From Frankia sp. R82 (lineage in GTDB: Bacteria > Actinomycetota > Actinomycetes > Frankiales > Frankiaceae), in contig NZ_JAMQQG010000001.1 of NCBI RefSeq assembly GCF_023716925.1, forward strand, positions 127,887 to 180,920: a stretch of 53,034 bases of DNA, in the 5' to 3' direction. The notes under the pieces are model-generated. The model saw only the letters and a program-made list of their open reading frames with translations. It was not told the origin of the DNA and searched no databases. Shown piece by piece: positions 1-53,034 of the stretch (position 1 is its first letter; the number at the start of each line of letters is the position of its first letter). Both the position numbers and the translations under genes were made by a program.

Positions 1-117
1 CAACGAGCCTCACAGGCCGACCAGCGGACAGGAACCGACCAACGAGCCTCACAGGCCGACCAGCGGACAGGAACCGACCAACGAGCCTCACAGGCCGACC
101 AGCGGACAGGAACCGAT
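1..117. repeat. 39-bp tandem repeat, three copies, open at left edge
   Basis: Three head-to-tail copies of a 39-bp unit start at 1, 40 and 79. They are identical except for the last base of the third copy. The array may continue outside the window. Because 39 is a multiple of three, frames 1 and 2 of the plus strand stay open through the array, giving 13-residue peptide repeats that end at stops at 181 and 239. It lies inside the integrated element, downstream of the integrase stop. There are no spacers, so it is not a CRISPR array. Confidence 0.95.
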
Positions 118-148
118 CCCCTCGCCACGGTCATCCGCCCCGACGGTC

Positions 149-241
149 GTGATTCTCGCGGCGCGCGATTTCAGGCTCCCTGACGTGCTCGGGCATGTGG
201 AAGCCGGACGGGTCGTGCTGGTTATTCCGACTTCCCCGTGA
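149..241 (+). pseudogene. possible remnant resembling a Phd/YefM-type antitoxin N-terminus
   Basis: Frame 2 of the plus strand from a GTG at 149 to TGA at 239-241 reads as 30 residues including ARDFRLPDVLGHVEAGR followed by VVLV. That resembles the helix-strand pattern of Phd/YefM antitoxins (SARDFR..L.DVL..VEAGE.VVVTR). The usual DNA-binding end is missing and no ribosome binding site is visible. The frame is also open leftward through the 39-bp repeats. It is too short to identify safely and may be chance. Confidence 0.2.
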
Positions 242-284
242 GCCACCTGCGGCGCGGACGCGAGGATGGATTTCCGTTCCGTGC

Positions 285-1739
285 TTAACGTGCTCGGCGG
301 AAGCAAAGACCGTTTCCGAGGTCGCAAAGGCCGTTTCCGAGGTCTACGATTCCGTCCGCGCCGCTGGTGTCCGCGAAGCCCGCACCAATCTGAATTACCC
401 ACGCCCCGCCATGCTCGGAAAGCGCCATACCCCAGGCGCGCTGAATAGCGCGGACCATTCCCCGCTTAGCGTCGGTGTCGCTGCTTGTCCACATGTGGCC
501 GACTGTCTGCCCGGTCTCCGCGTAGTCGTAGGAGTCAGGGACAATCTCAAATTGTTCGATGGCCGCCCGCAGGGCCTTACGGCTAGCAACCAGCTCATCA
601 AGTTCGTCGTCGTCGTCCGTAGCGGAAAGACGACTTTTGATCTTGGCGAGTTCGGCGTGCATCTCGTCCAGCGTGTGCGCGTTTCCTGCCACACGCTGAT
701 AGGCAAGGATGGGTGTCGTGTCGCTGGACAGCATCGTCTCGATAGCGTCGATGATTGGCTGTGCGTCGCACCCCCGGAAAATACCGCACGCCAGACGCTT
801 TTTGGGGTGCCCTCCGCACCGGAGCTTCGGAGTGCGCGGGTTTCCGGCCGGGGTGTGACCAGCATTGACGTTCAGCTTCGCACCGCACGACGGGCAGTCC
901 AAAATGCCAGAGAGCCAGTTGACGTCTCGCGCGATGGGACGACCGCCCCTGTTTCCTCGGGCGTCCGTCAAATTGGCGGCAAGCACCTTGTTAGCCTGCC
1001 ACCACAGCGGCGAGTCGACCACCGGAGTGACCGTGTGCGCCCACGTCTCGGTAACACCCTGATGGGTGTAGCGGCACTCTTCAACACCCGAATGGTTCGC
1101 AGCAAACCCGATAAGCTTTTTGATCGACCCCGGATACAGATCGTAGACGCGAGCAATGGACTGCAAAGATTCACATCTGGCGACACGCTCATAAATGTCC
1201 CGAACGGATTCCGGGTCGATGCAGAAAGCGGCCTTCCCGTAGCGGTCCCCCCTCGCCTTCCAGAACGCCGGAAGCGGACCATGATGGGCATTGTTCGCAA
1301 TAATCATAGAAATACCACGGTAGGTGGTTGATTTTACCATCATGGACTTCTCGGCATTCGCTTGCTGGGCAACGAGAGTAACGATACGGCCGGCAAAATC
1401 TGTCTTTCCGAACTGAGGTTCGGAAATCGAGATGATGTCACCACCAGCCGACCGAATACTCAACAGGATTTCCGCTTGCGCATCAAGATCCTCGCGGCGG
1501 TCAAGGCGGGACGACTCTGTAACCATAAGAATCGTGTAATCTCCGCGCTGCATATCGGCGATTGCCTCGCGTAGGGCAGGCTCTTGCGCACCATGACTAG
1601 CGGAGTAGCCATGCAACCGAAACCACCTGACGATCGTGATACCGCGTTCGGTGGCCTCACCTTCAATGATCTTGATCTGTGAGCTCTCATCCTGGCTACC
1701 CGTCGACACCCTGACAAATCCGGCGCCCAGCTCGCCCAT
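285..1739 (-). CDS. large serine recombinase (phage/ICE-type integrase)
   Basis: 484 residues. The N-terminal resolvase-type catalytic domain (about 1-150) starts with GFVRVSTGSQDESSQ, with Ser12 as the expected nucleophile, and contains the SSRLDRR arginine motif. It is followed by the recombinase domain and a zinc ribbon near 280-315 (CPSCGAKL...CGG, plus a later Cys). The length and order match large serine integrases, which recombine attP with attB without high-energy cofactors. Start ATG 1739 has GAGGA upstream. The gene has visibly lower GC than its neighbours. The C-terminus ends in a duplicated DLGNGLC coded by a 21-bp tandem repeat. It lies about 60 bp from the junction with a broken methyltransferase gene, the usual place for int after integration. 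Confidence 0.93.
   Translation of the reverse strand: MGELGAGFVRVSTGSQDESSQIKIIEGEATERGITIVRWFRLHGYSASHGAQEPALREAIADMQRGDYTILMVTESSRLDRREDLDAQAEILLSIRSAGGDIISISEPQFGKTDFAGRIVTLVAQQANAEKSMMVKSTTYRGISMIIANNAHHGPLPAFWKARGDRYGKAAFCIDPESVRDIYERVARCESLQSIARVYDLYPGSIKKLIGFAANHSGVEECRYTHQGVTETWAHTVTPVVDSPLWWQANKVLAANLTDARGNRGGRPIARDVNWLSGILDCPSCGAKLNVNAGHTPAGNPRTPKLRCGGHPKKRLACGIFRGCDAQPIIDAIETMLSSDTTPILAYQRVAGNAHTLDEMHAELAKIKSRLSATDDDDELDELVASRKALRAAIEQFEIVPDSYDYAETGQTVGHMWTSSDTDAKRGMVRAIQRAWGMALSEHGGAWVIQIGAGFADTSGADGIVDLGNGLCDLGNGLCFRRAR
303..344. repeat. 21-bp tandem duplication inside the integrase 3' end
   Basis: Two adjacent 21-bp units (303-323 and 324-344) differ at one base. They are read in frame on the minus strand as DLGNGLC twice near the integrase C-terminus. 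The duplication keeps the frame and adds seven residues beyond the conserved domains. Confidence 0.9.
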
Positions 1740-1803
1740 GTCCCAGTCCTCGCAGTCGGTGCGGATCGCGGCCTACGGCGTGCACACTACCCGACACTCT
1801 AGG
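1740..1803. other. element/chromosome junction (attL- or attR-type site of the serine integrase)
   Basis: To the right, from about 1803, the DNA reads DPIVLTHARALL, the conserved SAM-binding segment of a Methyltransf_19-type enzyme. To the left of 1803 this similarity stops abruptly with an in-frame TAG at 1800-1802. The integrase reads away from the junction and begins 60 bp from it. The simplest reading is that the element inserted into the methyltransferase gene at the codons for (VD)NDP. The exact two-base crossover cannot be fixed from one end only. Confidence 0.6.
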
Positions 1804-2291
1804 ACCCGATTGTTCTCACGCACGCCCGCGCACTGCTGAACAGCACCGCTGCGGGTGCGACCGCCTATCTCGACGCCGACCTGCACTCCCCCGAGGACAT
1901 TCTGGCCGCGCCGCAGCTGCGTGACACCCTCGACTTCAGCCAGCCGATCGCGTTGTCGGTGCTGGCGATCCTGCACTTCTTTCCGGACGCAGACGACCCG
2001 CACGCCCTGGTCGGCCGGCTGCTGCAGGCGCTGCCCGCCGGCAGTTACCTGACCGTCACGCACGCCACCGCCGACTTCGACGACGGCATGGAACGCCTCG
2101 CCGCCACCTACCGCGCCAGCGGCATCCCCGCCCAGACCCGTTCCCGGGCTGAGATCCTGCGCCTGTTCAGTGGTCTGGAGCTGCTCGACCCGGGCCTGTG
2201 CACGGTGCACCGCTGGCGCCCCGACGCCAACACCCCGACCGACCTGACCGACGCCCAGGTCAGCTTCTACGGAGCAGTGGCCCGCACGTAA
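1803..2291 (+). pseudogene. SAM-dependent methyltransferase (PF04672-like), 5'-truncated
   Basis: About 162 codons of the C-terminal part of an S-adenosyl methyltransferase of the family expanded in actinomycetes: DPIVLTHARALL, then DADL, then SVLAILHFFPDADDPHALV and the LPAGSYLTVTHAT strand. Family members are about 260-270 residues, so roughly 100 N-terminal residues (HTH-like start and GxGxP SAM loop) are missing. The frame is closed by TAG directly before D1. Internal ATGs are unlikely to make a functional enzyme. Truncation is probably caused by the adjacent integration event; the missing 5' part should lie at the other end of the element. Confidence 0.8.
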
Positions 2292-2363
2292 CAGTGCGCA
2301 GCGCCGGCATCGGGGGTGCGCCAAGCAGTTCGGTGGGCCGCGAGCGTGTGCAAGGGTGCAGGA

Positions 2364-3401
2364 ATGGGACTGCGGGTACCGGTGATCGCACTGACCGGGT
2401 ATCTCGGTGCGGGCAAGACGACCGTGCTCAACCGTCTGCTGGCCGCCCCCGGTGCCCGGCTCGGGGTCGTCGTCAACGACTTCGGGGCGATCAACGTCGA
2501 TGCCATGCTGGTCACCGGCCAGGTGGACGAGCCGGCCTCGATCGCCGGCGGCTGCGTCTGCTGCCTGCCCGACACCGACGGCCTGGACGAGGCGTTGGAG
2601 AGGCTCTCCCACCCCCGGCTACGCCTCGACGCGGTGATCGTCGAGGCCAGTGGCATCGCCGACCCGCCGAACCTGGCCCGGCTGATCCGCTTCAGCGCCG
2701 TGCGCCGGGTGCGTCCCGGCGGCCTCGTCGACGTCGTGGATGCCGCCGCCTACTTCGACACCGTCGACCGGGGTGGCCTGGCCCCGGCCCGGTTCGCGTC
2801 CGCGTCCCTCGTCCTGATCAACAAGACCGACCGGCTCCCGCCGCAACAGCGCGACGCGACGGTCGCCCGGATCACCGCCCGGATCCGCGCCAGCAACCCC
2901 CACGTGCACGTCCTCGCCACGACGCACGGCCAGGTCGATCCGGTTCTGGTCTTCGACGCGGCCCACCCGCACGACCCGGTCGACGAGCTTCCGCTGGCGG
3001 CCCTGGCCCGGCAGGAACGCGCCGCACGCCACGACCACGGGCACGGGCCGCATCCACACGTCGCCGCGGTGACCGTGCCCGCGCCCGGTCCGGTCGACCC
3101 AGGCCGGCTGCTCGACCTGGTGGAGAACCCGCCCATGAACGTCTACCGGCTCAAGGGCACCGTCACCGTCGACACCGGACGCAGCCACCGCGACCATCTC
3201 GTCAACCTGGTCGGACGACAGATCCACATCACCGCAAGGCCGCCCACGGACAGTGGTTCTCCCGGGCTGGTCGCGATCGGCACCGACCTCGACGAGCCGG
3301 CCGTCCGCGCCCGACTCGAGGCTGCCCTTGCCCCGCTCACGGACCGCCCCGGCCCGGACGGCGTCCGCCGCCTCGCCCGGTATCGCCGGCTGGGCCAGTG
3401 A
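2364..3401 (+). CDS. CobW/COG0523-family metallochaperone GTPase
   Basis: 345 residues from ATG 2364 (AGGGTGCAGGA upstream); a GTG at 2316 would add 16 non-conserved residues. Walker A is TGYLGAGKTT (11-20), the metal-binding GGCVCC motif sits near 66-71, and the NKTD guanine-specificity motif near 153. A His-rich linker HDHGHGPHPH precedes the C-terminal CobW_C domain (about 260-345). The family uses GTP hydrolysis to deliver Zn or Co (or assemble nitrile hydratase Fe/Co); which metal cannot be told here. It stands alone, downstream of the methyltransferase stump, with no visible Zur box in the 70 bp before it. Confidence 0.9.
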   Translation: MGLRVPVIALTGYLGAGKTTVLNRLLAAPGARLGVVVNDFGAINVDAMLVTGQVDEPASIAGGCVCCLPDTDGLDEALERLSHPRLRLDAVIVEASGIADPPNLARLIRFSAVRRVRPGGLVDVVDAAAYFDTVDRGGLAPARFASASLVLINKTDRLPPQQRDATVARITARIRASNPHVHVLATTHGQVDPVLVFDAAHPHDPVDELPLAALARQERAARHDHGHGPHPHVAAVTVPAPGPVDPGRLLDLVENPPMNVYRLKGTVTVDTGRSHRDHLVNLVGRQIHITARPPTDSGSPGLVAIGTDLDEPAVRARLEAALAPLTDRPGPDGVRRLARYRRLGQ

Positions 3402-3425
3402 CCACGCGCGCGGCTCCGGCGGCGG

Positions 3426-3716
3426 TCACGCCGGAACACGCACCGCGAAGACCTGCTCATGGTCCGCCGGTGTCCACATCCAGCCGGCCCCCAGCCGCGA
3501 GCCCGGCAGCTGGTTCGCCCGCACCGCATACGGCTGTTCGGGATTCGTCATTCCCCACCGCTGCGCGATCGTGTGCGCCTCCTTGCGGGCGGTTTCCACG
3601 GCCTGCTGCTCATCTCCGAACATCCCGATGATCGCGAGTGCCGGTTCTTCTATCACGCCGCATTCGATGCAACCGACCTTGCAGACGAGCCAGGTTTCCG
3701 TGCCGCTCACATGCAT
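3426..3716 (-). CDS. small hypothetical protein
   Basis: 96 residues with a plausible soluble composition and two closely spaced Cys pairs near the start (VCKVGCIECG). I do not recognise the family. GAAGGGA lies directly before the ATG at 3716, and at a better distance from the GTG two codons on (3710), so the true start may be 3710. It is convergent with the CobW GTPase, with 24 bp between stops. It could be a small zinc-binding protein, but only the cysteines suggest that. Confidence 0.55.
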   Translation of the reverse strand: MHVSGTETWLVCKVGCIECGVIEEPALAIIGMFGDEQQAVETARKEAHTIAQRWGMTNPEQPYAVRANQLPGSRLGAGWMWTPADHEQVFAVRVPA

Positions 3717-4245
3717 TCCCTTCGACCACGCCGCCCGTGGCGGCTACCAATGCTATCCGGGAATTCTTGCCAGGACGTGTCGCGCCGACACCGCACTGGT
3801 CCACGTGAGCCGAACCTCGGCACGCTCGGACGGACCCGGGCAGGTCAGGGGATCGAGCTCCGGGCCGCCACCACCACTTTTCTGGCGTTCTTCCGGGGGA
3901 TTGCCGCGCGGCCGTGGAACGGCGACCAACCCCCCGGCCGGCCGCCGCTGCTGCTGCTGCCAGGAAGCACGACCACCACCGGGAGGCGGCTGTGCTGCTC
4001 TCCCGACGGCCACCAGATGCTCGCCGGACGTGCGCCGGTGAACCGGCACCTTCGCGTGACCGGCGGCGCACCCCTCCCACCCGACCGAACCCGGCCACCC
4101 TCACCTGGCAAAGCAGCCCGACAACCACCACCGCCCCTACGGACGACCGGACGGCGGTGGCCACACGAACGCCGCAGACCCGGCCGACCATTCGGTCAGC
4201 CGGCCCGAACGGGCCACCGTCACCGGACTGTTCCCTTCCCCTCGG
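3717..4245. other. 529 bp without a supported gene
   Basis: Proline- and arginine-rich frames are open on both strands but none has family-like sequence or a convincing start. A CTG/CAG run occurs at 3948-3962. The right part should have coded the missing N-terminus of the decayed S15 peptidase that follows, but I could not find a conserved segment. It probably contains the upstream region of the small gene at 3426-3716. Confidence 0.6.
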
Positions 4246-5178
4246 TTGACAGCTGATGACAGCTCCCACCAACTTCTGGCCGCAGAATTCTTCGTGAGCC
4301 GGGGCTACATCTTCGTCTCGGTGGACGTACGCGGCACGAACCGCTCCCAGGCACCGAATGACGGGCCGCTGGTGAACCCCCTGTTCGGCCCGCGCATCAC
4401 GAAGGACGGCGTCGAGGTGGTGGACTGGGCCGCGCACCAGCTGGCCGGGTCGAACGGCGTCATCGGGCTGTACGGGTGTTCCCAGCTCGGGATCAACCAG
4501 CTTTTCACCGCCGCCGCCGTGGGCCCGCACGCACCGGTGAAGGCCGTCATTCCGGCCTGCGCCTCGAACAGCTACAACATCTACTTCTCCGGCGGCGTTC
4601 CTTCCGCTACGGTCCCGCTGTTCGGCCAGGATCTCCCGCTGGGCGGTGACAAGCACCGGGCGGAGAACCTGGCCTTCGGCCGACAGCTGGTCGCCGAGAT
4701 CAACGCCAGCGGCCATCGAGCTCGAGTGGTACGACACCTGGCTGAAGAACCGCAAAACCGGCATCGACGCCACGAAAACGCCGCTGCACCTCTACGAGCA
4801 CAGCAGCAACCGGTGGGTCAACGCCAGCAGCTACCCGCTGGTCGCCAGGTACACCCCGTACTGCCTCAACGCGAACTCCGGGCTCACCACCAGCCAGCCC
4901 GGCCCGACAGGCGCCGACCACGTGGCGTTCGCCGCCCCCGACCAGTCCAGCACCAGGCCGAGAAAAACGACTGCGGCGGCCTGCTCGGTCTGCCCCAGCC
5001 CTGTGCCTACACCGCTGCCCAGCAGGCCAGCCTGGCCGGCGGCTCCTACCAGATCGTGCGCAACAGCACCGGCCGCTCGGTGGTGAACCTGCCGCCGCTC
5101 CCCAGGGGGCGGCTCCCCGCGGCCCGCAGCGGCGTCACCCCCACCAGCGGCTTCGCCACTGAGCCTCTGGGCTGGTGA
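4246..5178 (+). pseudogene. S15-family (X-Pro dipeptidyl-peptidase/CocE-like) hydrolase, decayed
   Basis: The first frame (about 4246-4730) carries SHQLLAAEFFVSRGY, VSVDVRGTNRS and YGCSQLGINQ, the nucleophile elbow region of S15 alpha/beta hydrolases. The similarity then jumps to another frame (about 4715-4950: IELEWYDTWLKNRKTGID, TPLHLYEHSSNRWVNASSYP) and again to the first frame (about 4955-5178: GGLLGLPQPCAYTAAQ). The N-terminus is absent and a large internal stretch (cap and catalytic Asp region) seems deleted between the first two blocks. At least two frame changes plus a deletion make it non-functional. Intact relatives are secreted peptidases of 500-700 residues. Confidence 0.8.
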
Positions 5179-5492
5179 CGGGCGCATCCCTCCCTGCGCC
5201 GCGGGCTCTCCGGCATGGCCCAGGAAAGCCGCAGCGGACGCGGGTCCTTCGACCAGGAGTAAACGGGCCAGAAGGCGCCGAAAACCCAGTATCAGGACCA
5301 CAGAGATCGACCCGCCGGGCGCGACACGCCGATATGGCGGACCGCACGGGAGTCGACGGAGCCTGATCTGGGAGTCGGCGATGTCCGGCGATGTCCGGCA
5401 CCGCCCGAGGGCGGGACGGGACGGGTGCGGAGGAGTGCCGAGGGGTCCGTAGACTACGGGCGTACTGTTGCCAGCCACTGAGGGCGTCTGCT
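5179..5492. other. intergenic region upstream of serA
   Basis: 314 bp with no convincing gene. It should contain the promoter for the serA operon. A TAGACT hexamer at 5451-5456 is about 40 bp before the GTG start and could be a -10 element, but no good -35 partner is evident. GAGGG at 5480-5484 is the serA ribosome binding site. Confidence 0.4.
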
Positions 5493-6686
5493 GTGCGTGC
5501 ATTGCTGCTTGAGAGTGTTCATCCCGATGCTGCGGCGATCCTGCGCTCCGCGGGAGCGGCGGTCGAGACGCTCGACCGGGCGCTCGGTGAACAGGCGCTG
5601 ATCGAGGCGCTGGCCGGCTTCCAGCTGTTGGGCATCCGGTCGAAGACCGAGGTCACCGAGGCGGTGTTCGAGGAGGCGTCCGATCTGCTGGCCGTCGGTG
5701 CGTTCTGCATCGGCACGAACCAGATCGATCTGGCCGCCGCCGGCGACCGCGGCATCGCGGTGTTCAACGCCCCGTTCTCCAACACCCGCAGCGTGGTCGA
5801 GCTCGCGGTGGCCGAGATCATCGCGATGACCCGGCGGCTGACCGAGAAGAACGCCGGCATGCACGCGGGCCTGTGGGACAAGTCCGCCGAGGCGGCACAC
5901 GAGGTCCGCGGCCGGCGCCTGGGCATCGTCGGCTACGGCAACATCGGCGCCCAGCTGTCGGTCCTCGCCGAGGCCCTCGGCATGAGCGTCTACTTCTACG
6001 ACACCGACGACAAGCTGGCGATGGGCAACGCGCGGCGCTGCGCGACCCTGGCCGAACTGCTCGGCACGGTGGACGTCGTCACCCTGCACGTCGACGGCCG
6101 CCGGGGCAACCTCGGGATGTTCGGCGACGACCAGTTCGCCCTGATGCGCCCCGGCAGCCTGTTCCTCAACCTCTCCCGCGGCTTCGTCGTGGACCATCAC
6201 GCGCTGCGCGTCCACATCGAGTCCGGCCACCTGGCCGGCGCGGCCGTCGACGTCTTCCCGCAGGAGCCGGCCGGCCGCGGCGACGAGTTCGTCTCCGAGC
6301 TGCGCGGGCTGCCCAACGTCATCCTCACCCCGCACATCGGCGGGTCCACCGAGGAGGCCCAGCAGGACATCGGCCACTACGTCGCCGGCAAGCTGCGCGA
6401 CTACGCCCACGACGGCAACACGACGATGAGCGTCAACCTGCCGCACCTGTCGCTACCGCCCCGCCACGGCGGGCGCCGGATCGTCCACCTGCACCGCAAC
6501 GTCCCCGGCGTGCTCGCGAAGATCAACAGTCTGCTCGCCGAACACAAGGTCAACATCGAGGGCCAGCTGCTCGACACCCGCGGCGAGTACGGCTACGCCA
6601 TCACCGACATCGCCGTCGACTACCCGTCGGCCCTGTTCGACTCGCTGGCCGCCATGCCCGAAACCATCCGCGTCCGCTCCCTGTGA
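5493..6686 (+). CDS. serA: D-3-phosphoglycerate dehydrogenase
   Basis: 397 residues, the E. coli-type length. Start GTG 5493 (VRALLLE) is chosen because GAGGG lies 8 bp upstream and residues before it are non-conserved. The substrate domain flanks an NAD-binding Rossmann fold with GIVGYGNIGAQL; the catalytic Arg sits in LSRGFVVD, the Glu region in DVFPQEP, and His in TPHIGGSTEEAQ. A C-terminal ACT domain (about 325-397, RNVPGVLAKINSLLAEHKVNI) suggests serine feedback control. It oxidises 3-phosphoglycerate in the first step of serine synthesis, and relatives also reduce 2-oxoglutarate to D-2-hydroxyglutarate. Its stop overlaps the next gene's GTG by four bases (GTGA), so the two are co-transcribed. 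Confidence 0.95.
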   Translation: MRALLLESVHPDAAAILRSAGAAVETLDRALGEQALIEALAGFQLLGIRSKTEVTEAVFEEASDLLAVGAFCIGTNQIDLAAAGDRGIAVFNAPFSNTRSVVELAVAEIIAMTRRLTEKNAGMHAGLWDKSAEAAHEVRGRRLGIVGYGNIGAQLSVLAEALGMSVYFYDTDDKLAMGNARRCATLAELLGTVDVVTLHVDGRRGNLGMFGDDQFALMRPGSLFLNLSRGFVVDHHALRVHIESGHLAGAAVDVFPQEPAGRGDEFVSELRGLPNVILTPHIGGSTEEAQQDIGHYVAGKLRDYAHDGNTTMSVNLPHLSLPPRHGGRRIVHLHRNVPGVLAKINSLLAEHKVNIEGQLLDTRGEYGYAITDIAVDYPSALFDSLAAMPETIRVRSL

Positions 6687-9610
6687 CCGTCGGTTCCGAT
6701 CTGGTTGGGGGGATGCGGGCCGCGGGCCTGGAGGTTCGCGACGATCGCGCGACGTTGGCGATGTACGCGACCGACGCGTCGCTCTACCGGGTCCCGCCGC
6801 TGGCCGTGGTGCGTCCCCGGCACGTCGCCGACGTGGCGAGCGCGCTCGGGATCGCCCGGGAGCACGGGGTCGCCTTCACCGCCCGCGGCGGTGGCACGTC
6901 CATCGCGGGCAACGCGATCGGGCCGGGCGTGGTGCTCGACTTCAGCCGGCACCTGAACCGGGTGCTCGAGGTGGACGCCGACGCGCGCACCGCGGTGGTC
7001 GAGCCCGGCATCGTGCACGCGGATCTGCAGAAGGTCGTGCTGCCGCTCGGGCTGCGTTTCGGCCCCGACCCGTCCAGCCATTCGCGCTGCACCATCGGCG
7101 GAATGATCGGCAACAACGCCTGTGGCAGCCGGGCGCTGGGCTACGGGCGCACCAGCGACAACGTCGTCGCGATGACCCATCTGCTGGCCTCGGGCGAGAC
7201 GCTGCGCACCGGCTACACCGGTATCGCTGGCGGTCCCCGCACCGGTGCGGCGCCCGTCGTCGACGGCCCGGAACGCCTGCTGACCGACCTGCGGGCGGCA
7301 GCCGGGCGTCATCTCGGCGCGGCCCGCACCGAGTTCGACACCTTCGGTCGCCAGCTGTCCGGCTACGCCGTGCACCATCTGCTGCCCGAACGGTTCGACC
7401 TGGGACAGGCCCTCATCGGCTCCGAGGGCACCCTCGGCATCCTCACCCAGGCCACCGTACGGCTGGTGAAGGATCCTGATCATCGGGTTCTGGTCGCGCT
7501 CGGCTTCGCCGACATCGTGCAGGCCGGGCACGCGGCACCGACGGTGGTGACGTTCGGTCCGACCGCCTGCGAGGGGATGGACCAGCGGCTGGTCGACGTC
7601 CTGCGCTCCCGACGCGGCGACGGTGCGGTCCCATCGTTGCCCCGTGGCGGCGCCTGGCTGTTCGTGGAGATCGCCGGCGACGACCGCACCGAGGTCCTGG
7701 ACCGGGCGACCGCGCTGGCCGCCGCCGACCTGGGCACCGAGACCCGGATCGTCACCGATCCCGCGGAGCAGGCCCGGCTGTGGCGCATCCGCGAGGACGG
7801 CGCCGGCCTCGCCGGGCGGGCGCCGTCGGGCCAGCCGGCCTGGCCCGGGCTCGAGGACGCCGCGGTGCCGCCCGCGCGGCTCGGGGACTATCTCGCGCGC
7901 TTCGACGAGCTGGTCGCCGACCACGGGATGACGTCCGCGCCCTACGGCCACTTCGGCGACGGCTGCATGCACGTGCGGCTCGACTTCCCGCTGGCCCGTC
8001 CGGACGGGTTGGCGGTACTGCGCCGGTTCCTGACCGCGGCCGCCGCGCTGGTCACCGAGTTCGGCGGCTCGATCTCGGGCGAGCACGGGGACGGCCGGGC
8101 CCGCGGCGAGCTGCTCGCCCAGATGTACTCCGCCGACGCCATCGCCCTGTTCGGCGCGGTCAAGCACGCGTTCGACCCCGACAACCGGCTCAACCCCGGG
8201 GTCCTGGTCAACCCCGACCCCTTCGACGCAAACGTGCGGATGAGCGGGGTGACCTACCGCAGGGACCTCGCGTTCACCTATCCGCACGACGGCGGCGACC
8301 TCGCCCAGGCCCTGCACCGCTGCACCGGCGTGGGCCGCTGCCGCGCCGACAACACCGCGGCCGGCGGGGTGATGTGCCCGTCGTATCTCGCCACCCGGGA
8401 GGAGAAGGACTCCACCCGCGGCCGGGCCCGGGTCCTGCAGGACGTCGTGCGCGGCGACCTGGACTGGCGGGCCCCCGCGGTGCTCGATGTCCTGGATCTG
8501 TGCCTTTCCTGCAAGGGCTGCGCCGCCGACTGCCCGACCGGCGTCGACATGGCCACCTACAAGTCCGAGGCCCTGCACCAGCGCTACCGGCACCGGCCGC
8601 GGCCACGCTCCCACTACAGTCTGGGCTGGCTGCCGCGCTGGGCACGGCTCGCCGGACGGGCGCCGCGGCTGGTGAACCTGCTGGCGAAGACCCCCGTCCT
8701 CGGCAAGGCCGGGCTCACCCTGGCCGGAGTGGACCGACGCCGCACCGTCCCCGCGTTCGCGCCGGTCCCGTTCCGTCGCTGGTGGGCCGACCAGCCCGAG
8801 GCCGCCACGTCAGGCCCGTCGACGCCGGGCCTGACGGCTGCGGGCCTCTCGGCTGCGGGCGTCTCCGGCTCGGGGACCCCGGTGCCGCCCGCGACGCCGG
8901 TGCTGCTGTTCGTCGACTCCTTCTCCGAGTCCTTCTCACCGGCGGCCGCGGCGGCCACGGTGCGCGTGCTGCGCGCGGCGGGGTACGAGCCCCGGCTGCC
9001 CTCGTCCGGTACCTGCTGTGGCCTGACCTGGATCACCACCGGCCAGTTGGACGCCGCCCGCCGCATTCTCGGACGGACGGTGACCGAGCTCGCGGCCGCC
9101 GTCCGCGACGGCATCCAGATCGTCGGCATCGAGCCGTCCTGCACCGCGGTGCTGCGTTCCGACGCCGTCGAACTGCTCGGCGGCACCGACCAGGCGCAGG
9201 ACGCGCACCTGGTGGCCGGCGCCACCCGCACCCTGGCCGAACTGCTGGCCGGCACGCCCGGCTGGACGCCGCCCGATCTGACCGGCACCACCGTCGTGGC
9301 CCAGCCCCACTGCCACCACCATGCGGTGCTCGGGTGGGCGGCCGACCGGGCTTTGCTCGAACGCACCGGCGCCACCGTCACGACCCTCGCCGGCTGCTGC
9401 GGGCTCGCCGGCAACTTCGGCGTCGAGATCGGGCACTACGAGGTGTCGGTCGCCGTCGCCGGCCAGCAGCTGCTGCCGGCCCTGGACGCCGCCCCGGACG
9501 CCGTCGTGCTCGCCGACGGCTTCTCCTGCCGTACCCAGATCGCCGACCTGCGCCACCGCCCCGCCGTCCACCTGGCCGAACTGCTCGCTGCGGCTCCTCA
9601 GCTCAGCTGA
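6683..9610 (+). CDS. FAD/4Fe-4S D-2-hydroxyacid dehydrogenase, probably D-2-hydroxyglutarate dehydrogenase (YdiJ/Dld-like)
   Basis: 975 residues from GTG 6683, overlapping serA by GTGA. Order of domains: PCMH FAD-binding (about 30-260, RGGGTSIAGN, CTIGGMIGNNACGSRALGYGR), FAD-oxidase C-terminal domain (about 265-515, GHFGDGCMH, SGEHGDGRARGE, DPDNRLNPG), a ferredoxin-like pair (CTGVGRCR..CP near 548-570 and CLSCKGCAADCPTG near 608), then two CCG-type Cys motifs (SGTCCGLTW and AGCCGLAGNFG). This is a single-chain version of glycolate-oxidase D and F functions. The overlap with serA supports D-2-hydroxyglutarate as substrate, made by SerA and recycled here; D-lactate is the alternative. Electron acceptor unknown. 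A Ser/Ala/Gly-rich linker near 700-725 varies in such proteins. Confidence 0.88.
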   Translation: MTVGSDLVGGMRAAGLEVRDDRATLAMYATDASLYRVPPLAVVRPRHVADVASALGIAREHGVAFTARGGGTSIAGNAIGPGVVLDFSRHLNRVLEVDADARTAVVEPGIVHADLQKVVLPLGLRFGPDPSSHSRCTIGGMIGNNACGSRALGYGRTSDNVVAMTHLLASGETLRTGYTGIAGGPRTGAAPVVDGPERLLTDLRAAAGRHLGAARTEFDTFGRQLSGYAVHHLLPERFDLGQALIGSEGTLGILTQATVRLVKDPDHRVLVALGFADIVQAGHAAPTVVTFGPTACEGMDQRLVDVLRSRRGDGAVPSLPRGGAWLFVEIAGDDRTEVLDRATALAAADLGTETRIVTDPAEQARLWRIREDGAGLAGRAPSGQPAWPGLEDAAVPPARLGDYLARFDELVADHGMTSAPYGHFGDGCMHVRLDFPLARPDGLAVLRRFLTAAAALVTEFGGSISGEHGDGRARGELLAQMYSADAIALFGAVKHAFDPDNRLNPGVLVNPDPFDANVRMSGVTYRRDLAFTYPHDGGDLAQALHRCTGVGRCRADNTAAGGVMCPSYLATREEKDSTRGRARVLQDVVRGDLDWRAPAVLDVLDLCLSCKGCAADCPTGVDMATYKSEALHQRYRHRPRPRSHYSLGWLPRWARLAGRAPRLVNLLAKTPVLGKAGLTLAGVDRRRTVPAFAPVPFRRWWADQPEAATSGPSTPGLTAAGLSAAGVSGSGTPVPPATPVLLFVDSFSESFSPAAAAATVRVLRAAGYEPRLPSSGTCCGLTWITTGQLDAARRILGRTVTELAAAVRDGIQIVGIEPSCTAVLRSDAVELLGGTDQAQDAHLVAGATRTLAELLAGTPGWTPPDLTGTTVVAQPHCHHHAVLGWAADRALLERTGATVTTLAGCCGLAGNFGVEIGHYEVSVAVAGQQLLPALDAAPDAVVLADGFSCRTQIADLRHRPAVHLAELLAAAPQLS

Positions 9611-9820
9611 CTGGCCGGTTCAGCTGGAACTTCACCGAAGGTCCGCGTCCAGTCGAAGCCTGCAGGCCCGGCTCGGCGGCCGGTCAGCGCCCCTCAACCG
9701 CCACCAGCCCTTCAAGCACCCGGCATCACCCACGGGCCGGCCGACCTCAGCGGAGACGCGTCGAGACGGACGGCATTGCCGCCGGCCGCCCGGTGGCACC
9801 GGGGCGCCGGGGCACCGGGG

Positions 9821-10945
9821 TCAGGACATGTCGACCAGGAGTTTGGCTTCCTGGGCCTGGTCCAAAGCCTCGAAGGCGGCGCCGACGCCAGCGAGCGGGA
9901 CCGGGCGAACCCAGCCGTCGGTCGGGAAGGCTCCGGCGCGCAGCAGGTCGATGACGCCGGGAAAGTCGTCCCGGTAGGCACAGGAGGCGACGAGGTCAAT
10001 CTCGCCGAAGAACACGTCGAGTGGCCTGAACGTGACCGGTCGGGTGTAGACGGCGATGGTGACGACGCGTCCGCCCGGGCGCACGACGCGCAGCCCCGCG
10101 TGGAAGGCCGGCTCGGCACCGGCGGCGTCAAAGGCGACATCCACTCCATCACCGTCGGTCAGTCCCGTGACGACGGACGACAGGTCCTCCGCCGCCGGGT
10201 CGACGACCCGCAGCGTGGGTCCGGGAGCTGTGCCGAGAACACCGGCGGTGCCGGGAGTACCGCCAGCGGCAGCAAGACCCGCGGTGACGGCGACGCCGGA
10301 ATCCTCGACACCCACGGCGGCAAGTGCGGTGCGCAAAGCCGCACGGCGGACGGGGGACGGTTCGGAGGCAACGATCAGGTCGACACCGCGTGCGACGAGG
10401 TTGAGGGCCACCGCGATCCCGATCGGACCGGCGCCGAGGACCGCGCCGGTTCCGCCCGGGCTGATTCCGCTTCGTCCGACCGCGTGATGGGCGACCGCGA
10501 GCGGCTCGACGAGCGCACCAGCCAGGGCGTCGACGCCGGGGGGCAGCGGATGGGCCATGTCCGCCCGCACCGCGGTCAGCTCCCCCAGGCCGCCGTCGTG
10601 CGCCGACAACCCGTGCCAGACGAGATGGCGGCACAGGTTGTAGGCGCCGCGCCGGCAGGGTGCGCAGTGTCCGCAGGTCCACATCGGCTCGACCGCGACC
10701 AGCATCCCCGGCTGCAGCCGATCGTCGGTGACCTGGCCGCCGACCGCCACGATCTCGGCGGAGAACTCGTGGCCGAGCACCATCGGACCGAGGTCGCCGA
10801 GCGGTCCGGTGTGCCAGACGTGCAGGTCGGACCCACACAACCCGGTGAACCGCGGCCTCAGCAGCAGACCGTCCAGGGGGAGGGACGGCTCGGGCACGTC
10901 ATCGAACCGGATGTCCCGAGCACCATGAAGGCGAGCGGCGCGCAC
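9821..10945 (-). CDS. zinc-dependent medium-chain alcohol/polyol dehydrogenase
   Basis: 374 residues from GTG 10945, chosen because AGGAGG sits 5 bp upstream. MDR-type: catalytic zinc ligands in GLCGSDLHVWH and GHEFSAEI, four structural-zinc cysteines in CGHCAPCRRGAYNLC, and a Rossmann loop GAGPIGIAVAL. It resembles the sorbitol, threonine and butanediol dehydrogenase branch; the substrate cannot be fixed. A Gly/Ala/Thr-rich insertion (TAGLAAAGGTPGTAGVLGTA) lies within the cofactor domain. It is divergent from the SnoaL-like gene at 11173 and convergent with the FAD dehydrogenase operon. Confidence 0.9.
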   Translation of the reverse strand: MRAARLHGARDIRFDDVPEPSLPLDGLLLRPRFTGLCGSDLHVWHTGPLGDLGPMVLGHEFSAEIVAVGGQVTDDRLQPGMLVAVEPMWTCGHCAPCRRGAYNLCRHLVWHGLSAHDGGLGELTAVRADMAHPLPPGVDALAGALVEPLAVAHHAVGRSGISPGGTGAVLGAGPIGIAVALNLVARGVDLIVASEPSPVRRAALRTALAAVGVEDSGVAVTAGLAAAGGTPGTAGVLGTAPGPTLRVVDPAAEDLSSVVTGLTDGDGVDVAFDAAGAEPAFHAGLRVVRPGGRVVTIAVYTRPVTFRPLDVFFGEIDLVASCAYRDDFPGVIDLLRAGAFPTDGWVRPVPLAGVGAAFEALDQAQEAKLLVDMS

Positions 10946-11082
10946 GGCGACCTCCTGACGAGGATGCGGCAAGGAACGCGGCGAGGCCCGGTCGGGTCAC
11001 GACGCGCTCCGTCGGGTCGCCGGGCTGTGCTCACGCCAGGTTCCAGGTCGGCTGGCCCGCTGGTCGACTGAAGAAACGTTGG

Positions 11083-11109
11083 TTGACTTTCGCCTACCCC
11101 GCTTACTAG
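11083..11109 (+). promoter_or_regulatory. possible promoter for the SnoaL/APH pair
   Basis: TTGACT (11083-11088) and TACTAG (11104-11109) are spaced by 15 bp, shorter than the usual 17, in an AT-richer stretch about 65 bp upstream of the ATG at 11173 and between divergent genes. Confidence 0.35.
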
Positions 11110-11172
11110 TTTCACCAAACATACGTCGAAAATGATCATGTCGCATCGGGGCGCAGGCCGGGAGTCGGGCTC

Positions 11173-11541
11173 ATGAGATCACCACGTGAGGTCGTCGAGC
11201 TCTACAACTACGAACTCTGGAACAACCAGCGTTACGAGCTCGCCGCCGAACTGATCGGTGAGACGGTGGTGCGCCACGAGATCGGCGGCGTGCGCACGAT
11301 CAGCCACGCCGAGGCTGTCGCGCGGGTCGTCGACACCTGGGCGATGGTGAAGCATCTGACGTTCGTGCTGCTCCAGGTCATCGCCGACGGTGACCGGGTC
11401 TGCATCGTCTACGAATGCCACGCCGAGCGAGCGGCCGGAGAGCCGGTCTCGGTGACGTCGAGCATGGAGATCTTCCGCGTGGTGGACGGCCGGATCCGCG
11501 AGGTGTGGAACATGGCCTACACGAAGGGACGCTGGCAGTGA
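11173..11541 (+). CDS. SnoaL-like/NTF2-fold protein
   Basis: 122 residues. It has the cone-shaped NTF2 fold pattern: helix (REVVELYNYELWNNQRYE), a His-containing strand (VVRHEIGG), and the closing strands VTSSMEIFRVVDGRIREVWNMAY. Family members are polyketide cyclases, ketosteroid-isomerase-like enzymes or ligand-binding domains; no specific activity is clear. Its stop overlaps the GTG of the next gene (GTGA at 11538-11541), so it is translationally coupled to the phosphotransferase-like gene. Confidence 0.8.
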   Translation: MRSPREVVELYNYELWNNQRYELAAELIGETVVRHEIGGVRTISHAEAVARVVDTWAMVKHLTFVLLQVIADGDRVCIVYECHAERAAGEPVSVTSSMEIFRVVDGRIREVWNMAYTKGRWQ

Positions 11542-12551
11542 CCAGAACCGGTGGCGAGACCCCGACCTTCGATCTCGTCGCCCTGCAGACGCGGTTACGT
11601 GACCTCACCGGCGTCGACCATGACCTGCGCGGCTGCCGGAGAGCGGGTACGGGCCACGTGAACACGACCTGGTTGCTGGACGCGAACCCGATGGATCTCG
11701 TGGTGAAGGTCCAGTCGACACCGAGCGTCGTGTTCCAGGCCGCACCCGAGATCGAACCCCGGGTACTGCGGGGGCTCGCCGCAACGACCGTGCCCGTGCC
11801 CCAGGTCCTGGCCACGGACCCCGCCGGAACCGTCATCGGCACACCGTGGTTCGCGATGGAGCTGGTCCATGGCACCGGGCTCCCCGACGAACCGTCGACC
11901 GGCTACGCCGAGCGCGGCTGGTTCGCCGACGCGGACCCCGACCGGCGCACAGCCGTCTGGAACGGCTTCGTCGATCTGCTCGCCGACCTGCACCGCCTTC
12001 CGGCCGACACGTTCGGCCCGGCGCCGCGGGGCGGGAACCACTCGGCGATGCTCGCGTTCTGGGTCGCCAGCCTGCATGACACGGTGTCCCCCGGCGCCGC
12101 GAAGGTGCAGGAACGCGCGCTGCGGTGGCTGCAGGACAACGCCCCCGACGATGCCGACACCGCCTGCGGGCCGTGCATGGGTGACGCCCGGCTGGCGAAC
12201 GCGATCGTCGACGGCGACACGATCGTCGCGCTGGTCGACTGGGAGCTCGCCCATGTCGGCAACCCACGCGGCGATCTCGCGTACAAGCTCTACCTCGACG
12301 ACCGGTACGCCCGGATCGCAGGCGGGCGGCCCACCGGGCTACCGACAGCGGAGCAGACCTGGCGACGGTGGGCACAGCGGACCGGGTTCACCATCGGTGA
12401 CACCCGGTACTGGGAGCTGTTCGCAGCGACGTTCATGGCGGTCACCTCGACCCGGGCATTCCGACTCCTGCGCGGGACCGCCGAGGCGGAGGTCGAGAGC
12501 ATTCATCCTTCCCTGGTCGACCTCGAACGCCTGCTGTCCGAAGTTTCCTGA
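11538..12551 (+). CDS. APH/choline-kinase-fold phosphotransferase family protein
   Basis: 337 residues from GTG 11538. Protein-kinase-like fold of the APH family: the Lys in DLVVKVQS, the catalytic-loop equivalent GPCMGDARLANAIV (Asp and Asn present, His of HGD replaced by Met), and the metal-binding VDWELAHVGNPRGDLAY. This is the subfamily common in actinobacterial acyl-CoA and lipid catabolism clusters, not a typical antibiotic-resistance enzyme. Substrate unknown. It overlaps the SnoaL-like gene. The stop codon lies in the first copy of a 21-bp tandem duplication. Confidence 0.82.
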   Translation: MTRTGGETPTFDLVALQTRLRDLTGVDHDLRGCRRAGTGHVNTTWLLDANPMDLVVKVQSTPSVVFQAAPEIEPRVLRGLAATTVPVPQVLATDPAGTVIGTPWFAMELVHGTGLPDEPSTGYAERGWFADADPDRRTAVWNGFVDLLADLHRLPADTFGPAPRGGNHSAMLAFWVASLHDTVSPGAAKVQERALRWLQDNAPDDADTACGPCMGDARLANAIVDGDTIVALVDWELAHVGNPRGDLAYKLYLDDRYARIAGGRPTGLPTAEQTWRRWAQRTGFTIGDTRYWELFAATFMAVTSTRAFRLLRGTAEAEVESIHPSLVDLERLLSEVS

Positions 12552-12584
12552 CGCTCGGCCCCTGTTTCCTGACGCTCGGCCCCG
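12543..12584. repeat. 21-bp tandem duplication across the APH-like stop codon
   Basis: Two adjacent 21-bp copies (12543-12563 and 12564-12584) differ only at the final base. The first contains the last codons and TGA of the phosphotransferase-like gene; the second lies in the convergent gap before the TetR stop. Confidence 0.9.
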
Positions 12585-12593
12585 CCCGCAGCC

Positions 12594-13307
12594 TCACGTC
12601 AGGTCAGACGTGGCGGCCTGGGCCAGACCTCCGTTCTCGTTCGTCGGATCCGGTCGGCCCTGCCCGCGCGGCGCGAGGGCGGAGGCGATCCAGGCCCGGC
12701 CGGCTCGGCGGCCCTGGCCCCGTTCGAGGAGATGGATGTCGGTGAGCAGGTTCGCCGCGAGGCCGCGAATGAACCCCTGCAGGAGGACCGCCGCGGTGCG
12801 GGCGTCGAGGTCGGTGCGGATCGAGCCGTCGCGCTGGCCACGTTCGATCAGATCGGCCCAACCCTCGCGACTGCGCCGGTCGGCGTCGATCATTCCCGCC
12901 ACCGAGGCCTCCGTGGGGAAAGTGGCTCCCCACATGACGATCAGGGCCCGGTCGTCGCTGCTGGGGTCCTCGAACCGGGTCAGGTAGGTGTCGACCGACA
13001 GCAGCAGCAGGTCGAGGCCGCAGGAGTTGCCGGGGTGGCGGCCGTCCCGGGCCGCGTTGGCGTGGTTCTGCTCGTCGATCCGATCCTGGGCCCGCTGGGC
13101 CAGCCGGGCCACCAGGCCGTCCTTGGACCCGAAGTGATGGGTCGGTAGACCCCGGCTCGCTCCGGCACGGGTCCCGATGCGGGCCAGAGACGCTCCGTCG
13201 ACCCCTCGTTCGGCCACCAGATCGGCGGCCGCGTCGAGCAGGGCCTCCTCGGACTCGGTCCGCCGCTCGAGCTGGGTCCGGCGGCGAGGAGCGGCGGCGG
13301 AGCTCAT
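12594..13307 (-). CDS. TetR/AcrR-family transcriptional regulator
   Basis: 237 residues from ATG 13307; an upstream TTG at 13361 is not favoured. The N-terminal HTH is about 20-65: ALLDAAADLVAERGVDGASLARIGTRAGASRGLPTHHFGSKDGLV. The C-terminal ligand domain is TetR_C-like (RTAAVLLQGFIRGLAANLL). No strong Shine-Dalgarno is visible. It is divergent from the D-aminoacylase-like amidohydrolase at 13433, which it most likely controls from the 125-bp shared region. Confidence 0.88.
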   Translation of the reverse strand: MSSAAAPRRRTQLERRTESEEALLDAAADLVAERGVDGASLARIGTRAGASRGLPTHHFGSKDGLVARLAQRAQDRIDEQNHANAARDGRHPGNSCGLDLLLLSVDTYLTRFEDPSSDDRALIVMWGATFPTEASVAGMIDADRRSREGWADLIERGQRDGSIRTDLDARTAAVLLQGFIRGLAANLLTDIHLLERGQGRRAGRAWIASALAPRGQGRPDPTNENGGLAQAATSDLT

Positions 13308-13393
13308 GGCAGCAGAGTACTTTCCCGACCACGCAAAACATACTTGCCGAGCGACCAGCAAGAAGTTACCGTGGCACTTTGGTGTGACAGCCG

Positions 13394-13432
13394 TGTCCCA
13401 CTGGTGGGCGTGCAGCGGGAGGAAGTGGGACA
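13394..13432 (+). promoter_or_regulatory. 8-bp inverted repeat flanking the ribosome binding site of the amidohydrolase
   Basis: TGTCCCAC (13394-13401) and GTGGGACA (13425-13432) are perfect complements. The 23-nt loop holds the GGAGGAA ribosome binding site, and the second arm ends directly before the GTG start at 13433. It could be an mRNA hairpin presenting or limiting the site, or a dyad operator for the divergent TetR protein. Confidence 0.4.
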
Positions 13433-15160
13433 GTGGCCCTGTTCGATATCGTGATCAAGGGGGGCACCGTCATCGACGGGCTCCGGACGCCTCGCTACAA
13501 GGCCGATGTGGCGATCAAGGATGGCAGGATCGTCCAGATCGGGCCGGTCGATGCCGCCGATGGTGCCGAGGTGGTCGACGCCACCGGCAAGATCGTCGCC
13601 CCCGGGTTCGTCGACGTGCACACCCACTACGACAGCCAGCTCTTCTGGGACCCGTGGTGCACGATGTCGGGCTGGCACGGCGTCACCACCGTGCTGGTCG
13701 GCAACTGTGGATTCGGCTTCGCGCCGTGTCGACCGCAGGACCAGGACCGCGCGATGCTCAGCCTCTCCCGCAACGAGGCGGTGCCCATCAAGACGATGCG
13801 GGCCGGAATGCCCTGGGACTGGGAGACCTATCCCGAGTTCCTCGACAGTGTCGAGCGGACCCCCAAGGGCGTCAACGTCATGTCGCTCGTTCCGTTGGCG
13901 CCGCTGTACGCCTACGTGGTCGGGGTCGACAAGGCCAAGAAGCACCGGGCGTCCGACGAGGAGCTCGAGCGGATGTGCCAGCTTGTCATCGAGGGGATGG
14001 AGGCCGGCGCCGCCGGCTGGAGCTCGCAGATCTCCGGTGACCTGTTCAACGTCCAGCTCGACTACGACGGTTCACCGATGGTGACCGACATGATGACGGA
14101 GCGGGAGATCACGGCGTTCTCCCGGGCGCTGCGCCGGGTCGGTCGCGGCACCACCCAGATCACCGGACAGCTCGAGACGGCGGCGCTGATCGCCCGGGAG
14201 AGCGGCCGCCCGATCATCTGGAACGCGCTGGCGCCCACCGGATCGGTCAACCAGCACGGCGAGTCGCAGTTCCCGCACCTGGAGACCATCGACCGGCTGG
14301 AGGAGCTGAACGGGCAGGAGGGCCTGCGCGTCTTCGCCTCGGCCCAGATCGTGCGCTTCCAGTCCGAGATCGTCCTGGAGAACTACAACCTCATGGACAT
14401 CTTCCCGGCCTGGAAGGAGGCCGGCCTCGGCACCCTCGAGGAGAAGATCGCCAAGTTCTCCGACCCGGATCGCCGCCCGGCGCTGCGGGCGGCGATCGAC
14501 GAGATGGAGGGCGGTTTCGGGGCCGCCCGCTATCCGCTTGCCGACATCACGGTGAACTGGATCACGAGTGACGCCAAGGACGCCCTGGCGCTCAAGGAGA
14601 AGTACGAGGGCTACACCATCGGCGAGATCGCGGCCCGCGAGGGCAAGCACCTGGCCGATGCCCTGCTCGACATCGCCGTCGCCGGCGACCTCAACGTCGG
14701 CTTCGGCACCACGATGATCGACATGGACACCCAGGCCGTCCGGGAGGTGACGTCCTGCTCGGTGGCCCTGCCCGGGATCAGCGACGGCGGCGCGCACACC
14801 AAGTTCGTCACCACGGCCCGGTTCGCCACCGAGCTGATCGGTCACTGGGTCCGCGAGCACGAGATCATGTCGCTGGAGGAGGCGCACTGGCGCCTGTCGG
14901 CCTACCCGGCCATGGCCATCGGGCTGCACGACCGTGGTTCGATCGCCGAGGGGCGGCCCGCGGATGTCATCATCTACGACCCTGAGACCGTCGACGCCCT
15001 TCCCCAGGAGCGGTTGTTCGACTACCCGGCCGACGAGTGGCGCCTCGTCCAGAAGGCGGTCGGCTATGACCGGATCATCGTGAACGGCAAGACCACCTTC
15101 ATCAACGGTGTCTGCACCGAAGCGACGCCCGGCAAGCTGCTGCGGCACGGTACGGCCTAG
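13433..15160 (+). CDS. D-aminoacylase/N-acyl-D-amino-acid deacylase-type amidohydrolase
   Basis: 575 residues, GTG start with GGAGGAA upstream. The beta-sandwich start (DIVIKGGTVIDGLRTPRYKAD) and metal site PGFVDVHTHYDSQLFWD mark the amidohydrolase superfamily; GNCGFGFAPCRP, with its Cys, is typical of the D-aminoacylase branch. ISDGGAHTKF carries the late catalytic Asp, and the C-terminal RGSIAEGRPADVIIYDP rebuilds the sandwich. These enzymes hydrolyse N-acyl-D-amino acids or related cyclic or acyl amides; the exact substrate is unknown. It lies in front of a second amidohydrolase (60 bp gap) and divergent from a TetR regulator. Confidence 0.9.
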   Translation: MALFDIVIKGGTVIDGLRTPRYKADVAIKDGRIVQIGPVDAADGAEVVDATGKIVAPGFVDVHTHYDSQLFWDPWCTMSGWHGVTTVLVGNCGFGFAPCRPQDQDRAMLSLSRNEAVPIKTMRAGMPWDWETYPEFLDSVERTPKGVNVMSLVPLAPLYAYVVGVDKAKKHRASDEELERMCQLVIEGMEAGAAGWSSQISGDLFNVQLDYDGSPMVTDMMTEREITAFSRALRRVGRGTTQITGQLETAALIARESGRPIIWNALAPTGSVNQHGESQFPHLETIDRLEELNGQEGLRVFASAQIVRFQSEIVLENYNLMDIFPAWKEAGLGTLEEKIAKFSDPDRRPALRAAIDEMEGGFGAARYPLADITVNWITSDAKDALALKEKYEGYTIGEIAAREGKHLADALLDIAVAGDLNVGFGTTMIDMDTQAVREVTSCSVALPGISDGGAHTKFVTTARFATELIGHWVREHEIMSLEEAHWRLSAYPAMAIGLHDRGSIAEGRPADVIIYDPETVDALPQERLFDYPADEWRLVQKAVGYDRIIVNGKTTFINGVCTEATPGKLLRHGTA

Positions 15161-15220
15161 CCGGCGGCCAGCCCGGACGACGGACCCGCAACGAACGATC
15201 GACGGACCAGGGAGACGACC

Positions 15221-16447
15221 ATGACCAGCTCCGACCCGGCCACGGGCGCCTTAAGGCTTTTCGACGCCGACAACCACTACTGGGAGACGAGTGACGCCTT
15301 CACGCGTTTCCGTGACCCGAAGTTCGCCGATCGCGGCGTCCAGATCAGGGAAATCGACGGTGTGGCCCGCTATGTCGTCGACGGCGTACAGACCGAGTGG
15401 CTGCCCGGCCCGGCCGACGTGCACCCACGTCCCCTGCCGGGCGCGTTCCTGGACTACTTCCAGGGCGGCACCAGCCGGGACGTCTTCCTGTCCGGATTCA
15501 CCGAGAAGGCGGCGGACCATCCGGACTGGTTCGAGCGGGACGCCCGGCTGAAGGTGATGGACACCCAGGGTGTCGACGCCACCTGGGTGTTCCCGTCCCA
15601 GGGGGTGGTGCTCGAGCCGCTGCTGCACACCGACACCGAGGCGGCGGTCGAGTGCTACCGCGCCTTCAACCGCTGGATCGACGACCAGTGGGGCTTCGCC
15701 TATCAGGACCGTATCTTCGGCGTACCTTTCATCACCCTGTGCGATCCGGACGAAGCCGCGCGGGAACTGCGCTGGTGTGCCGAGCACGGTGCCCGGGTGG
15801 TGAACATCCGGCACGGGGCTGCCGTCACCCGGGACGGTAACCGGTCGCCGGCCGACCCGATCTTCGACCGTTTCTGGGGTCTGGCCGCGGAAGCCGGCAT
15901 CGTGGTCGCCAGCCACGACGGCAGCGACGAGACCTATACCCCGTTGAACCAGGTGATGGACGACGTCTGGGGCGAGGCGCACATGGCCGGGATCGCGCCG
16001 GGTGACACCAACCGGCTCGGCCAGTCCTCGACCTTCGCTGGGCTCACCAAACACCGGACGGTGCACGACTTCGCCTATGTGCTCGTCGCCCACCGGCTGT
16101 TCGAGCGGTTCCCGAAACTGAAGTTCGCCTACATCGAGAACGGCTGTGCCTGGGTGCCGTCGCTGCTGCTCGCGCTCGACTACCTGGGTCACGGCGGCGG
16201 TTTCAGCACCAACCCGCGCGACCAGTTCATCGAGCACTGCTGGGTCGCTCCCTTCGTCGAGGAGGACGTCCGCGAACTCGCCCGGCATCTGCCGGTGGAA
16301 CGCATTCTCTTCGGCTCCGACTGGCCTCACGGCGAGGGATTCCCCGCGCCCGGCGACTTCCTTGCCAACGTCGCCGACTTCAGCGCCGCCGAACAGCAGC
16401 GCATCATGTATGACAACGCGCGGGAACTCACCTTCCCGACAGGCTGA
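15221..16447 (+). CDS. amidohydrolase 2-family (COG2159, ACMSD-like) protein
   Basis: 408 residues. It opens with LFDADNHYWE, the DxxxH-like metal start of this branch, and ends with GSDWPHGEG, whose Asp and His are typical. A central HDG at VASHDGSDETY supplies another ligand. Members decarboxylate or hydrolyse aromatic and alicyclic acids and occur often in actinobacterial catabolic clusters; the activity here is unknown. A GGGAGA motif precedes the ATG. It is probably co-transcribed with the upstream amidohydrolase and ends at a hairpin before a convergent TetR gene. Confidence 0.85.
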   Translation: MTSSDPATGALRLFDADNHYWETSDAFTRFRDPKFADRGVQIREIDGVARYVVDGVQTEWLPGPADVHPRPLPGAFLDYFQGGTSRDVFLSGFTEKAADHPDWFERDARLKVMDTQGVDATWVFPSQGVVLEPLLHTDTEAAVECYRAFNRWIDDQWGFAYQDRIFGVPFITLCDPDEAARELRWCAEHGARVVNIRHGAAVTRDGNRSPADPIFDRFWGLAAEAGIVVASHDGSDETYTPLNQVMDDVWGEAHMAGIAPGDTNRLGQSSTFAGLTKHRTVHDFAYVLVAHRLFERFPKLKFAYIENGCAWVPSLLLALDYLGHGGGFSTNPRDQFIEHCWVAPFVEEDVRELARHLPVERILFGSDWPHGEGFPAPGDFLANVADFSAAEQQRIMYDNARELTFPTG

Positions 16448-16513
16448 CGCGGGTCCCACGAACCAGCGATCCCCGCGGTCCGGTGCTTCCGGTGGGCCGA
16501 TGCACCACGCGAG

Positions 16514-16548
16514 GGCAGGCGTGTCTCCCAGTGGGTGGCACGCCTGTC
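16514..16548. terminator. hairpin between convergent genes
   Basis: CAGGCGTG (16516-16523) pairs with CACGCCTG (16539-16546), and one or two further base pairs extend the stem outward. There is no long T tract, as usual in high-GC actinomycetes. It lies between the amidohydrolase stop and the TetR stop and could serve both. Confidence 0.5.
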
Positions 16549-16561
16549 GTTGTTCACCTGA

Positions 16562-17200
16562 TCAGCGGTCGCTCCCGCCGCTCCCGGCGCCCCTGTCGTC
16601 CTGGCCGGTGACGAGGGCGCGCACCACATAGTGGTCGAGGAACTCGCGTTTGGCGGCGTCCGTGCGCTGCGTCCACGGCGGGGACAGCAGCAGCAGCCCC
16701 ACCGTGTTCAGCCACCGGCTCGTCTCCCGCAGGTCGAGGTCGGCGCGCAGCTGTCCGGCCGCCTGCCAGCGGGCCAGCAGGGGATGCAGGTGCTCGTGGT
16801 AGGCGTCCACGACAAGCTCCGACTGCACCTCGATCGAGGTGACGATCCAGCGGCTGTCCGGCGCGAACAACTCCTCGTTGAACGGGTTTCCCGGCACCAG
16901 ACCGTTGAAGTACATGAGCATGTCGCTGATGGACCGGCCGGCATCGTCCGGATGCTCCAACATGTCGATGACGCGTCGCATGGCCGCGTCAATCCGTTCG
17001 AGGAGCACGGCCAGGATCAGCTCGTCGCGCGACCCGAAGTAGCGGTAGACCGTCGACCGCACGACGGCGGCCTCCCGGGCCACCTCGTCGACCGTCAACC
17101 GGACGACCCCTCGGGCGAGCAGGCAGCGGCCAGCCGCCGCCACCAGCCGCCGCCGCGCCTCGTCGTCATCCACCAGCGCGGTGTCACTGCCCCACCGCAC
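16562..17200 (-). CDS. TetR/AcrR-family transcriptional regulator
   Basis: 212 residues from GTG 17200; another GTG at 17173 (VDDDEARRR) is possible. The HTH lies at about 20-65: LVAAAGRCLLARGVVRLTVDEVAREAAVVRSTVYRYFGSRDELI. A helical C-terminal domain follows. It is 206 bp downstream of the LLM/SDR/SnoaL operon and in the same direction, so it may regulate that operon or the convergent amidohydrolases. Confidence 0.87.
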   Translation of the reverse strand: MRWGSDTALVDDDEARRRLVAAAGRCLLARGVVRLTVDEVAREAAVVRSTVYRYFGSRDELILAVLLERIDAAMRRVIDMLEHPDDAGRSISDMLMYFNGLVPGNPFNEELFAPDSRWIVTSIEVQSELVVDAYHEHLHPLLARWQAAGQLRADLDLRETSRWLNTVGLLLLSPPWTQRTDAAKREFLDHYVVRALVTGQDDRGAGSGGSDR

Positions 17201-17406
17201 CCGGCCACCCGAACCGGCCACGCCGGAAACCCAGCCCTTCCGGCCATGCGGCGCCGCCCGGTGGACACTCCACCCGGTACTCCACGCCTGCCTCGGACGA
17301 GGGTACCGCCCGCTTCCGACCCGGCAACGAGGGTTTGCAGTGGCCGTCCGGCTCCGCCTGTTCCGGCCCGGTTCGGGCGGCGGGGCGGACGACCACTGTC
17401 CCGCTG

Positions 17407-18279
17407 CTAGCTCGGCGGGTAAATGGCCGCGAGTGCTTCGAGCTGGTCGATGAAGTGCTCCGGGGAGTCGTGGACGAACCACGTCGAGGCGACCGTCGTG
17501 CCCACCTCGGCGAGCGCGGCGAGCTCCTCAAGGGCCCGGTCCGGATCCCTGATCGGGTCCAGCGGACGGGCCGGCGGCAGCAGGACCTCGAACCCCGGGG
17601 GCAGTTCCTCCTGCTCGAGCCACTCCTTGGCCTGCGCGAGTTTGAGGCCGAAGGGGCACCAGGCATCGGCCAGGGCGATCGCGCGCCGCAGCGACCGCCG
17701 GGTGCGCCCACCGATCCACAGCGGCACCTTGTCCTGCACGGCGCAGGGGTCGATCTTCAGCCCACCGAACGAGTAGAACTCGCCCTCGTAGCTGGGGACG
17801 GGCTGGGACAGCGACGCCCGCAGCGCCCGCAGCGCGTCGTCGGCGCGGGCTCCGCGGTCCTCGAACGGCACGTCGAGCAGGTCGAACTCGGCCTTGAGGG
17901 TGCCGACCCCCAGGCCGAGAATGAGCCGGCCGTTGCTGACCACGTCGAGGGTTCCGTACCGCTTCGCGATCTCCAGCGGATGGTGGTAGCCGAGGACCAG
18001 CACCATCGTCGCCAGCCGGATCCGGCTGGTGCGGGCGGCGATGTACCCGAGCGTCGCGAGTGGGTCGTAGTAGCGCCCGCCGCGGCGCACAGCCTCGTCC
18101 GCCGGGACGCCGACGTGCTCGCTGCAGCTGAGGTGGTGATAGCCCAGCCGGTCACCGACCTCGGCGATCCGGGCCACGTCCTCGATCGTGCCGGTCTGCT
18201 CCCAGGGTGAGCTGACGCCCGGGAGCGTGGTGACGACCGGGGTCGGAATGGACAGTCGCAGTGCCGTGGGCGCGCTCAT
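17407..18279 (-). CDS. LLM-class (probably F420-dependent) oxidoreductase
   Basis: 290 residues with the luciferase-like TIM barrel: the start PTPVVTTLPGVSSPWE, SEHVGVP, the strand RLATMVLVLGYHHPLEIAKRYGTLDVVSNGRLILGLGVG, and WIGGRTRRSLRRAIALADAW. The GRLILGLGVG pattern is usual for the F420-using branch in actinobacteria. The ATG at 18279 overlaps the SDR stop (ATGA). It is the third gene of an operon with SnoaL-like and SDR genes; substrate unknown. Confidence 0.87.
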   Translation of the reverse strand: MSAPTALRLSIPTPVVTTLPGVSSPWEQTGTIEDVARIAEVGDRLGYHHLSCSEHVGVPADEAVRRGGRYYDPLATLGYIAARTSRIRLATMVLVLGYHHPLEIAKRYGTLDVVSNGRLILGLGVGTLKAEFDLLDVPFEDRGARADDALRALRASLSQPVPSYEGEFYSFGGLKIDPCAVQDKVPLWIGGRTRRSLRRAIALADAWCPFGLKLAQAKEWLEQEELPPGFEVLLPPARPLDPIRDPDRALEELAALAEVGTTVASTWFVHDSPEHFIDQLEALAAIYPPS

Positions 18280-19061
18280 CCGACGAAGACGCTGCCGGCG
18301 TCCACCGGAATGGACTGACCGGTGATCGTGCGGGCCTCGTCGCTGGCGAGGAACAGCGCCAGGTTGGCGACGTCCGTCGTCGAGGAGATGTCCCGCAGGG
18401 CGGTGCTCGCCAGGGTCTGGGCGCGGCGCTCCTCATAGGAGATGCCCTGCTCGCCCGCGATGCGCCGAACCCAGTTGCGGTAGAGGTCGGTGTCGATGCC
18501 GCCGGGCACCACGCAGTTGCAGCGGATGCCGTACTCGCCGACCTCGTTCGCCACGGACTTGGTGAGCGCGCGCAGCGCACTCTTGGCAGTCACGTAGTGC
18601 GACTTGCGTGGCATCGCCAGGTAACTGGCGGTGGAGGAGAAGTTGAGGATGACGCCGGAACGGCGCTCCAACATCGACTGCTTCAGCACCTCGCGGGTGC
18701 ACAGCATCGCCGCGGTGACGTCGATGGCGATGGTGGAGTTCCAGTTCTCCAGGGTCTGGTCCCAGATGAAGGTGTCCTTGCCGGGCGCGGCCGCGTTGTT
18801 ACACATGATGTCGACCTGGCCGAACTCCTTCACCGCCCGGGCGACCATCGCGATGACCTCGTCCTCCTGGGTCACGTCGGTCCGGATGCCGATGGCGTTC
18901 GGACCGCAGGCCGCCGCCGCCTCCAGCACGAGTTCCTCGCGCCGGGCGCTGATCAGGACCTTCGCTCCCTGCTCGACGAACAGCTTCGCCATATCCGGCC
19001 CGAGGCCGGTGCTGGCACCCGTGATGATCGCGACCTTGCCGGCCAGGCGTCCCCCGGTCAT
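18276..19061 (-). CDS. short-chain dehydrogenase/reductase
   Basis: 261 residues, classical SDR: TGASTGLG cofactor loop (14-21), NNAA near 87-90, catalytic Ser in FSSTASYL, YVTAK active-site Tyr/Lys, and PGGIDTD after the catalytic site. An Arg-rich stretch ISARREE after the second strand suggests NADP(H). It overlaps both neighbours by ATGA, so three genes are translated as a coupled operon. Substrate unknown; the context suggests a hydroxyl/keto step of a catabolic route. Confidence 0.92.
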   Translation of the reverse strand: MTGGRLAGKVAIITGASTGLGPDMAKLFVEQGAKVLISARREELVLEAAAACGPNAIGIRTDVTQEDEVIAMVARAVKEFGQVDIMCNNAAAPGKDTFIWDQTLENWNSTIAIDVTAAMLCTREVLKQSMLERRSGVILNFSSTASYLAMPRKSHYVTAKSALRALTKSVANEVGEYGIRCNCVVPGGIDTDLYRNWVRRIAGEQGISYEERRAQTLASTALRDISSTTDVANLALFLASDEARTITGQSIPVDAGSVFVG

Positions 19062-19570
19062 CGGGCGTCCGCCCCGCGGGTGTCCTTCAGGGTTGCGCCG
19101 AACAGTTCACGGCCGGCGGCGGTGTCGTCGAGCAGGCGGTTCGTCCGGCGTGTCACCCCCCAGGAGCCGTCGGCGCGCCCCAGGTCCCAACGCACGGCGC
19201 TGACCCGCCACAGGTAGAACGCGTCGTTCTCGGCGTCCCGCCGCATGATCAACGAGTAGGTGATCGCGACTGCCGTGTCACCGTCGATCTGGATGAGGGG
19301 CGGCCCGGCGAAGTGGGCGACGCCCGCCTTGGTCAGGCCCTGGTGCGCGTCGGTGAGCAGCATGGCCTCGACCCCGGCCCGGCCCACGTGCGGGTCGCCG
19401 TTGGCGTCCCAGTCGTAGAGGCCGTCCTCCTGCCACACCGAGGCGGCCAGCGCGGCCATCCCGGCGTCGGCGGCGGGGCCGTAGGACAGGATCAGTCGCC
19501 TGATCTCGAGTTCGTCCTCGACGGCCCGCAACCGGGCCTCGAGGGCAGGCAGATCGCCTGCTGCAACCAT
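19058..19570 (-). CDS. SnoaL-like/NTF2-fold protein
   Basis: 170 residues from ATG 19570, which has AAGGAG upstream at good spacing. The N-terminus LEARLRAVEDELEIRRLILSYGPAADAG and YDWDANGDPHVGRAGVEAML match the SnoaL_4 (bile-acid dehydratase/dioxygenase-beta-like) pattern. It is the first gene of the SnoaL-SDR-LLM operon; its stop overlaps the SDR start (ATGA). It may be a dehydratase or isomerase acting with the SDR, by family analogy only. Confidence 0.83.
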   Translation of the reverse strand: MVAAGDLPALEARLRAVEDELEIRRLILSYGPAADAGMAALAASVWQEDGLYDWDANGDPHVGRAGVEAMLLTDAHQGLTKAGVAHFAGPPLIQIDGDTAVAITYSLIMRRDAENDAFYLWRVSAVRWDLGRADGSWGVTRRTNRLLDDTAAGRELFGATLKDTRGADAR

Positions 19571-19749
19571 GAGAATCTCCTTAGCGCCTGCACGGGGCAG
19601 GGAAAATCGTGGCTTGCGTCTGATTTGTCGTTTTTTCGCCCCACGCATGGGGGAAGATCGGACACCCTTGCCCGACTGTCCGATCCTCGGTCATGATGCC
19701 CCTGACCCAGCGCCCGTGTCAGGCGGTCGCGTGCCGCGGAGGGGGAACG

Positions 19750-20475
19750 ATGATCAAAGTCAGGTCCACGATCTTCAGTCTGACTGGACAGGAACCGGCG
19801 CAAACCGACTACCTGCGGTGGCACCTGCTTGACCACATGCCGGAGCAGTACCAGCTGCCAGGCATCGTGTACGCGCTGCGCTACATCGCCGACGGCGACT
19901 ACCCGAGCGCACGCATCGCCGGAAACGGACCTTTGGCAAATATCGGCAACATCGTCAATTACTTCGTCGGTGAACCGGTCGAACAAACCCACCAGGAGTT
20001 TCTCGAACTCGGCCTGCGCCTCGCCGAGATCGGCCGGTTCCCCGAACACCGGCCGTCCCTGGGCCTGCGCTCGCTGGCCCTGCTGCGCTGGTACGCGGCA
20101 CCGGCTGCGCTGGTGTCCGCCGAGGTGGTCCCGATGCGACCGCATCGCGGAATCGTGCTGATCCTCGAGGAGCCGACCCAGGAGGACGTCTCCCCGTGGC
20201 TGAAGTGGCTGCACACGGATCACTACCCGGAGGTCCTCAAGGTGCCGGGCGTGGCCGGCGCATGGGTGTACGGCTCGACCGGTCACTGGAATCTCAACCC
20301 CAACTTCCTCGGCGAACCGCTGTACGCCAGCGTCATCTACCTGGACCAGGACCCGCTGGAGACACTCAAGGCGCTGACGCCGCTGCTCGAGCAGCGGTGG
20401 GCGTCCAGGCAGGTGCGACCGCTGTTCGCCGGGCCCCTGCGCACCCCGATCCGGTGGGACGCCTGGCCGGAGTGA
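19750..20475 (+). CDS. duplicated dimeric alpha-beta-barrel (EthD-like) protein
   Basis: 241 residues from ATG 19750, with GGAGGGGGAA upstream. Two similar halves are visible: YLRWHLLDHMPEQYQLPGI near residue 23 and WLKWLHTDHYPEVLKVPGV near 153. Each has W(x)3-4 DHxPE and PG(I/V), as in EthD/ABM ferredoxin-like domains. A fused pair would form one barrel within a chain. I do not know a function; EthD-like domains accompany oxygenases and isomerases. It is divergent from the SnoaL-SDR-LLM operon with a 180-bp shared control region and may belong to the same pathway. Confidence 0.75.
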   Translation: MIKVRSTIFSLTGQEPAQTDYLRWHLLDHMPEQYQLPGIVYALRYIADGDYPSARIAGNGPLANIGNIVNYFVGEPVEQTHQEFLELGLRLAEIGRFPEHRPSLGLRSLALLRWYAAPAALVSAEVVPMRPHRGIVLILEEPTQEDVSPWLKWLHTDHYPEVLKVPGVAGAWVYGSTGHWNLNPNFLGEPLYASVIYLDQDPLETLKALTPLLEQRWASRQVRPLFAGPLRTPIRWDAWPE

Positions 20476-20543
20476 CACCGCGCCGGGCTGGTGTCGGTCG
20501 GGCAGGGCGGGTGACGTTCGCTCATCCCCTGGGGTGAGCGGCG

Positions 20544-20982
20544 GTGGCCCTGGCGCAGGTGCGGGACGAACGCCGCTTCGCCGTCGAGACCCGGGCCCTT
20601 CCTGCCCTGGCCCGGGCTCGGGCCCGACTGGCGCCGACCGATGACGCCGAGGCGCACTCCGCGGCGGCCGTCCACGAACCCGCCGCCGCACGCTGGCCGT
20701 TCGATCACGCGCTGGCGCGCCTCGACCACGCCGAATGGCTTCGCTGGCAGCGCCGGGTATCGCGGCCGCCCCGCACCAGCTGACCCATCAGCAGTGGGAG
20801 ATCACGAAACTGACGACGGAAGGACTCAGCAACCCGGAGATAGCGGACCAGCTGTTCCTGTCACCGCGGACGGTCGCCTCCCACCTGTATCAGCTTTTCC
20901 CCAAGCTCGGCGTCCGCAGCCGGGCCCGGTTGCGAGACGTGTTCGCCATCAATGCCCACGAAAACCCGCCGGCGCCGCGCCG
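20544..20982 (+). pseudogene. LuxR-family (LAL-type) regulator, remnant
   Basis: The frame from GTG 20544 codes ARLAPTDDAEAHSAAAV and PFDHALARLDHAEWLRWQRR, the end of the TPR-like region of large LuxR regulators, and stops at 20783. In the next frame, from about 20755, follows the HTH: HQLTHQQWEITKLTTEG, LSNPEIADQLFLSPRTVASH and LYQLFPKLGVRSRARLRDV. A deletion with frame change has removed the segment that normally links them, and the ATPase part (700+ residues) is absent upstream, where an in-frame TGA stands at 20535. The HTH frame stays open to 21124. Confidence 0.8.
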
Positions 20983-21356
20983 TCAGTCGACCGTGGCGAC
21001 CCCGTACGGATTGTCGATCGAGAGCAGCCAACCGCCATCGGGCTGCTTTTCGAAGACGTCCGTCGACGTCCCCGCGAAATCGATGCCCGAGCCCTCCTCG
21101 CCTTTGGGTGTCCAGCTCGAGTAGTGCAGCGCGGTCATGTCCGCCGGCAGAATCTGGCGAGCCGTCACGGTGAGGCGGGCGCGGAAACCGATGGATCCCT
21201 CGAGCACCGTCCTGGCCCCCTCCTGGCCGGGACGGTCCCGGGCTGCGCCACCCGGGTCGGATTCGGCGAGTAGCAGGCCAGCGCAGCGGCCACGTCGCCC
21301 GCGTCGCGGGCCGCGACCAGCGCGACGATGGCCTCCAGCGGGGTGGCGAAACTCAT
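20983..21356 (-). pseudogene. SnoaL-like (ketosteroid-isomerase-like) protein, frameshifted
   Basis: The start SFATPLEAIVALVAARDAGDVAAALACY and RVAQPGT are in one frame; the rest, RTVLEGSIGFRARLTVTARQ and GWLLSIDNPYGV, is in another. The switch occurs around 21216-21235, near a run of five G on the coding strand, so one base is gained or lost. Apart from this the protein (about 124 residues) looks complete. Start ATG 21356 overlaps the hydrolase stop (ATGA). A sequencing error in the run is a real alternative to true decay. Confidence 0.75.
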
Positions 21357-22060
21357 GCCTGCAGCGCCTGCTTGATGAACGCGGCCACCTTCGCCGGCTG
21401 AGCGATGAAGGCCGCGTGGGAGCCCACAATGGTCTCTGTCGTCGCACCGGCGCGCTTGGCCATGAACTGCTCGGTCTCCGGTGAGATCGCATTATCCTCG
21501 GCGGAGATCAGGTACCACGACGGGATGGTCTTCCACCCCTGCGAGCCGGCAGGCTCCGTGTAGGCGGCAGCGCTCAGGTGGCGCTGGGTGGCCTCCAGCA
21601 CGGCTGACCGCTCCTCGGTCAGGTCGGCGGAGAAGGTCACGTGGAAGTCCTTCGCGATGTAGGCGTCCGGGCCACCGGGAGCGCCGACCGCGTCGTAGCT
21701 CGTGAAGGCGATGTTCGATCCGAGCAGCGTCGGCGGGAACGGCTCCTGCACCGATGCGAGGCTCTCGCCTTCCTCAAGCGCAAAAGCAGCCAGGAAAACC
21801 AGAGCGGTGACGTTGTCCAGACTCGCCGCGGCCTGCGAAATGACGGCGCCTCCGTAGGAGTGCCCCACCAGGACGACCGGGCCCTCGATCGCCGAGACGT
21901 AGGCCCGGATCGACGCCGCGTCCCCGCTCAGCGTGCGCAGCGGATTCGCCGGGGCGAAAACCCGGTATCCGTCGGATGTCAGCTCGGTAATGATCCCGGC
22001 AAACCCGGAAGCGTCCGCAAACGCTCCGTGAACCAGGACGACCGTCGGCGCACCAGCCAT
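21353..22060 (-). CDS. alpha/beta hydrolase
   Basis: 235 residues. TVVLVHGAFADAS gives the oxyanion region, VVLVGHSYGGAVI the nucleophile elbow (Ser about 68), and GSHAAFIAQP the catalytic His near the end, with the acid likely in ISAEDNAIS. This salicylate-esterase/EstC-like branch is common in actinomycetes; substrate unknown. It is divergent from the DUF1330 gene and coupled to the frameshifted SnoaL gene behind it. Confidence 0.9.
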   Translation of the reverse strand: MAGAPTVVLVHGAFADASGFAGIITELTSDGYRVFAPANPLRTLSGDAASIRAYVSAIEGPVVLVGHSYGGAVISQAAASLDNVTALVFLAAFALEEGESLASVQEPFPPTLLGSNIAFTSYDAVGAPGGPDAYIAKDFHVTFSADLTEERSAVLEATQRHLSAAAYTEPAGSQGWKTIPSWYLISAEDNAISPETEQFMAKRAGATTETIVGSHAAFIAQPAKVAAFIKQALQA

Positions 22061-22243
22061 GTCCGATACCCCTGAATCCTTGATCTGTTGTGCACCGCTC
22101 GGACCGAACGGCCGTGGCCAAGCACAGAGGCTGGGGCGCCCGGCGTCAAGGGGTCGACCGAAAATGCAGTCGCCATACTGAGGCCAGATCGGTGCCGGAT
22201 GGCTACGCTCGGATCACCTTCCGCCTGCTTCCACGGAGGACGG

Positions 22244-22652
22244 ATGAAGACCTACCTGGTCTCCCAGGTCGAAGTGATCGACAACGAGGTGTGGCAGCGC
22301 TATCGCGCCCTGGCCGCGCCCGCGATCAAGAAGTTCGGCGGCCGATACCTGGTTCGGGGCGCGTCCCCCGAGCTCGTCGAGGGCGACGACTGGGCACCCC
22401 CCCGCAGCCGACAGACAGCAGATCGTCATCGTCGAGTTCCCGAACAGCCAGGCCGCTCATGACTGGCACGCCTCCCCCGAGTACGCCCAGGCCCTCATGT
22501 ACCGCAAGCAGGGCGCCCGCCGCCGCCTGCTGTTCGCCGACGGCATCGACGAGTCTGCCGGAGGCGCTCGGCCTCGTCAGGGTGCTGCGGCGGTACTGAC
22601 CCGCCCGGTCCGGACCGCCTGCACCAGCGCGGCGTGGTCGGCCTCGTTCTGA
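22244..22652 (+). pseudogene. DUF1330-family protein, frameshifted at a C7 run
   Basis: ATG 22244 follows GGAGGACGG. The first frame MKTYLVSQVEVIDNEVWQRY ... GGRYLVRG and ELVEGDDWAPP is typical of DUF1330. After a run of seven C (22397-22403) the family sequence continues one frame over: IVIVEFPNSQAAHDWHASPEY and ALMYRKQGARRRLLFADGID. One extra base in the run explains the break. The restored frame has lost its usual stop after the domain and runs to 22652 into the convergent DUF2252 gene. Decay, slippage-type phase variation or a sequencing error are all possible. Confidence 0.75.
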
Positions 22653-24040
22653 TCGGCGTAGGCCTCCGCGAACCGCGCGATCGCGTGGTCGAACGCCTCG
22701 CCGGTGCCGAGGTAGGCCGCGATCGCGATGCGGTCGCCCGACCGGGCGTGGGCCCGGGCGAGGGTGCCGGCACACAGGCGCCCGAACAGCGTCATGCCAT
22801 GCGGGACCATGTCCTCCGCCACCGCAACGCCCTTCCAGTCCTGCAACTGCCGGACGTAGAAGTCGCGTCGCTGCCCGTCGAGGCCGTCCACGCGCTGCCA
22901 GCCGAGCAGGATGTCGGTGGTCGCCTGCATGAGTCGCTGTCCGGCGACCACCCGTTCGCCCTGGTTGTCGTACGTGCTCCCGGGCAGGTGATCGGCGAGG
23001 ACGGACGTCCCGGCCTCCTTGAGCTGCAGCAGGAGCGGATCACCGTCGTCGCGGCCGAGCAGCAGGACGACCCAGCAGCGGGTGCCCACGCTGCCGACGC
23101 CGACGACCTTGCGCGCCACGTCGACGAGCCGGTACTGGGCGAGCAACGAGCGCCGATCGGCCGACAGGGTGCTGGCATACCGATCGACGATGGAGCCGAG
23201 CCATCCCGTCAGCAGCTCCTGCTCGGCCCCGGCGAGCAGCTCGTGGACCGGCACGAGCAGCGGCGGGTCGCTCGCGAAGCGCCGCTGGCCGTCCGCCACC
23301 TCGGTCAGCCTGGCGAACGCCCGCAGCCGGTCACGCGACCGGGCCCGCGTCGTCGCCCGCGACAGGCGTTTCGACGTCCGCCCGCCCAGAACGTCCGCGA
23401 AACGCGTGGTCAGCTCGTCGACGTCGACGTGCGTGTACCAGACGTCGAGGTTGGTCATCGCCGCGAACCGATGCATCCACGTGCGGTATGCCCCGACCGC
23501 CGCGGTGACGATCCGGCGTCGTTCGGACGGAGTGAAGCCGTTGGCCCGCCCGGCGATGACCAGGCTGGCCGCGAGTCGTTTCACGTCCCACTCCCACGGG
23601 CCGGGAAGGGTCTCGTCGAAGTCGTTGATGTCGAACACCAGGCGCCGTTCGGGGGACGCGAGCAGCCGGAAGTTCAGCAGGTGCGCATCGCCGCAGAGCT
23701 GGACGTCGATGCCCGACGTCGGCGTCCCGGCGAGATCCGCCGCCATGATCGCGGCGGCGCCCCGGTAGAACCGGAACGGCGACTCGAGCATGCGCTGGTA
23801 GCGCAGGGGGACAAGCTCGGGCACACGGGTCCTCGACTGCCGGTCGATCACATCGATCGGGTCGGCCCGGTCCGGTGCCGGCTCGTACTCCGCATGGGCC
23901 CGCCGTGGGGCCCGGGCCCGCGCTTCCTTTCCCCGGGCCGCGCGCTCGGCCGGTGTCGGCAGGGTCCGGTCCGGCGCTGTCCTGACGGGCCGTCGCGACT
24001 GGGAAGCGCGCGCGACGGAAGGCGTGCCAACAATGGTCAT
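22577..24040 (-). CDS. DUF2252 family protein
   Basis: 487 residues from ATG 24040, with GAGAGG upstream. Family signature: RVPELVPLRYQRMLESPFRFYRGAA, then VQLCGDAHLLNFRLLASPERRLVFDINDFDETLPGPWEWDVKRLA, a kinase-like (HGD-like CGDAH...D) core. Later segments YRLVDVARKVVGVGSVGTRCWVVLL and LQLKEAGTSVL are also conserved. The fold is protein-kinase-like and the function is unknown. A basic, disordered N-terminus covers about 60 residues. Confidence 0.92.
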   Translation of the reverse strand: MTIVGTPSVARASQSRRPVRTAPDRTLPTPAERAARGKEARARAPRRAHAEYEPAPDRADPIDVIDRQSRTRVPELVPLRYQRMLESPFRFYRGAAAIMAADLAGTPTSGIDVQLCGDAHLLNFRLLASPERRLVFDINDFDETLPGPWEWDVKRLAASLVIAGRANGFTPSERRRIVTAAVGAYRTWMHRFAAMTNLDVWYTHVDVDELTTRFADVLGGRTSKRLSRATTRARSRDRLRAFARLTEVADGQRRFASDPPLLVPVHELLAGAEQELLTGWLGSIVDRYASTLSADRRSLLAQYRLVDVARKVVGVGSVGTRCWVVLLLGRDDGDPLLLQLKEAGTSVLADHLPGSTYDNQGERVVAGQRLMQATTDILLGWQRVDGLDGQRRDFYVRQLQDWKGVAVAEDMVPHGMTLFGRLCAGTLARAHARSGDRIAIAAYLGTGEAFDHAIARFAEAYADQNEADHAALVQAVRTGRVSTAAAP

Positions 24041-24166
24041 AACCGACCTCTCATGGGCCTGCGAGAGGGCCCGTTCACGTTCCACGAGAATCGGGAACGG
24101 GTATCTCCTGTCAGCCTTACCGCCACCGTGCCCCGCAGCGGAACGCGCTAACCGGGCTGGATCCAG

Positions 24167-24214
24167 CATCGGGGTGAATGAACCGTCATACATCGGGGTG
24201 AATGAACCGTCATG
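24167..24214. repeat. 24-bp tandem duplication upstream of DUF2252 gene
   Basis: Two adjacent 24-bp copies, 24167-24190 and 24191-24214, differ at the last base. They lie in the 275-bp divergent gap between the DUF2252 gene and the K+ channel gene, about 130 bp from the DUF2252 start and 100 bp from the channel start. They could affect promoter spacing for either gene. Confidence 0.92.
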
Positions 24215-24315
24215 TGTTGTGTCCTGTCGTTTCGCCAATACCGGCGACCTCTTCCTCCCCACACTGATCATTCTTGTCGCGGTAGCGCCGTCCACCGCAG
24301 GGCGCAGTCCACTCC

Positions 24316-24921
24316 ATGACCACACCCGAGGTGGGCGGGGAACCACCCGCGCCACCGGATCCGGCCACCCGGCGGCGTCTGGCGCGACACGCGGTGCGGC
24401 GGGCCGCACTGAACATCACGGTGCTGGTGACGCTTTACTACGTGCTGCCGCTGCGGGGGGCATGGGACCTGGCGGCGATCCTGCTACTCGTCGTGGGACT
24501 GCTGGCGTTCGCGGTGCTCGCCGGCTGGCAGCTGCGCTCGATCCTGCGGTCGCGGTACCCCGCCGTCCGGGCCATCGAGGCGCTCGCACTGTCGATCCCC
24601 CTGTTCCTGATCCTTTTCGCGAGCACGTATTTCCTGCTGAGCCGGACGGGAACGGGGGTTTTCACCGAGCCGATGAACCGGACCGACGCGCTGTACTTCA
24701 CCGTCACCGTGTTCGCCACGGTCGGATTCGGCGACATAGCGCCGCATTCGCAGTCCGTCCGGATCATCACGATGGTGCAGATGCTGGCAGATCTGCTCGT
24801 GCTGGGCCTGCTCATCCGCACGGTCTTCAGCGCGATCGAGCAGGGGCGACGGCGCCAGACCGCGCCACCGCAGACGCCAGCACCCGCACCCGCACCCGCA
24901 CCAGAGACCCGACAGCCCTGA
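24316..24921 (+). CDS. potassium channel family protein
   Basis: 201 residues. Four hydrophobic segments (about 30-50, 53-72, 88-108, 150-172) and a pore loop ALYFTVTVFATVGFGDIAP, with the K+ selectivity filter TVGFGD, place it in the Ion_trans_2 group. The C-terminal tail is a Pro-Ala repeat (APAPAPAP) with no RCK domain. It sits next to the kdp genes, so a role in K+ balance is likely. Its 3' part is overlapped in antisense by the open frame of the next membrane protein. Confidence 0.9.
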   Translation: MTTPEVGGEPPAPPDPATRRRLARHAVRRAALNITVLVTLYYVLPLRGAWDLAAILLLVVGLLAFAVLAGWQLRSILRSRYPAVRAIEALALSIPLFLILFASTYFLLSRTGTGVFTEPMNRTDALYFTVTVFATVGFGDIAPHSQSVRIITMVQMLADLLVLGLLIRTVFSAIEQGRRRQTAPPQTPAPAPAPAPETRQP

Positions 24922-25365
24922 CGAACCCGGCCAGCCCGTTCGCAGAGAGGTTTCCCGGACCGCCCAGACGGTCAGCCAGACCGCGGTCATCGCGACCAGG
25001 ACCGGGATGTCGATCTCCGGGTGTGGCAGCAGGACGCCGCGGCCGTTGAGCCTGATGCCGTTGAGGCACAGGCAGGACGAGACGACGGTGAGTGCACCGG
25101 CGGCAGGCCGGGCTGTCCACGCGAGGACCGCGACGGCCACCGCGAGGAGTGCGATCTCCAGCCCCAGGGGAACCAGCCGCCCCAGGGGAACCAGAGCTCC
25201 ACAGATGACCAGTGGGATCAGGAAGGCGAGTGGGGCGGCCAGATCGGCCGGGCAGCGTGGATCCCCGGAACCGTGGTGCGTCGTGGGTGCCCCGGCGGAG
25301 GCCGGCTGGTCGCCGGGGTAGGGCAGCCATGCGGTATCGGACCTCCCCCATCCCATAGTGATCAT
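24484..25365 (-). CDS. membrane protein with DUF4118-like segment; C-terminal end uncertain
   Basis: From ATG 25365 (AGGAGA directly before it; ATG 25356 also possible) the first 150 residues look real. Three hydrophobic segments (LAFLIPLVICGALVPLG, LEIALLAVAVAVLAW, PVLVAMTAVWLTVWAV) and GALTVVSSCLCLNGIRL recall the KdpD DUF4118 membrane module. After about residue 150 the frame runs antisense through the K+ channel gene for over 400 bp as low-quality sequence, so the true stop has probably been lost or the frame shifted. It follows kdpE, 90 bp away in the same direction, and may be a detached KdpD-like membrane part. Confidence 0.5.
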   Translation of the reverse strand: MITMGWGRSDTAWLPYPGDQPASAGAPTTHHGSGDPRCPADLAAPLAFLIPLVICGALVPLGRLVPLGLEIALLAVAVAVLAWTARPAAGALTVVSSCLCLNGIRLNGRGVLLPHPEIDIPVLVAMTAVWLTVWAVRETSLRTGWPGSSGLSGLWCGCGCGCWRLRWRGLAPSPLLDRAEDRADEQAQHEQICQHLHHRDDPDGLRMRRYVAESDRGEHGDGEVQRVGPVHRLGENPRSRPAQQEIRAREKDQEQGDRQCERLDGPDGGVPRPQDRAQLPAGEHRERQQSHDE

Positions 25366-25454
25366 TTCTCCTGGTCGTCGAGGACATGGGCCGGCCGGGT
25401 CCGTGGCCTGGCGAGCAGCCCCCACCAGCGGCTCCTACGGCTGCCCGTCGGGCC

Positions 25455-26165
<711 letters not shown>

Positions 26166-26211
26166 CAGCCACTCCTGTCAGTACCGGCCCGTTCCTGCCG
26201 GCGCGTCCTCT

Positions 26212-26252
26212 CGGCCCGGGTCTCAGCCGGCCCGGGTCTCAGCCGGCCCGGG
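26212..26252. repeat. 16-bp tandem repeat (2.6 copies) across the kdpC stop
   Basis: Units at 26212-26227 and 26228-26243 are identical, with a partial third to 26252. The kdpC stop codon (26239-26241) falls in the second copy. The unit contains the self-complementary CCCGGG. Confidence 0.9.
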
Positions 26253-27147
26253 GCGCCGCTGTGGCGCGGTCGAGGTCGAGGTTCAGTTCGAGGACGTTGA
26301 CGCTCGGCTCACCGATGAAGCCCAGGGCCCGCCCGGTGGTGTTCTCCTCGACGAGGTGACGGACCTCGCCGACGGGCAGGCCGCGTTCACGGGCGATCCG
26401 CGGGATCTGCAGCCTGGCGTAGGCCGGGCTGATGCCAGGGTCGAGGCCGCTGCCGCTGGCGGTCACCGCGTCGGCGGGCACGGCCGGGGTGTTCGGGGCA
26501 TCGCCGCGGACGAGGACCCGCTCACCCGCGGCGACGTCGTCGCCCGGGGCGCGGCAGGCGACCGTGATGCCCTGGTAGGCGGCAAGGAACGGGGTGGCGG
26601 GGCAGGCCTCGTTGACGCTTACCACCCGGGTGATCGGGCCGTTGAACCCGGGCCCGGCGTGGTAGACCGCGAGTACGGCGCCGACTCCTGACCGGGTGCA
26701 GTACTTACGGGCGCCGTCGACTCCTTCCAGCCTGCCGATCGCCAGGCTGCGTGCACAGACCTGGGTGAGCAGGCTCTGTTTGCCCTCGTCCTCGCCGTGG
26801 GTGGCCGGGTCGTCGAAGCTGTCGACGACGTCCTCCGGGCCCAGGTTGGACGCCGAGGTGGCGGTGGGGTCATAGCCGTCGCCGGCGGCGGATGGACGAC
26901 TCTGGAAATAGCGGGGCAGTGCGTTGCCGTCGGCATCGGTGAACGACTGACCGATCAGGGCCGAACCGACGCGCTGGCCGGCGGAGTTGGTGACGAAGGA
27001 CCCGTCCGCGTGGTCTTTCAGGCCGGGGATCTGGGCGATCCCCAGGATCGCGAACGGATAGGCCAGCCCGAGCAGGACGGTGAGCACGAGCAGGGCGCGC
27101 AGGGCCGCGAGGTGCTGGCGCAGCCAGGACGGAAGCCGAGTTGACAT
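26239..27147 (-). CDS. kdpC: potassium-transporting ATPase subunit KdpC
   Basis: 302 residues, longer than the usual 190-200. One N-terminal membrane helix (about 12-36). Family motifs: [46 protein letters not shown] and [18 protein letters not shown]. The extra length is an insertion between about 110 and 225 ([15 protein letters not shown] through [12 protein letters not shown]), known from actinobacterial KdpC. It stabilises the KdpFABC complex and KdpB nucleotide binding. It starts 3 bp after the kdpB stop. Confidence 0.95.
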
Positions 27148-27150
27148 GGT

Positions 27151-29355
27151 TCAGCCCACTCCCGGGATGAACTGGACGAGAAGATCGATGATCTTGATGC
27201 CGATGAACGGAACGACGATCCCGCCCAGGCCATAGATGTAGAGGTTGCGGCTGAGCAGCTTCGACGCACTGGCCGGCGTGTAGCGCACACCGCGCAGCGC
27301 GAGCGGGATCAGCGCGACGATGACGAGGGCGTTGAAGATGACCGCGGAGAGAATCGCCGACTCGGGGCTGGCCAGCCGCATGATGTTGAGCCGGTCCAGG
27401 CCGGTGTAGACGCCGGCGAACATCGCCGGAATGATCGCGAAGTACTTGGCGACGTCGTTGGCGATGGAGAAGGTTGTCAGCGCCCCGCGGGTGATGAGCA
27501 GCTGCTTGCCGATCTCGACGATCTCGATGAGCTTCGTCGGGTTGCTGTCGAGGTCGACCATGTTGCCGGCCTCTTTCGCGGCCGACGTGCCGGTGTTCAT
27601 CGCCACCCCGACGTCGGCCTGCGCGAGCGCGGGCGCGTCGTTGGTGCCGTCGCCGGTCATCGCGACGAGGTTCCCGCCGGCCTGCTCCTTGCGGATCAGG
27701 GCGAGCTTGTCCTCCGGGGTGGCCTCGGCGAGGAAGTCGTCGACACCCGCCTCGTCGGCGATCGCCTTCGCGGTCAGCGGGTTGTCCCCGGTGATCATCA
27801 CGGTGCGGATACCCATCCGGCGCATGGCGTCGAAACGCTCCCGCATCCCGGACTTCACGACATCCTTGAGCTGGATGACGCCGAGCACCCGCGCGACCGA
27901 GCCGGCCGGGCCCTCGATGACGTCGCCGACGACCAGGGGAGTGCCGCCCGAGGCGGAGATGCCGTCGACGATCTCCCCGAGCTGGGCCGGGACCTGACCG
28001 CCCTGTTCCCGCACCCAGCGGGTGACCGCGCTGGCCGCGCCCTTGCGCACCTGCCGGGCACCGGTGGTACCCGGCTCTGCCGCGAGGTCGACACCGGACA
28101 TCCGGGTCTGGGCGGTGAAGTGCACGAACGTCGCGTGCCGCAGCTCGCCGGGGGTGCGTTCACGCAGGCCGTGGTGCTCCTTGGCGAACACGACGACCGA
28201 ACGTCCCTCGGGGGTCTCGTCCGCGAGGGAGGACAGCTGGGCGGCGTCCGCCAGCTCCGCCCCGCTCACACCGTCGACGGCGAGGAACGCGCTGGCCTGC
28301 CGGTTCCCCAGGGTGATGGTTCCGGTCTTGTCGAGCAGCAGGGTGTTGACGTCACCGGCGGCCTCGACGGCCCGGCCGCTCATCGCGAGCACGTTGCGCT
28401 GGACGAGCCGGTCCATGCCGGCGATACCGATCGCGGACAGCAGCGCGCCGATCGTGGTCGGGATCAGGCAGACCAGCAGGGACGCCAGCACCATCCCGGT
28501 GATCCCGTCGCCGGTCAGGGTGGAGCTGTCCGGCAGCGCCGGCTGCTGCGCCTTCGAGTAGATCGCCAGCGGCTGCAACGTGGCGACGGCCAGCAGGAAA
28601 ATGACCGTCAGCGCGGCCAGCAGGATGTTGAGCGCGATCTCGTTCGGCGTCTTGCGCCGGTTCGCACCCTCGACCAGGGCGATCATGCGGTCGATGAAGC
28701 TCTCGCCCGGTTTCTGGGTGATTCGGACGACGATCCGGTCGGAGAGGACCTTCGTCCCCCCGGTGACCGAGGACCGGTCCCCGCCGGACTCGCGGATGAC
28801 CGGGGCCGACTCGCCGGTGATCGCCGACTCGTCGACGCTGGCGATGCCCTCGACGATGTCACCGTCCCCGGGGACGAACTCCCCCGCGTCCACGACGACG
28901 AGGTCGTGCTGGGCGAGCCTTGGTGCGGGGATGGTCTCCACCGTCGCGGTCTCGACGGGCTGTCCCGCCTGCCAGCCGACCAGCCGGCGGGCGACGGTCT
29001 CGGTCTTCGCGCGGCGCAGAGCGGCCGCCTGCGCCTTGCCCCGCCCCTCCGCGACGGCCTCGGCGAGGTTGGCGAAGATCACGGTGAGCCACAGCCACAC
29101 GGTGATCAGCCAGCCGAACGTCGACGGATCGGTGATCGCGAGGACGGTGGTGAACGCGGCGCCGATCTCGACGATCAACATGACCGGGTTGTGCCACAGG
29201 GTGCGCGGGTCGAGCTTGCGTACCGCGCTGGGCAGCGACGTCCAGAGCTGTTTCGGGTCGAGCAGGCCGCCGCCGACCCGCCGCGGCTGGGCGGGCGAGG
29301 CTTCCCGGTGCCCGTCGGCGTTGTCCTGGTGCGCGGCGAGAGTGGTGGTACTCAT
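27151..29355 (-). CDS. kdpB: potassium-transporting P-type ATPase subunit KdpB
   Basis: 734 residues. Actuator motif TGES (180-183), phosphorylation motif DKTGT (342-346), the membrane [17 protein letters not shown], and hinge [17 protein letters not shown] in the P domain are all intact. The N-terminal 30 residues are an extra, hydrophilic tail. It energises K+ uptake through KdpA by ATP hydrolysis. It starts 2 bp after the kdpA stop and runs into kdpC, consistent with a tightly packed kdpFABC operon. Confidence 0.97.
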
Positions 29356-29357
29356 CG

Positions 29358-31067
29358 TTAGTGAATCCCTTCCGCGAAGGGCCCGAGAGCCAGCGCGGGA
29401 AAGAAGGTGAGCGCCACGATGATCAGGGTGACGCCGGCGAGCATGCCGACGAACTGGGGCCGGTGCGTCGGCAACGTTCCGGCGGTGACGGGAACCGGAG
29501 CCTGCCGGGCGAGCGACCCCGAAAGCCCCAGCACGAAAATCAGCGGCAGGAACCGGCCGAACATCATCGCCAGGCCGAGCGCGGTGTTGTACCAGGTGGT
29601 GTTCACCGTGATTCCGGCGAAGGCCGAACCGTTGTTGTTCCCGGCGGAGGTGAATGCGTAGAGAACCTCGGACAGCCCGTGCGCGCCACCGTTCAGCATC
29701 CCGGCCCGCTGACCCGGCATCGCCATCGCGACCCCGGTTCCCAGCAGCACGATGATCGGTGTGGTCAGGAAGTACAGCGACGCGAACTTCATCTCTCGCG
29801 CACCGATCTTCTTTCCGATGTACTCCGGCGTGCGCCCAATCATCAGCCCGGCGACGAAGACCGTCACCACGGCGAGCACCAGCATTCCGTAGAGACCCGA
29901 CCCGGTACCGCCTGGTGCCACCTCACCCAGCATCATGTTGAACAGCAGCGAGGCACCGCCGAGACTGGTGTAGGAGTCGTGGAAGGAGTTCACCGCACCG
30001 GTCGACGTCAGCGTCGTGGCGGTGGCGAAAACCGCCGAGTTCGCGACGCCGAACCGGGCGTCCGTGCCCTCGGTGGCGGCACCGACGGCCTCGGGAACAG
30101 TCCCGTGGTGGGCGGCCTGGAAGGCCATGTTCACCGCGAGGCTGCCCAGCGCGATCAGTGCCATCGCGGCGACGATCGCCAGGCCCTGCCGCTTGTCCCC
30201 GACCAGACGGCCGAACGTCCGCGGCAGTGAGAAACCGATCATGAGCAGCAGGTAGATCTCGAACAGGTTCGTCCACGCCGCCGGGTTCTCGAACGGATGC
30301 GCGGAGTTGACGTTGTAGAAGCCGCCGCCGTTGGTGCCGAGCTCCTTGATGATCTCCTGGCTGGCCACCGGCCCCCCGGTGATCGCCTGCTTGCCGCCGG
30401 CCACGGTCGACACCACATGGTTGCCGTGCAGATTCTGGATCGCCCCGCCGGCGATCAGCACAATCGCCCCGAGGACGCAGATCGGCAGCAGGATCCGCAC
30501 GATCGTCCGGGTCAGATCGACCCAGAAGTTGCCGATCTCGTCGCCGGTGCCCACGACACCGTCCATGCTGCCTGGCCCGGTCGCGACCGGCGCCCGACGG
30601 CGCGCGAAGCCCCGAACGACGGCGATCGCCACCGCGATCCCGACCGCGGCCGAGGCGAAGTTCTGCACGGCGAGACCCGTCATCTGGGTGACGTGCGACA
30701 TCGTCGACTCACCCGAGTACGCCTGCCAGTTGGTGTTGGTCGTGAAGCTCACGGCCGTGTTCCAGGCCAGTGCGGGCGACACCCCGGAGAAACCCAGATT
30801 CCACGGCAGATGCTCCTGCACCCGCTGCATCAGGTACAGGAACAGCACGGACACCAGCGAGAACGCCAGCACGCTGCGGGCGTACACCGTCCACCGCTGA
30901 CCCACGTTCGGATTCACGCCGGTCAGCCGGTAGATCGCCCGCTCCGCCGGCAGGTGCTTCTCGCTCGTGTACACCCGGTACATGTAGTCGCCGAACGGCC
31001 GATACGTCACCACCAAAGCGGCGACCAGCAGCAGGACGACCAGAATACCGGCAGTCGAGGTCGACAC
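29358..31067 (-). CDS. kdpA: potassium-transporting ATPase subunit KdpA
   Basis: 569 residues from GTG 31067, which shares one base with the kdpF stop. Ten or so hydrophobic segments and the four K+ filter regions are present: [49 protein letters not shown] and [29 protein letters not shown] near the N-terminus is also conserved. It is the high-affinity channel-like subunit at the membrane. Confidence 0.97.
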
Positions 31068-31156
31068 TAGAAACGCTCCGGAAAAAGCAGGGCCGCGATC
31101 ATGAGGATACCCAGCCCGATCGCCAGGACGAGGCCGGCGATGTTCTCCGCGGTCAC
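31067..31156 (-). CDS. kdpF: KdpF small membrane subunit
   Basis: 29 residues from GTG 31156: one hydrophobic helix [20 protein letters not shown] ending PERF, the typical KdpF size and end. Its stop TAG shares one base with the kdpA GTG. Its GTG overlaps the stop of the small upstream reading frame (GTGA). KdpF stabilises the complex, possibly by binding lipid at KdpA. Confidence 0.9.
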
Positions 31157-31236
31157 AGCCGCTCGACCCCCCGCAGAACAAGCGCCAACAGCGCGAAACA
31201 CGCCAGTGTCAGCGCCACGTACACCACGTCGAGCAC
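31153..31236 (-). CDS. 27-residue membrane micropeptide, first gene of the kdp operon
   Basis: GTG 31236 is preceded by GGGAGG at 5-bp spacing. The product is one hydrophobic helix ([20 protein letters not shown]) followed by a short basic/acidic end VERL, and the TGA overlaps the kdpF GTG. The strong ribosome binding site and exact coupling argue for translation. It is not KdpF itself, which follows, but has similar size. I recall comparable small frames ahead of kdpF in other actinobacteria without an established function. Confidence 0.72.
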
Positions 31237-31345
31237 GAGTCCTCCCTCTCCAGCGGCGAAAGCCGGTCCCGCTGGACCACCGAGAACGGACGGTCGAGCG
31301 GGCAGCGTCGCCAGTAAAGCGCGATCGCTCCCGGTTTTGGTGATC

Positions 31346-31395
31346 TCTCACGGGTTTCTAACGGCGGCGGGACCCTTTCTCACAGGACACTAACG
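31346..31395. promoter_or_regulatory. pair of 18-bp direct repeats in the kdpF/kdpD divergent promoter region
   Basis: TCTCACGGGTTTCTAACG (31346-31363) and TCTCACAGGACACTAACG (31378-31395) match at 14 of 18 positions. The shared ends are TCTCAC and CTAACG. They start 32 bp apart, about three helical turns, in the 232-bp gap between divergent kdp transcripts. This is the expected place for KdpE binding, and paired direct repeats suit an OmpR-family dimer. No experimental link is available here. Confidence 0.55.
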
Positions 31396-31468
31396 CCGAT
31401 CATGAAAATCGCCGGATGAAGCGGCCGCGGGCCTTCCGGCGGGGCGTCGTCGCCCGCACCATGGGCAG

Positions 31469-34198
31469 GTGACACGAGGAACTCTGCGGATCTATCTGGG
31501 CGCGGCCCCCGGCGTGGGCAAGACCTACGCCGCGCTGGACGAAGCCCACCGGCGGGCCGAACGGGGCACCGACGTCGTCGTCGGCTTCCTCGAGACCCAC
31601 GGCCGGCCGCGTACCGCCGCGATGCTCGACGACCTGGAGATCGTTCCCCGGCGGATCCTGGAGTACCGGGGCGGATCGTTCACCGAGATGGACCTCGACG
31701 CCGTCCTCGCCCGCCACCCCGAGGTCGCGTTCGTCGACGAGCTGGCGCACACCAACATCCCCGGCAGTCGGCACACCAAGCGGTGGCAGGACGTCCAGGA
31801 GCTGCTCGCCGCCGGCATCGACGTCATCACCACCGTCAACGTCCAGCATCTGGAGTCACTCAACGACGTCGTGGAGACCATCACCGGCGTCCCGCAGCGC
31901 GAGACCGTGCCCGACGACATCGTCCGCCGGGCCGACCAGGTCGAGCTCGTCGACATGGCCCCCGAGGCACTGCGCCGCCGGATGGCCCACGGCAACATCT
32001 ACGCCCCGGAGAAGGTGGACGCCGCGCTGTCGAACTACTTCCGCGTCGGCAACCTCACCGCCCTGCGCGAGCTCGCCCTGCTCTGGCTGGCCGGCAAGGT
32101 CGACGACCAGCTTGACCGCTACCGTGCCGACCACGGCATCGGCGGCACCTGGGAGACCCGCGAACGCGTCGTCGTCGCGCTCACCGGCGGCCCGGAGGGC
32201 GACACGCTGATCCGTCGGGCCAGTCGCATCGCCGCCCGCAGCAAGGGAGCCGATCTGCTCGCCGTCCACATCGCCCGCTCCGACGGGCTCACCGGCGCCG
32301 ACCCCTCCGCCCTCGCCCGCCAACGAGCCCTCGTCGAGAGTCTCGGCGGCAGCTACCACCAGGTCATCGGCGACGACGTCCCCACCGCCCTGCTCGACTT
32401 CGCCCGCGCCGAGAACGCCACCCAGCTCGTCCTCGGTGCCAGCCGCCGCGGTCGCCTCGCCCGCATCCTCAGCCCCGGCATCGGCACGACCACGACGAGC
32501 AGATCCGGCTCCATCGACGTCCACATGGTCACCCACGCCGAGGCCTGGGGACACCGACCGGCCCCAGCGAGCGTCGAGGACGGGCACACACGCCGGATCG
32601 GCAGGTCCGAATGGCGGTTGCCCCGCACTCGGACCGCCCTGGAGCCCCGTCGACGGATCATCGCCACGGCGCTCACGCTCGCCCTCGTCCCGGCGCTCAC
32701 CGCCGGGCTCACCGCCAGCCGCGGCACGTTCAACCTGACCACGGAGATGCTCGCCTACCTGCTCGTCGTGGTCACCGTGGCCCTGGTCGGCGGGTTCGGC
32801 CCCGCGCTGCTCTGCGCCGTGGCCAGCTCGCTGTTGCTCAACTACTACTTCACCGCCCCGGTCAACGAGTGGACCATCGCGGACGGCGACAACGCCCTGG
32901 CGCTGCTGGGCTTCGTCCTCGTCGCCGGCCTGGTCAGCCGGGTCGTTTCCACCTCCGCCCGGCGCTACGGGCAGGCCGTGCGCGCCTCTGCCGAAGCCGC
33001 CACCCTCTCCGTGCTCGCCGGCAGCGTCCTGCGCGGCGAGGACGCGCTGCCCGCCCTCCTCGCCCGCGCCCAGGAGACCTTCGGGATGACCTCGGTGACG
33101 CTGCTCGAACGCACCGGGGACGGGCAGGCCGCGGCCAGGTGGCACCCGGTCATGACCGTCGGCACCGATCCGTCCGCCGTACAGGACGGTACCGGGCAGA
33201 ACAGTGCCACCCAGAGCGGTGCCACACAGAGCGGTGTCGCACAGAGCGGTGCGTCGCCCGACCGCGGCGGCCACGACGACCGGGTCGACATTCCCGTCCG
33301 CGACAACCTGTGCCTTTCCCTGACCGGACGATCACTCCCCGCCGCCGACCGGCGGATTCTCACCGCCTTCGCCGCCCAGGCCGCCGTCGCCCTCGACCAG
33401 CACCGCCTGCGCGAAGCCGCAGCCGAAGCCGCGCCGATCGCCGCGGCCGACCGGGTCCGCACCGCCCTGCTCACCGCCGTCAGCCACGACCTGCGCACCC
33501 CGCTCGCGGCGGCCAAGGCCGCCATCAGCGGGCTGCGCGGCCACGACATCACCCTCACCGACGACGAACAGGCCGAACTCCTCGCCACCGCCGACGAATC
33601 CCTCGACAAGCTGACCCGACTCGTCGAGAACCTGCTCGACATGTCCCGCCTGCAGGCCGGCGCCCTCAGTATTTTCTCCCGCCCCATCGGCCTCGACGAC
33701 ATCGTCGCCCCCGCCCTCGACGAGATCGGCCCCTCCGCGGGCCGGATCGGGGTCCAGGTCCCCGACGACCTGCCCGCCGTCCTGGCCGACCCGGCCCTGC
33801 TGGAACGGGTGATCGTCAACCTCGTCGCCAACGCGCTGCACCACGCCCCCGCCGCCACCCCGCCGATCATCACCGCCAGCGCCCTCGCGGACCGCGTCGA
33901 GCTGCGGGTCATCGACCGCGGCCCCGGCATCCCCACCGCGCAGCACGGCACCGTCTTCCAGCCGTTCCAACGCCTCGGCGACCACGACAACACCACCGGG
34001 GTCGGCCTCGGCCTCGCGCTCTCCCGCGGCCTCACCGAAGCCATGAACGGCACCCTCACCCCCGAGGAGACCCCCGGCGGCGGCCTCACCATGGTCCTTT
34101 CCCTGCCCGCCGCCCCCAGCCCGACGACCACGACCCCGCCGGACGCGCTCACCGACCCGACAGCACAGCAGCCGGAACTGCCCACCGGGCCGCGCTGA
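31469..34198 (+). CDS. kdpD: KdpD sensor histidine kinase
   Basis: 909 residues. KdpD N-terminal domain with Walker A GAAPGVGKT (11-19) and DELAHTN; USP-like domain (about 230-350); DUF4118 membrane part with about four helices (395-490); GAF-like region (505-640); HisKA with His673 in AVSHDLRTPLA; and HATPase (NLVANALHHA, DRGPGIP, GVGLGLALSRG). A Gln/Ser/Ala/Gly repeat (SATQSGATQSGVAQSGAS) interrupts the GAF-like region and is coded by 15-bp repeats. Start GTG 31469 has a poor ribosome binding site and is overlapped by a four-codon ATG frame (31459-31470) that ends on it. It is divergent from kdpF. Confidence 0.95.
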   Translation: MTRGTLRIYLGAAPGVGKTYAALDEAHRRAERGTDVVVGFLETHGRPRTAAMLDDLEIVPRRILEYRGGSFTEMDLDAVLARHPEVAFVDELAHTNIPGSRHTKRWQDVQELLAAGIDVITTVNVQHLESLNDVVETITGVPQRETVPDDIVRRADQVELVDMAPEALRRRMAHGNIYAPEKVDAALSNYFRVGNLTALRELALLWLAGKVDDQLDRYRADHGIGGTWETRERVVVALTGGPEGDTLIRRASRIAARSKGADLLAVHIARSDGLTGADPSALARQRALVESLGGSYHQVIGDDVPTALLDFARAENATQLVLGASRRGRLARILSPGIGTTTTSRSGSIDVHMVTHAEAWGHRPAPASVEDGHTRRIGRSEWRLPRTRTALEPRRRIIATALTLALVPALTAGLTASRGTFNLTTEMLAYLLVVVTVALVGGFGPALLCAVASSLLLNYYFTAPVNEWTIADGDNALALLGFVLVAGLVSRVVSTSARRYGQAVRASAEAATLSVLAGSVLRGEDALPALLARAQETFGMTSVTLLERTGDGQAAARWHPVMTVGTDPSAVQDGTGQNSATQSGATQSGVAQSGASPDRGGHDDRVDIPVRDNLCLSLTGRSLPAADRRILTAFAAQAAVALDQHRLREAAAEAAPIAAADRVRTALLTAVSHDLRTPLAAAKAAISGLRGHDITLTDDEQAELLATADESLDKLTRLVENLLDMSRLQAGALSIFSRPIGLDDIVAPALDEIGPSAGRIGVQVPDDLPAVLADPALLERVIVNLVANALHHAPAATPPIITASALADRVELRVIDRGPGIPTAQHGTVFQPFQRLGDHDNTTGVGLGLALSRGLTEAMNGTLTPEETPGGGLTMVLSLPAAPSPTTTTPPDALTDPTAQQPELPTGPR

Positions 34199-34260
34199 GT
34201 CCCGGCCGAACCGCCCAGGCTGTCTTCGGTTGACCAGGCACCCGCGGCGGGCGTCGTGCG

Positions 34261-34390
34261 TAGGCTGTCCTCGGAGCGCCGGGAAGTCTGGTCGGCACGC
34301 AAGCCTGGCTGATGAGAGCCGTCTGTTGGAGTCTCGTCGGACCAGGGCTTCAGGCAGCGTGCGAACCGGGCGGAGTGGAGGAAACCGGCG
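34261..34390 (+). promoter_or_regulatory. candidate structured leader RNA (riboswitch-like) of the cation/proton antiporter
   Basis: A TAGGCT (34261-34266) could be a -10, giving a transcript start near 34273. The leader then holds several complementary pairs. CGCCGG (34277-34282) pairs with CCGGCG (34385-34390), which contains the G of the GTG start. GCACGC (34295-34300) pairs with GCGTGC (34357-34362), continued by GCCTG (34303-34307) with CAGGC (34351-34355). A crossing pair CTGGTC (34288-34293) with GACCAG (34340-34345) would make a pseudoknot. GTCTG (34321-34325) can compete for the same 3' bases (34338-34342). The ribosome binding site GGAGG lies inside the outer helix. No match to a named riboswitch was made. 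Confidence 0.5.
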
Positions 34391-35937
34391 TGGGGATCGT
34401 GCTCATCCTGGTCATCCTCGCCACCGTCGTCGCGACGTTCGCCCACCGGCTGTCGGTACCGGCACCGTCCCTGCTCGTCGTCGCCGGCGTGCTGGTGGGC
34501 CTGCTGCCCGGCGTGCCACAGGTACGGGTCGAGCCGGACGTGGTGAGCACCGTCGTGCTCCCGCCGCTGCTGTACGCCGCGGCCGAGGAACTGTCCTGGC
34601 GCGACCTGCATGCGGTGCGGCGGCCGGTGGCCGTCCTCGCGCTCGGGCTCGTCCTCGCCTCGGCCGCGGCCGTCGGGCTGCTCGCGCTGGCGGTCACCCC
34701 GTTGTCGGCGGACATGGCCTTCGTTCTCGGCGCGGTGCTCGCCAGCACGGATCCCGTCGCGGTCTCCGCGCTGGGTCGTCGGCTGGCATTGCCGCCCCGG
34801 GTGCAGGCACTGGTCCAGGCCGAGAGCCTCTTCAACGACGCCACCAGCCTGGTGCTCTTTCGCGTCGCGGTCGGTATCGCGGTCGCCTCGGGGGCGATCT
34901 CCTGGGTGCACGTGGCCGGGGAGTTCGGCTGGCTCGCGGGCGGCGGAGCGGTGGTCGGCGCACTGGTCGCCGCGGGCGTCACCCTGATCCGCCGCCGGAC
35001 CGAGGACCCGGTGCTCGAGACCGTGATCGCCCTCGTGACGCCCTACGCCGGCTACCTGCTGGCGGAACGGCTGGGTGCCTCCGGGATCAGCGCCGTCGTG
35101 GTCGCCGGTGTCGTCCTCGGCACGCAGACCGCTGACATCACCACCAGTCGCATCCGGCTACAGCTGCACGCCGTGTACGGCACCGTCGTCTTCCTGCTGG
35201 AAAGCGTCGTGTTCGCGCTGATCGGGCTCCAGCTACCCACCCTGGTCCGGGATCTCTCCGGGCCCGGAGCGTGGTGGCCGCTGGCAGCACTGGCCATCAG
35301 CGGCATGCTCCTGGCCATCCGCGCGGTCTGGGTGTTCCCGCTGTCCGCGGCCATGCAGCGGCGCCGGGGAGCCCGCCCGTCGTGGCGGATACCGCTCGTC
35401 GTGTCCTGGGCCGGGGCGCGCGGCGTCCTCCCGCTGGCCGCCGCCCTGTCGATCCCGCTGACCGACCATGCCGGCCACCCGTTGCCGGACCGTGAGCTCG
35501 TTCTCCTGCTGACCGCCAGCGTCATCGTCGTGACCCTCACCGTCCAGGGCTTCACCCTCGCCCCGCTGGTGCGCCGGACCGGCATCGCCCGCACGCCCCA
35601 GGACATCGTCCTGGAGGGCCTCCGGACCAGGCTGCGGATCACCCACGTCGCCCTGGAACGCCTGAATGAGATGACTGGTCTGGAGGTGGCTCCGGAGGTC
35701 GTGATCGACCGGCTCCGTCGGGAGCTGACCAACCGAATCGACCAGCTGGACGCCGGCAAGGACGACGGGCGTCCCGATCCGACCGCGGCCTCCTACCGGG
35801 GGTTGCGTCGCGACCTCATCGCCCTGGAGAACGCCGAGCTGAACCGGCTCTACGAAACCGGACACATCAGTGACACCACGCGTCGAAGCATCCAGCGCGC
35901 ACTCGACCTGGAAGACATCGGACTGGGCGACGACTGA
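34390..35937 (+). CDS. CPA1-family Na+(K+)/H+ antiporter
   Basis: 515 residues from GTG 34390 (VGIVLILVILATVVATF), with GGAGG upstream; an ATG at 34312 would put 26 non-conserved residues inside the structured leader. About twelve hydrophobic helices; STDPVAVSALG and the ion-site Asp in ESLFNDATSLVLF mark NhaP/YjcE-type exchangers. Also WAGARGVLPLAAALS. A cytosolic tail (about 410-515) is predicted helical. Located after kdpD, it suggests that K+ uptake and cation/proton exchange are coordinated. Confidence 0.93.
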   Translation: MGIVLILVILATVVATFAHRLSVPAPSLLVVAGVLVGLLPGVPQVRVEPDVVSTVVLPPLLYAAAEELSWRDLHAVRRPVAVLALGLVLASAAAVGLLALAVTPLSADMAFVLGAVLASTDPVAVSALGRRLALPPRVQALVQAESLFNDATSLVLFRVAVGIAVASGAISWVHVAGEFGWLAGGGAVVGALVAAGVTLIRRRTEDPVLETVIALVTPYAGYLLAERLGASGISAVVVAGVVLGTQTADITTSRIRLQLHAVYGTVVFLLESVVFALIGLQLPTLVRDLSGPGAWWPLAALAISGMLLAIRAVWVFPLSAAMQRRRGARPSWRIPLVVSWAGARGVLPLAAALSIPLTDHAGHPLPDRELVLLLTASVIVVTLTVQGFTLAPLVRRTGIARTPQDIVLEGLRTRLRITHVALERLNEMTGLEVAPEVVIDRLRRELTNRIDQLDAGKDDGRPDPTAASYRGLRRDLIALENAELNRLYETGHISDTTRRSIQRALDLEDIGLGDD

Positions 35938-35948
35938 CAGGAGTGGCC

Positions 35949-37220
35949 ATGAGTACGCCGTCGACGGCTGTATCGCGGGAGCTGCCTCGGCGGTTGGGGA
36001 TGTTCGACGCGGTGATGATCGGCCTGGGGTCGATGATCGGGGCGGGGGTCTTCGCCGCACTGGGACCGGCGGCGCAGGCGGCCGGATCCGGGTTGCTGCT
36101 CGGGCTGGCCTTCGCCGCCGTGGTCGCCTACTGCAACGCGACGTCGTCCGCGCGGCTGGCGGCCCGCTATCCGGCGTCGGGCGGCACCTACGTCTACGGT
36201 CGTGAGCGGCTCGGTGTCTTCTGGGGCTATCTGGCCGGATGGGCCTTCGTCGTCGGCAAGACCGCGTCCTGCGCGGCGATGGCCCTCACCGTCGGCTACT
36301 ACGTCTGGCCCGGCCAGGCCCATGCGGTGGCGGTGGTGGCGGTGATGGCGTTGACCGCGGTGAACTACGTCGGCGTGCGGAAGTCCGCCTGGCTCACCCG
36401 GGTGATCGTCGCGGTCGTCCTGACCGTGCTCGCCGCGGTGGTGGTCGCCGCCCTCACCTCGGCCACGTCGAACGTGGCCCGGTTGGACATCGGTGCGGAC
36501 GCCACGTTCGGCGGGATACTCCAGGCGGCTGGCCTGCTGTTCTTCGCGTTCGCGGGATACGCGCGCATCGCCACCCTCGGCGAGGAGGTCCGTGACCCGG
36601 CCCGCGTCATCCCCCGCGCCATCCCGACCGCCCTCGGTATCACCCTGGTCGTCTATGCCGCGGTGGCGATCGGGGCCCTGCTGGTGCTGGGTCCCCAGCG
36701 GCTGGCGGACGCCACCGCGCCGCTGTCGGACACCGTGCGTGCCGCCGGGGTCGGTTGGCTGACGCCGGTCGTCCGGGTCGGGGCGGCGGTCGCCGCGCTG
36801 GGTTCCCTGCTCGCGCTGATTCTCGGGGTTTCGCGCACCACCCTGGCGATGGCCCGCGACCGGCACCTGCCGCATGCCCTGGCCGCGGTCCATCCCCGGT
36901 TCGCGGTGCCGCACCGGGCCGAGCTTCTGGTCGGCGCGGTGGTGGCGATCCTGACCGCGGTCACGGACGTGCGCGGGGCGATCGGTTTCTCCTCCTTCGG
37001 CGTGCTGGGCTACTACGCCATCGCGAACGCGAGTGCCTGGACCCTCGCCCCGGACGAAGGCCGTCCACCGCGCGTCGTACCGGCGGTCGGGCTCGCCGGC
37101 TGCCTGGCCCTGGCCTTCGCCCTGCCGCTGTCCTCGGTGGTCGCTGGAGCCACGGTGCTCGCCGTCGGCGCCGCCACCCACGGCATTCGCCGAATCACCA
37201 CCGCCCAGCCGCGGGCATAG
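35949..37220 (+). CDS. APC-family amino acid permease
   Basis: 423 residues from ATG 35949, with AGGAG at 35939-35943. The first helix MFDAVMIGLGSMIGAGVFAAL holds the GxG-type substrate loop of the APC superfamily. About twelve helices follow. ARYPASGGTYVYGRERLG and FFAFAGYARIATLGEEVRDP are conserved. The tail is short. It starts 11 bp after the antiporter stop and is probably in the same transcript. Substrate unknown. Confidence 0.9.
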   Translation: MSTPSTAVSRELPRRLGMFDAVMIGLGSMIGAGVFAALGPAAQAAGSGLLLGLAFAAVVAYCNATSSARLAARYPASGGTYVYGRERLGVFWGYLAGWAFVVGKTASCAAMALTVGYYVWPGQAHAVAVVAVMALTAVNYVGVRKSAWLTRVIVAVVLTVLAAVVVAALTSATSNVARLDIGADATFGGILQAAGLLFFAFAGYARIATLGEEVRDPARVIPRAIPTALGITLVVYAAVAIGALLVLGPQRLADATAPLSDTVRAAGVGWLTPVVRVGAAVAALGSLLALILGVSRTTLAMARDRHLPHALAAVHPRFAVPHRAELLVGAVVAILTAVTDVRGAIGFSSFGVLGYYAIANASAWTLAPDEGRPPRVVPAVGLAGCLALAFALPLSSVVAGATVLAVGAATHGIRRITTAQPRA

Positions 37221-37288
37221 CCCCGCCCACCCCCACGCCGCCTGCCCGGTAACGACGAGACCGCGATATCGGAATCCGGGTGCGCGGC

Positions 37289-37322
37289 GGTCACGGAAAC
37301 GAGGTGGTCACGGAAACGAGGT
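37289..37322. repeat. 17-bp tandem duplication before the terminator
   Basis: Two identical adjacent copies, 37289-37305 and 37306-37322. The second runs into the first arm of the strong hairpin at 37318. Confidence 0.92.
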
Positions 37323-37356
37323 GGTGGCGCGGATTCATGGTCCGCGCCACCACCTC
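37318..37356. terminator. strong hairpin, probable bidirectional terminator
   Basis: A perfect 16-bp stem: GAGGTGGTGGCGCGGA (37318-37333) and TCCGCGCCACCACCTC (37341-37356), with a 7-nt loop. It lies between the convergent permease stop (37220) and DUF305 stop (37365), only 8 bp from the latter. No T tract, as common in high-GC actinomycetes. Confidence 0.85.
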
Positions 37357-37364
37357 CATGGGCG

Positions 37365-37988
37365 TCAGACCTTGGTGAGCAGGGTCTGCATGGTGGCGAT
37401 CTGGGTGTTCTGGGTGTTCTGAATATTCTCGGCGAGGCGTGTCGCCGACGTGTTGACCCCGTCGCGGATTTCCGTCTTCGCCATGGCGATGGCACCTCGA
37501 TGATGCACGATCATCATGGTGAGAAACATTGTGTCGAAGGCGGATCCGGTCGCCATCTTCAATGTCGCCATGTCGTCGTCGCTCATCATGCCGGCCATGG
37601 TCCCGCCCGACATCATGGTCCCGCCCGACATCATGGTCGAGCCGTGGTCACCCATACCGTGCCCGGAACCGCTGCCCCCGACGGGGGGCACCGTGGGCTG
37701 CTTCCAGGCGTTGAGCCACCCGACCATGGTGGCGATCTCCGGGGCCTGTGCCGCGCGGATCTGACGGGCTAGGGTCTTCACCTGCGGATGACCGGCGCGG
37801 GTTTCGGCCAGATCGGCCATGGCGACGGCCTGCCGGTGGTGGGGGATCATGTTCTGGGCGAAGGCGACGTCGGCGGCGTTGTGATCGGCGGCACCGGTGT
37901 TCGTGCTGCCGTTGCTGCCGTTGCTGCCGCAGGCGGTGAGAACGATCGCGGCCAGGGCCGCCGCGATGAGCAGTGCCAGTCGTCTCAT
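37365..37988 (-). CDS. DUF305 lipoprotein with Met-rich insert
   Basis: 207 residues. Signal peptide with lipobox LTAC (Cys20), then a Ser/Asn/Gly linker. Two copies of the DUF305 helix-bundle motif: FAQNMIPHHRQAVAMADL and TMMIVHHRGAIAMAKTEI. Between them lies a Met/Gly/His-rich segment (GHGMGDHGSTMMSGGTMMSG) partly made by short tandem repeats. Paired HH and Met-rich stretches suggest copper or other metal binding outside the membrane, which is inference. It lies downstream of the DUF6153-like gene, which often accompanies DUF305. Confidence 0.9.
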   Translation of the reverse strand: MRRLALLIAAALAAIVLTACGSNGSNGSTNTGAADHNAADVAFAQNMIPHHRQAVAMADLAETRAGHPQVKTLARQIRAAQAPEIATMVGWLNAWKQPTVPPVGGSGSGHGMGDHGSTMMSGGTMMSGGTMAGMMSDDDMATLKMATGSAFDTMFLTMMIVHHRGAIAMAKTEIRDGVNTSATRLAENIQNTQNTQIATMQTLLTKV

Positions 37989-38077
37989 GTTGGTACCTCG
38001 TCTGCCGGAGGTGTGTAGTCCGAAGGAGTTCGGCGCACGTCACAGGAGCCCGGAAGGTCCGGGCCGGACGTGTCGGT

Positions 38078-38545
38078 CTACAGGCGGAGCACGCAGAGCG
38101 AGGCGAGTGAGGGTGGCTGAAGTAATGATCGACCGGGGGGCGCCCGCCCGCGGTGGGGGGACGCCGCGCGCAGGGCTGCCCGTCGCACCGACGTCGAGGA
38201 GAACAGCCGGGTAAGCAGCAGGACGATGACCAGCAGGATCGTCAGACGGAGAAACGCCAGGCACATCGCGCCACCGTGCCCGTCATGATCCATCTCCGTT
38301 GCGGACGAGGTCATGACGGGCTGTGGAGCGGGGTGGCGCACCGGCAGGGCCGATGGTGGGGGGTACATGTCCGCCCCGTGCATCGCCGACGACCCGATCT
38401 GGCCGGTGGTGTCGGCGTGCCGGCCGGGTGCCAGGTGGGTGGACAGGCCGCCGTGCATGAGCAGAATGCCCAGCAGGACAGGTACAGCAAGCAGGAACAG
38501 CGGCAGCCCGGCAGGGGTGCTCTTTCCGTGGGGCCGGGCGCTCAT
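38078..38545 (-). CDS. DUF6153-like membrane protein
   Basis: 155 residues from ATG 38545; no strong ribosome binding site. N-terminal helix (LFLLAVPVLLGILLMHGGL), a His/Met-containing external loop (HGADMYPPP, EMDHDGHGGAMCLAFL) and a second helix (LTILLVIVLLLTRLF). The C-terminus SLASLCVLRL matches the usual conserved end of this actinomycete family. Function unknown; His, Met and Cys in the loop and pairing with DUF305 suggest metal handling. Confidence 0.75.
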   Translation of the reverse strand: MSARPHGKSTPAGLPLFLLAVPVLLGILLMHGGLSTHLAPGRHADTTGQIGSSAMHGADMYPPPSALPVRHPAPQPVMTSSATEMDHDGHGGAMCLAFLRLTILLVIVLLLTRLFSSTSVRRAALRAASPHRGRAPPGRSLLQPPSLASLCVLRL

Positions 38546-38732
38546 GGATCCAGTCTGCCCGGCCGGGGGCTGGTCGGCTGGTCGACCATGGGTCCGATCC
38601 TTCTGCGCCGGGACACGAGCACCGGACCCGGCCGACCCCGCCGGGGCGGCATACCGGATCCGGGAACACGGGTCATCGCGTTGAACTGCTGGTGGGCGGT
38701 GCGGGGCAGTACCACCCGAACTGTTTGTCAAC

Positions 38733-38779
38733 GTCCCTGGGCACAGCGGTCCCTGGGCACAGCCATTCCTGGGCACAGC
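38733..38779. repeat. 16-bp tandem repeat, three copies
   Basis: The core CCTGGGCACAGC recurs at period 16: units about 38733-38748, 38749-38764 and 38765-38779, the third with two changes. It lies in the 281-bp gap between the lipoprotein stop and the DUF6153-like start, which otherwise shows no gene. Confidence 0.88.
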
Positions 38780-38826
38780 CGGAACAGTCGAAGGCACGGG
38801 GTCCCGCGGCGCCCCGGACGTGGGGT

Positions 38827-39345
38827 TCAGGTGGTGTCGAAACAGCCGTCGAACTCGAACACCGGATTTATCACGTTCTTGCCGGCAGCGTTTCTGATCA
38901 TGATGGGTCCGATGATTTTCGTGGGACCGCCGGCCTGGTAGCAGCCGTTGGAGCGGACCTGGAGTTCGAACTTGCCGCTCTGGGGTCTGCCGGTGCCGTC
39001 GGTCCAACCGACCTGGCAGATCCAGTCGCTGCCAGCGCCCTTGTCATGGGATCCGGGGGTGCTGCGGTGACAGGTGGGTCTGGCGGCCACGGAGGTCGGG
39101 GTGAGTCCGGGATGACCGAGCAGGGTCTGCTGCTGGACGTAGAGGTTGGCGAACACGGGGCCGAGCGAGCCTTCGACTCGGGGTCGGGTGACATCGGCGG
39201 AGCAGCCGACCAGCATGGCGGTCAGGGCGGCGGCGATGACCACCGTGCCGGCCAGACGAGCCCGGCCGGCCAGCCGAGCCCGGCGGACCAGCCGACCGCG
39301 GGGTGCCCGGACACCGCACGACCGGTCGGGGGTGGGACGGGGCAT
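38827..39345 (-). CDS. putative lipoprotein linked to an ABC transporter
   Basis: 172 residues. A basic N-terminus, hydrophobic helix and lipobox TAMLVGC (Cys48) indicate export and lipidation. The mature part has four or five cysteines (CHR, WICQVGW, NGCYQAGG, FDGCFDT), probably disulfide-bonded. QVGWTDGTGRPQSGKFELQV recalls DUF4333/secreted actinomycete domains, but I cannot name it firmly. It starts 5 bp after the ABC permease stop and is the last gene of that operon. It could be a substrate-facing or sensor part of the exporter. Confidence 0.72.
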   Translation of the reverse strand: MPRPTPDRSCGVRAPRGRLVRRARLAGRARLAGTVVIAAALTAMLVGCSADVTRPRVEGSLGPVFANLYVQQQTLLGHPGLTPTSVAARPTCHRSTPGSHDKGAGSDWICQVGWTDGTGRPQSGKFELQVRSNGCYQAGGPTKIIGPIMIRNAAGKNVINPVFEFDGCFDTT

Positions 39346-39350
39346 GTGGG

Positions 39351-40232
39351 TCAGCCTCCGGTGATGTCGCGCCGACGCAGCGCCGTGAAGGCGACGGCCA
39401 GGCAGAGGACGAGGTAGCCGGCGCTGACGAGCGTGCCGTCGCGCAGCGGTCCGTAGTACGGGTGCGCCGCGAGCAGGCCGTGCCAGGCGTCGAAAGGGGT
39501 GACGAGCAGCAGGTGGCGGATGGCATCGGCGCCGTTGAGGAAGGCGTAGAGCTGCATGAGCAGGCCGAGGATGATCGGTCCGACGATGCCCGCGGGGCTG
39601 CTGCGGGTAAGCACCGAGATCATGATCCCCAGGGCGGTGAAGCCGAGCAGCGGTGGCAGGGCGGTGGCCCAGGCGGCGAGGACCAGCCCGGCGGCGCGCC
39701 CCGCGGGCAGCAGGGTGCCGGACAGGCTCTCCAGCGGCTGGTGGCCGACGAGCAGGACGCCGGCGGTCAGGCAGCTCAGCGCGAGGACGGTGAGGACGGC
39801 GGTCGCGAAGGTGGTCGCGGCCAGAGTCTTGGCCCAGAAGATCTGGCTGCGGCTGTGGGAGCGGGTCAGGATCGTCTTCCAGGTACCGTGCTGGTCCTCG
39901 CTGGCGAAGATGTCGCCGGCGACGAGGCAGGTGAGCAGCGGGAACACCCATTGGGCGGCGAAGCCGAGGATGAGCAGCGGCGTGGCGAAGCCGCTCGCAT
40001 GGACCCATCGGCCGTAAAGGGTGTCCTTCGGCAGGCGGTCCTGGCGGTCGAGGAGCACCACGAACACGAACGGGGCGACCAGGCAGACGGCGAGGGTGGC
40101 CCGGGTGCGGGCCTGGGCGGCGAGTTTGGCGATCTCCCACCGGTAGGCGGTGATCACCCGGCCGCGGCCGACCGGACGAGGCCGGACCATCGCCGGACCG
40201 TCGGTGGACGTGGTGGTGACGGGCGCGGTCAT
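39351..40232 (-). CDS. ABC-2-type transporter permease
   Basis: 293 residues with six hydrophobic segments and the ABC-2 arrangement: EIAKLAAQARTRATL before helix 1, and EDQHGTWKTILTRSHSRSQIFWAK between helices 2 and 3, the coupling helix typical of this class. Its ATG overlaps the ATPase stop (ATGA at 40229-40232). Confidence 0.9.
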   Translation of the reverse strand: MTAPVTTTSTDGPAMVRPRPVGRGRVITAYRWEIAKLAAQARTRATLAVCLVAPFVFVVLLDRQDRLPKDTLYGRWVHASGFATPLLILGFAAQWVFPLLTCLVAGDIFASEDQHGTWKTILTRSHSRSQIFWAKTLAATTFATAVLTVLALSCLTAGVLLVGHQPLESLSGTLLPAGRAAGLVLAAWATALPPLLGFTALGIMISVLTRSSPAGIVGPIILGLLMQLYAFLNGADAIRHLLLVTPFDAWHGLLAAHPYYGPLRDGTLVSAGYLVLCLAVAFTALRRRDITGG

Positions 40233-41236
40233 GGAGTCGCTCCGGTGACGTTGTGGGACCGGGGTCGCAGGCCGGCCGAGGTGGAGCCGGTTGCCGAGCC
40301 GCTCGCCGAGCCGGCTGCCGAGCCGGTCTCGGTGAGCATGAAGAACAGCGATTCCAGCGGTGCGATCTCCAGGTGCAGGGCGCGTACCGCGATGCCGGCG
40401 CGGCCGAGGGCGATGAGGTAGCCGTCCGCGTCGGCGGTCTGGGCCCGCAGTGCGAGACCACCGGCGTGATGGGCGGTGACGGACACGCCGTGATGTTCGG
40501 CGGACAGGCGCAGCGCGTGGTCGTCATCGCTGGTCGCCAGCCGGTGGGACGGGTCCGGGGCCTGGGCGCGCAGCTCGTCGATCGAGCCGTGGTATGCCAC
40601 CCGGCCGGTGCGCATGATGGTGACGTTGTCGCAGATCTCCTCGACCTCGTCCATGTTGTGGCTGCTCAGCAGCACGGTCAGCCCGCTGCCGGCGAGCCGG
40701 GTGACCAGCGCGCGCATGTCCCGGATGCCGGCGGGGTCCAGCCCGTTGGCCGGCTCGTCGAGCACGAGCAGCTGTGGGTCACGCAGCAGGGACGCGGCGA
40801 CACCCAGCCGCTGGCGCATCCCGAACGAGTAGCCCCCGACCTTGTCGCCCGCCCGATCGGCGAGGTCGACCACGTCGAGCACCTGGTCGATGTGGCTGTC
40901 CGCGTCACCGCCGTCGAGGCCGGCGAGCAGCATCAGGTTGCGCCGGCCGGACAGGTACGGATAGAAGCGGGGGCTCTCGATGAACCCCGCGACCCCGTCC
41001 AGCGTCGTCGGTCCCGCCTCGGCCCACGTCCGGCCGAAGACCCGCAACGTCCCGGCATCCGGGCGGATCAACCCGAACAGCATCCGCAGAAACGTCGTCT
41101 TCCCCGCGCCATTCGGGCCGAGGATGCCGTACACCTCGCCGACATCCACCCGCAGATCAACGTGATCCACGGCGGTGAGCCCACCGAAGCGCTTGACCAG
41201 CCCGACGGCTTCGACCGCCGGCACCCCATCCACCAT
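40229..41236 (-). CDS. ABC transporter ATP-binding protein
   Basis: 335 residues. Walker A GPNGAGKTT, signature GYSFGMRQRLG (the LSGGQ position), Walker B LLVLDEPANGLDP and switch His in LLSSHNM. A C-terminal extension past residue 230 is typical of drug/lantibiotic-type ABC-2 systems and ends in an Ala/Gly/Ser repeat (GSAAGSASGSATGSTSAG) made of short DNA repeats. It is divergent from a BlaI-like repressor, with a dyad operator 22 bp before its start. Confidence 0.94.
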   Translation of the reverse strand: MVDGVPAVEAVGLVKRFGGLTAVDHVDLRVDVGEVYGILGPNGAGKTTFLRMLFGLIRPDAGTLRVFGRTWAEAGPTTLDGVAGFIESPRFYPYLSGRRNLMLLAGLDGGDADSHIDQVLDVVDLADRAGDKVGGYSFGMRQRLGVAASLLRDPQLLVLDEPANGLDPAGIRDMRALVTRLAGSGLTVLLSSHNMDEVEEICDNVTIMRTGRVAYHGSIDELRAQAPDPSHRLATSDDDHALRLSAEHHGVSVTAHHAGGLALRAQTADADGYLIALGRAGIAVRALHLEIAPLESLFFMLTETGSAAGSASGSATGSTSAGLRPRSHNVTGATP

Positions 41237-41257
41237 CCGCCATCCCCTCGCCGAGCC

Positions 41258-41282
41258 GTCTACTACTCATCGAATAGTAGAC
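41258..41282. promoter_or_regulatory. BlaI-type dyad operator 1 (ABC side)
   Basis: GTCTACTA (41258-41265) and TAGTAGAC (41275-41282) are perfect inverted arms with a 9-bp spacer, 22 bp upstream of the ABC ATPase start. The core TACTA-N9-TAGTA is repeated at 41377-41395 before the BlaI-like gene. Confidence 0.75.
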
Positions 41283-41376
41283 GGCCGGACGGGGAGATCC
41301 ATGGCGGGCTGGCCGCCAGCTGTCTGCGGCATCAGGTGTGGCGCGTTGCGGCCTACCCCGCTCGCCCGACCCTTCG

Positions 41377-41395
41377 TACTATCAAGCCAGTAGTA
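41377..41395. promoter_or_regulatory. BlaI-type dyad operator 2 (repressor side)
   Basis: TACTA (41377-41381) and TAGTA (41391-41395) with the same 9-bp spacer as operator 1. It is 13 bp before the GTG of the BlaI-like gene and touches its GGAGG ribosome binding site, suiting autorepression. Confidence 0.72.
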
Positions 41396-41408
41396 GCGAG
41401 GAGGTGCG

Positions 41409-41867
41409 GTGGCCAGAAAACCCAGACGTGAGCCGGGAACGCTCGAACGCGAGGTGCTCGCCGCGATCGCCGCGGCCGGCCGGCCACTCACCCCGGCCGA
41501 GACCCTCGCCGAACTCGGCGAACCACTGGCCTACACCACGGTGATGACGACCCTCGCCCGCCTGCACGACAAGGGCGCCCTGACCCGGGCGCCCGCGGGC
41601 CGCTCCTACGTCTACGCCCCGGCCGCCAACCCGGACACCCTGGACGCCGCCCTCACCGCCCGACAGATGTCCCGCCTGCTCGGCGCCGGCCCACACCGGG
41701 CCGAGACCCTTGCCCGGTTCGTCGCGGACCTGCGGCCGGAGGACGAACAGCTCCTCGCCGACCTCCTCACCACGCACCGATCCGACCCTGATGGCGACGC
41801 CGACCCCAATGGCGACGCCGATGGTGAGAACAGCACCGGCAGCGTGGAGGGCGGGCCGCAGCGATGA
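41409..41867 (+). CDS. BlaI/MecI/CopY-family repressor
   Basis: 152 residues, GTG start with GAGGAGG upstream. The winged helix: LEREVLAAIAAAGRPLTPAETLAELG, LAYTTVMTTLARLHDKGALTRAPAGRSYVYAP. The C-terminal helices ([23 protein letters not shown]) form the dimer part. The tail is Asp/Gly-rich from a short repeat. Such repressors are removed by a membrane metalloprotease; one follows with an ATGA overlap. Likely targets are itself and the divergent ABC operon, which share the same dyad. Confidence 0.93.
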   Translation: MARKPRREPGTLEREVLAAIAAAGRPLTPAETLAELGEPLAYTTVMTTLARLHDKGALTRAPAGRSYVYAPAANPDTLDAALTARQMSRLLGAGPHRAETLARFVADLRPEDEQLLADLLTTHRSDPDGDADPNGDADGENSTGSVEGGPQR

Positions 41868-42790
41868 CGACTGTCGCGGTTGTCCCGTTCGTCGCGAGTC
41901 TGCTGCTGGCCGTCGGCGGCGGCTGGCTCGGTCGACGGCTACCTCCCGCCACCGCCACCCGGCTGCTCACCGCCGCCTGCCTGGTGACCGCCCTGGCCAC
42001 CGGTTTCATCCTGTCGGTCGTGGCCTTCACCCTGCTCGCCCCGATGCCCGTGCTCGCCGCGGTCGGGCACTGGTCGGCCACCGTCGTCCGCGGCCACGAC
42101 CCGCTGCCCGCCACCGCCGGGTTCCTGCCAGCCGCCGTCGTCGCCGGTCTGCTCGCCGCCGCCCTGCGCCGGACCATCGCCGTCGGCCGGGACCTGGCCG
42201 CGGCCGAACTCACCTGCCGCCGGCTCGGACCTGCCCCCACCGGCCTGGTCATCGTCGACGACGACCGGCCCGACGCCTACACCCTGCCCGGACTCACCGG
42301 CCGGATCGTGGTGTCCACCGCGATGCTGCGCGCGCTCCCCCCCGACGAACGCCGCGTGCTCCTCGCCCACGAACACTCCCACCTGCACCACCGCCACCAC
42401 GCCTACACCCACCTCGCCGACCTCGCCGCCGCAGCCAACCCGCTGCTGCGATCCCCCGCCGCCGCCGTCCGACTCGCCGTCGAACGGTGGGCGGACGAAG
42501 ACGCCGCCGCGGCCAGCGGCAACCGGGCTGTCGCCGTCCGGGCCCTGGCCCGCGCCGGACTCGCCCGCGCCCGCACAGTCGCCATGCCGAGCGCGGCACT
42601 CGGCGCCGCACATACCGACCTCGCCCATCGGGCCCGGGCACTACAGCAGCCGCCACCGAAACCGCAGCCCGTTCTGACCCTCATCCTCTGCGCGCTCATG
42701 GTGGCCACCGCAGCCGCCGCCCTCGACACCTCCCATGCGACCGAACGAAGGTTCGAACACGCGCAGGCGGCGTTCGCGCACCGGACCTGA
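41864..42790 (+). CDS. M56-family (BlaR1-like) membrane metalloprotease
   Basis: 308 residues. Three or four helices before residue 110, the zinc motif HEHSH (HExxH; LLAHEHSHLHH), and a last helix near the C-terminus (PVLTLILCALMVATAAAAL). It lacks a BlaR-type penicillin-binding sensor domain, so the inducing signal is not beta-lactam binding by this protein. Its start overlaps the repressor stop (ATGA), a constant feature of such pairs in actinobacteria. It probably cleaves or triggers loss of the BlaI-like repressor. Confidence 0.92.
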   Translation: MTTVAVVPFVASLLLAVGGGWLGRRLPPATATRLLTAACLVTALATGFILSVVAFTLLAPMPVLAAVGHWSATVVRGHDPLPATAGFLPAAVVAGLLAAALRRTIAVGRDLAAAELTCRRLGPAPTGLVIVDDDRPDAYTLPGLTGRIVVSTAMLRALPPDERRVLLAHEHSHLHHRHHAYTHLADLAAAANPLLRSPAAAVRLAVERWADEDAAAASGNRAVAVRALARAGLARARTVAMPSAALGAAHTDLAHRARALQQPPPKPQPVLTLILCALMVATAAAALDTSHATERRFEHAQAAFAHRT

Positions 42791-42813
42791 CGAGACCGTC
42801 CGGCGCGGGGAAA

Positions 42814-42855
42814 GGGACTGCTGGGGCATGCGTGGTCTCACGCCCCAGCAGTCCC
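42814..42855. terminator. strong hairpin between convergent genes
   Basis: A perfect 14-bp stem: GGGACTGCTGGGGC (42814-42827) and GCCCCAGCAGTCCC (42842-42855), with a 14-nt loop. It lies between the M56 stop (42790) and the M23 peptidase stop (42910). Confidence 0.85.
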
Positions 42856-42909
42856 GCTGTTCCAGGTGATCGCGATGTGCCAGGCGGGTGTGGTCCAGGT
42901 CCGGTCAGA

Positions 42910-43617
42910 TCACCGACGCGGGCAGTTGTGGCTGACGGCGCGGGCGGTCTGGCCGTTGCGCCCGGCGTAGGTCACGCCGTTGAACACCGGGGTGACGCGC
43001 TCCTGGTTCGGCGTGCCCCATGTGGCACGGCCGTCGCCGTTGCGGTCGATCGCCATCTCGAAATGCAGGTGGGACACACCGTTGGAGGTGACACCGGTGT
43101 GACCCACCCGGCCGATCACGGTGCCGGCGGAGACGTGCTGACCGACCCGCACCGCGCGGGACTGCAGATGAATGTAGGTGGTGAACCACCTACCACCATG
43201 GTCGATCTGAATGATGTTTCCGGCACCCTGCGGGGCCGAGTAGGACTGCTTCACCACGCCGGCGGCCGGAGCCACGAGGACGGTCTTCTCGGTGGCGCTG
43301 GTCGGCACCCGGAAGATGTCCACGGCGGGAGCGTGCCCGAACGACTCCATCCGGACCTGGGTGCCGCAGGCGAACGGCAACTGGAACGCCGGCCGGGCCG
43401 ATGCCTGCCCGGCGGCTCCACCGCCCAGGTCGGCCCGGGCGACGCCGACGCCGACCAGGGCCGGGACGAACGACGCGACGAGTCCCACAACGGCGAGTCT
43501 GAGCCAGCGCCGGGACCGTCGGGCGCCCTCGGGCCCGCGCGTCCGCCGGACGGTGGATTCCGGTGGCTCCACCATCTCGGCGAGGCCTGTCGATACATGC
43601 TCCGTCGACCGATCCAT
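42910..43617 (-). CDS. exported M23 (LytM-type) peptidase
   Basis: 235 residues from ATG 43617, with GAGGAAG upstream. A basic N-terminal part and helix (WLRLAVVGLVASFVPALVGVGVARA, about 38-62) indicate export or membrane anchoring. The LytM core has the zinc motif HAPAVDIF (H-x3-D), the strand GNIIQIDHGGRWFTTYIHLQS and the catalytic HLHF. It probably cleaves peptidoglycan cross-bridges or activates another hydrolase. The end HNCPRR with one Cys is unusual but short. Confidence 0.9.
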   Translation of the reverse strand: MDRSTEHVSTGLAEMVEPPESTVRRTRGPEGARRSRRWLRLAVVGLVASFVPALVGVGVARADLGGGAAGQASARPAFQLPFACGTQVRMESFGHAPAVDIFRVPTSATEKTVLVAPAAGVVKQSYSAPQGAGNIIQIDHGGRWFTTYIHLQSRAVRVGQHVSAGTVIGRVGHTGVTSNGVSHLHFEMAIDRNGDGRATWGTPNQERVTPVFNGVTYAGRNGQTARAVSHNCPRR

Positions 43618-44030
43618 GGTTCTTCCTCTTCTCGGTTCTGGCGGGGACAAAGAAAACTCGGTGCCCGGAGGTCCGGTGGCCGACCGCATCGACGGCACGT
43701 GGCGCGGGCGGTCATCGCCGGACTCCCCGGCCGTGTCGAGGCCATGATTGGCGCGGTCCGGACCGATCCGGAACCTCCTGGCCAGCAGGTTGCGCGACGC
43801 CGGCTTATTCGGTATGCGAATCGCCGCCCGCACGCTTCGGAAGAGTGTGCGACATAGGCCGGTGCGCCCCGGTGGGAAGTTCGACCGGTTGTCCGGACAA
43901 CGATGGCGGCCGGGATCGCGACACCGCTTTTCAGCGCCGCCCGGGTCTGCCCGCGTAGCATGGCCGCGGGAGGGTGATACGGGGTCTGTAAAGGTGCGGG
44001 AGCGCTGTCTCCTGACCAGAGAGGACGTCT
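43618..44030. other. 413-bp divergent intergenic region
   Basis: Between the M23 peptidase and the FHA gene. No credible gene. A short inverted repeat ATTCG-GTATG-CGAAT lies at 43807-43821, about 190 bp before the peptidase start. I looked for a c-di-AMP (ydaO) riboswitch, common before cell-wall hydrolases, and did not find its conserved segments. Promoters for both genes should lie here. Confidence 0.5.
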
Positions 44031-44783
44031 GTGGAAACCGTTCTGATCGCGCTACCCCACGCGGGCGATCGACGGCGGGTAACCTCGCTGCGCCCCGGAG
44101 AAAGGGTGCGTTTCGGGCGCGGCGGCGACGGCTCCGAGGTCGAACTGGAGCTGCCCGACGCCGCCGTCTCCCGGCTGGCCGGCGAGATCCTCGCCACCGC
44201 CGACCACTGGTGCCTCAGTAACCTCGGCCGCGAGAGCACGTACGTCGTGGAGAATCCCGAGGGCGCCGGCGAGCACATGAAGGTCCCACCGGGTCGGGTT
44301 GCCGCCCCGGTGCCGTTCGAGATCTCGCGGGTACTCGTGCCCAGGCAGCGCGACGTCGCCTTCTTCGAGGTGTTCGCTCCCGCGCACGCCTACCTCGAGA
44401 TACCGGCGGCCGGGGACGGCGAGCCCACCGTCTCGGCGTTACCGCTCGACGTGACCTCGAAGTATTTCCTGGTGCTGTTGGCGCTGTGCGAGCCACGGCT
44501 GCGCGACGAGTCCCAGGTGCGCATTCCCACCATCGCTGACGTGGTGAAACGTCTCCGGTCGCTACCGAACTGCCAGGAGATCACCACAGACGCGGTAGCC
44601 TTCCACATCGATTATCTGACGCGGACCAAACTACGTTTCCGTGAGCCAGGAGAAAGCACTGAGGCAGGGAGTTCCCGCCGCGAGGCCCTGGTTTCCCGCG
44701 CGATGCGGTTCAATCTCGTCCGCGAATCGCATCTCACCCTCCTGCCACCCCGGTCCCGTCCGGCGAAACGCACCTCCAACTGA
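44031..44783 (+). CDS. FHA-domain-like protein
   Basis: 250 residues from GTG 44031 with GAGAGGA upstream. The N-terminal 95 residues fit an FHA fold: RVRFGRGGDGSEVELELPDAAVSRLAGEI, with the conserved GR and SR but Leu where His is common, then WCLSNLGRESTYVVENP. The rest (about 125-250) includes LDVTSKYFLVLLALCEPRLRDE and VAFHIDYLTRTKLRF, perhaps a winged-helix-like domain. It may bind phosphothreonine. It lies 61 bp before a Ser/Thr kinase, which suggests that this kinase supplies the phosphorylated partner. Confidence 0.75.
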   Translation: METVLIALPHAGDRRRVTSLRPGERVRFGRGGDGSEVELELPDAAVSRLAGEILATADHWCLSNLGRESTYVVENPEGAGEHMKVPPGRVAAPVPFEISRVLVPRQRDVAFFEVFAPAHAYLEIPAAGDGEPTVSALPLDVTSKYFLVLLALCEPRLRDESQVRIPTIADVVKRLRSLPNCQEITTDAVAFHIDYLTRTKLRFREPGESTEAGSSRREALVSRAMRFNLVRESHLTLLPPRSRPAKRTSN

Positions 44784-44844
44784 TGTCCTGGCCCGCGACC
44801 GGCTGCGGCCAGATACCACGACCGTCGCCTGACACGACCGTCGC

Positions 44845-46572
44845 ATGACGCAGGAGCAGGTGGATATGGGGCCCGACTTCTCGGTGGCCGCCGATCCGGC
44901 AACGGAAGGCTGGGCGGTGAAGGTGCCGCGCGGGTACCGCGTCGGCCGATGGACCGTGACCGAGCCGATCGCGACCGGCGGTTGGGGCAGTGTGTACGCC
45001 GCCCGCCACGGCGAGGTGGGCGGCCAGGACGGTGACGCCGACCTACCACGCGAGGTGGCGTTGAAGTTCCTCCCGACCGGCACGCTGACTCCACGCCAGG
45101 TCGGCCAGCTCGCCGACATGGCGACCCGCGAGACCCGCAACCATCGGCTGCTCGCGCACGCCAGGCTGATCAGGGCGTATGAGACGCTGATCGTCGACGA
45201 TCCCGCGCGGCCGGTCCTGGACGGGGCCGTCGTGATCGTGATGGAACGTGCCGCCGGCTCCCTGCGCGACCTGGTGCTGCGGGCGGACGACGGGCCCGTA
45301 CCGGACGCACCGCGACTCGTCGAGCAGATCTGCGCGGGCCTCGCCTACCTGCACCGCGCCGGCTGGGTGCACGGCGACCTCAAACCCGCGAACGTGCTCA
45401 TGATGGCGGACGGAGCCGTCAAGCTCTCCGACCTGGGCCTGGCCGACGAACTGCACGGCACCCACGCCTACGCGCCGCCGGTCGCGTCCCCCGATTTCGC
45501 CCCACCCGAACGATGGGAGGAACGCCTGGGCGAGCGTGGCTTCGCCATCCGTCCGACAGCGGACATCTGGGCTCTGGGCGTCACCGCACATCTGCTGCTC
45601 AGCGGCGCGCACCCGTTCGACGGCGCCACCGGGCACACACGGGCTCTCGCGGCCGCCCGCTACTGCGCCGGCGCCACGCCGCTGACCCTGTCCAGCCGGC
45701 TCCCCGCCGGTTGGGACGACGTCGTCCGCGACTGCCTCGCCCCCACCCATGACCACCGCCGGGCGCATACGGCCGATTCCCTGCTGGCCCGGATGCGTGA
45801 CCTCAACGGCACGGGCCCACGGGATCCGGCCCCGCCGCGACCGCGGTGGTGGCGGCGGCTCGGCCGGCGGCGCCGCCTTGCCGTCCTGGCCGCAACGCTG
45901 CTCACGGGCACCACCGCCACGCTGGTGACGTGCGCCGTCGACACCGACGATGCACGGCCCGCGCGCCTGGCCGGCAGGGCACCGTCTCTGGCCGCCGCAC
46001 CCCCGGCCGCCACATCCTCGGCCGCGTTCCCCTCGGCCGCGTTCCCCTCGGCCACGTCGTCTGCCGCGGCGTCGTCGGCGCAGCCGTACCAACGTGATCT
46101 GCTGCGCACCGACGCCGGGATACCCGACGCCTACCGGCAGCTCATCGTCGATGCCGGCAGCGCCTGTCGGGAACCGGGTCTGAGCCCCGCACTGGTCGCG
46201 GCGATGCTGCGGGTCGAGAGCAACTTCGACCCGAACCTGTCGGACCCGGCTCACGACGAGTACGGCATAGCCCGATGGACACCGTCGGTTCTGCGCAATT
46301 ACCTGCCCGCGGGGAATCGCGGCACCGATCCGCGCCCGCCGTTCCCTCCGGAGATCTCGATCCCGGCAGTCGGGTGCTTCCTGTGTTTTCTCGGGCCGAG
46401 GCTTGCCGGGGTCCATGGTGACCCCGGCCTTCTACTCGCCGCCGCGTACCGGACATCCGCCACCGCCGTCGTCCGCACCGGTGGTCCCCCGCCTACCACG
46501 CTCGAATATGTCTCCCGGGTTCGCGAGTTCCGCGTCCGCTATGATCCACAAGGGCATACCGTGACAGACTGA
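44845..46572 (+). CDS. Ser/Thr protein kinase fused to a lytic-transglycosylase-like domain
   Basis: 575 residues. Kinase domain about 35-320: glycine loop IATGGWGSVYAA, Lys74 in EVALKFLP, catalytic HGDLKPANVL (Asp178), SDLGLAD in place of DFG, and ADIWALGVTAHLLLSG. A membrane helix follows at about 344-363 after WWRRLGRRRR. An external Ala/Ser/Pro linker (made by 15-bp repeats) leads to an SLT-like domain (about 425-565) with GLSPALVAAMLRVESNFDPNLS, Glu458 as the probable catalytic acid, and YGIARWTPSVLRNYL. It may phosphorylate the FHA neighbour or cell-division partners while the outer part binds or cuts glycan. No PASTA repeats. Confidence 0.88.
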   Translation: MTQEQVDMGPDFSVAADPATEGWAVKVPRGYRVGRWTVTEPIATGGWGSVYAARHGEVGGQDGDADLPREVALKFLPTGTLTPRQVGQLADMATRETRNHRLLAHARLIRAYETLIVDDPARPVLDGAVVIVMERAAGSLRDLVLRADDGPVPDAPRLVEQICAGLAYLHRAGWVHGDLKPANVLMMADGAVKLSDLGLADELHGTHAYAPPVASPDFAPPERWEERLGERGFAIRPTADIWALGVTAHLLLSGAHPFDGATGHTRALAAARYCAGATPLTLSSRLPAGWDDVVRDCLAPTHDHRRAHTADSLLARMRDLNGTGPRDPAPPRPRWWRRLGRRRRLAVLAATLLTGTTATLVTCAVDTDDARPARLAGRAPSLAAAPPAATSSAAFPSAAFPSATSSAAASSAQPYQRDLLRTDAGIPDAYRQLIVDAGSACREPGLSPALVAAMLRVESNFDPNLSDPAHDEYGIARWTPSVLRNYLPAGNRGTDPRPPFPPEISIPAVGCFLCFLGPRLAGVHGDPGLLLAAAYRTSATAVVRTGGPPPTTLEYVSRVREFRVRYDPQGHTVTD

Positions 46573-46957
46573 CCGAGCGGTTGTGCAGCTCGAGAAGCGG
46601 ACGGTCGGAGGACGGCTGAGTAGACGGGGAACCGGTCCGGATCCCCACGCTCGTGACAATCATGCCCATGCTGTCGGGGACCGTGGGCAACCGGCGTTTC
46701 CGACCCGAGGTCGGGATCGACCTCCACGCCACCGTCGGGTCGAGCATTCCATGGGGTCGACTTGCCGAGGGCGACGTTGTGGCTGACGCTGGTACACGCA
46801 GGACGCTTCACCGGCACCTTCCGTCGGAGATGTTCGGATTTTTCTGCCAGTGTCTTCGCACCACCCGAAACCCACGAAGTCCTGCTTGACCGGGATTCTC
46901 CAGAGAGCCGAGTCAGTGCACCCTCCGGTGTCGAGAAACGATATTGGGAGACGCGAT
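46573..46957. other. 385-bp intergenic region
   Basis: A frame from GTG 46653 to 46889 (78 codons, TIMPMLSGTVGNRRFRPEVG) is open but unrecognised and lacks a good ribosome binding site, so I do not call it. The region has lower GC near 46840-46860 (a T5 run) and likely carries the promoter of the sulfatase-type gene. No hairpin terminator for the kinase gene was obvious. Confidence 0.45.
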
Positions 46958-48793
46958 ATGAGTGACGCGGATTTTCCCTTCGACGATCGACGGGACTTCG
47001 CTGACGCGGGCCGTGGTCTGATCGCGACGTTGAACCCCGGTGTGGTCAAGGACGAACACGGAACGGTGGTGTGGGACAACGACTCCTATACGTCGTTCCT
47101 TTCCGGCGACAGCATGGAGTCCGTGCACCGGAGTCTGTGGCGGCAGTCCTCGCTGGTCGCGCGCCAGGGTCTGTTCGAGGTTGTGCCCGGCATCTACCAG
47201 GTACGCGGCCTCGACCTGTCGAACATCTCGTTCGTGGAGGGCGACACCGGCGTCATCGTCGTCGATCCGCTGATTTCGGTGGAGACCGCGCGGGCCGCCC
47301 TGGAGTTGTACCGGTCCCAGCGCGGTGCCCGGCCGGTCACCGGTCTGATCTACACGCACAGTCACGCGGACCACTTCGGCGGGGCGAAGGGCGTGGTGAC
47401 CCAGGAAGATGTCGACGCCGGCCGGGTGCCGGTGATCGCGCCGCAGGGTTTCCTGACGCACGCGATCGCCGAGAACGTGTACGCGGGCACGGCGATGGCC
47501 CGCCGGGCCGGGTACATGTACGGCGCCGTTCTGCCGCGTGGGCCCCGAGGTGGGGTGGGAGCCGGGCTGGGGCAGACGACCTCGACCGGAACGGTCAGCC
47601 TGATCCCGCCGACGGTCGACATCACCCACACCGGTCAGGAGCTGACTGTCGACGGGGTCCGGCTGGAGTTCCAGCTGGCCCCGGATTCCGAGGCGCCGGC
47701 GGAAATGCACTTCCTGCTCCCGAAACAGCGCGCGCTGTGCATCGCCGAGAACGCCACCCACACGCTGCACAACGTACTGACGCTGCGCGGCGCGCCGGTG
47801 CGGGACCCGCGTTCCTGGGCGGGCTATCTGACCGAGGCGATCGAGATGTTCGCCGACCGGGTCGACGTCGTGTTCGCGTCGCACCACTGGCCGACATGGG
47901 GCGTGGACAACATTGTCGAGTTCCTGCGGCTGCAGCGTGACCTGTACGCGTACCAGCACGACCAGACGGTCCGACTGATCAACAAGGGCTGCACCGGCGC
48001 CGAGATAGCGGAGACGTTCGAACTGCCACCGGCCCTGCGGCGCGCGTGGCACACGCACGGCTACTACGGATCGGTCAGCCACAACGTCAAAGCCATCTAC
48101 CAGCGCTATATGGGGTGGTATGACGGGAACCCGGCACGGCTGTGGCAGCACCCCCCGGCGGAGGCCGCGCGCCGCTACGTCGATTTCATGGGCGGCGCCG
48201 ATGCCGTGGTCGAAAAGGCGCAGCGGTCGACCGAGCAGGGTGATCTACGGTGGGCGGCGCAGGTGCTCGACCATGTCGTGTTCGCCGAGCCCGACCACAA
48301 GGAGGGCCGCGCCCTGCTCGCCGACGTGCTCGAACAGCTCGGCTTCGGTTGCGAGAACGGCACCTGGCGCAACAGCTACCTGTCCGGCGCGCTGGAACTG
48401 CGCGACGGAAACTTCGGCACGCCCGCCGCGACCAACTCACCTGACCTGGTCGCCCAGCTGCCGCCGGAGATGTTCCTCGACACGCTCGCGGTCCAGGTGG
48501 ACGGGCCCAGGGCATGGCAGCTCGACCTGGCGATCCGCTGGGTGTTCCCCGACCACGGGTCGACCTTCCGCACGACACTGGCCAACGGCGTGTTCACCCC
48601 GGTGCGGGACGGTCCGGGGGACGTCGCACTGACGATCACCGTGCCGCGGGTGGCCATCGCGCACCTGGCCGCCGGTGACCTCGACACCGCCCGCGGCGCC
48701 GGGCTTTCGTTCGATGGTGACGAGGGAACACTGCGACGGCTCCTCGGCGTACTCGATCCCGGGGATCCCCGTTTCAACATCATCGAGCCGTAG
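46958..48793 (+). CDS. alkylsulfatase-type metallo-beta-lactamase-fold hydrolase (SdsA1/BDS1-like)
   Basis: 611 residues from ATG 46958, with GGGAG upstream. The N-terminal MBL domain has THSHADHFGG (HxHxDH), further ligands in LCIAENATHTLHN, and a conserved long insertion. The alpha-helical dimerisation domain starts near 400 (WYDGNPARLWQHPPAEAARRY). The C-terminal SCP2-like domain (about 485-611) binds the hydrophobic chain. Family enzymes hydrolyse primary or secondary alkyl sulfates. No signal peptide is evident, unlike Pseudomonas SdsA1. It is monocistronic. Confidence 0.93.
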   Translation: MSDADFPFDDRRDFADAGRGLIATLNPGVVKDEHGTVVWDNDSYTSFLSGDSMESVHRSLWRQSSLVARQGLFEVVPGIYQVRGLDLSNISFVEGDTGVIVVDPLISVETARAALELYRSQRGARPVTGLIYTHSHADHFGGAKGVVTQEDVDAGRVPVIAPQGFLTHAIAENVYAGTAMARRAGYMYGAVLPRGPRGGVGAGLGQTTSTGTVSLIPPTVDITHTGQELTVDGVRLEFQLAPDSEAPAEMHFLLPKQRALCIAENATHTLHNVLTLRGAPVRDPRSWAGYLTEAIEMFADRVDVVFASHHWPTWGVDNIVEFLRLQRDLYAYQHDQTVRLINKGCTGAEIAETFELPPALRRAWHTHGYYGSVSHNVKAIYQRYMGWYDGNPARLWQHPPAEAARRYVDFMGGADAVVEKAQRSTEQGDLRWAAQVLDHVVFAEPDHKEGRALLADVLEQLGFGCENGTWRNSYLSGALELRDGNFGTPAATNSPDLVAQLPPEMFLDTLAVQVDGPRAWQLDLAIRWVFPDHGSTFRTTLANGVFTPVRDGPGDVALTITVPRVAIAHLAAGDLDTARGAGLSFDGDEGTLRRLLGVLDPGDPRFNIIEP

Positions 48794-49189
48794 CCGGACG
48801 GCGGCGGACCGGTCGGCCGGCACCGCCGATCGCCGCAAGGAGGCCGACCAGCCGGTGACCGACCAGACATGGGACGTCCCAGCCCCGCCGACCTGCATGC
48901 CCGCGATCCGCGGAGCCCGGGGATCTGTCCGCGGGTTGCCATATACAGGTACAGGCGAGTAGCGTCAAGCACACTGAGATGTTCAGCTGGTCCGGAACGC
49001 ACTGGCCCGGAACGCACTGGCCGACCGCCGCCGTCCTCAATCCTGGCTCATAGTGGGCCGGCATCCCAGTCGATGCGGACATCGACTGAATATTGGTTCG
49101 GCTGGCCTCCGTCGAATCCGGAAGCGGCGCTCAGAACCCGGACTGGAACCTGACCTCTCGCGATCGTCATTTCTCTGGAGCGCACCGCC
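48794..49189. other. 396-bp intergenic region with a 15-bp tandem duplication
   Basis: No supported gene. 48991-49005 and 49006-49020 are adjacent 15-bp copies (one mismatch). The region between about 48940 and 49189 is AT-richer than the surroundings and likely holds the slipin promoter; GGAG lies before the ATG at 49190. Confidence 0.55.
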
Positions 49190-50074
49190 ATGAAGATCCT
49201 GGTCATTTTCCTCATCGTTTTTGCCGTCCTGATCCTCCTGGCCGCCGCGATGTCGATACGAATCATCAAGCAGTACGAGGACGGCGTGCTGTTCCGGCTG
49301 GGACGGGTGATCGGCGACCGTAAGCCCGGCTTAAGGATGATTATTCCGCTGGTGGACGTGCTGCACCGGGTATCACTGCGGATCGTGACGATGCCGATCC
49401 AGTCGCAGGGCATCATCACCCGCGACAACGTCAGCGTTGACGTCTCCGCGGTCGCCTACTTCAAGGTGGTCGACGCGGTGAAGTCGGTCGTGGCGATCGA
49501 GAACGTCCACGCGGCCATCGACCAGATCGCCCAGACCACGCTGCGCAAGGTCGTCGGCCAGCACACGCTGGATCAGACGCTGTCGGAGACCGACCGGATC
49601 AACCTGGACATCCGAAAGATCCTCGACGTCACCACCGCCGACTGGGGCGTCGAGGTGACCCTGGTCGAGCTCAAGGACATCCAACTGCCCGACAGCATGA
49701 AGCGGGCGATGGCCCGGCAGGCCGAGGCCGAGCGGGAGAAGCGCGCCAAGATCATCAATGCTGAGGGCGAGTCGCTGGCGGCCGCCGCGCTGGGCGACGC
49801 CTCGGACACGATGATGGCCCATCCACTCGCCCTGCAGTTGCGCAACCTGCAAAGCCTGGTCGAGATCGGCGTCGACAAGAACACCACCGTCGTGTTCCCG
49901 GCCCCCTTGATGAGCACCATCGCAGAGCTCGGCACCTTCCTCACCCGCGAGTCGAACGCGGCCGGGCTGTCGGTCAGCGCCCCGGCGTCCGGCCAGGGCC
50001 CGGACGAAATCCCCACCACGCCCGCCGTGCCTGACGCCAGCGGCAACGGTCACGCCGATCTGACGAAACGATGA
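49190..50074 (+). CDS. SPFH/band-7 protein (slipin, stomatin-like)
   Basis: 294 residues. One N-terminal membrane helix ([19 protein letters not shown]), then the band-7 domain: [43 protein letters not shown] and [23 protein letters not shown] coiled coil [24 protein letters not shown] follows at about 165-195, then a flexible tail. Slipins form membrane-bound rings or scaffolds. A partner NfeD gene is not next to it here. Confidence 0.93.
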
Positions 50075-50174
50075 GTCCCGCCGGCCCGACATCGCCGGCT
50101 CGCTGTCCGGCGACCACATCGCCAGCCGGGTCCCGACCCGACGCGGGCAGGTGAATGTCCTCGCGGGTAGCGGG

Positions 50175-50956
50175 TCAGCCGACGGTCGGTACGGTGCCGC
50201 CGTCGATGGTGTACTCCGCGCCGGTCACGGCAGCCGCGCGGTCGCAGACGAGGAAGGCGACGAGCTCGGCGACCTCGGTGGGGTGGGCGGGGCGGCCGAG
50301 CGGGATACCGCCGAGGGAGTCCATGATCTGCGCCAGCGCCTGCTCCCGGGAGACGGCCCGGCTCGCCACGATGCGATCGATCAGGCCGTCGGCGCCGGCG
50401 GTCCGGATGAAGCCAGGGGACACGACGTTGACGCGGATGCCGTGCGGACCGACCTCGTTGGCCAGACCCTTGCTGTAGGTGGTCAGCGCGGCCTTGGCCG
50501 CGGCGTAGCCGAGGGTTGCCTCGTGCAGCGGCATGCGCCGTTGGATGGACGCCACGTGCACGACCGCTCCGCCACCGGTGTCGATCATGGCCGGCAGCAG
50601 TGCCCGGTCCAGCCGGACGGCAGCGAGCAGGTTGAGCTGTAGCGCGTGGTCCCAGTGCCGGTCGGTGAGGGCGGCGAAACCGCCCGGTGGGGCGTGCGAT
50701 CCGCCGAGGGTGTGCACCACGATGTCCAGCGGGCCGAACCGGTCCCGCACCTGGTCGACGACGGCGGCGGCGCCTTCGACGGTGCTGAGGTCGGCGGGGA
50801 TGAACAGCTCCGGCTCGGCCTGGCCGGCCGGGTACGGGCGGTGGCCAGCACGGTGGCCCCGGCCGCACGGAGTCGGTCGGCGACGGCGGCGCCGGTGCCT
50901 TTGCTGGCCCCGGTGACCAGCGCGCGTCGGCCGTCGAGCCGGTCGCTGATGGTCAT
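50175..50956 (-). pseudogene. short-chain dehydrogenase/reductase, frameshifted
   Basis: ATG 50956 starts [20 protein letters not shown] with the cofactor loop. After [10 protein letters not shown] (about 50825) the family sequence moves to another frame: [60 protein letters not shown] and SPGFI. One base lost, or two gained, around 50815-50830 breaks it. Otherwise all catalytic parts (Ser, YxxxK as YAAAK) are present and the length is normal (about 260). This may be a recent mutation or a sequence error. It is divergent from the MerR gene. Confidence 0.78.
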
Positions 50957-51068
50957 CGCGGCCTGCCCGGATTCGAGGTGGGTGTCATGCGGCCAGCGTG
51001 GGGTCTCCCCCCGGGAGAGGGTCAAGCTCCTGACGGCGGAACCGCGCGAGACGGAGAGGATGCACGAT

Positions 51069-51962
51069 GTGGGGATGTGGCCGGGACTGACCATCGGCGA
51101 GTTCGCGCAGCTGACCCACCTGAGCGTGCGGACGCTGCGCCGCTACCACGACAGCGGCCTGCTCGTGCCCGCCTCGGTCGACCCGCACAGCGGCTACCGG
51201 TACTACACCGCCGAGCAGATCCCGTCCGCCCAGGTGATCCACCGGCTGCGGGAGCTGGACCTGCCGCTGGCCGATGTGGCCAGGATCCTCGCCACCGAGG
51301 ATCCGCACGCGCGGGCCGAGCTGATCACCGGCCGTCTCCACCGGCTGGAAGCCGTGCTCGACCGCACTCGGGCCGCCGTCACCTCGCTGCGTCAGTTACT
51401 GCGGCCCGACATCGCGGGCCTTGAGGCACGGCTGTGCTCCCTCCCGGCCCGGACCGTCGCCGCGATCAGCGGCGCCGTCGACCGGAGCGAGGTGCTGGCG
51501 TGGTACGCCGAAGCGACGGCCGAGCTCGACGCGGCTCTGGCCGGGCTCGAACCACTCGGCTCTCCCGGCGGCTGCTATGACAACGAGCTGTTCACCCTCG
51601 GCCGTGGCATGGTCATGGTCTACCGGCCGGCCGTCGCCCCACCGACCCGGGGCCGCGTCACCCCACGGACCCTGCCGGCCGTCGAACTGGCCACCACCGT
51701 TCATCACGGCACTCACGACGACATCGATGTCACCTACGGCCGGCTCGGCGCCTGGGTCGTCGAGCATGCCCTCGCCGTCGACGAACCTGTCCACGAGATC
51801 TACTCGATCGGCCCACATGACGACCCCGCACCGCGGTCCTGGGGTGCCAACCAGGCCGGTCGCCTCGGCGACCCCACTCACCCGGTCCCGGTCCCGGTCC
51901 AGGTCCCCCGGCTGCGCGCGTCAGGACAGTCGCCGGTTCGGGCTTCACTGCGTATGCCGTGA
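51069..51962 (+). CDS. MerR-family transcriptional regulator with GyrI-like ligand domain
   Basis: 297 residues from GTG 51069, 8 bp after GGAGAGGA; ATG 51060 is too close and ATG 51075 too far. The MerR HTH: LTIGEFAQLTHLSVRTLRRYHDSGLL and YRYYTAEQI; a coiled linker (TGRLHRLEAVLDRTRAAVTSL) follows. From about 130 on there is a GyrI/AraC-E-bind-like domain (VELATTVHHGTHDDIDVTYGRLGAWV). The last 35 residues (SWGANQAGRLGDPTHPVPV) differ from the usual end of this domain and may reflect a late frame change. It is divergent from the SDR gene, its probable target. Confidence 0.85.
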   Translation: MGMWPGLTIGEFAQLTHLSVRTLRRYHDSGLLVPASVDPHSGYRYYTAEQIPSAQVIHRLRELDLPLADVARILATEDPHARAELITGRLHRLEAVLDRTRAAVTSLRQLLRPDIAGLEARLCSLPARTVAAISGAVDRSEVLAWYAEATAELDAALAGLEPLGSPGGCYDNELFTLGRGMVMVYRPAVAPPTRGRVTPRTLPAVELATTVHHGTHDDIDVTYGRLGAWVVEHALAVDEPVHEIYSIGPHDDPAPRSWGANQAGRLGDPTHPVPVPVQVPRLRASGQSPVRASLRMP

Positions 51963-51985
51963 GGTGAGCCGAGGACACTGGGCAC

Positions 51986-53034
51986 ATGTTGCCCGACCTC
52001 ACGGTTGCCGGGGCGGACCTGCCGGTCCGAGCCGCGCTGCCAGCGCTCGTCGCCGCGCTGACCGCCCACGACCAGCACGGGTCGGGCGGGGCCGGCGGGG
52101 CCGCGGTGCTGGTGGCCCCGCCGGGCACAGGTAAGACGACGCTCGTCCCGCTCGCGCTCGCCGACCACGTGCCCGGCCGGGTACTGGTCGTCGAGCCGCG
52201 GCGGATCGCCGTCCGCGCCGCGGCACGGCGGATGGCCAGCCTCGCCGGTGGTCGCGAGGTGGGGGGCGCGGTCGGTTACACGATCCGCGGCGAGCGCAGG
52301 GCCGGGCCGTCCACCAGGGTCGAGGTGGTCACGACGGGAGTGCTCGTCCGGCGGCTGCAACGCGACCCCGAGCTGCCCGGTACCGATGCGGTCATCCTCG
52401 ACGAGTGCCACGAGCGCAGCCTCGACGCCGACCTGGCGCTCGCGTTCCTGCTCGACGTCCGCGCCGCGCTGCGCCCCGACCTGCTCCTGCTCGCCGCCTC
52501 CGCGACAGCCGACACCGGGCGGCTCGCCGCGATGCTCGGTGCGCCCGGCGAGCCCGCGCCGGTCATCGGGACCGACGCCTCGATGCACGACGTCGACGTG
52601 GTCTGGGCGCCCCCACCCGGGGTGATCACCCCGGCGCACGGTCTGCGGGTCGACCCGAGGCTGCTCGACCACGTCGGGGCGACCGTCGGGCGCGCGCTGC
52701 GGGAGACGTCCGGGGATGTGCTCGTGTTCCTGCCCGGAGCGGGTGAGATCGCCGCCGTCGCCGGCCGGCTCGCCGGGCACCGCAGCGCGGTCGACGTGCT
52801 CACCCTGCACGGCCGCCAGACCGGCGGAGTACAGGACGCGGTGCTGCGCGCCGGCCCGCGTCGCCGGGTCGTGCTGGCCACCGCGGTCGCGGAGAGCAGC
52901 CTCACGGTGCCCGGCGTGCGGGTCGTCGTCGACGCCGGCCTGGCCCGCTCCCCGCGGATGGACCACGCCCGCGGGCTGGGCTCGCTGGTCACCGTGCGGG
53001 TGTCGCGGCCGTCCGACGGATCAATGATCTGCAC
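51986..53034 (+). CDS. hrpB: ATP-dependent helicase HrpB, 5' part (runs off the window)
   Basis: The frame from ATG 51986 stays open to the right edge, about 349 codons. Walker A APPGTGKTT (44-52), motif Ia VVEPRRIAVRAAARRM, DECH box ILDECHERSLDADLAL, the SAT motif LLAASATADTGRL and VFLPGAGEIAAV fit the DEAH/HrpB family, whose members are about 800-850 residues. The second RecA domain and HrpB C-terminal domain are outside. It begins 23 bp after the MerR stop. Role in RNA metabolism is presumed. Confidence 0.93.
   Translation, partial: MLPDLTVAGADLPVRAALPALVAALTAHDQHGSGGAGGAAVLVAPPGTGKTTLVPLALADHVPGRVLVVEPRRIAVRAAARRMASLAGGREVGGAVGYTIRGERRAGPSTRVEVVTTGVLVRRLQRDPELPGTDAVILDECHERSLDADLALAFLLDVRAALRPDLLLLAASATADTGRLAAMLGAPGEPAPVIGTDASMHDVDVVWAPPPGVITPAHGLRVDPRLLDHVGATVGRALRETSGDVLVFLPGAGEIAAVAGRLAGHRSAVDVLTLHGRQTGGVQDAVLRAGPRRRVVLATAVAESSLTVPGVRVVVDAGLARSPRMDHARGLGSLVTVRVSRPSDGSMIC

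Follow-up and report, generated by a model that had tools for sequence, protein, structure and literature searches.

The 53,034-nucleotide stretch of Frankia sp. R82 DNA analysed in this study (referred to as the window) contains a gene for a cation/proton antiporter, and the question raised by this locus is whether the leader in front of the gene acts as a regulatory RNA. A first-pass annotation had proposed a riboswitch-like cis-regulatory leader, a proposal that gains support from a conserved 25-nt motif and from the association of this motif with antiporter genes. We give a slightly better than even chance to the view that a cis-acting RNA regulator not described before, in all likelihood a class of riboswitch, resides in the leader and uses the 25-nt motif as its sensor. 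The leader belongs to an apparently undescribed actinobacterial RNA element that is associated with cation/proton antiporters.

The antiporter locus and the predicted fold of its leader

Profile searches assigned the gene to the CPA1 Na+/H+ antiporters (TIGR00831, 322 bits, above the cut-off; PF00999 also matched). The hexamer TAGGCT and the GTG start were found exactly where they had originally been annotated:

34261-34266, plus strand: -10-like hexamer TAGGCT, with a predicted transcription start at about 34273 (from the sequence and the TANNNT spacing across loci)
34377-34381, plus strand: Shine-Dalgarno-like GGAGG (from the sequence), unpaired in an internal loop of the predicted fold
34390-35937, plus strand: CPA1 Na+/H+ antiporter gene with a GTG start (TIGR00831, PF00999)

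An ATG at 34312 lies in frame and would add 26 codons to the antiporter, but it is the GTG at 34390 that has the Shine-Dalgarno-like GGAGG. Two kdp genes, kdpA on the minus strand and kdpD on the plus strand with its end at 34198, adjoin the antiporter gene upstream (window 29358-34198), which makes K+ uptake control and the antiporter direct neighbours, and an amino acid permease-like gene (window 35943-37217) is located close to its 3' end.

The regulatory proposal had been based on four complementary pairs preceding the GTG, all of which proved to be perfect: an outer pair (CGCCGG, 34277-34282, with CCGGCG, 34385-34390), the two segments of a two-part helix (GCACGC, 34295-34300, with GCGTGC, 34357-34362; GCCTG, 34303-34307, with CAGGC, 34351-34355) and a crossing pair (CTGGTC, 34288-34293, with GACCAG, 34340-34345). 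By themselves, these pairs prove little, since the stability of the leader fold is modest when compared with shuffled sequences (z -1.89; 8 of 200 shuffles were equally stable). When 34272-34410 is folded to minimum energy, the outer helix and the 34295-34300 helix both form. The crossing pair, which had been proposed to make a pseudoknot, is missing from this fold, its place being taken by an inner helix with a pair probability of at least 0.97; the pseudoknot therefore lacks support in the form first described. The parts of the predicted structure are:

34277-34282, plus strand: 5' strand of the putative alternative (OFF) outer helix (pair probability about 0.94)
34286-34292, plus strand: 5' strand of the alternative inner helix, GUCUGGU, within the 25-nt motif (predicted fold)
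34298-34364, plus strand: variable linker, predicted by folding to form a long hairpin, containing the remaining pairs of the first-pass annotation
34365-34371, plus strand: 3' strand of the inner helix, ACCGGGC; GACCAGAC of the ortholog pairs too (ortholog comparison, predicted fold)
34385-34390, plus strand: 3' strand of the outer helix, ending at the first base of the GTG (predicted fold; CCGGCG also occurs in the ortholog L003)

Both the z-score and the absent crossing pair are compatible with chance structure, i.e. with helices that are the ordinary complementarity of a GC-rich leader and have no regulatory role. We consider this very unlikely, because it leaves the 25-nt motif and its antiporter association unexplained, and it is disfavoured for 34273-34297. 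Judged by sequence comparison, it is this motif that is the non-random part of the leader.

A conserved 25-nt motif at the presumed 5' end of the transcript

The motif, with which the presumed transcript opens, and its hairpin (P1) have the following positions in the window:

34273-34297, plus strand: conserved 25-nt RNA motif GGAGCGCCGGGAAGTCTGGTCGGCA (cross-genome comparison)
34278-34281, plus strand: 5' strand of P1, GCCG (compensatory C-G to U-A change in L089 and L273; exception L047)
34293-34296, plus strand: 3' strand of P1, CGGC; the flanking C34277 and A34297 occupy a wobble-type position (comparison)

When 35 genomes of the family were searched at the DNA level, the close ortholog was identified (82% identity), and another 14 genomes unexpectedly gave short matches, in 13 cases to the first 39 nt of the leader. 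Allowing up to one mismatch, the 19-nt core GCCGGGAAGYCTGGTCGGC was detected in 32 of the 35 order genomes, which all belong to a single family (4 matches for the reversed control), and in 257 of the 393 class genomes sampled (9 matches for the reversed control), and an exact scan of named genomes yielded at least 119 stretches. Among the matches listed (80 titles), one is a Chloroflexi MAG and the others look actinobacterial by name; the carriers include Streptomyces, Frankia, Arthrobacter, mycobacteria and other actinobacteria. Genome G088 contains eight copies without a mismatch.

The conserved unit extends beyond the core pattern, as GG was present at positions -5/-4 in all 191 distinct exact-core copies and G at position -2 in 190 of them, which gives a length of about 25 nt and the consensus GGnGn-GCCGGGAAGNCKGGUCGGC-n (position 10 is any base and position 12 is T or G).

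The motif is located at the predicted transcription start. A TANNNT hexamer starting 17-19 nt before the core was found in 133 of the 191 loci, compared with 3.3 in base-order shuffles, which places the start at the motif and agrees with the earlier suggestion that the transcript begins just after TAGGCT. In four loci of the phylum sample (L285-L288) the motif is retained although, as read by eye, the -10-like hexamer is at a greater distance upstream and the motif is separated from the start codon by 12-14 nt; thus, the motif is not simply a part of the promoter.

Association with antiporter genes and orientation of the motif

An antiporter-like gene was present within 600 nt of 185 of 254 distinct copies: downstream and in sense in 177 cases, overlapping in sense in 5, upstream in sense in 2 and upstream in antisense in one. 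No such gene was found within this distance of the remaining 69 copies, 8 of which have less than 600 nt of sequence. Since the loci of six of these copies had been retrieved by way of an antiporter, we also counted without them: 179 of 248 distinct copies are then within 600 nt of an antiporter-like gene (171+5+2+1 in the same order), i.e. 171 of the 248 lie directly upstream of it in sense. In the pattern scan of named genomes, 84 of 131 copies among the matches listed were antiporter-near (81 immediately before the gene and 3 overlapping it, all in sense, with no other arrangement among the 84) and 47 had no antiporter-like gene within 600 nt.

The first gene after the motif was assigned with Pfam in 185 loci (two sets of 90 and 95, obtained from the 191 copies after omission of L163, which has no usable frame, and of five more). 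NhaA was the most frequent (113 loci; 62/90 and 51/95), followed by CPA-type exchangers (21; 11 and 10), CBS domain proteins (2 and 7), ABC ATPases (3 and 3) and PPDK_N (0 and 3), and there were single matches to TrkH, TrkA_N, a Na/Ca exchanger and a citrate/NhaB-like transporter. Some first genes, such as those for PPDK_N and hydrolases, have no obvious link to ions. A cluster of four permease-like first genes was also observed after the motif in other loci, one of which is named by Pfam at 1e-5.

Viewed from the side of the genes, 60 sampled class genomes contain 55 near-full-length NhaA genes, 29 of which have the motif within 500 nt upstream (10 of 65 matches, partial or weak, as well as two motif-pattern rows, in G051 and G070, that are near no listed NhaA gene, were excluded from this count). 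Long NhaA frames (at least 586 codons) make up 16 of the 26 genes without the motif vs 3 of the 29 with it; in other words, 16 of the 19 long-frame genes, which are possibly fusions, do not carry the motif. In G088, neighbouring STAS-domain-like, CPA1 and nhaA genes (L278, L280) each have their own motif copy, the gene labels having been read from the sequence and, for nhaA, also taken from the NhaA gene search.

Fixed spacing to a -10-like element (the 133 loci above), extreme sequence conservation that includes the letters of the stem, and a regulon-like set of ion-transport genes would also be expected of a DNA operator, namely a short inverted repeat just past the transcription start that is bound by an unknown actinobacterial repressor. 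CIRCE, a very conserved inverted repeat at transcript starts which is bound by HrcA, is an arrangement of this kind. In contrast to CIRCE, the motif has a short stem and a conserved asymmetric centre, and its orientation follows the gene: 184 of the 185 antiporter-near copies are in sense, so that the site is not independent of orientation. Moreover, closely spaced divergent genes do not share one site but have separate, opposed sense copies no more than 400 nt apart (five pairs: L026, L112, L156, L165 and L193), and L285-L288 keep the motif away from the usual promoter position. We therefore regard an operator as unlikely.

The motif hairpin and its covariation

P1 is a four-pair stem (GCCG/CGGC) with an inner G-U closure, a nearly invariant loop, GAAGNCKGG, and GGnG in front. 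Its covariation was analysed in alignment A3, which contains the distinct motif strings with fully Watson-Crick stems; five of the eight non-canonical matches were dropped, i.e. L047 and four copies with no antiporter nearby. In L047, located before an nhaA-like gene, a C replaces the G at position 1 and breaks the end pair of the stem. Across the 53 distinct strings of A3, pairs 1-19, 3-17 and 4-16 are constant, while pair 2-18 has changed from C-G to U-A in L089 and L273 (each has a -10-like hexamer and is followed by an NhaA-like gene) and from C-G to G-C in L274 (no antiporter nearby). By formal counting, both partners have changed in two pairs, including the position at the base of the stem, which is mostly unpaired; 37 of 500 shuffles reached the same number, and the percentage paired was not above that of the shuffles. 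The support from covariation is thus thin, consisting of two sound double changes plus L274, all at one pair. An alternative core hairpin, CCGG/CUGG, was rejected, as it showed no change on both sides and its pairs were broken in 4 and 1 of the 53 rows. A conserved structured RNA preceding functionally related genes, the general mark of a riboswitch, is nevertheless what the comparison revealed, with this thin support for the structured part.

The position at the base of the stem is U.G in 117, C.A in 69 and C-G in only 3 of 257 copies (50, 32 and 1 of 122 non-redundant leaders); because the copies are related, the significance given by a chi-square test on this position is too high. It is established RNA chemistry that U.G and protonated C.A form isosteric wobbles. 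The preference (U.G or C.A in 186 of the 257 copies) may mean that wobble geometry is needed, in which case a protonated C.A+ (C34277 and A34297 in the window) would let some copies sense pH directly. This would fit a natural aptamer of about 25 nt, placed at the 5' end of the mRNA and sensing Na+, Li+ or H+ across Actinomycetota, a reading that we put forward tentatively and that is rather unlikely in this full form. To our knowledge, such a motif would be among the smallest aptamers.

The observations that speak for an RNA element apply equally to an RNA-level site that binds no ligand and is recognized by a trans-acting protein or small RNA, and the nearly invariant loop letters would suit protein binding. 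A fully complementary small RNA is unlikely, since the genome of the window has a single core match on either strand at up to one mismatch, and we judge the trans-acting explanation as a whole to be improbable.

Comparison with known RNA classes

The window, its leader and the motif loci were compared with Rfam (4227 families; E<=10 for the window leader and L177, E<=5 for six further loci), and no family was found at the motif. The window leader gave only matches far below threshold, to sX15 and IRES_Hsp70, each located past the motif, L177 gave none, and none of those in the six further loci was at the motif; one scan found a tRNA away from it. The scans of the window and leader also gave no match to the ydaO (c-di-AMP) riboswitch, which bears out the original failure to recognize a known class. 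The ydaO, Li+-II (nhaA-II) and Na+-I (DUF1646) families were presumably all present in the scanned library. A targeted search of 13 genomes of the genus for Li+-I (nhaA-I, RF03057) gave nothing above the cut-off and nothing in the genome of the window; a sub-threshold match in another genome of the genus (L289 1501-1557, 31.6 bits, cut-off 37) is away from the motif copy of that genome.

The alx element is a much larger, yybP-ykoY-type RNA, and Rfam gave no match to it at the motif. The alx leader of E. coli is a pH-responsive RNA that adopts a translationally active structure if transcribed in alkali (PMC3874183). The Li+-I riboswitch is a validated ON switch for Li+ located before nhaA (PMC9646797). 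It resembles the motif in being a short leader RNA preceding nhaA genes; however, RF03057 is a 55-position, two-hairpin model that does not match the motif. Li+-II, a Li+-responsive nhaA leader RNA (PMC9646797), is similar in its location, but the scans of the motif loci gave no Li+-II match. The same applies to Na+-I (DUF1646) and Na+-II, which are leader RNAs preceding Na+ transporter genes, Na+-I being induced by Na+ (PMC9337991, PMC9646797): the transporter-gene context is alike, but there is no Rfam match at the motif.

Six core strings were absent from the openly licensed literature searched, in which no recognized description of the motif was found either, including the available parts of PMC9646797, PMC9337991, PMC11109978 and PMC8632094. 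A search of this literature for alkali-ion or actinobacterial riboswitches turned up, among the papers listed, only the Na+ and Li+ classes; the word stem Actino is absent from the main text of the papers on these classes, and a term search of two survey papers found no mention of nhaA.

Alternative pairing and the proposed switch

Of 122 non-redundant leaders, 28 contain CCGACC, the complement of motif positions 13-18, where shuffles give 8.5, and 51 contain CGACC, where shuffles give 21.6; none of 300 shuffles reached either count. Gene starts for the leader statistics were set by a simple Shine-Dalgarno score, some of them wrongly (e.g. L038, L202). Of the 51 leaders with CGACC, 71% have it at 9-25 nt upstream of the start codon (38% in shuffles), where its pairing would preclude the motif hairpin and abut the ribosome-binding site. 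GACCCC, which pairs with the motif only in part, was enriched as well, whereas pairing of GGUG or of the 5' half of the motif with leaders in general showed no enrichment, and other segments remained below the level of CCGACC. Enrichment for the complement of one motif segment is a further argument against the operator.

In the window, the predicted fold contains two nested helices, 34277-34282/34385-34390 and 34286-34292/34365-34371. The internal loop that separates them leaves the Shine-Dalgarno sequence unpaired, and pairing of the start codon is partial. P1 has zero probability in this fold, and forcing it costs about 9 kcal/mol; since both predicted helices use the motif strand, P1 would be excluded. 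The closest ortholog, L003, retains CCGGCG and has GACCAGAC opposite GUCUGGUC, and its predicted fold includes the inner but not the outer helix (CCGGCG is unpaired). The two-state fold of the window speaks for the proposed switch; the cost of P1, the unpaired Shine-Dalgarno sequence, the incomplete pairing of the start codon and the missing outer helix in the ortholog count against it, as do the enrichment of GACCCC, the 69 copies with no antiporter-like gene nearby and the first genes that have no obvious link to ions. The claim of an outer helix closing on the start codon stands for the predicted fold of the window but not as a general property of leaders, in 155 of which the complement CCGGC was rarer than in shuffles (10 vs 19.6). 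A likelier role for the outer helix is that of an alternative (OFF) pairing of the motif specific to the window.

The element probably turns translation on in response to Na+, Li+ or pH. We infer the ligand as well as the direction of the response, the ON state being assigned by analogy, from the antiporter-type genes and the known Na+/Li+ ON switches. Without the signal, the motif strand would pair with 34365-34371 and with the start-codon region, 34385-34390, and translation would be low; in the ligand-folded motif both helices would be lost and the antiporter would be made, the likeliest signal being Na+, Li+ or alkaline pH. The preference for translational control over a terminator, also part of the original proposal, is supported for the window, as a terminator search found no terminator-like site in its leader. 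If this interpretation is right, cation/proton homeostasis would be under widespread control of this kind in Streptomyces, Frankia, Arthrobacter, mycobacteria and other actinobacteria, and actinobacterial sensing of sodium, lithium or alkaline stress could be tested directly with one short RNA.

The copy in the Chloroflexi MAG (L101, 7039-7150) is followed by a terminator-like hairpin. This hairpin was read by eye, its loop being longer than the terminator search allows (the search gives another site there). Its 3' strand (7136-7142) is the complement of the 5' half of the motif (7042-7048), and seven T come after it. The pairing is a plausible antiterminator, which suggests transcriptional instead of translational control in L101.
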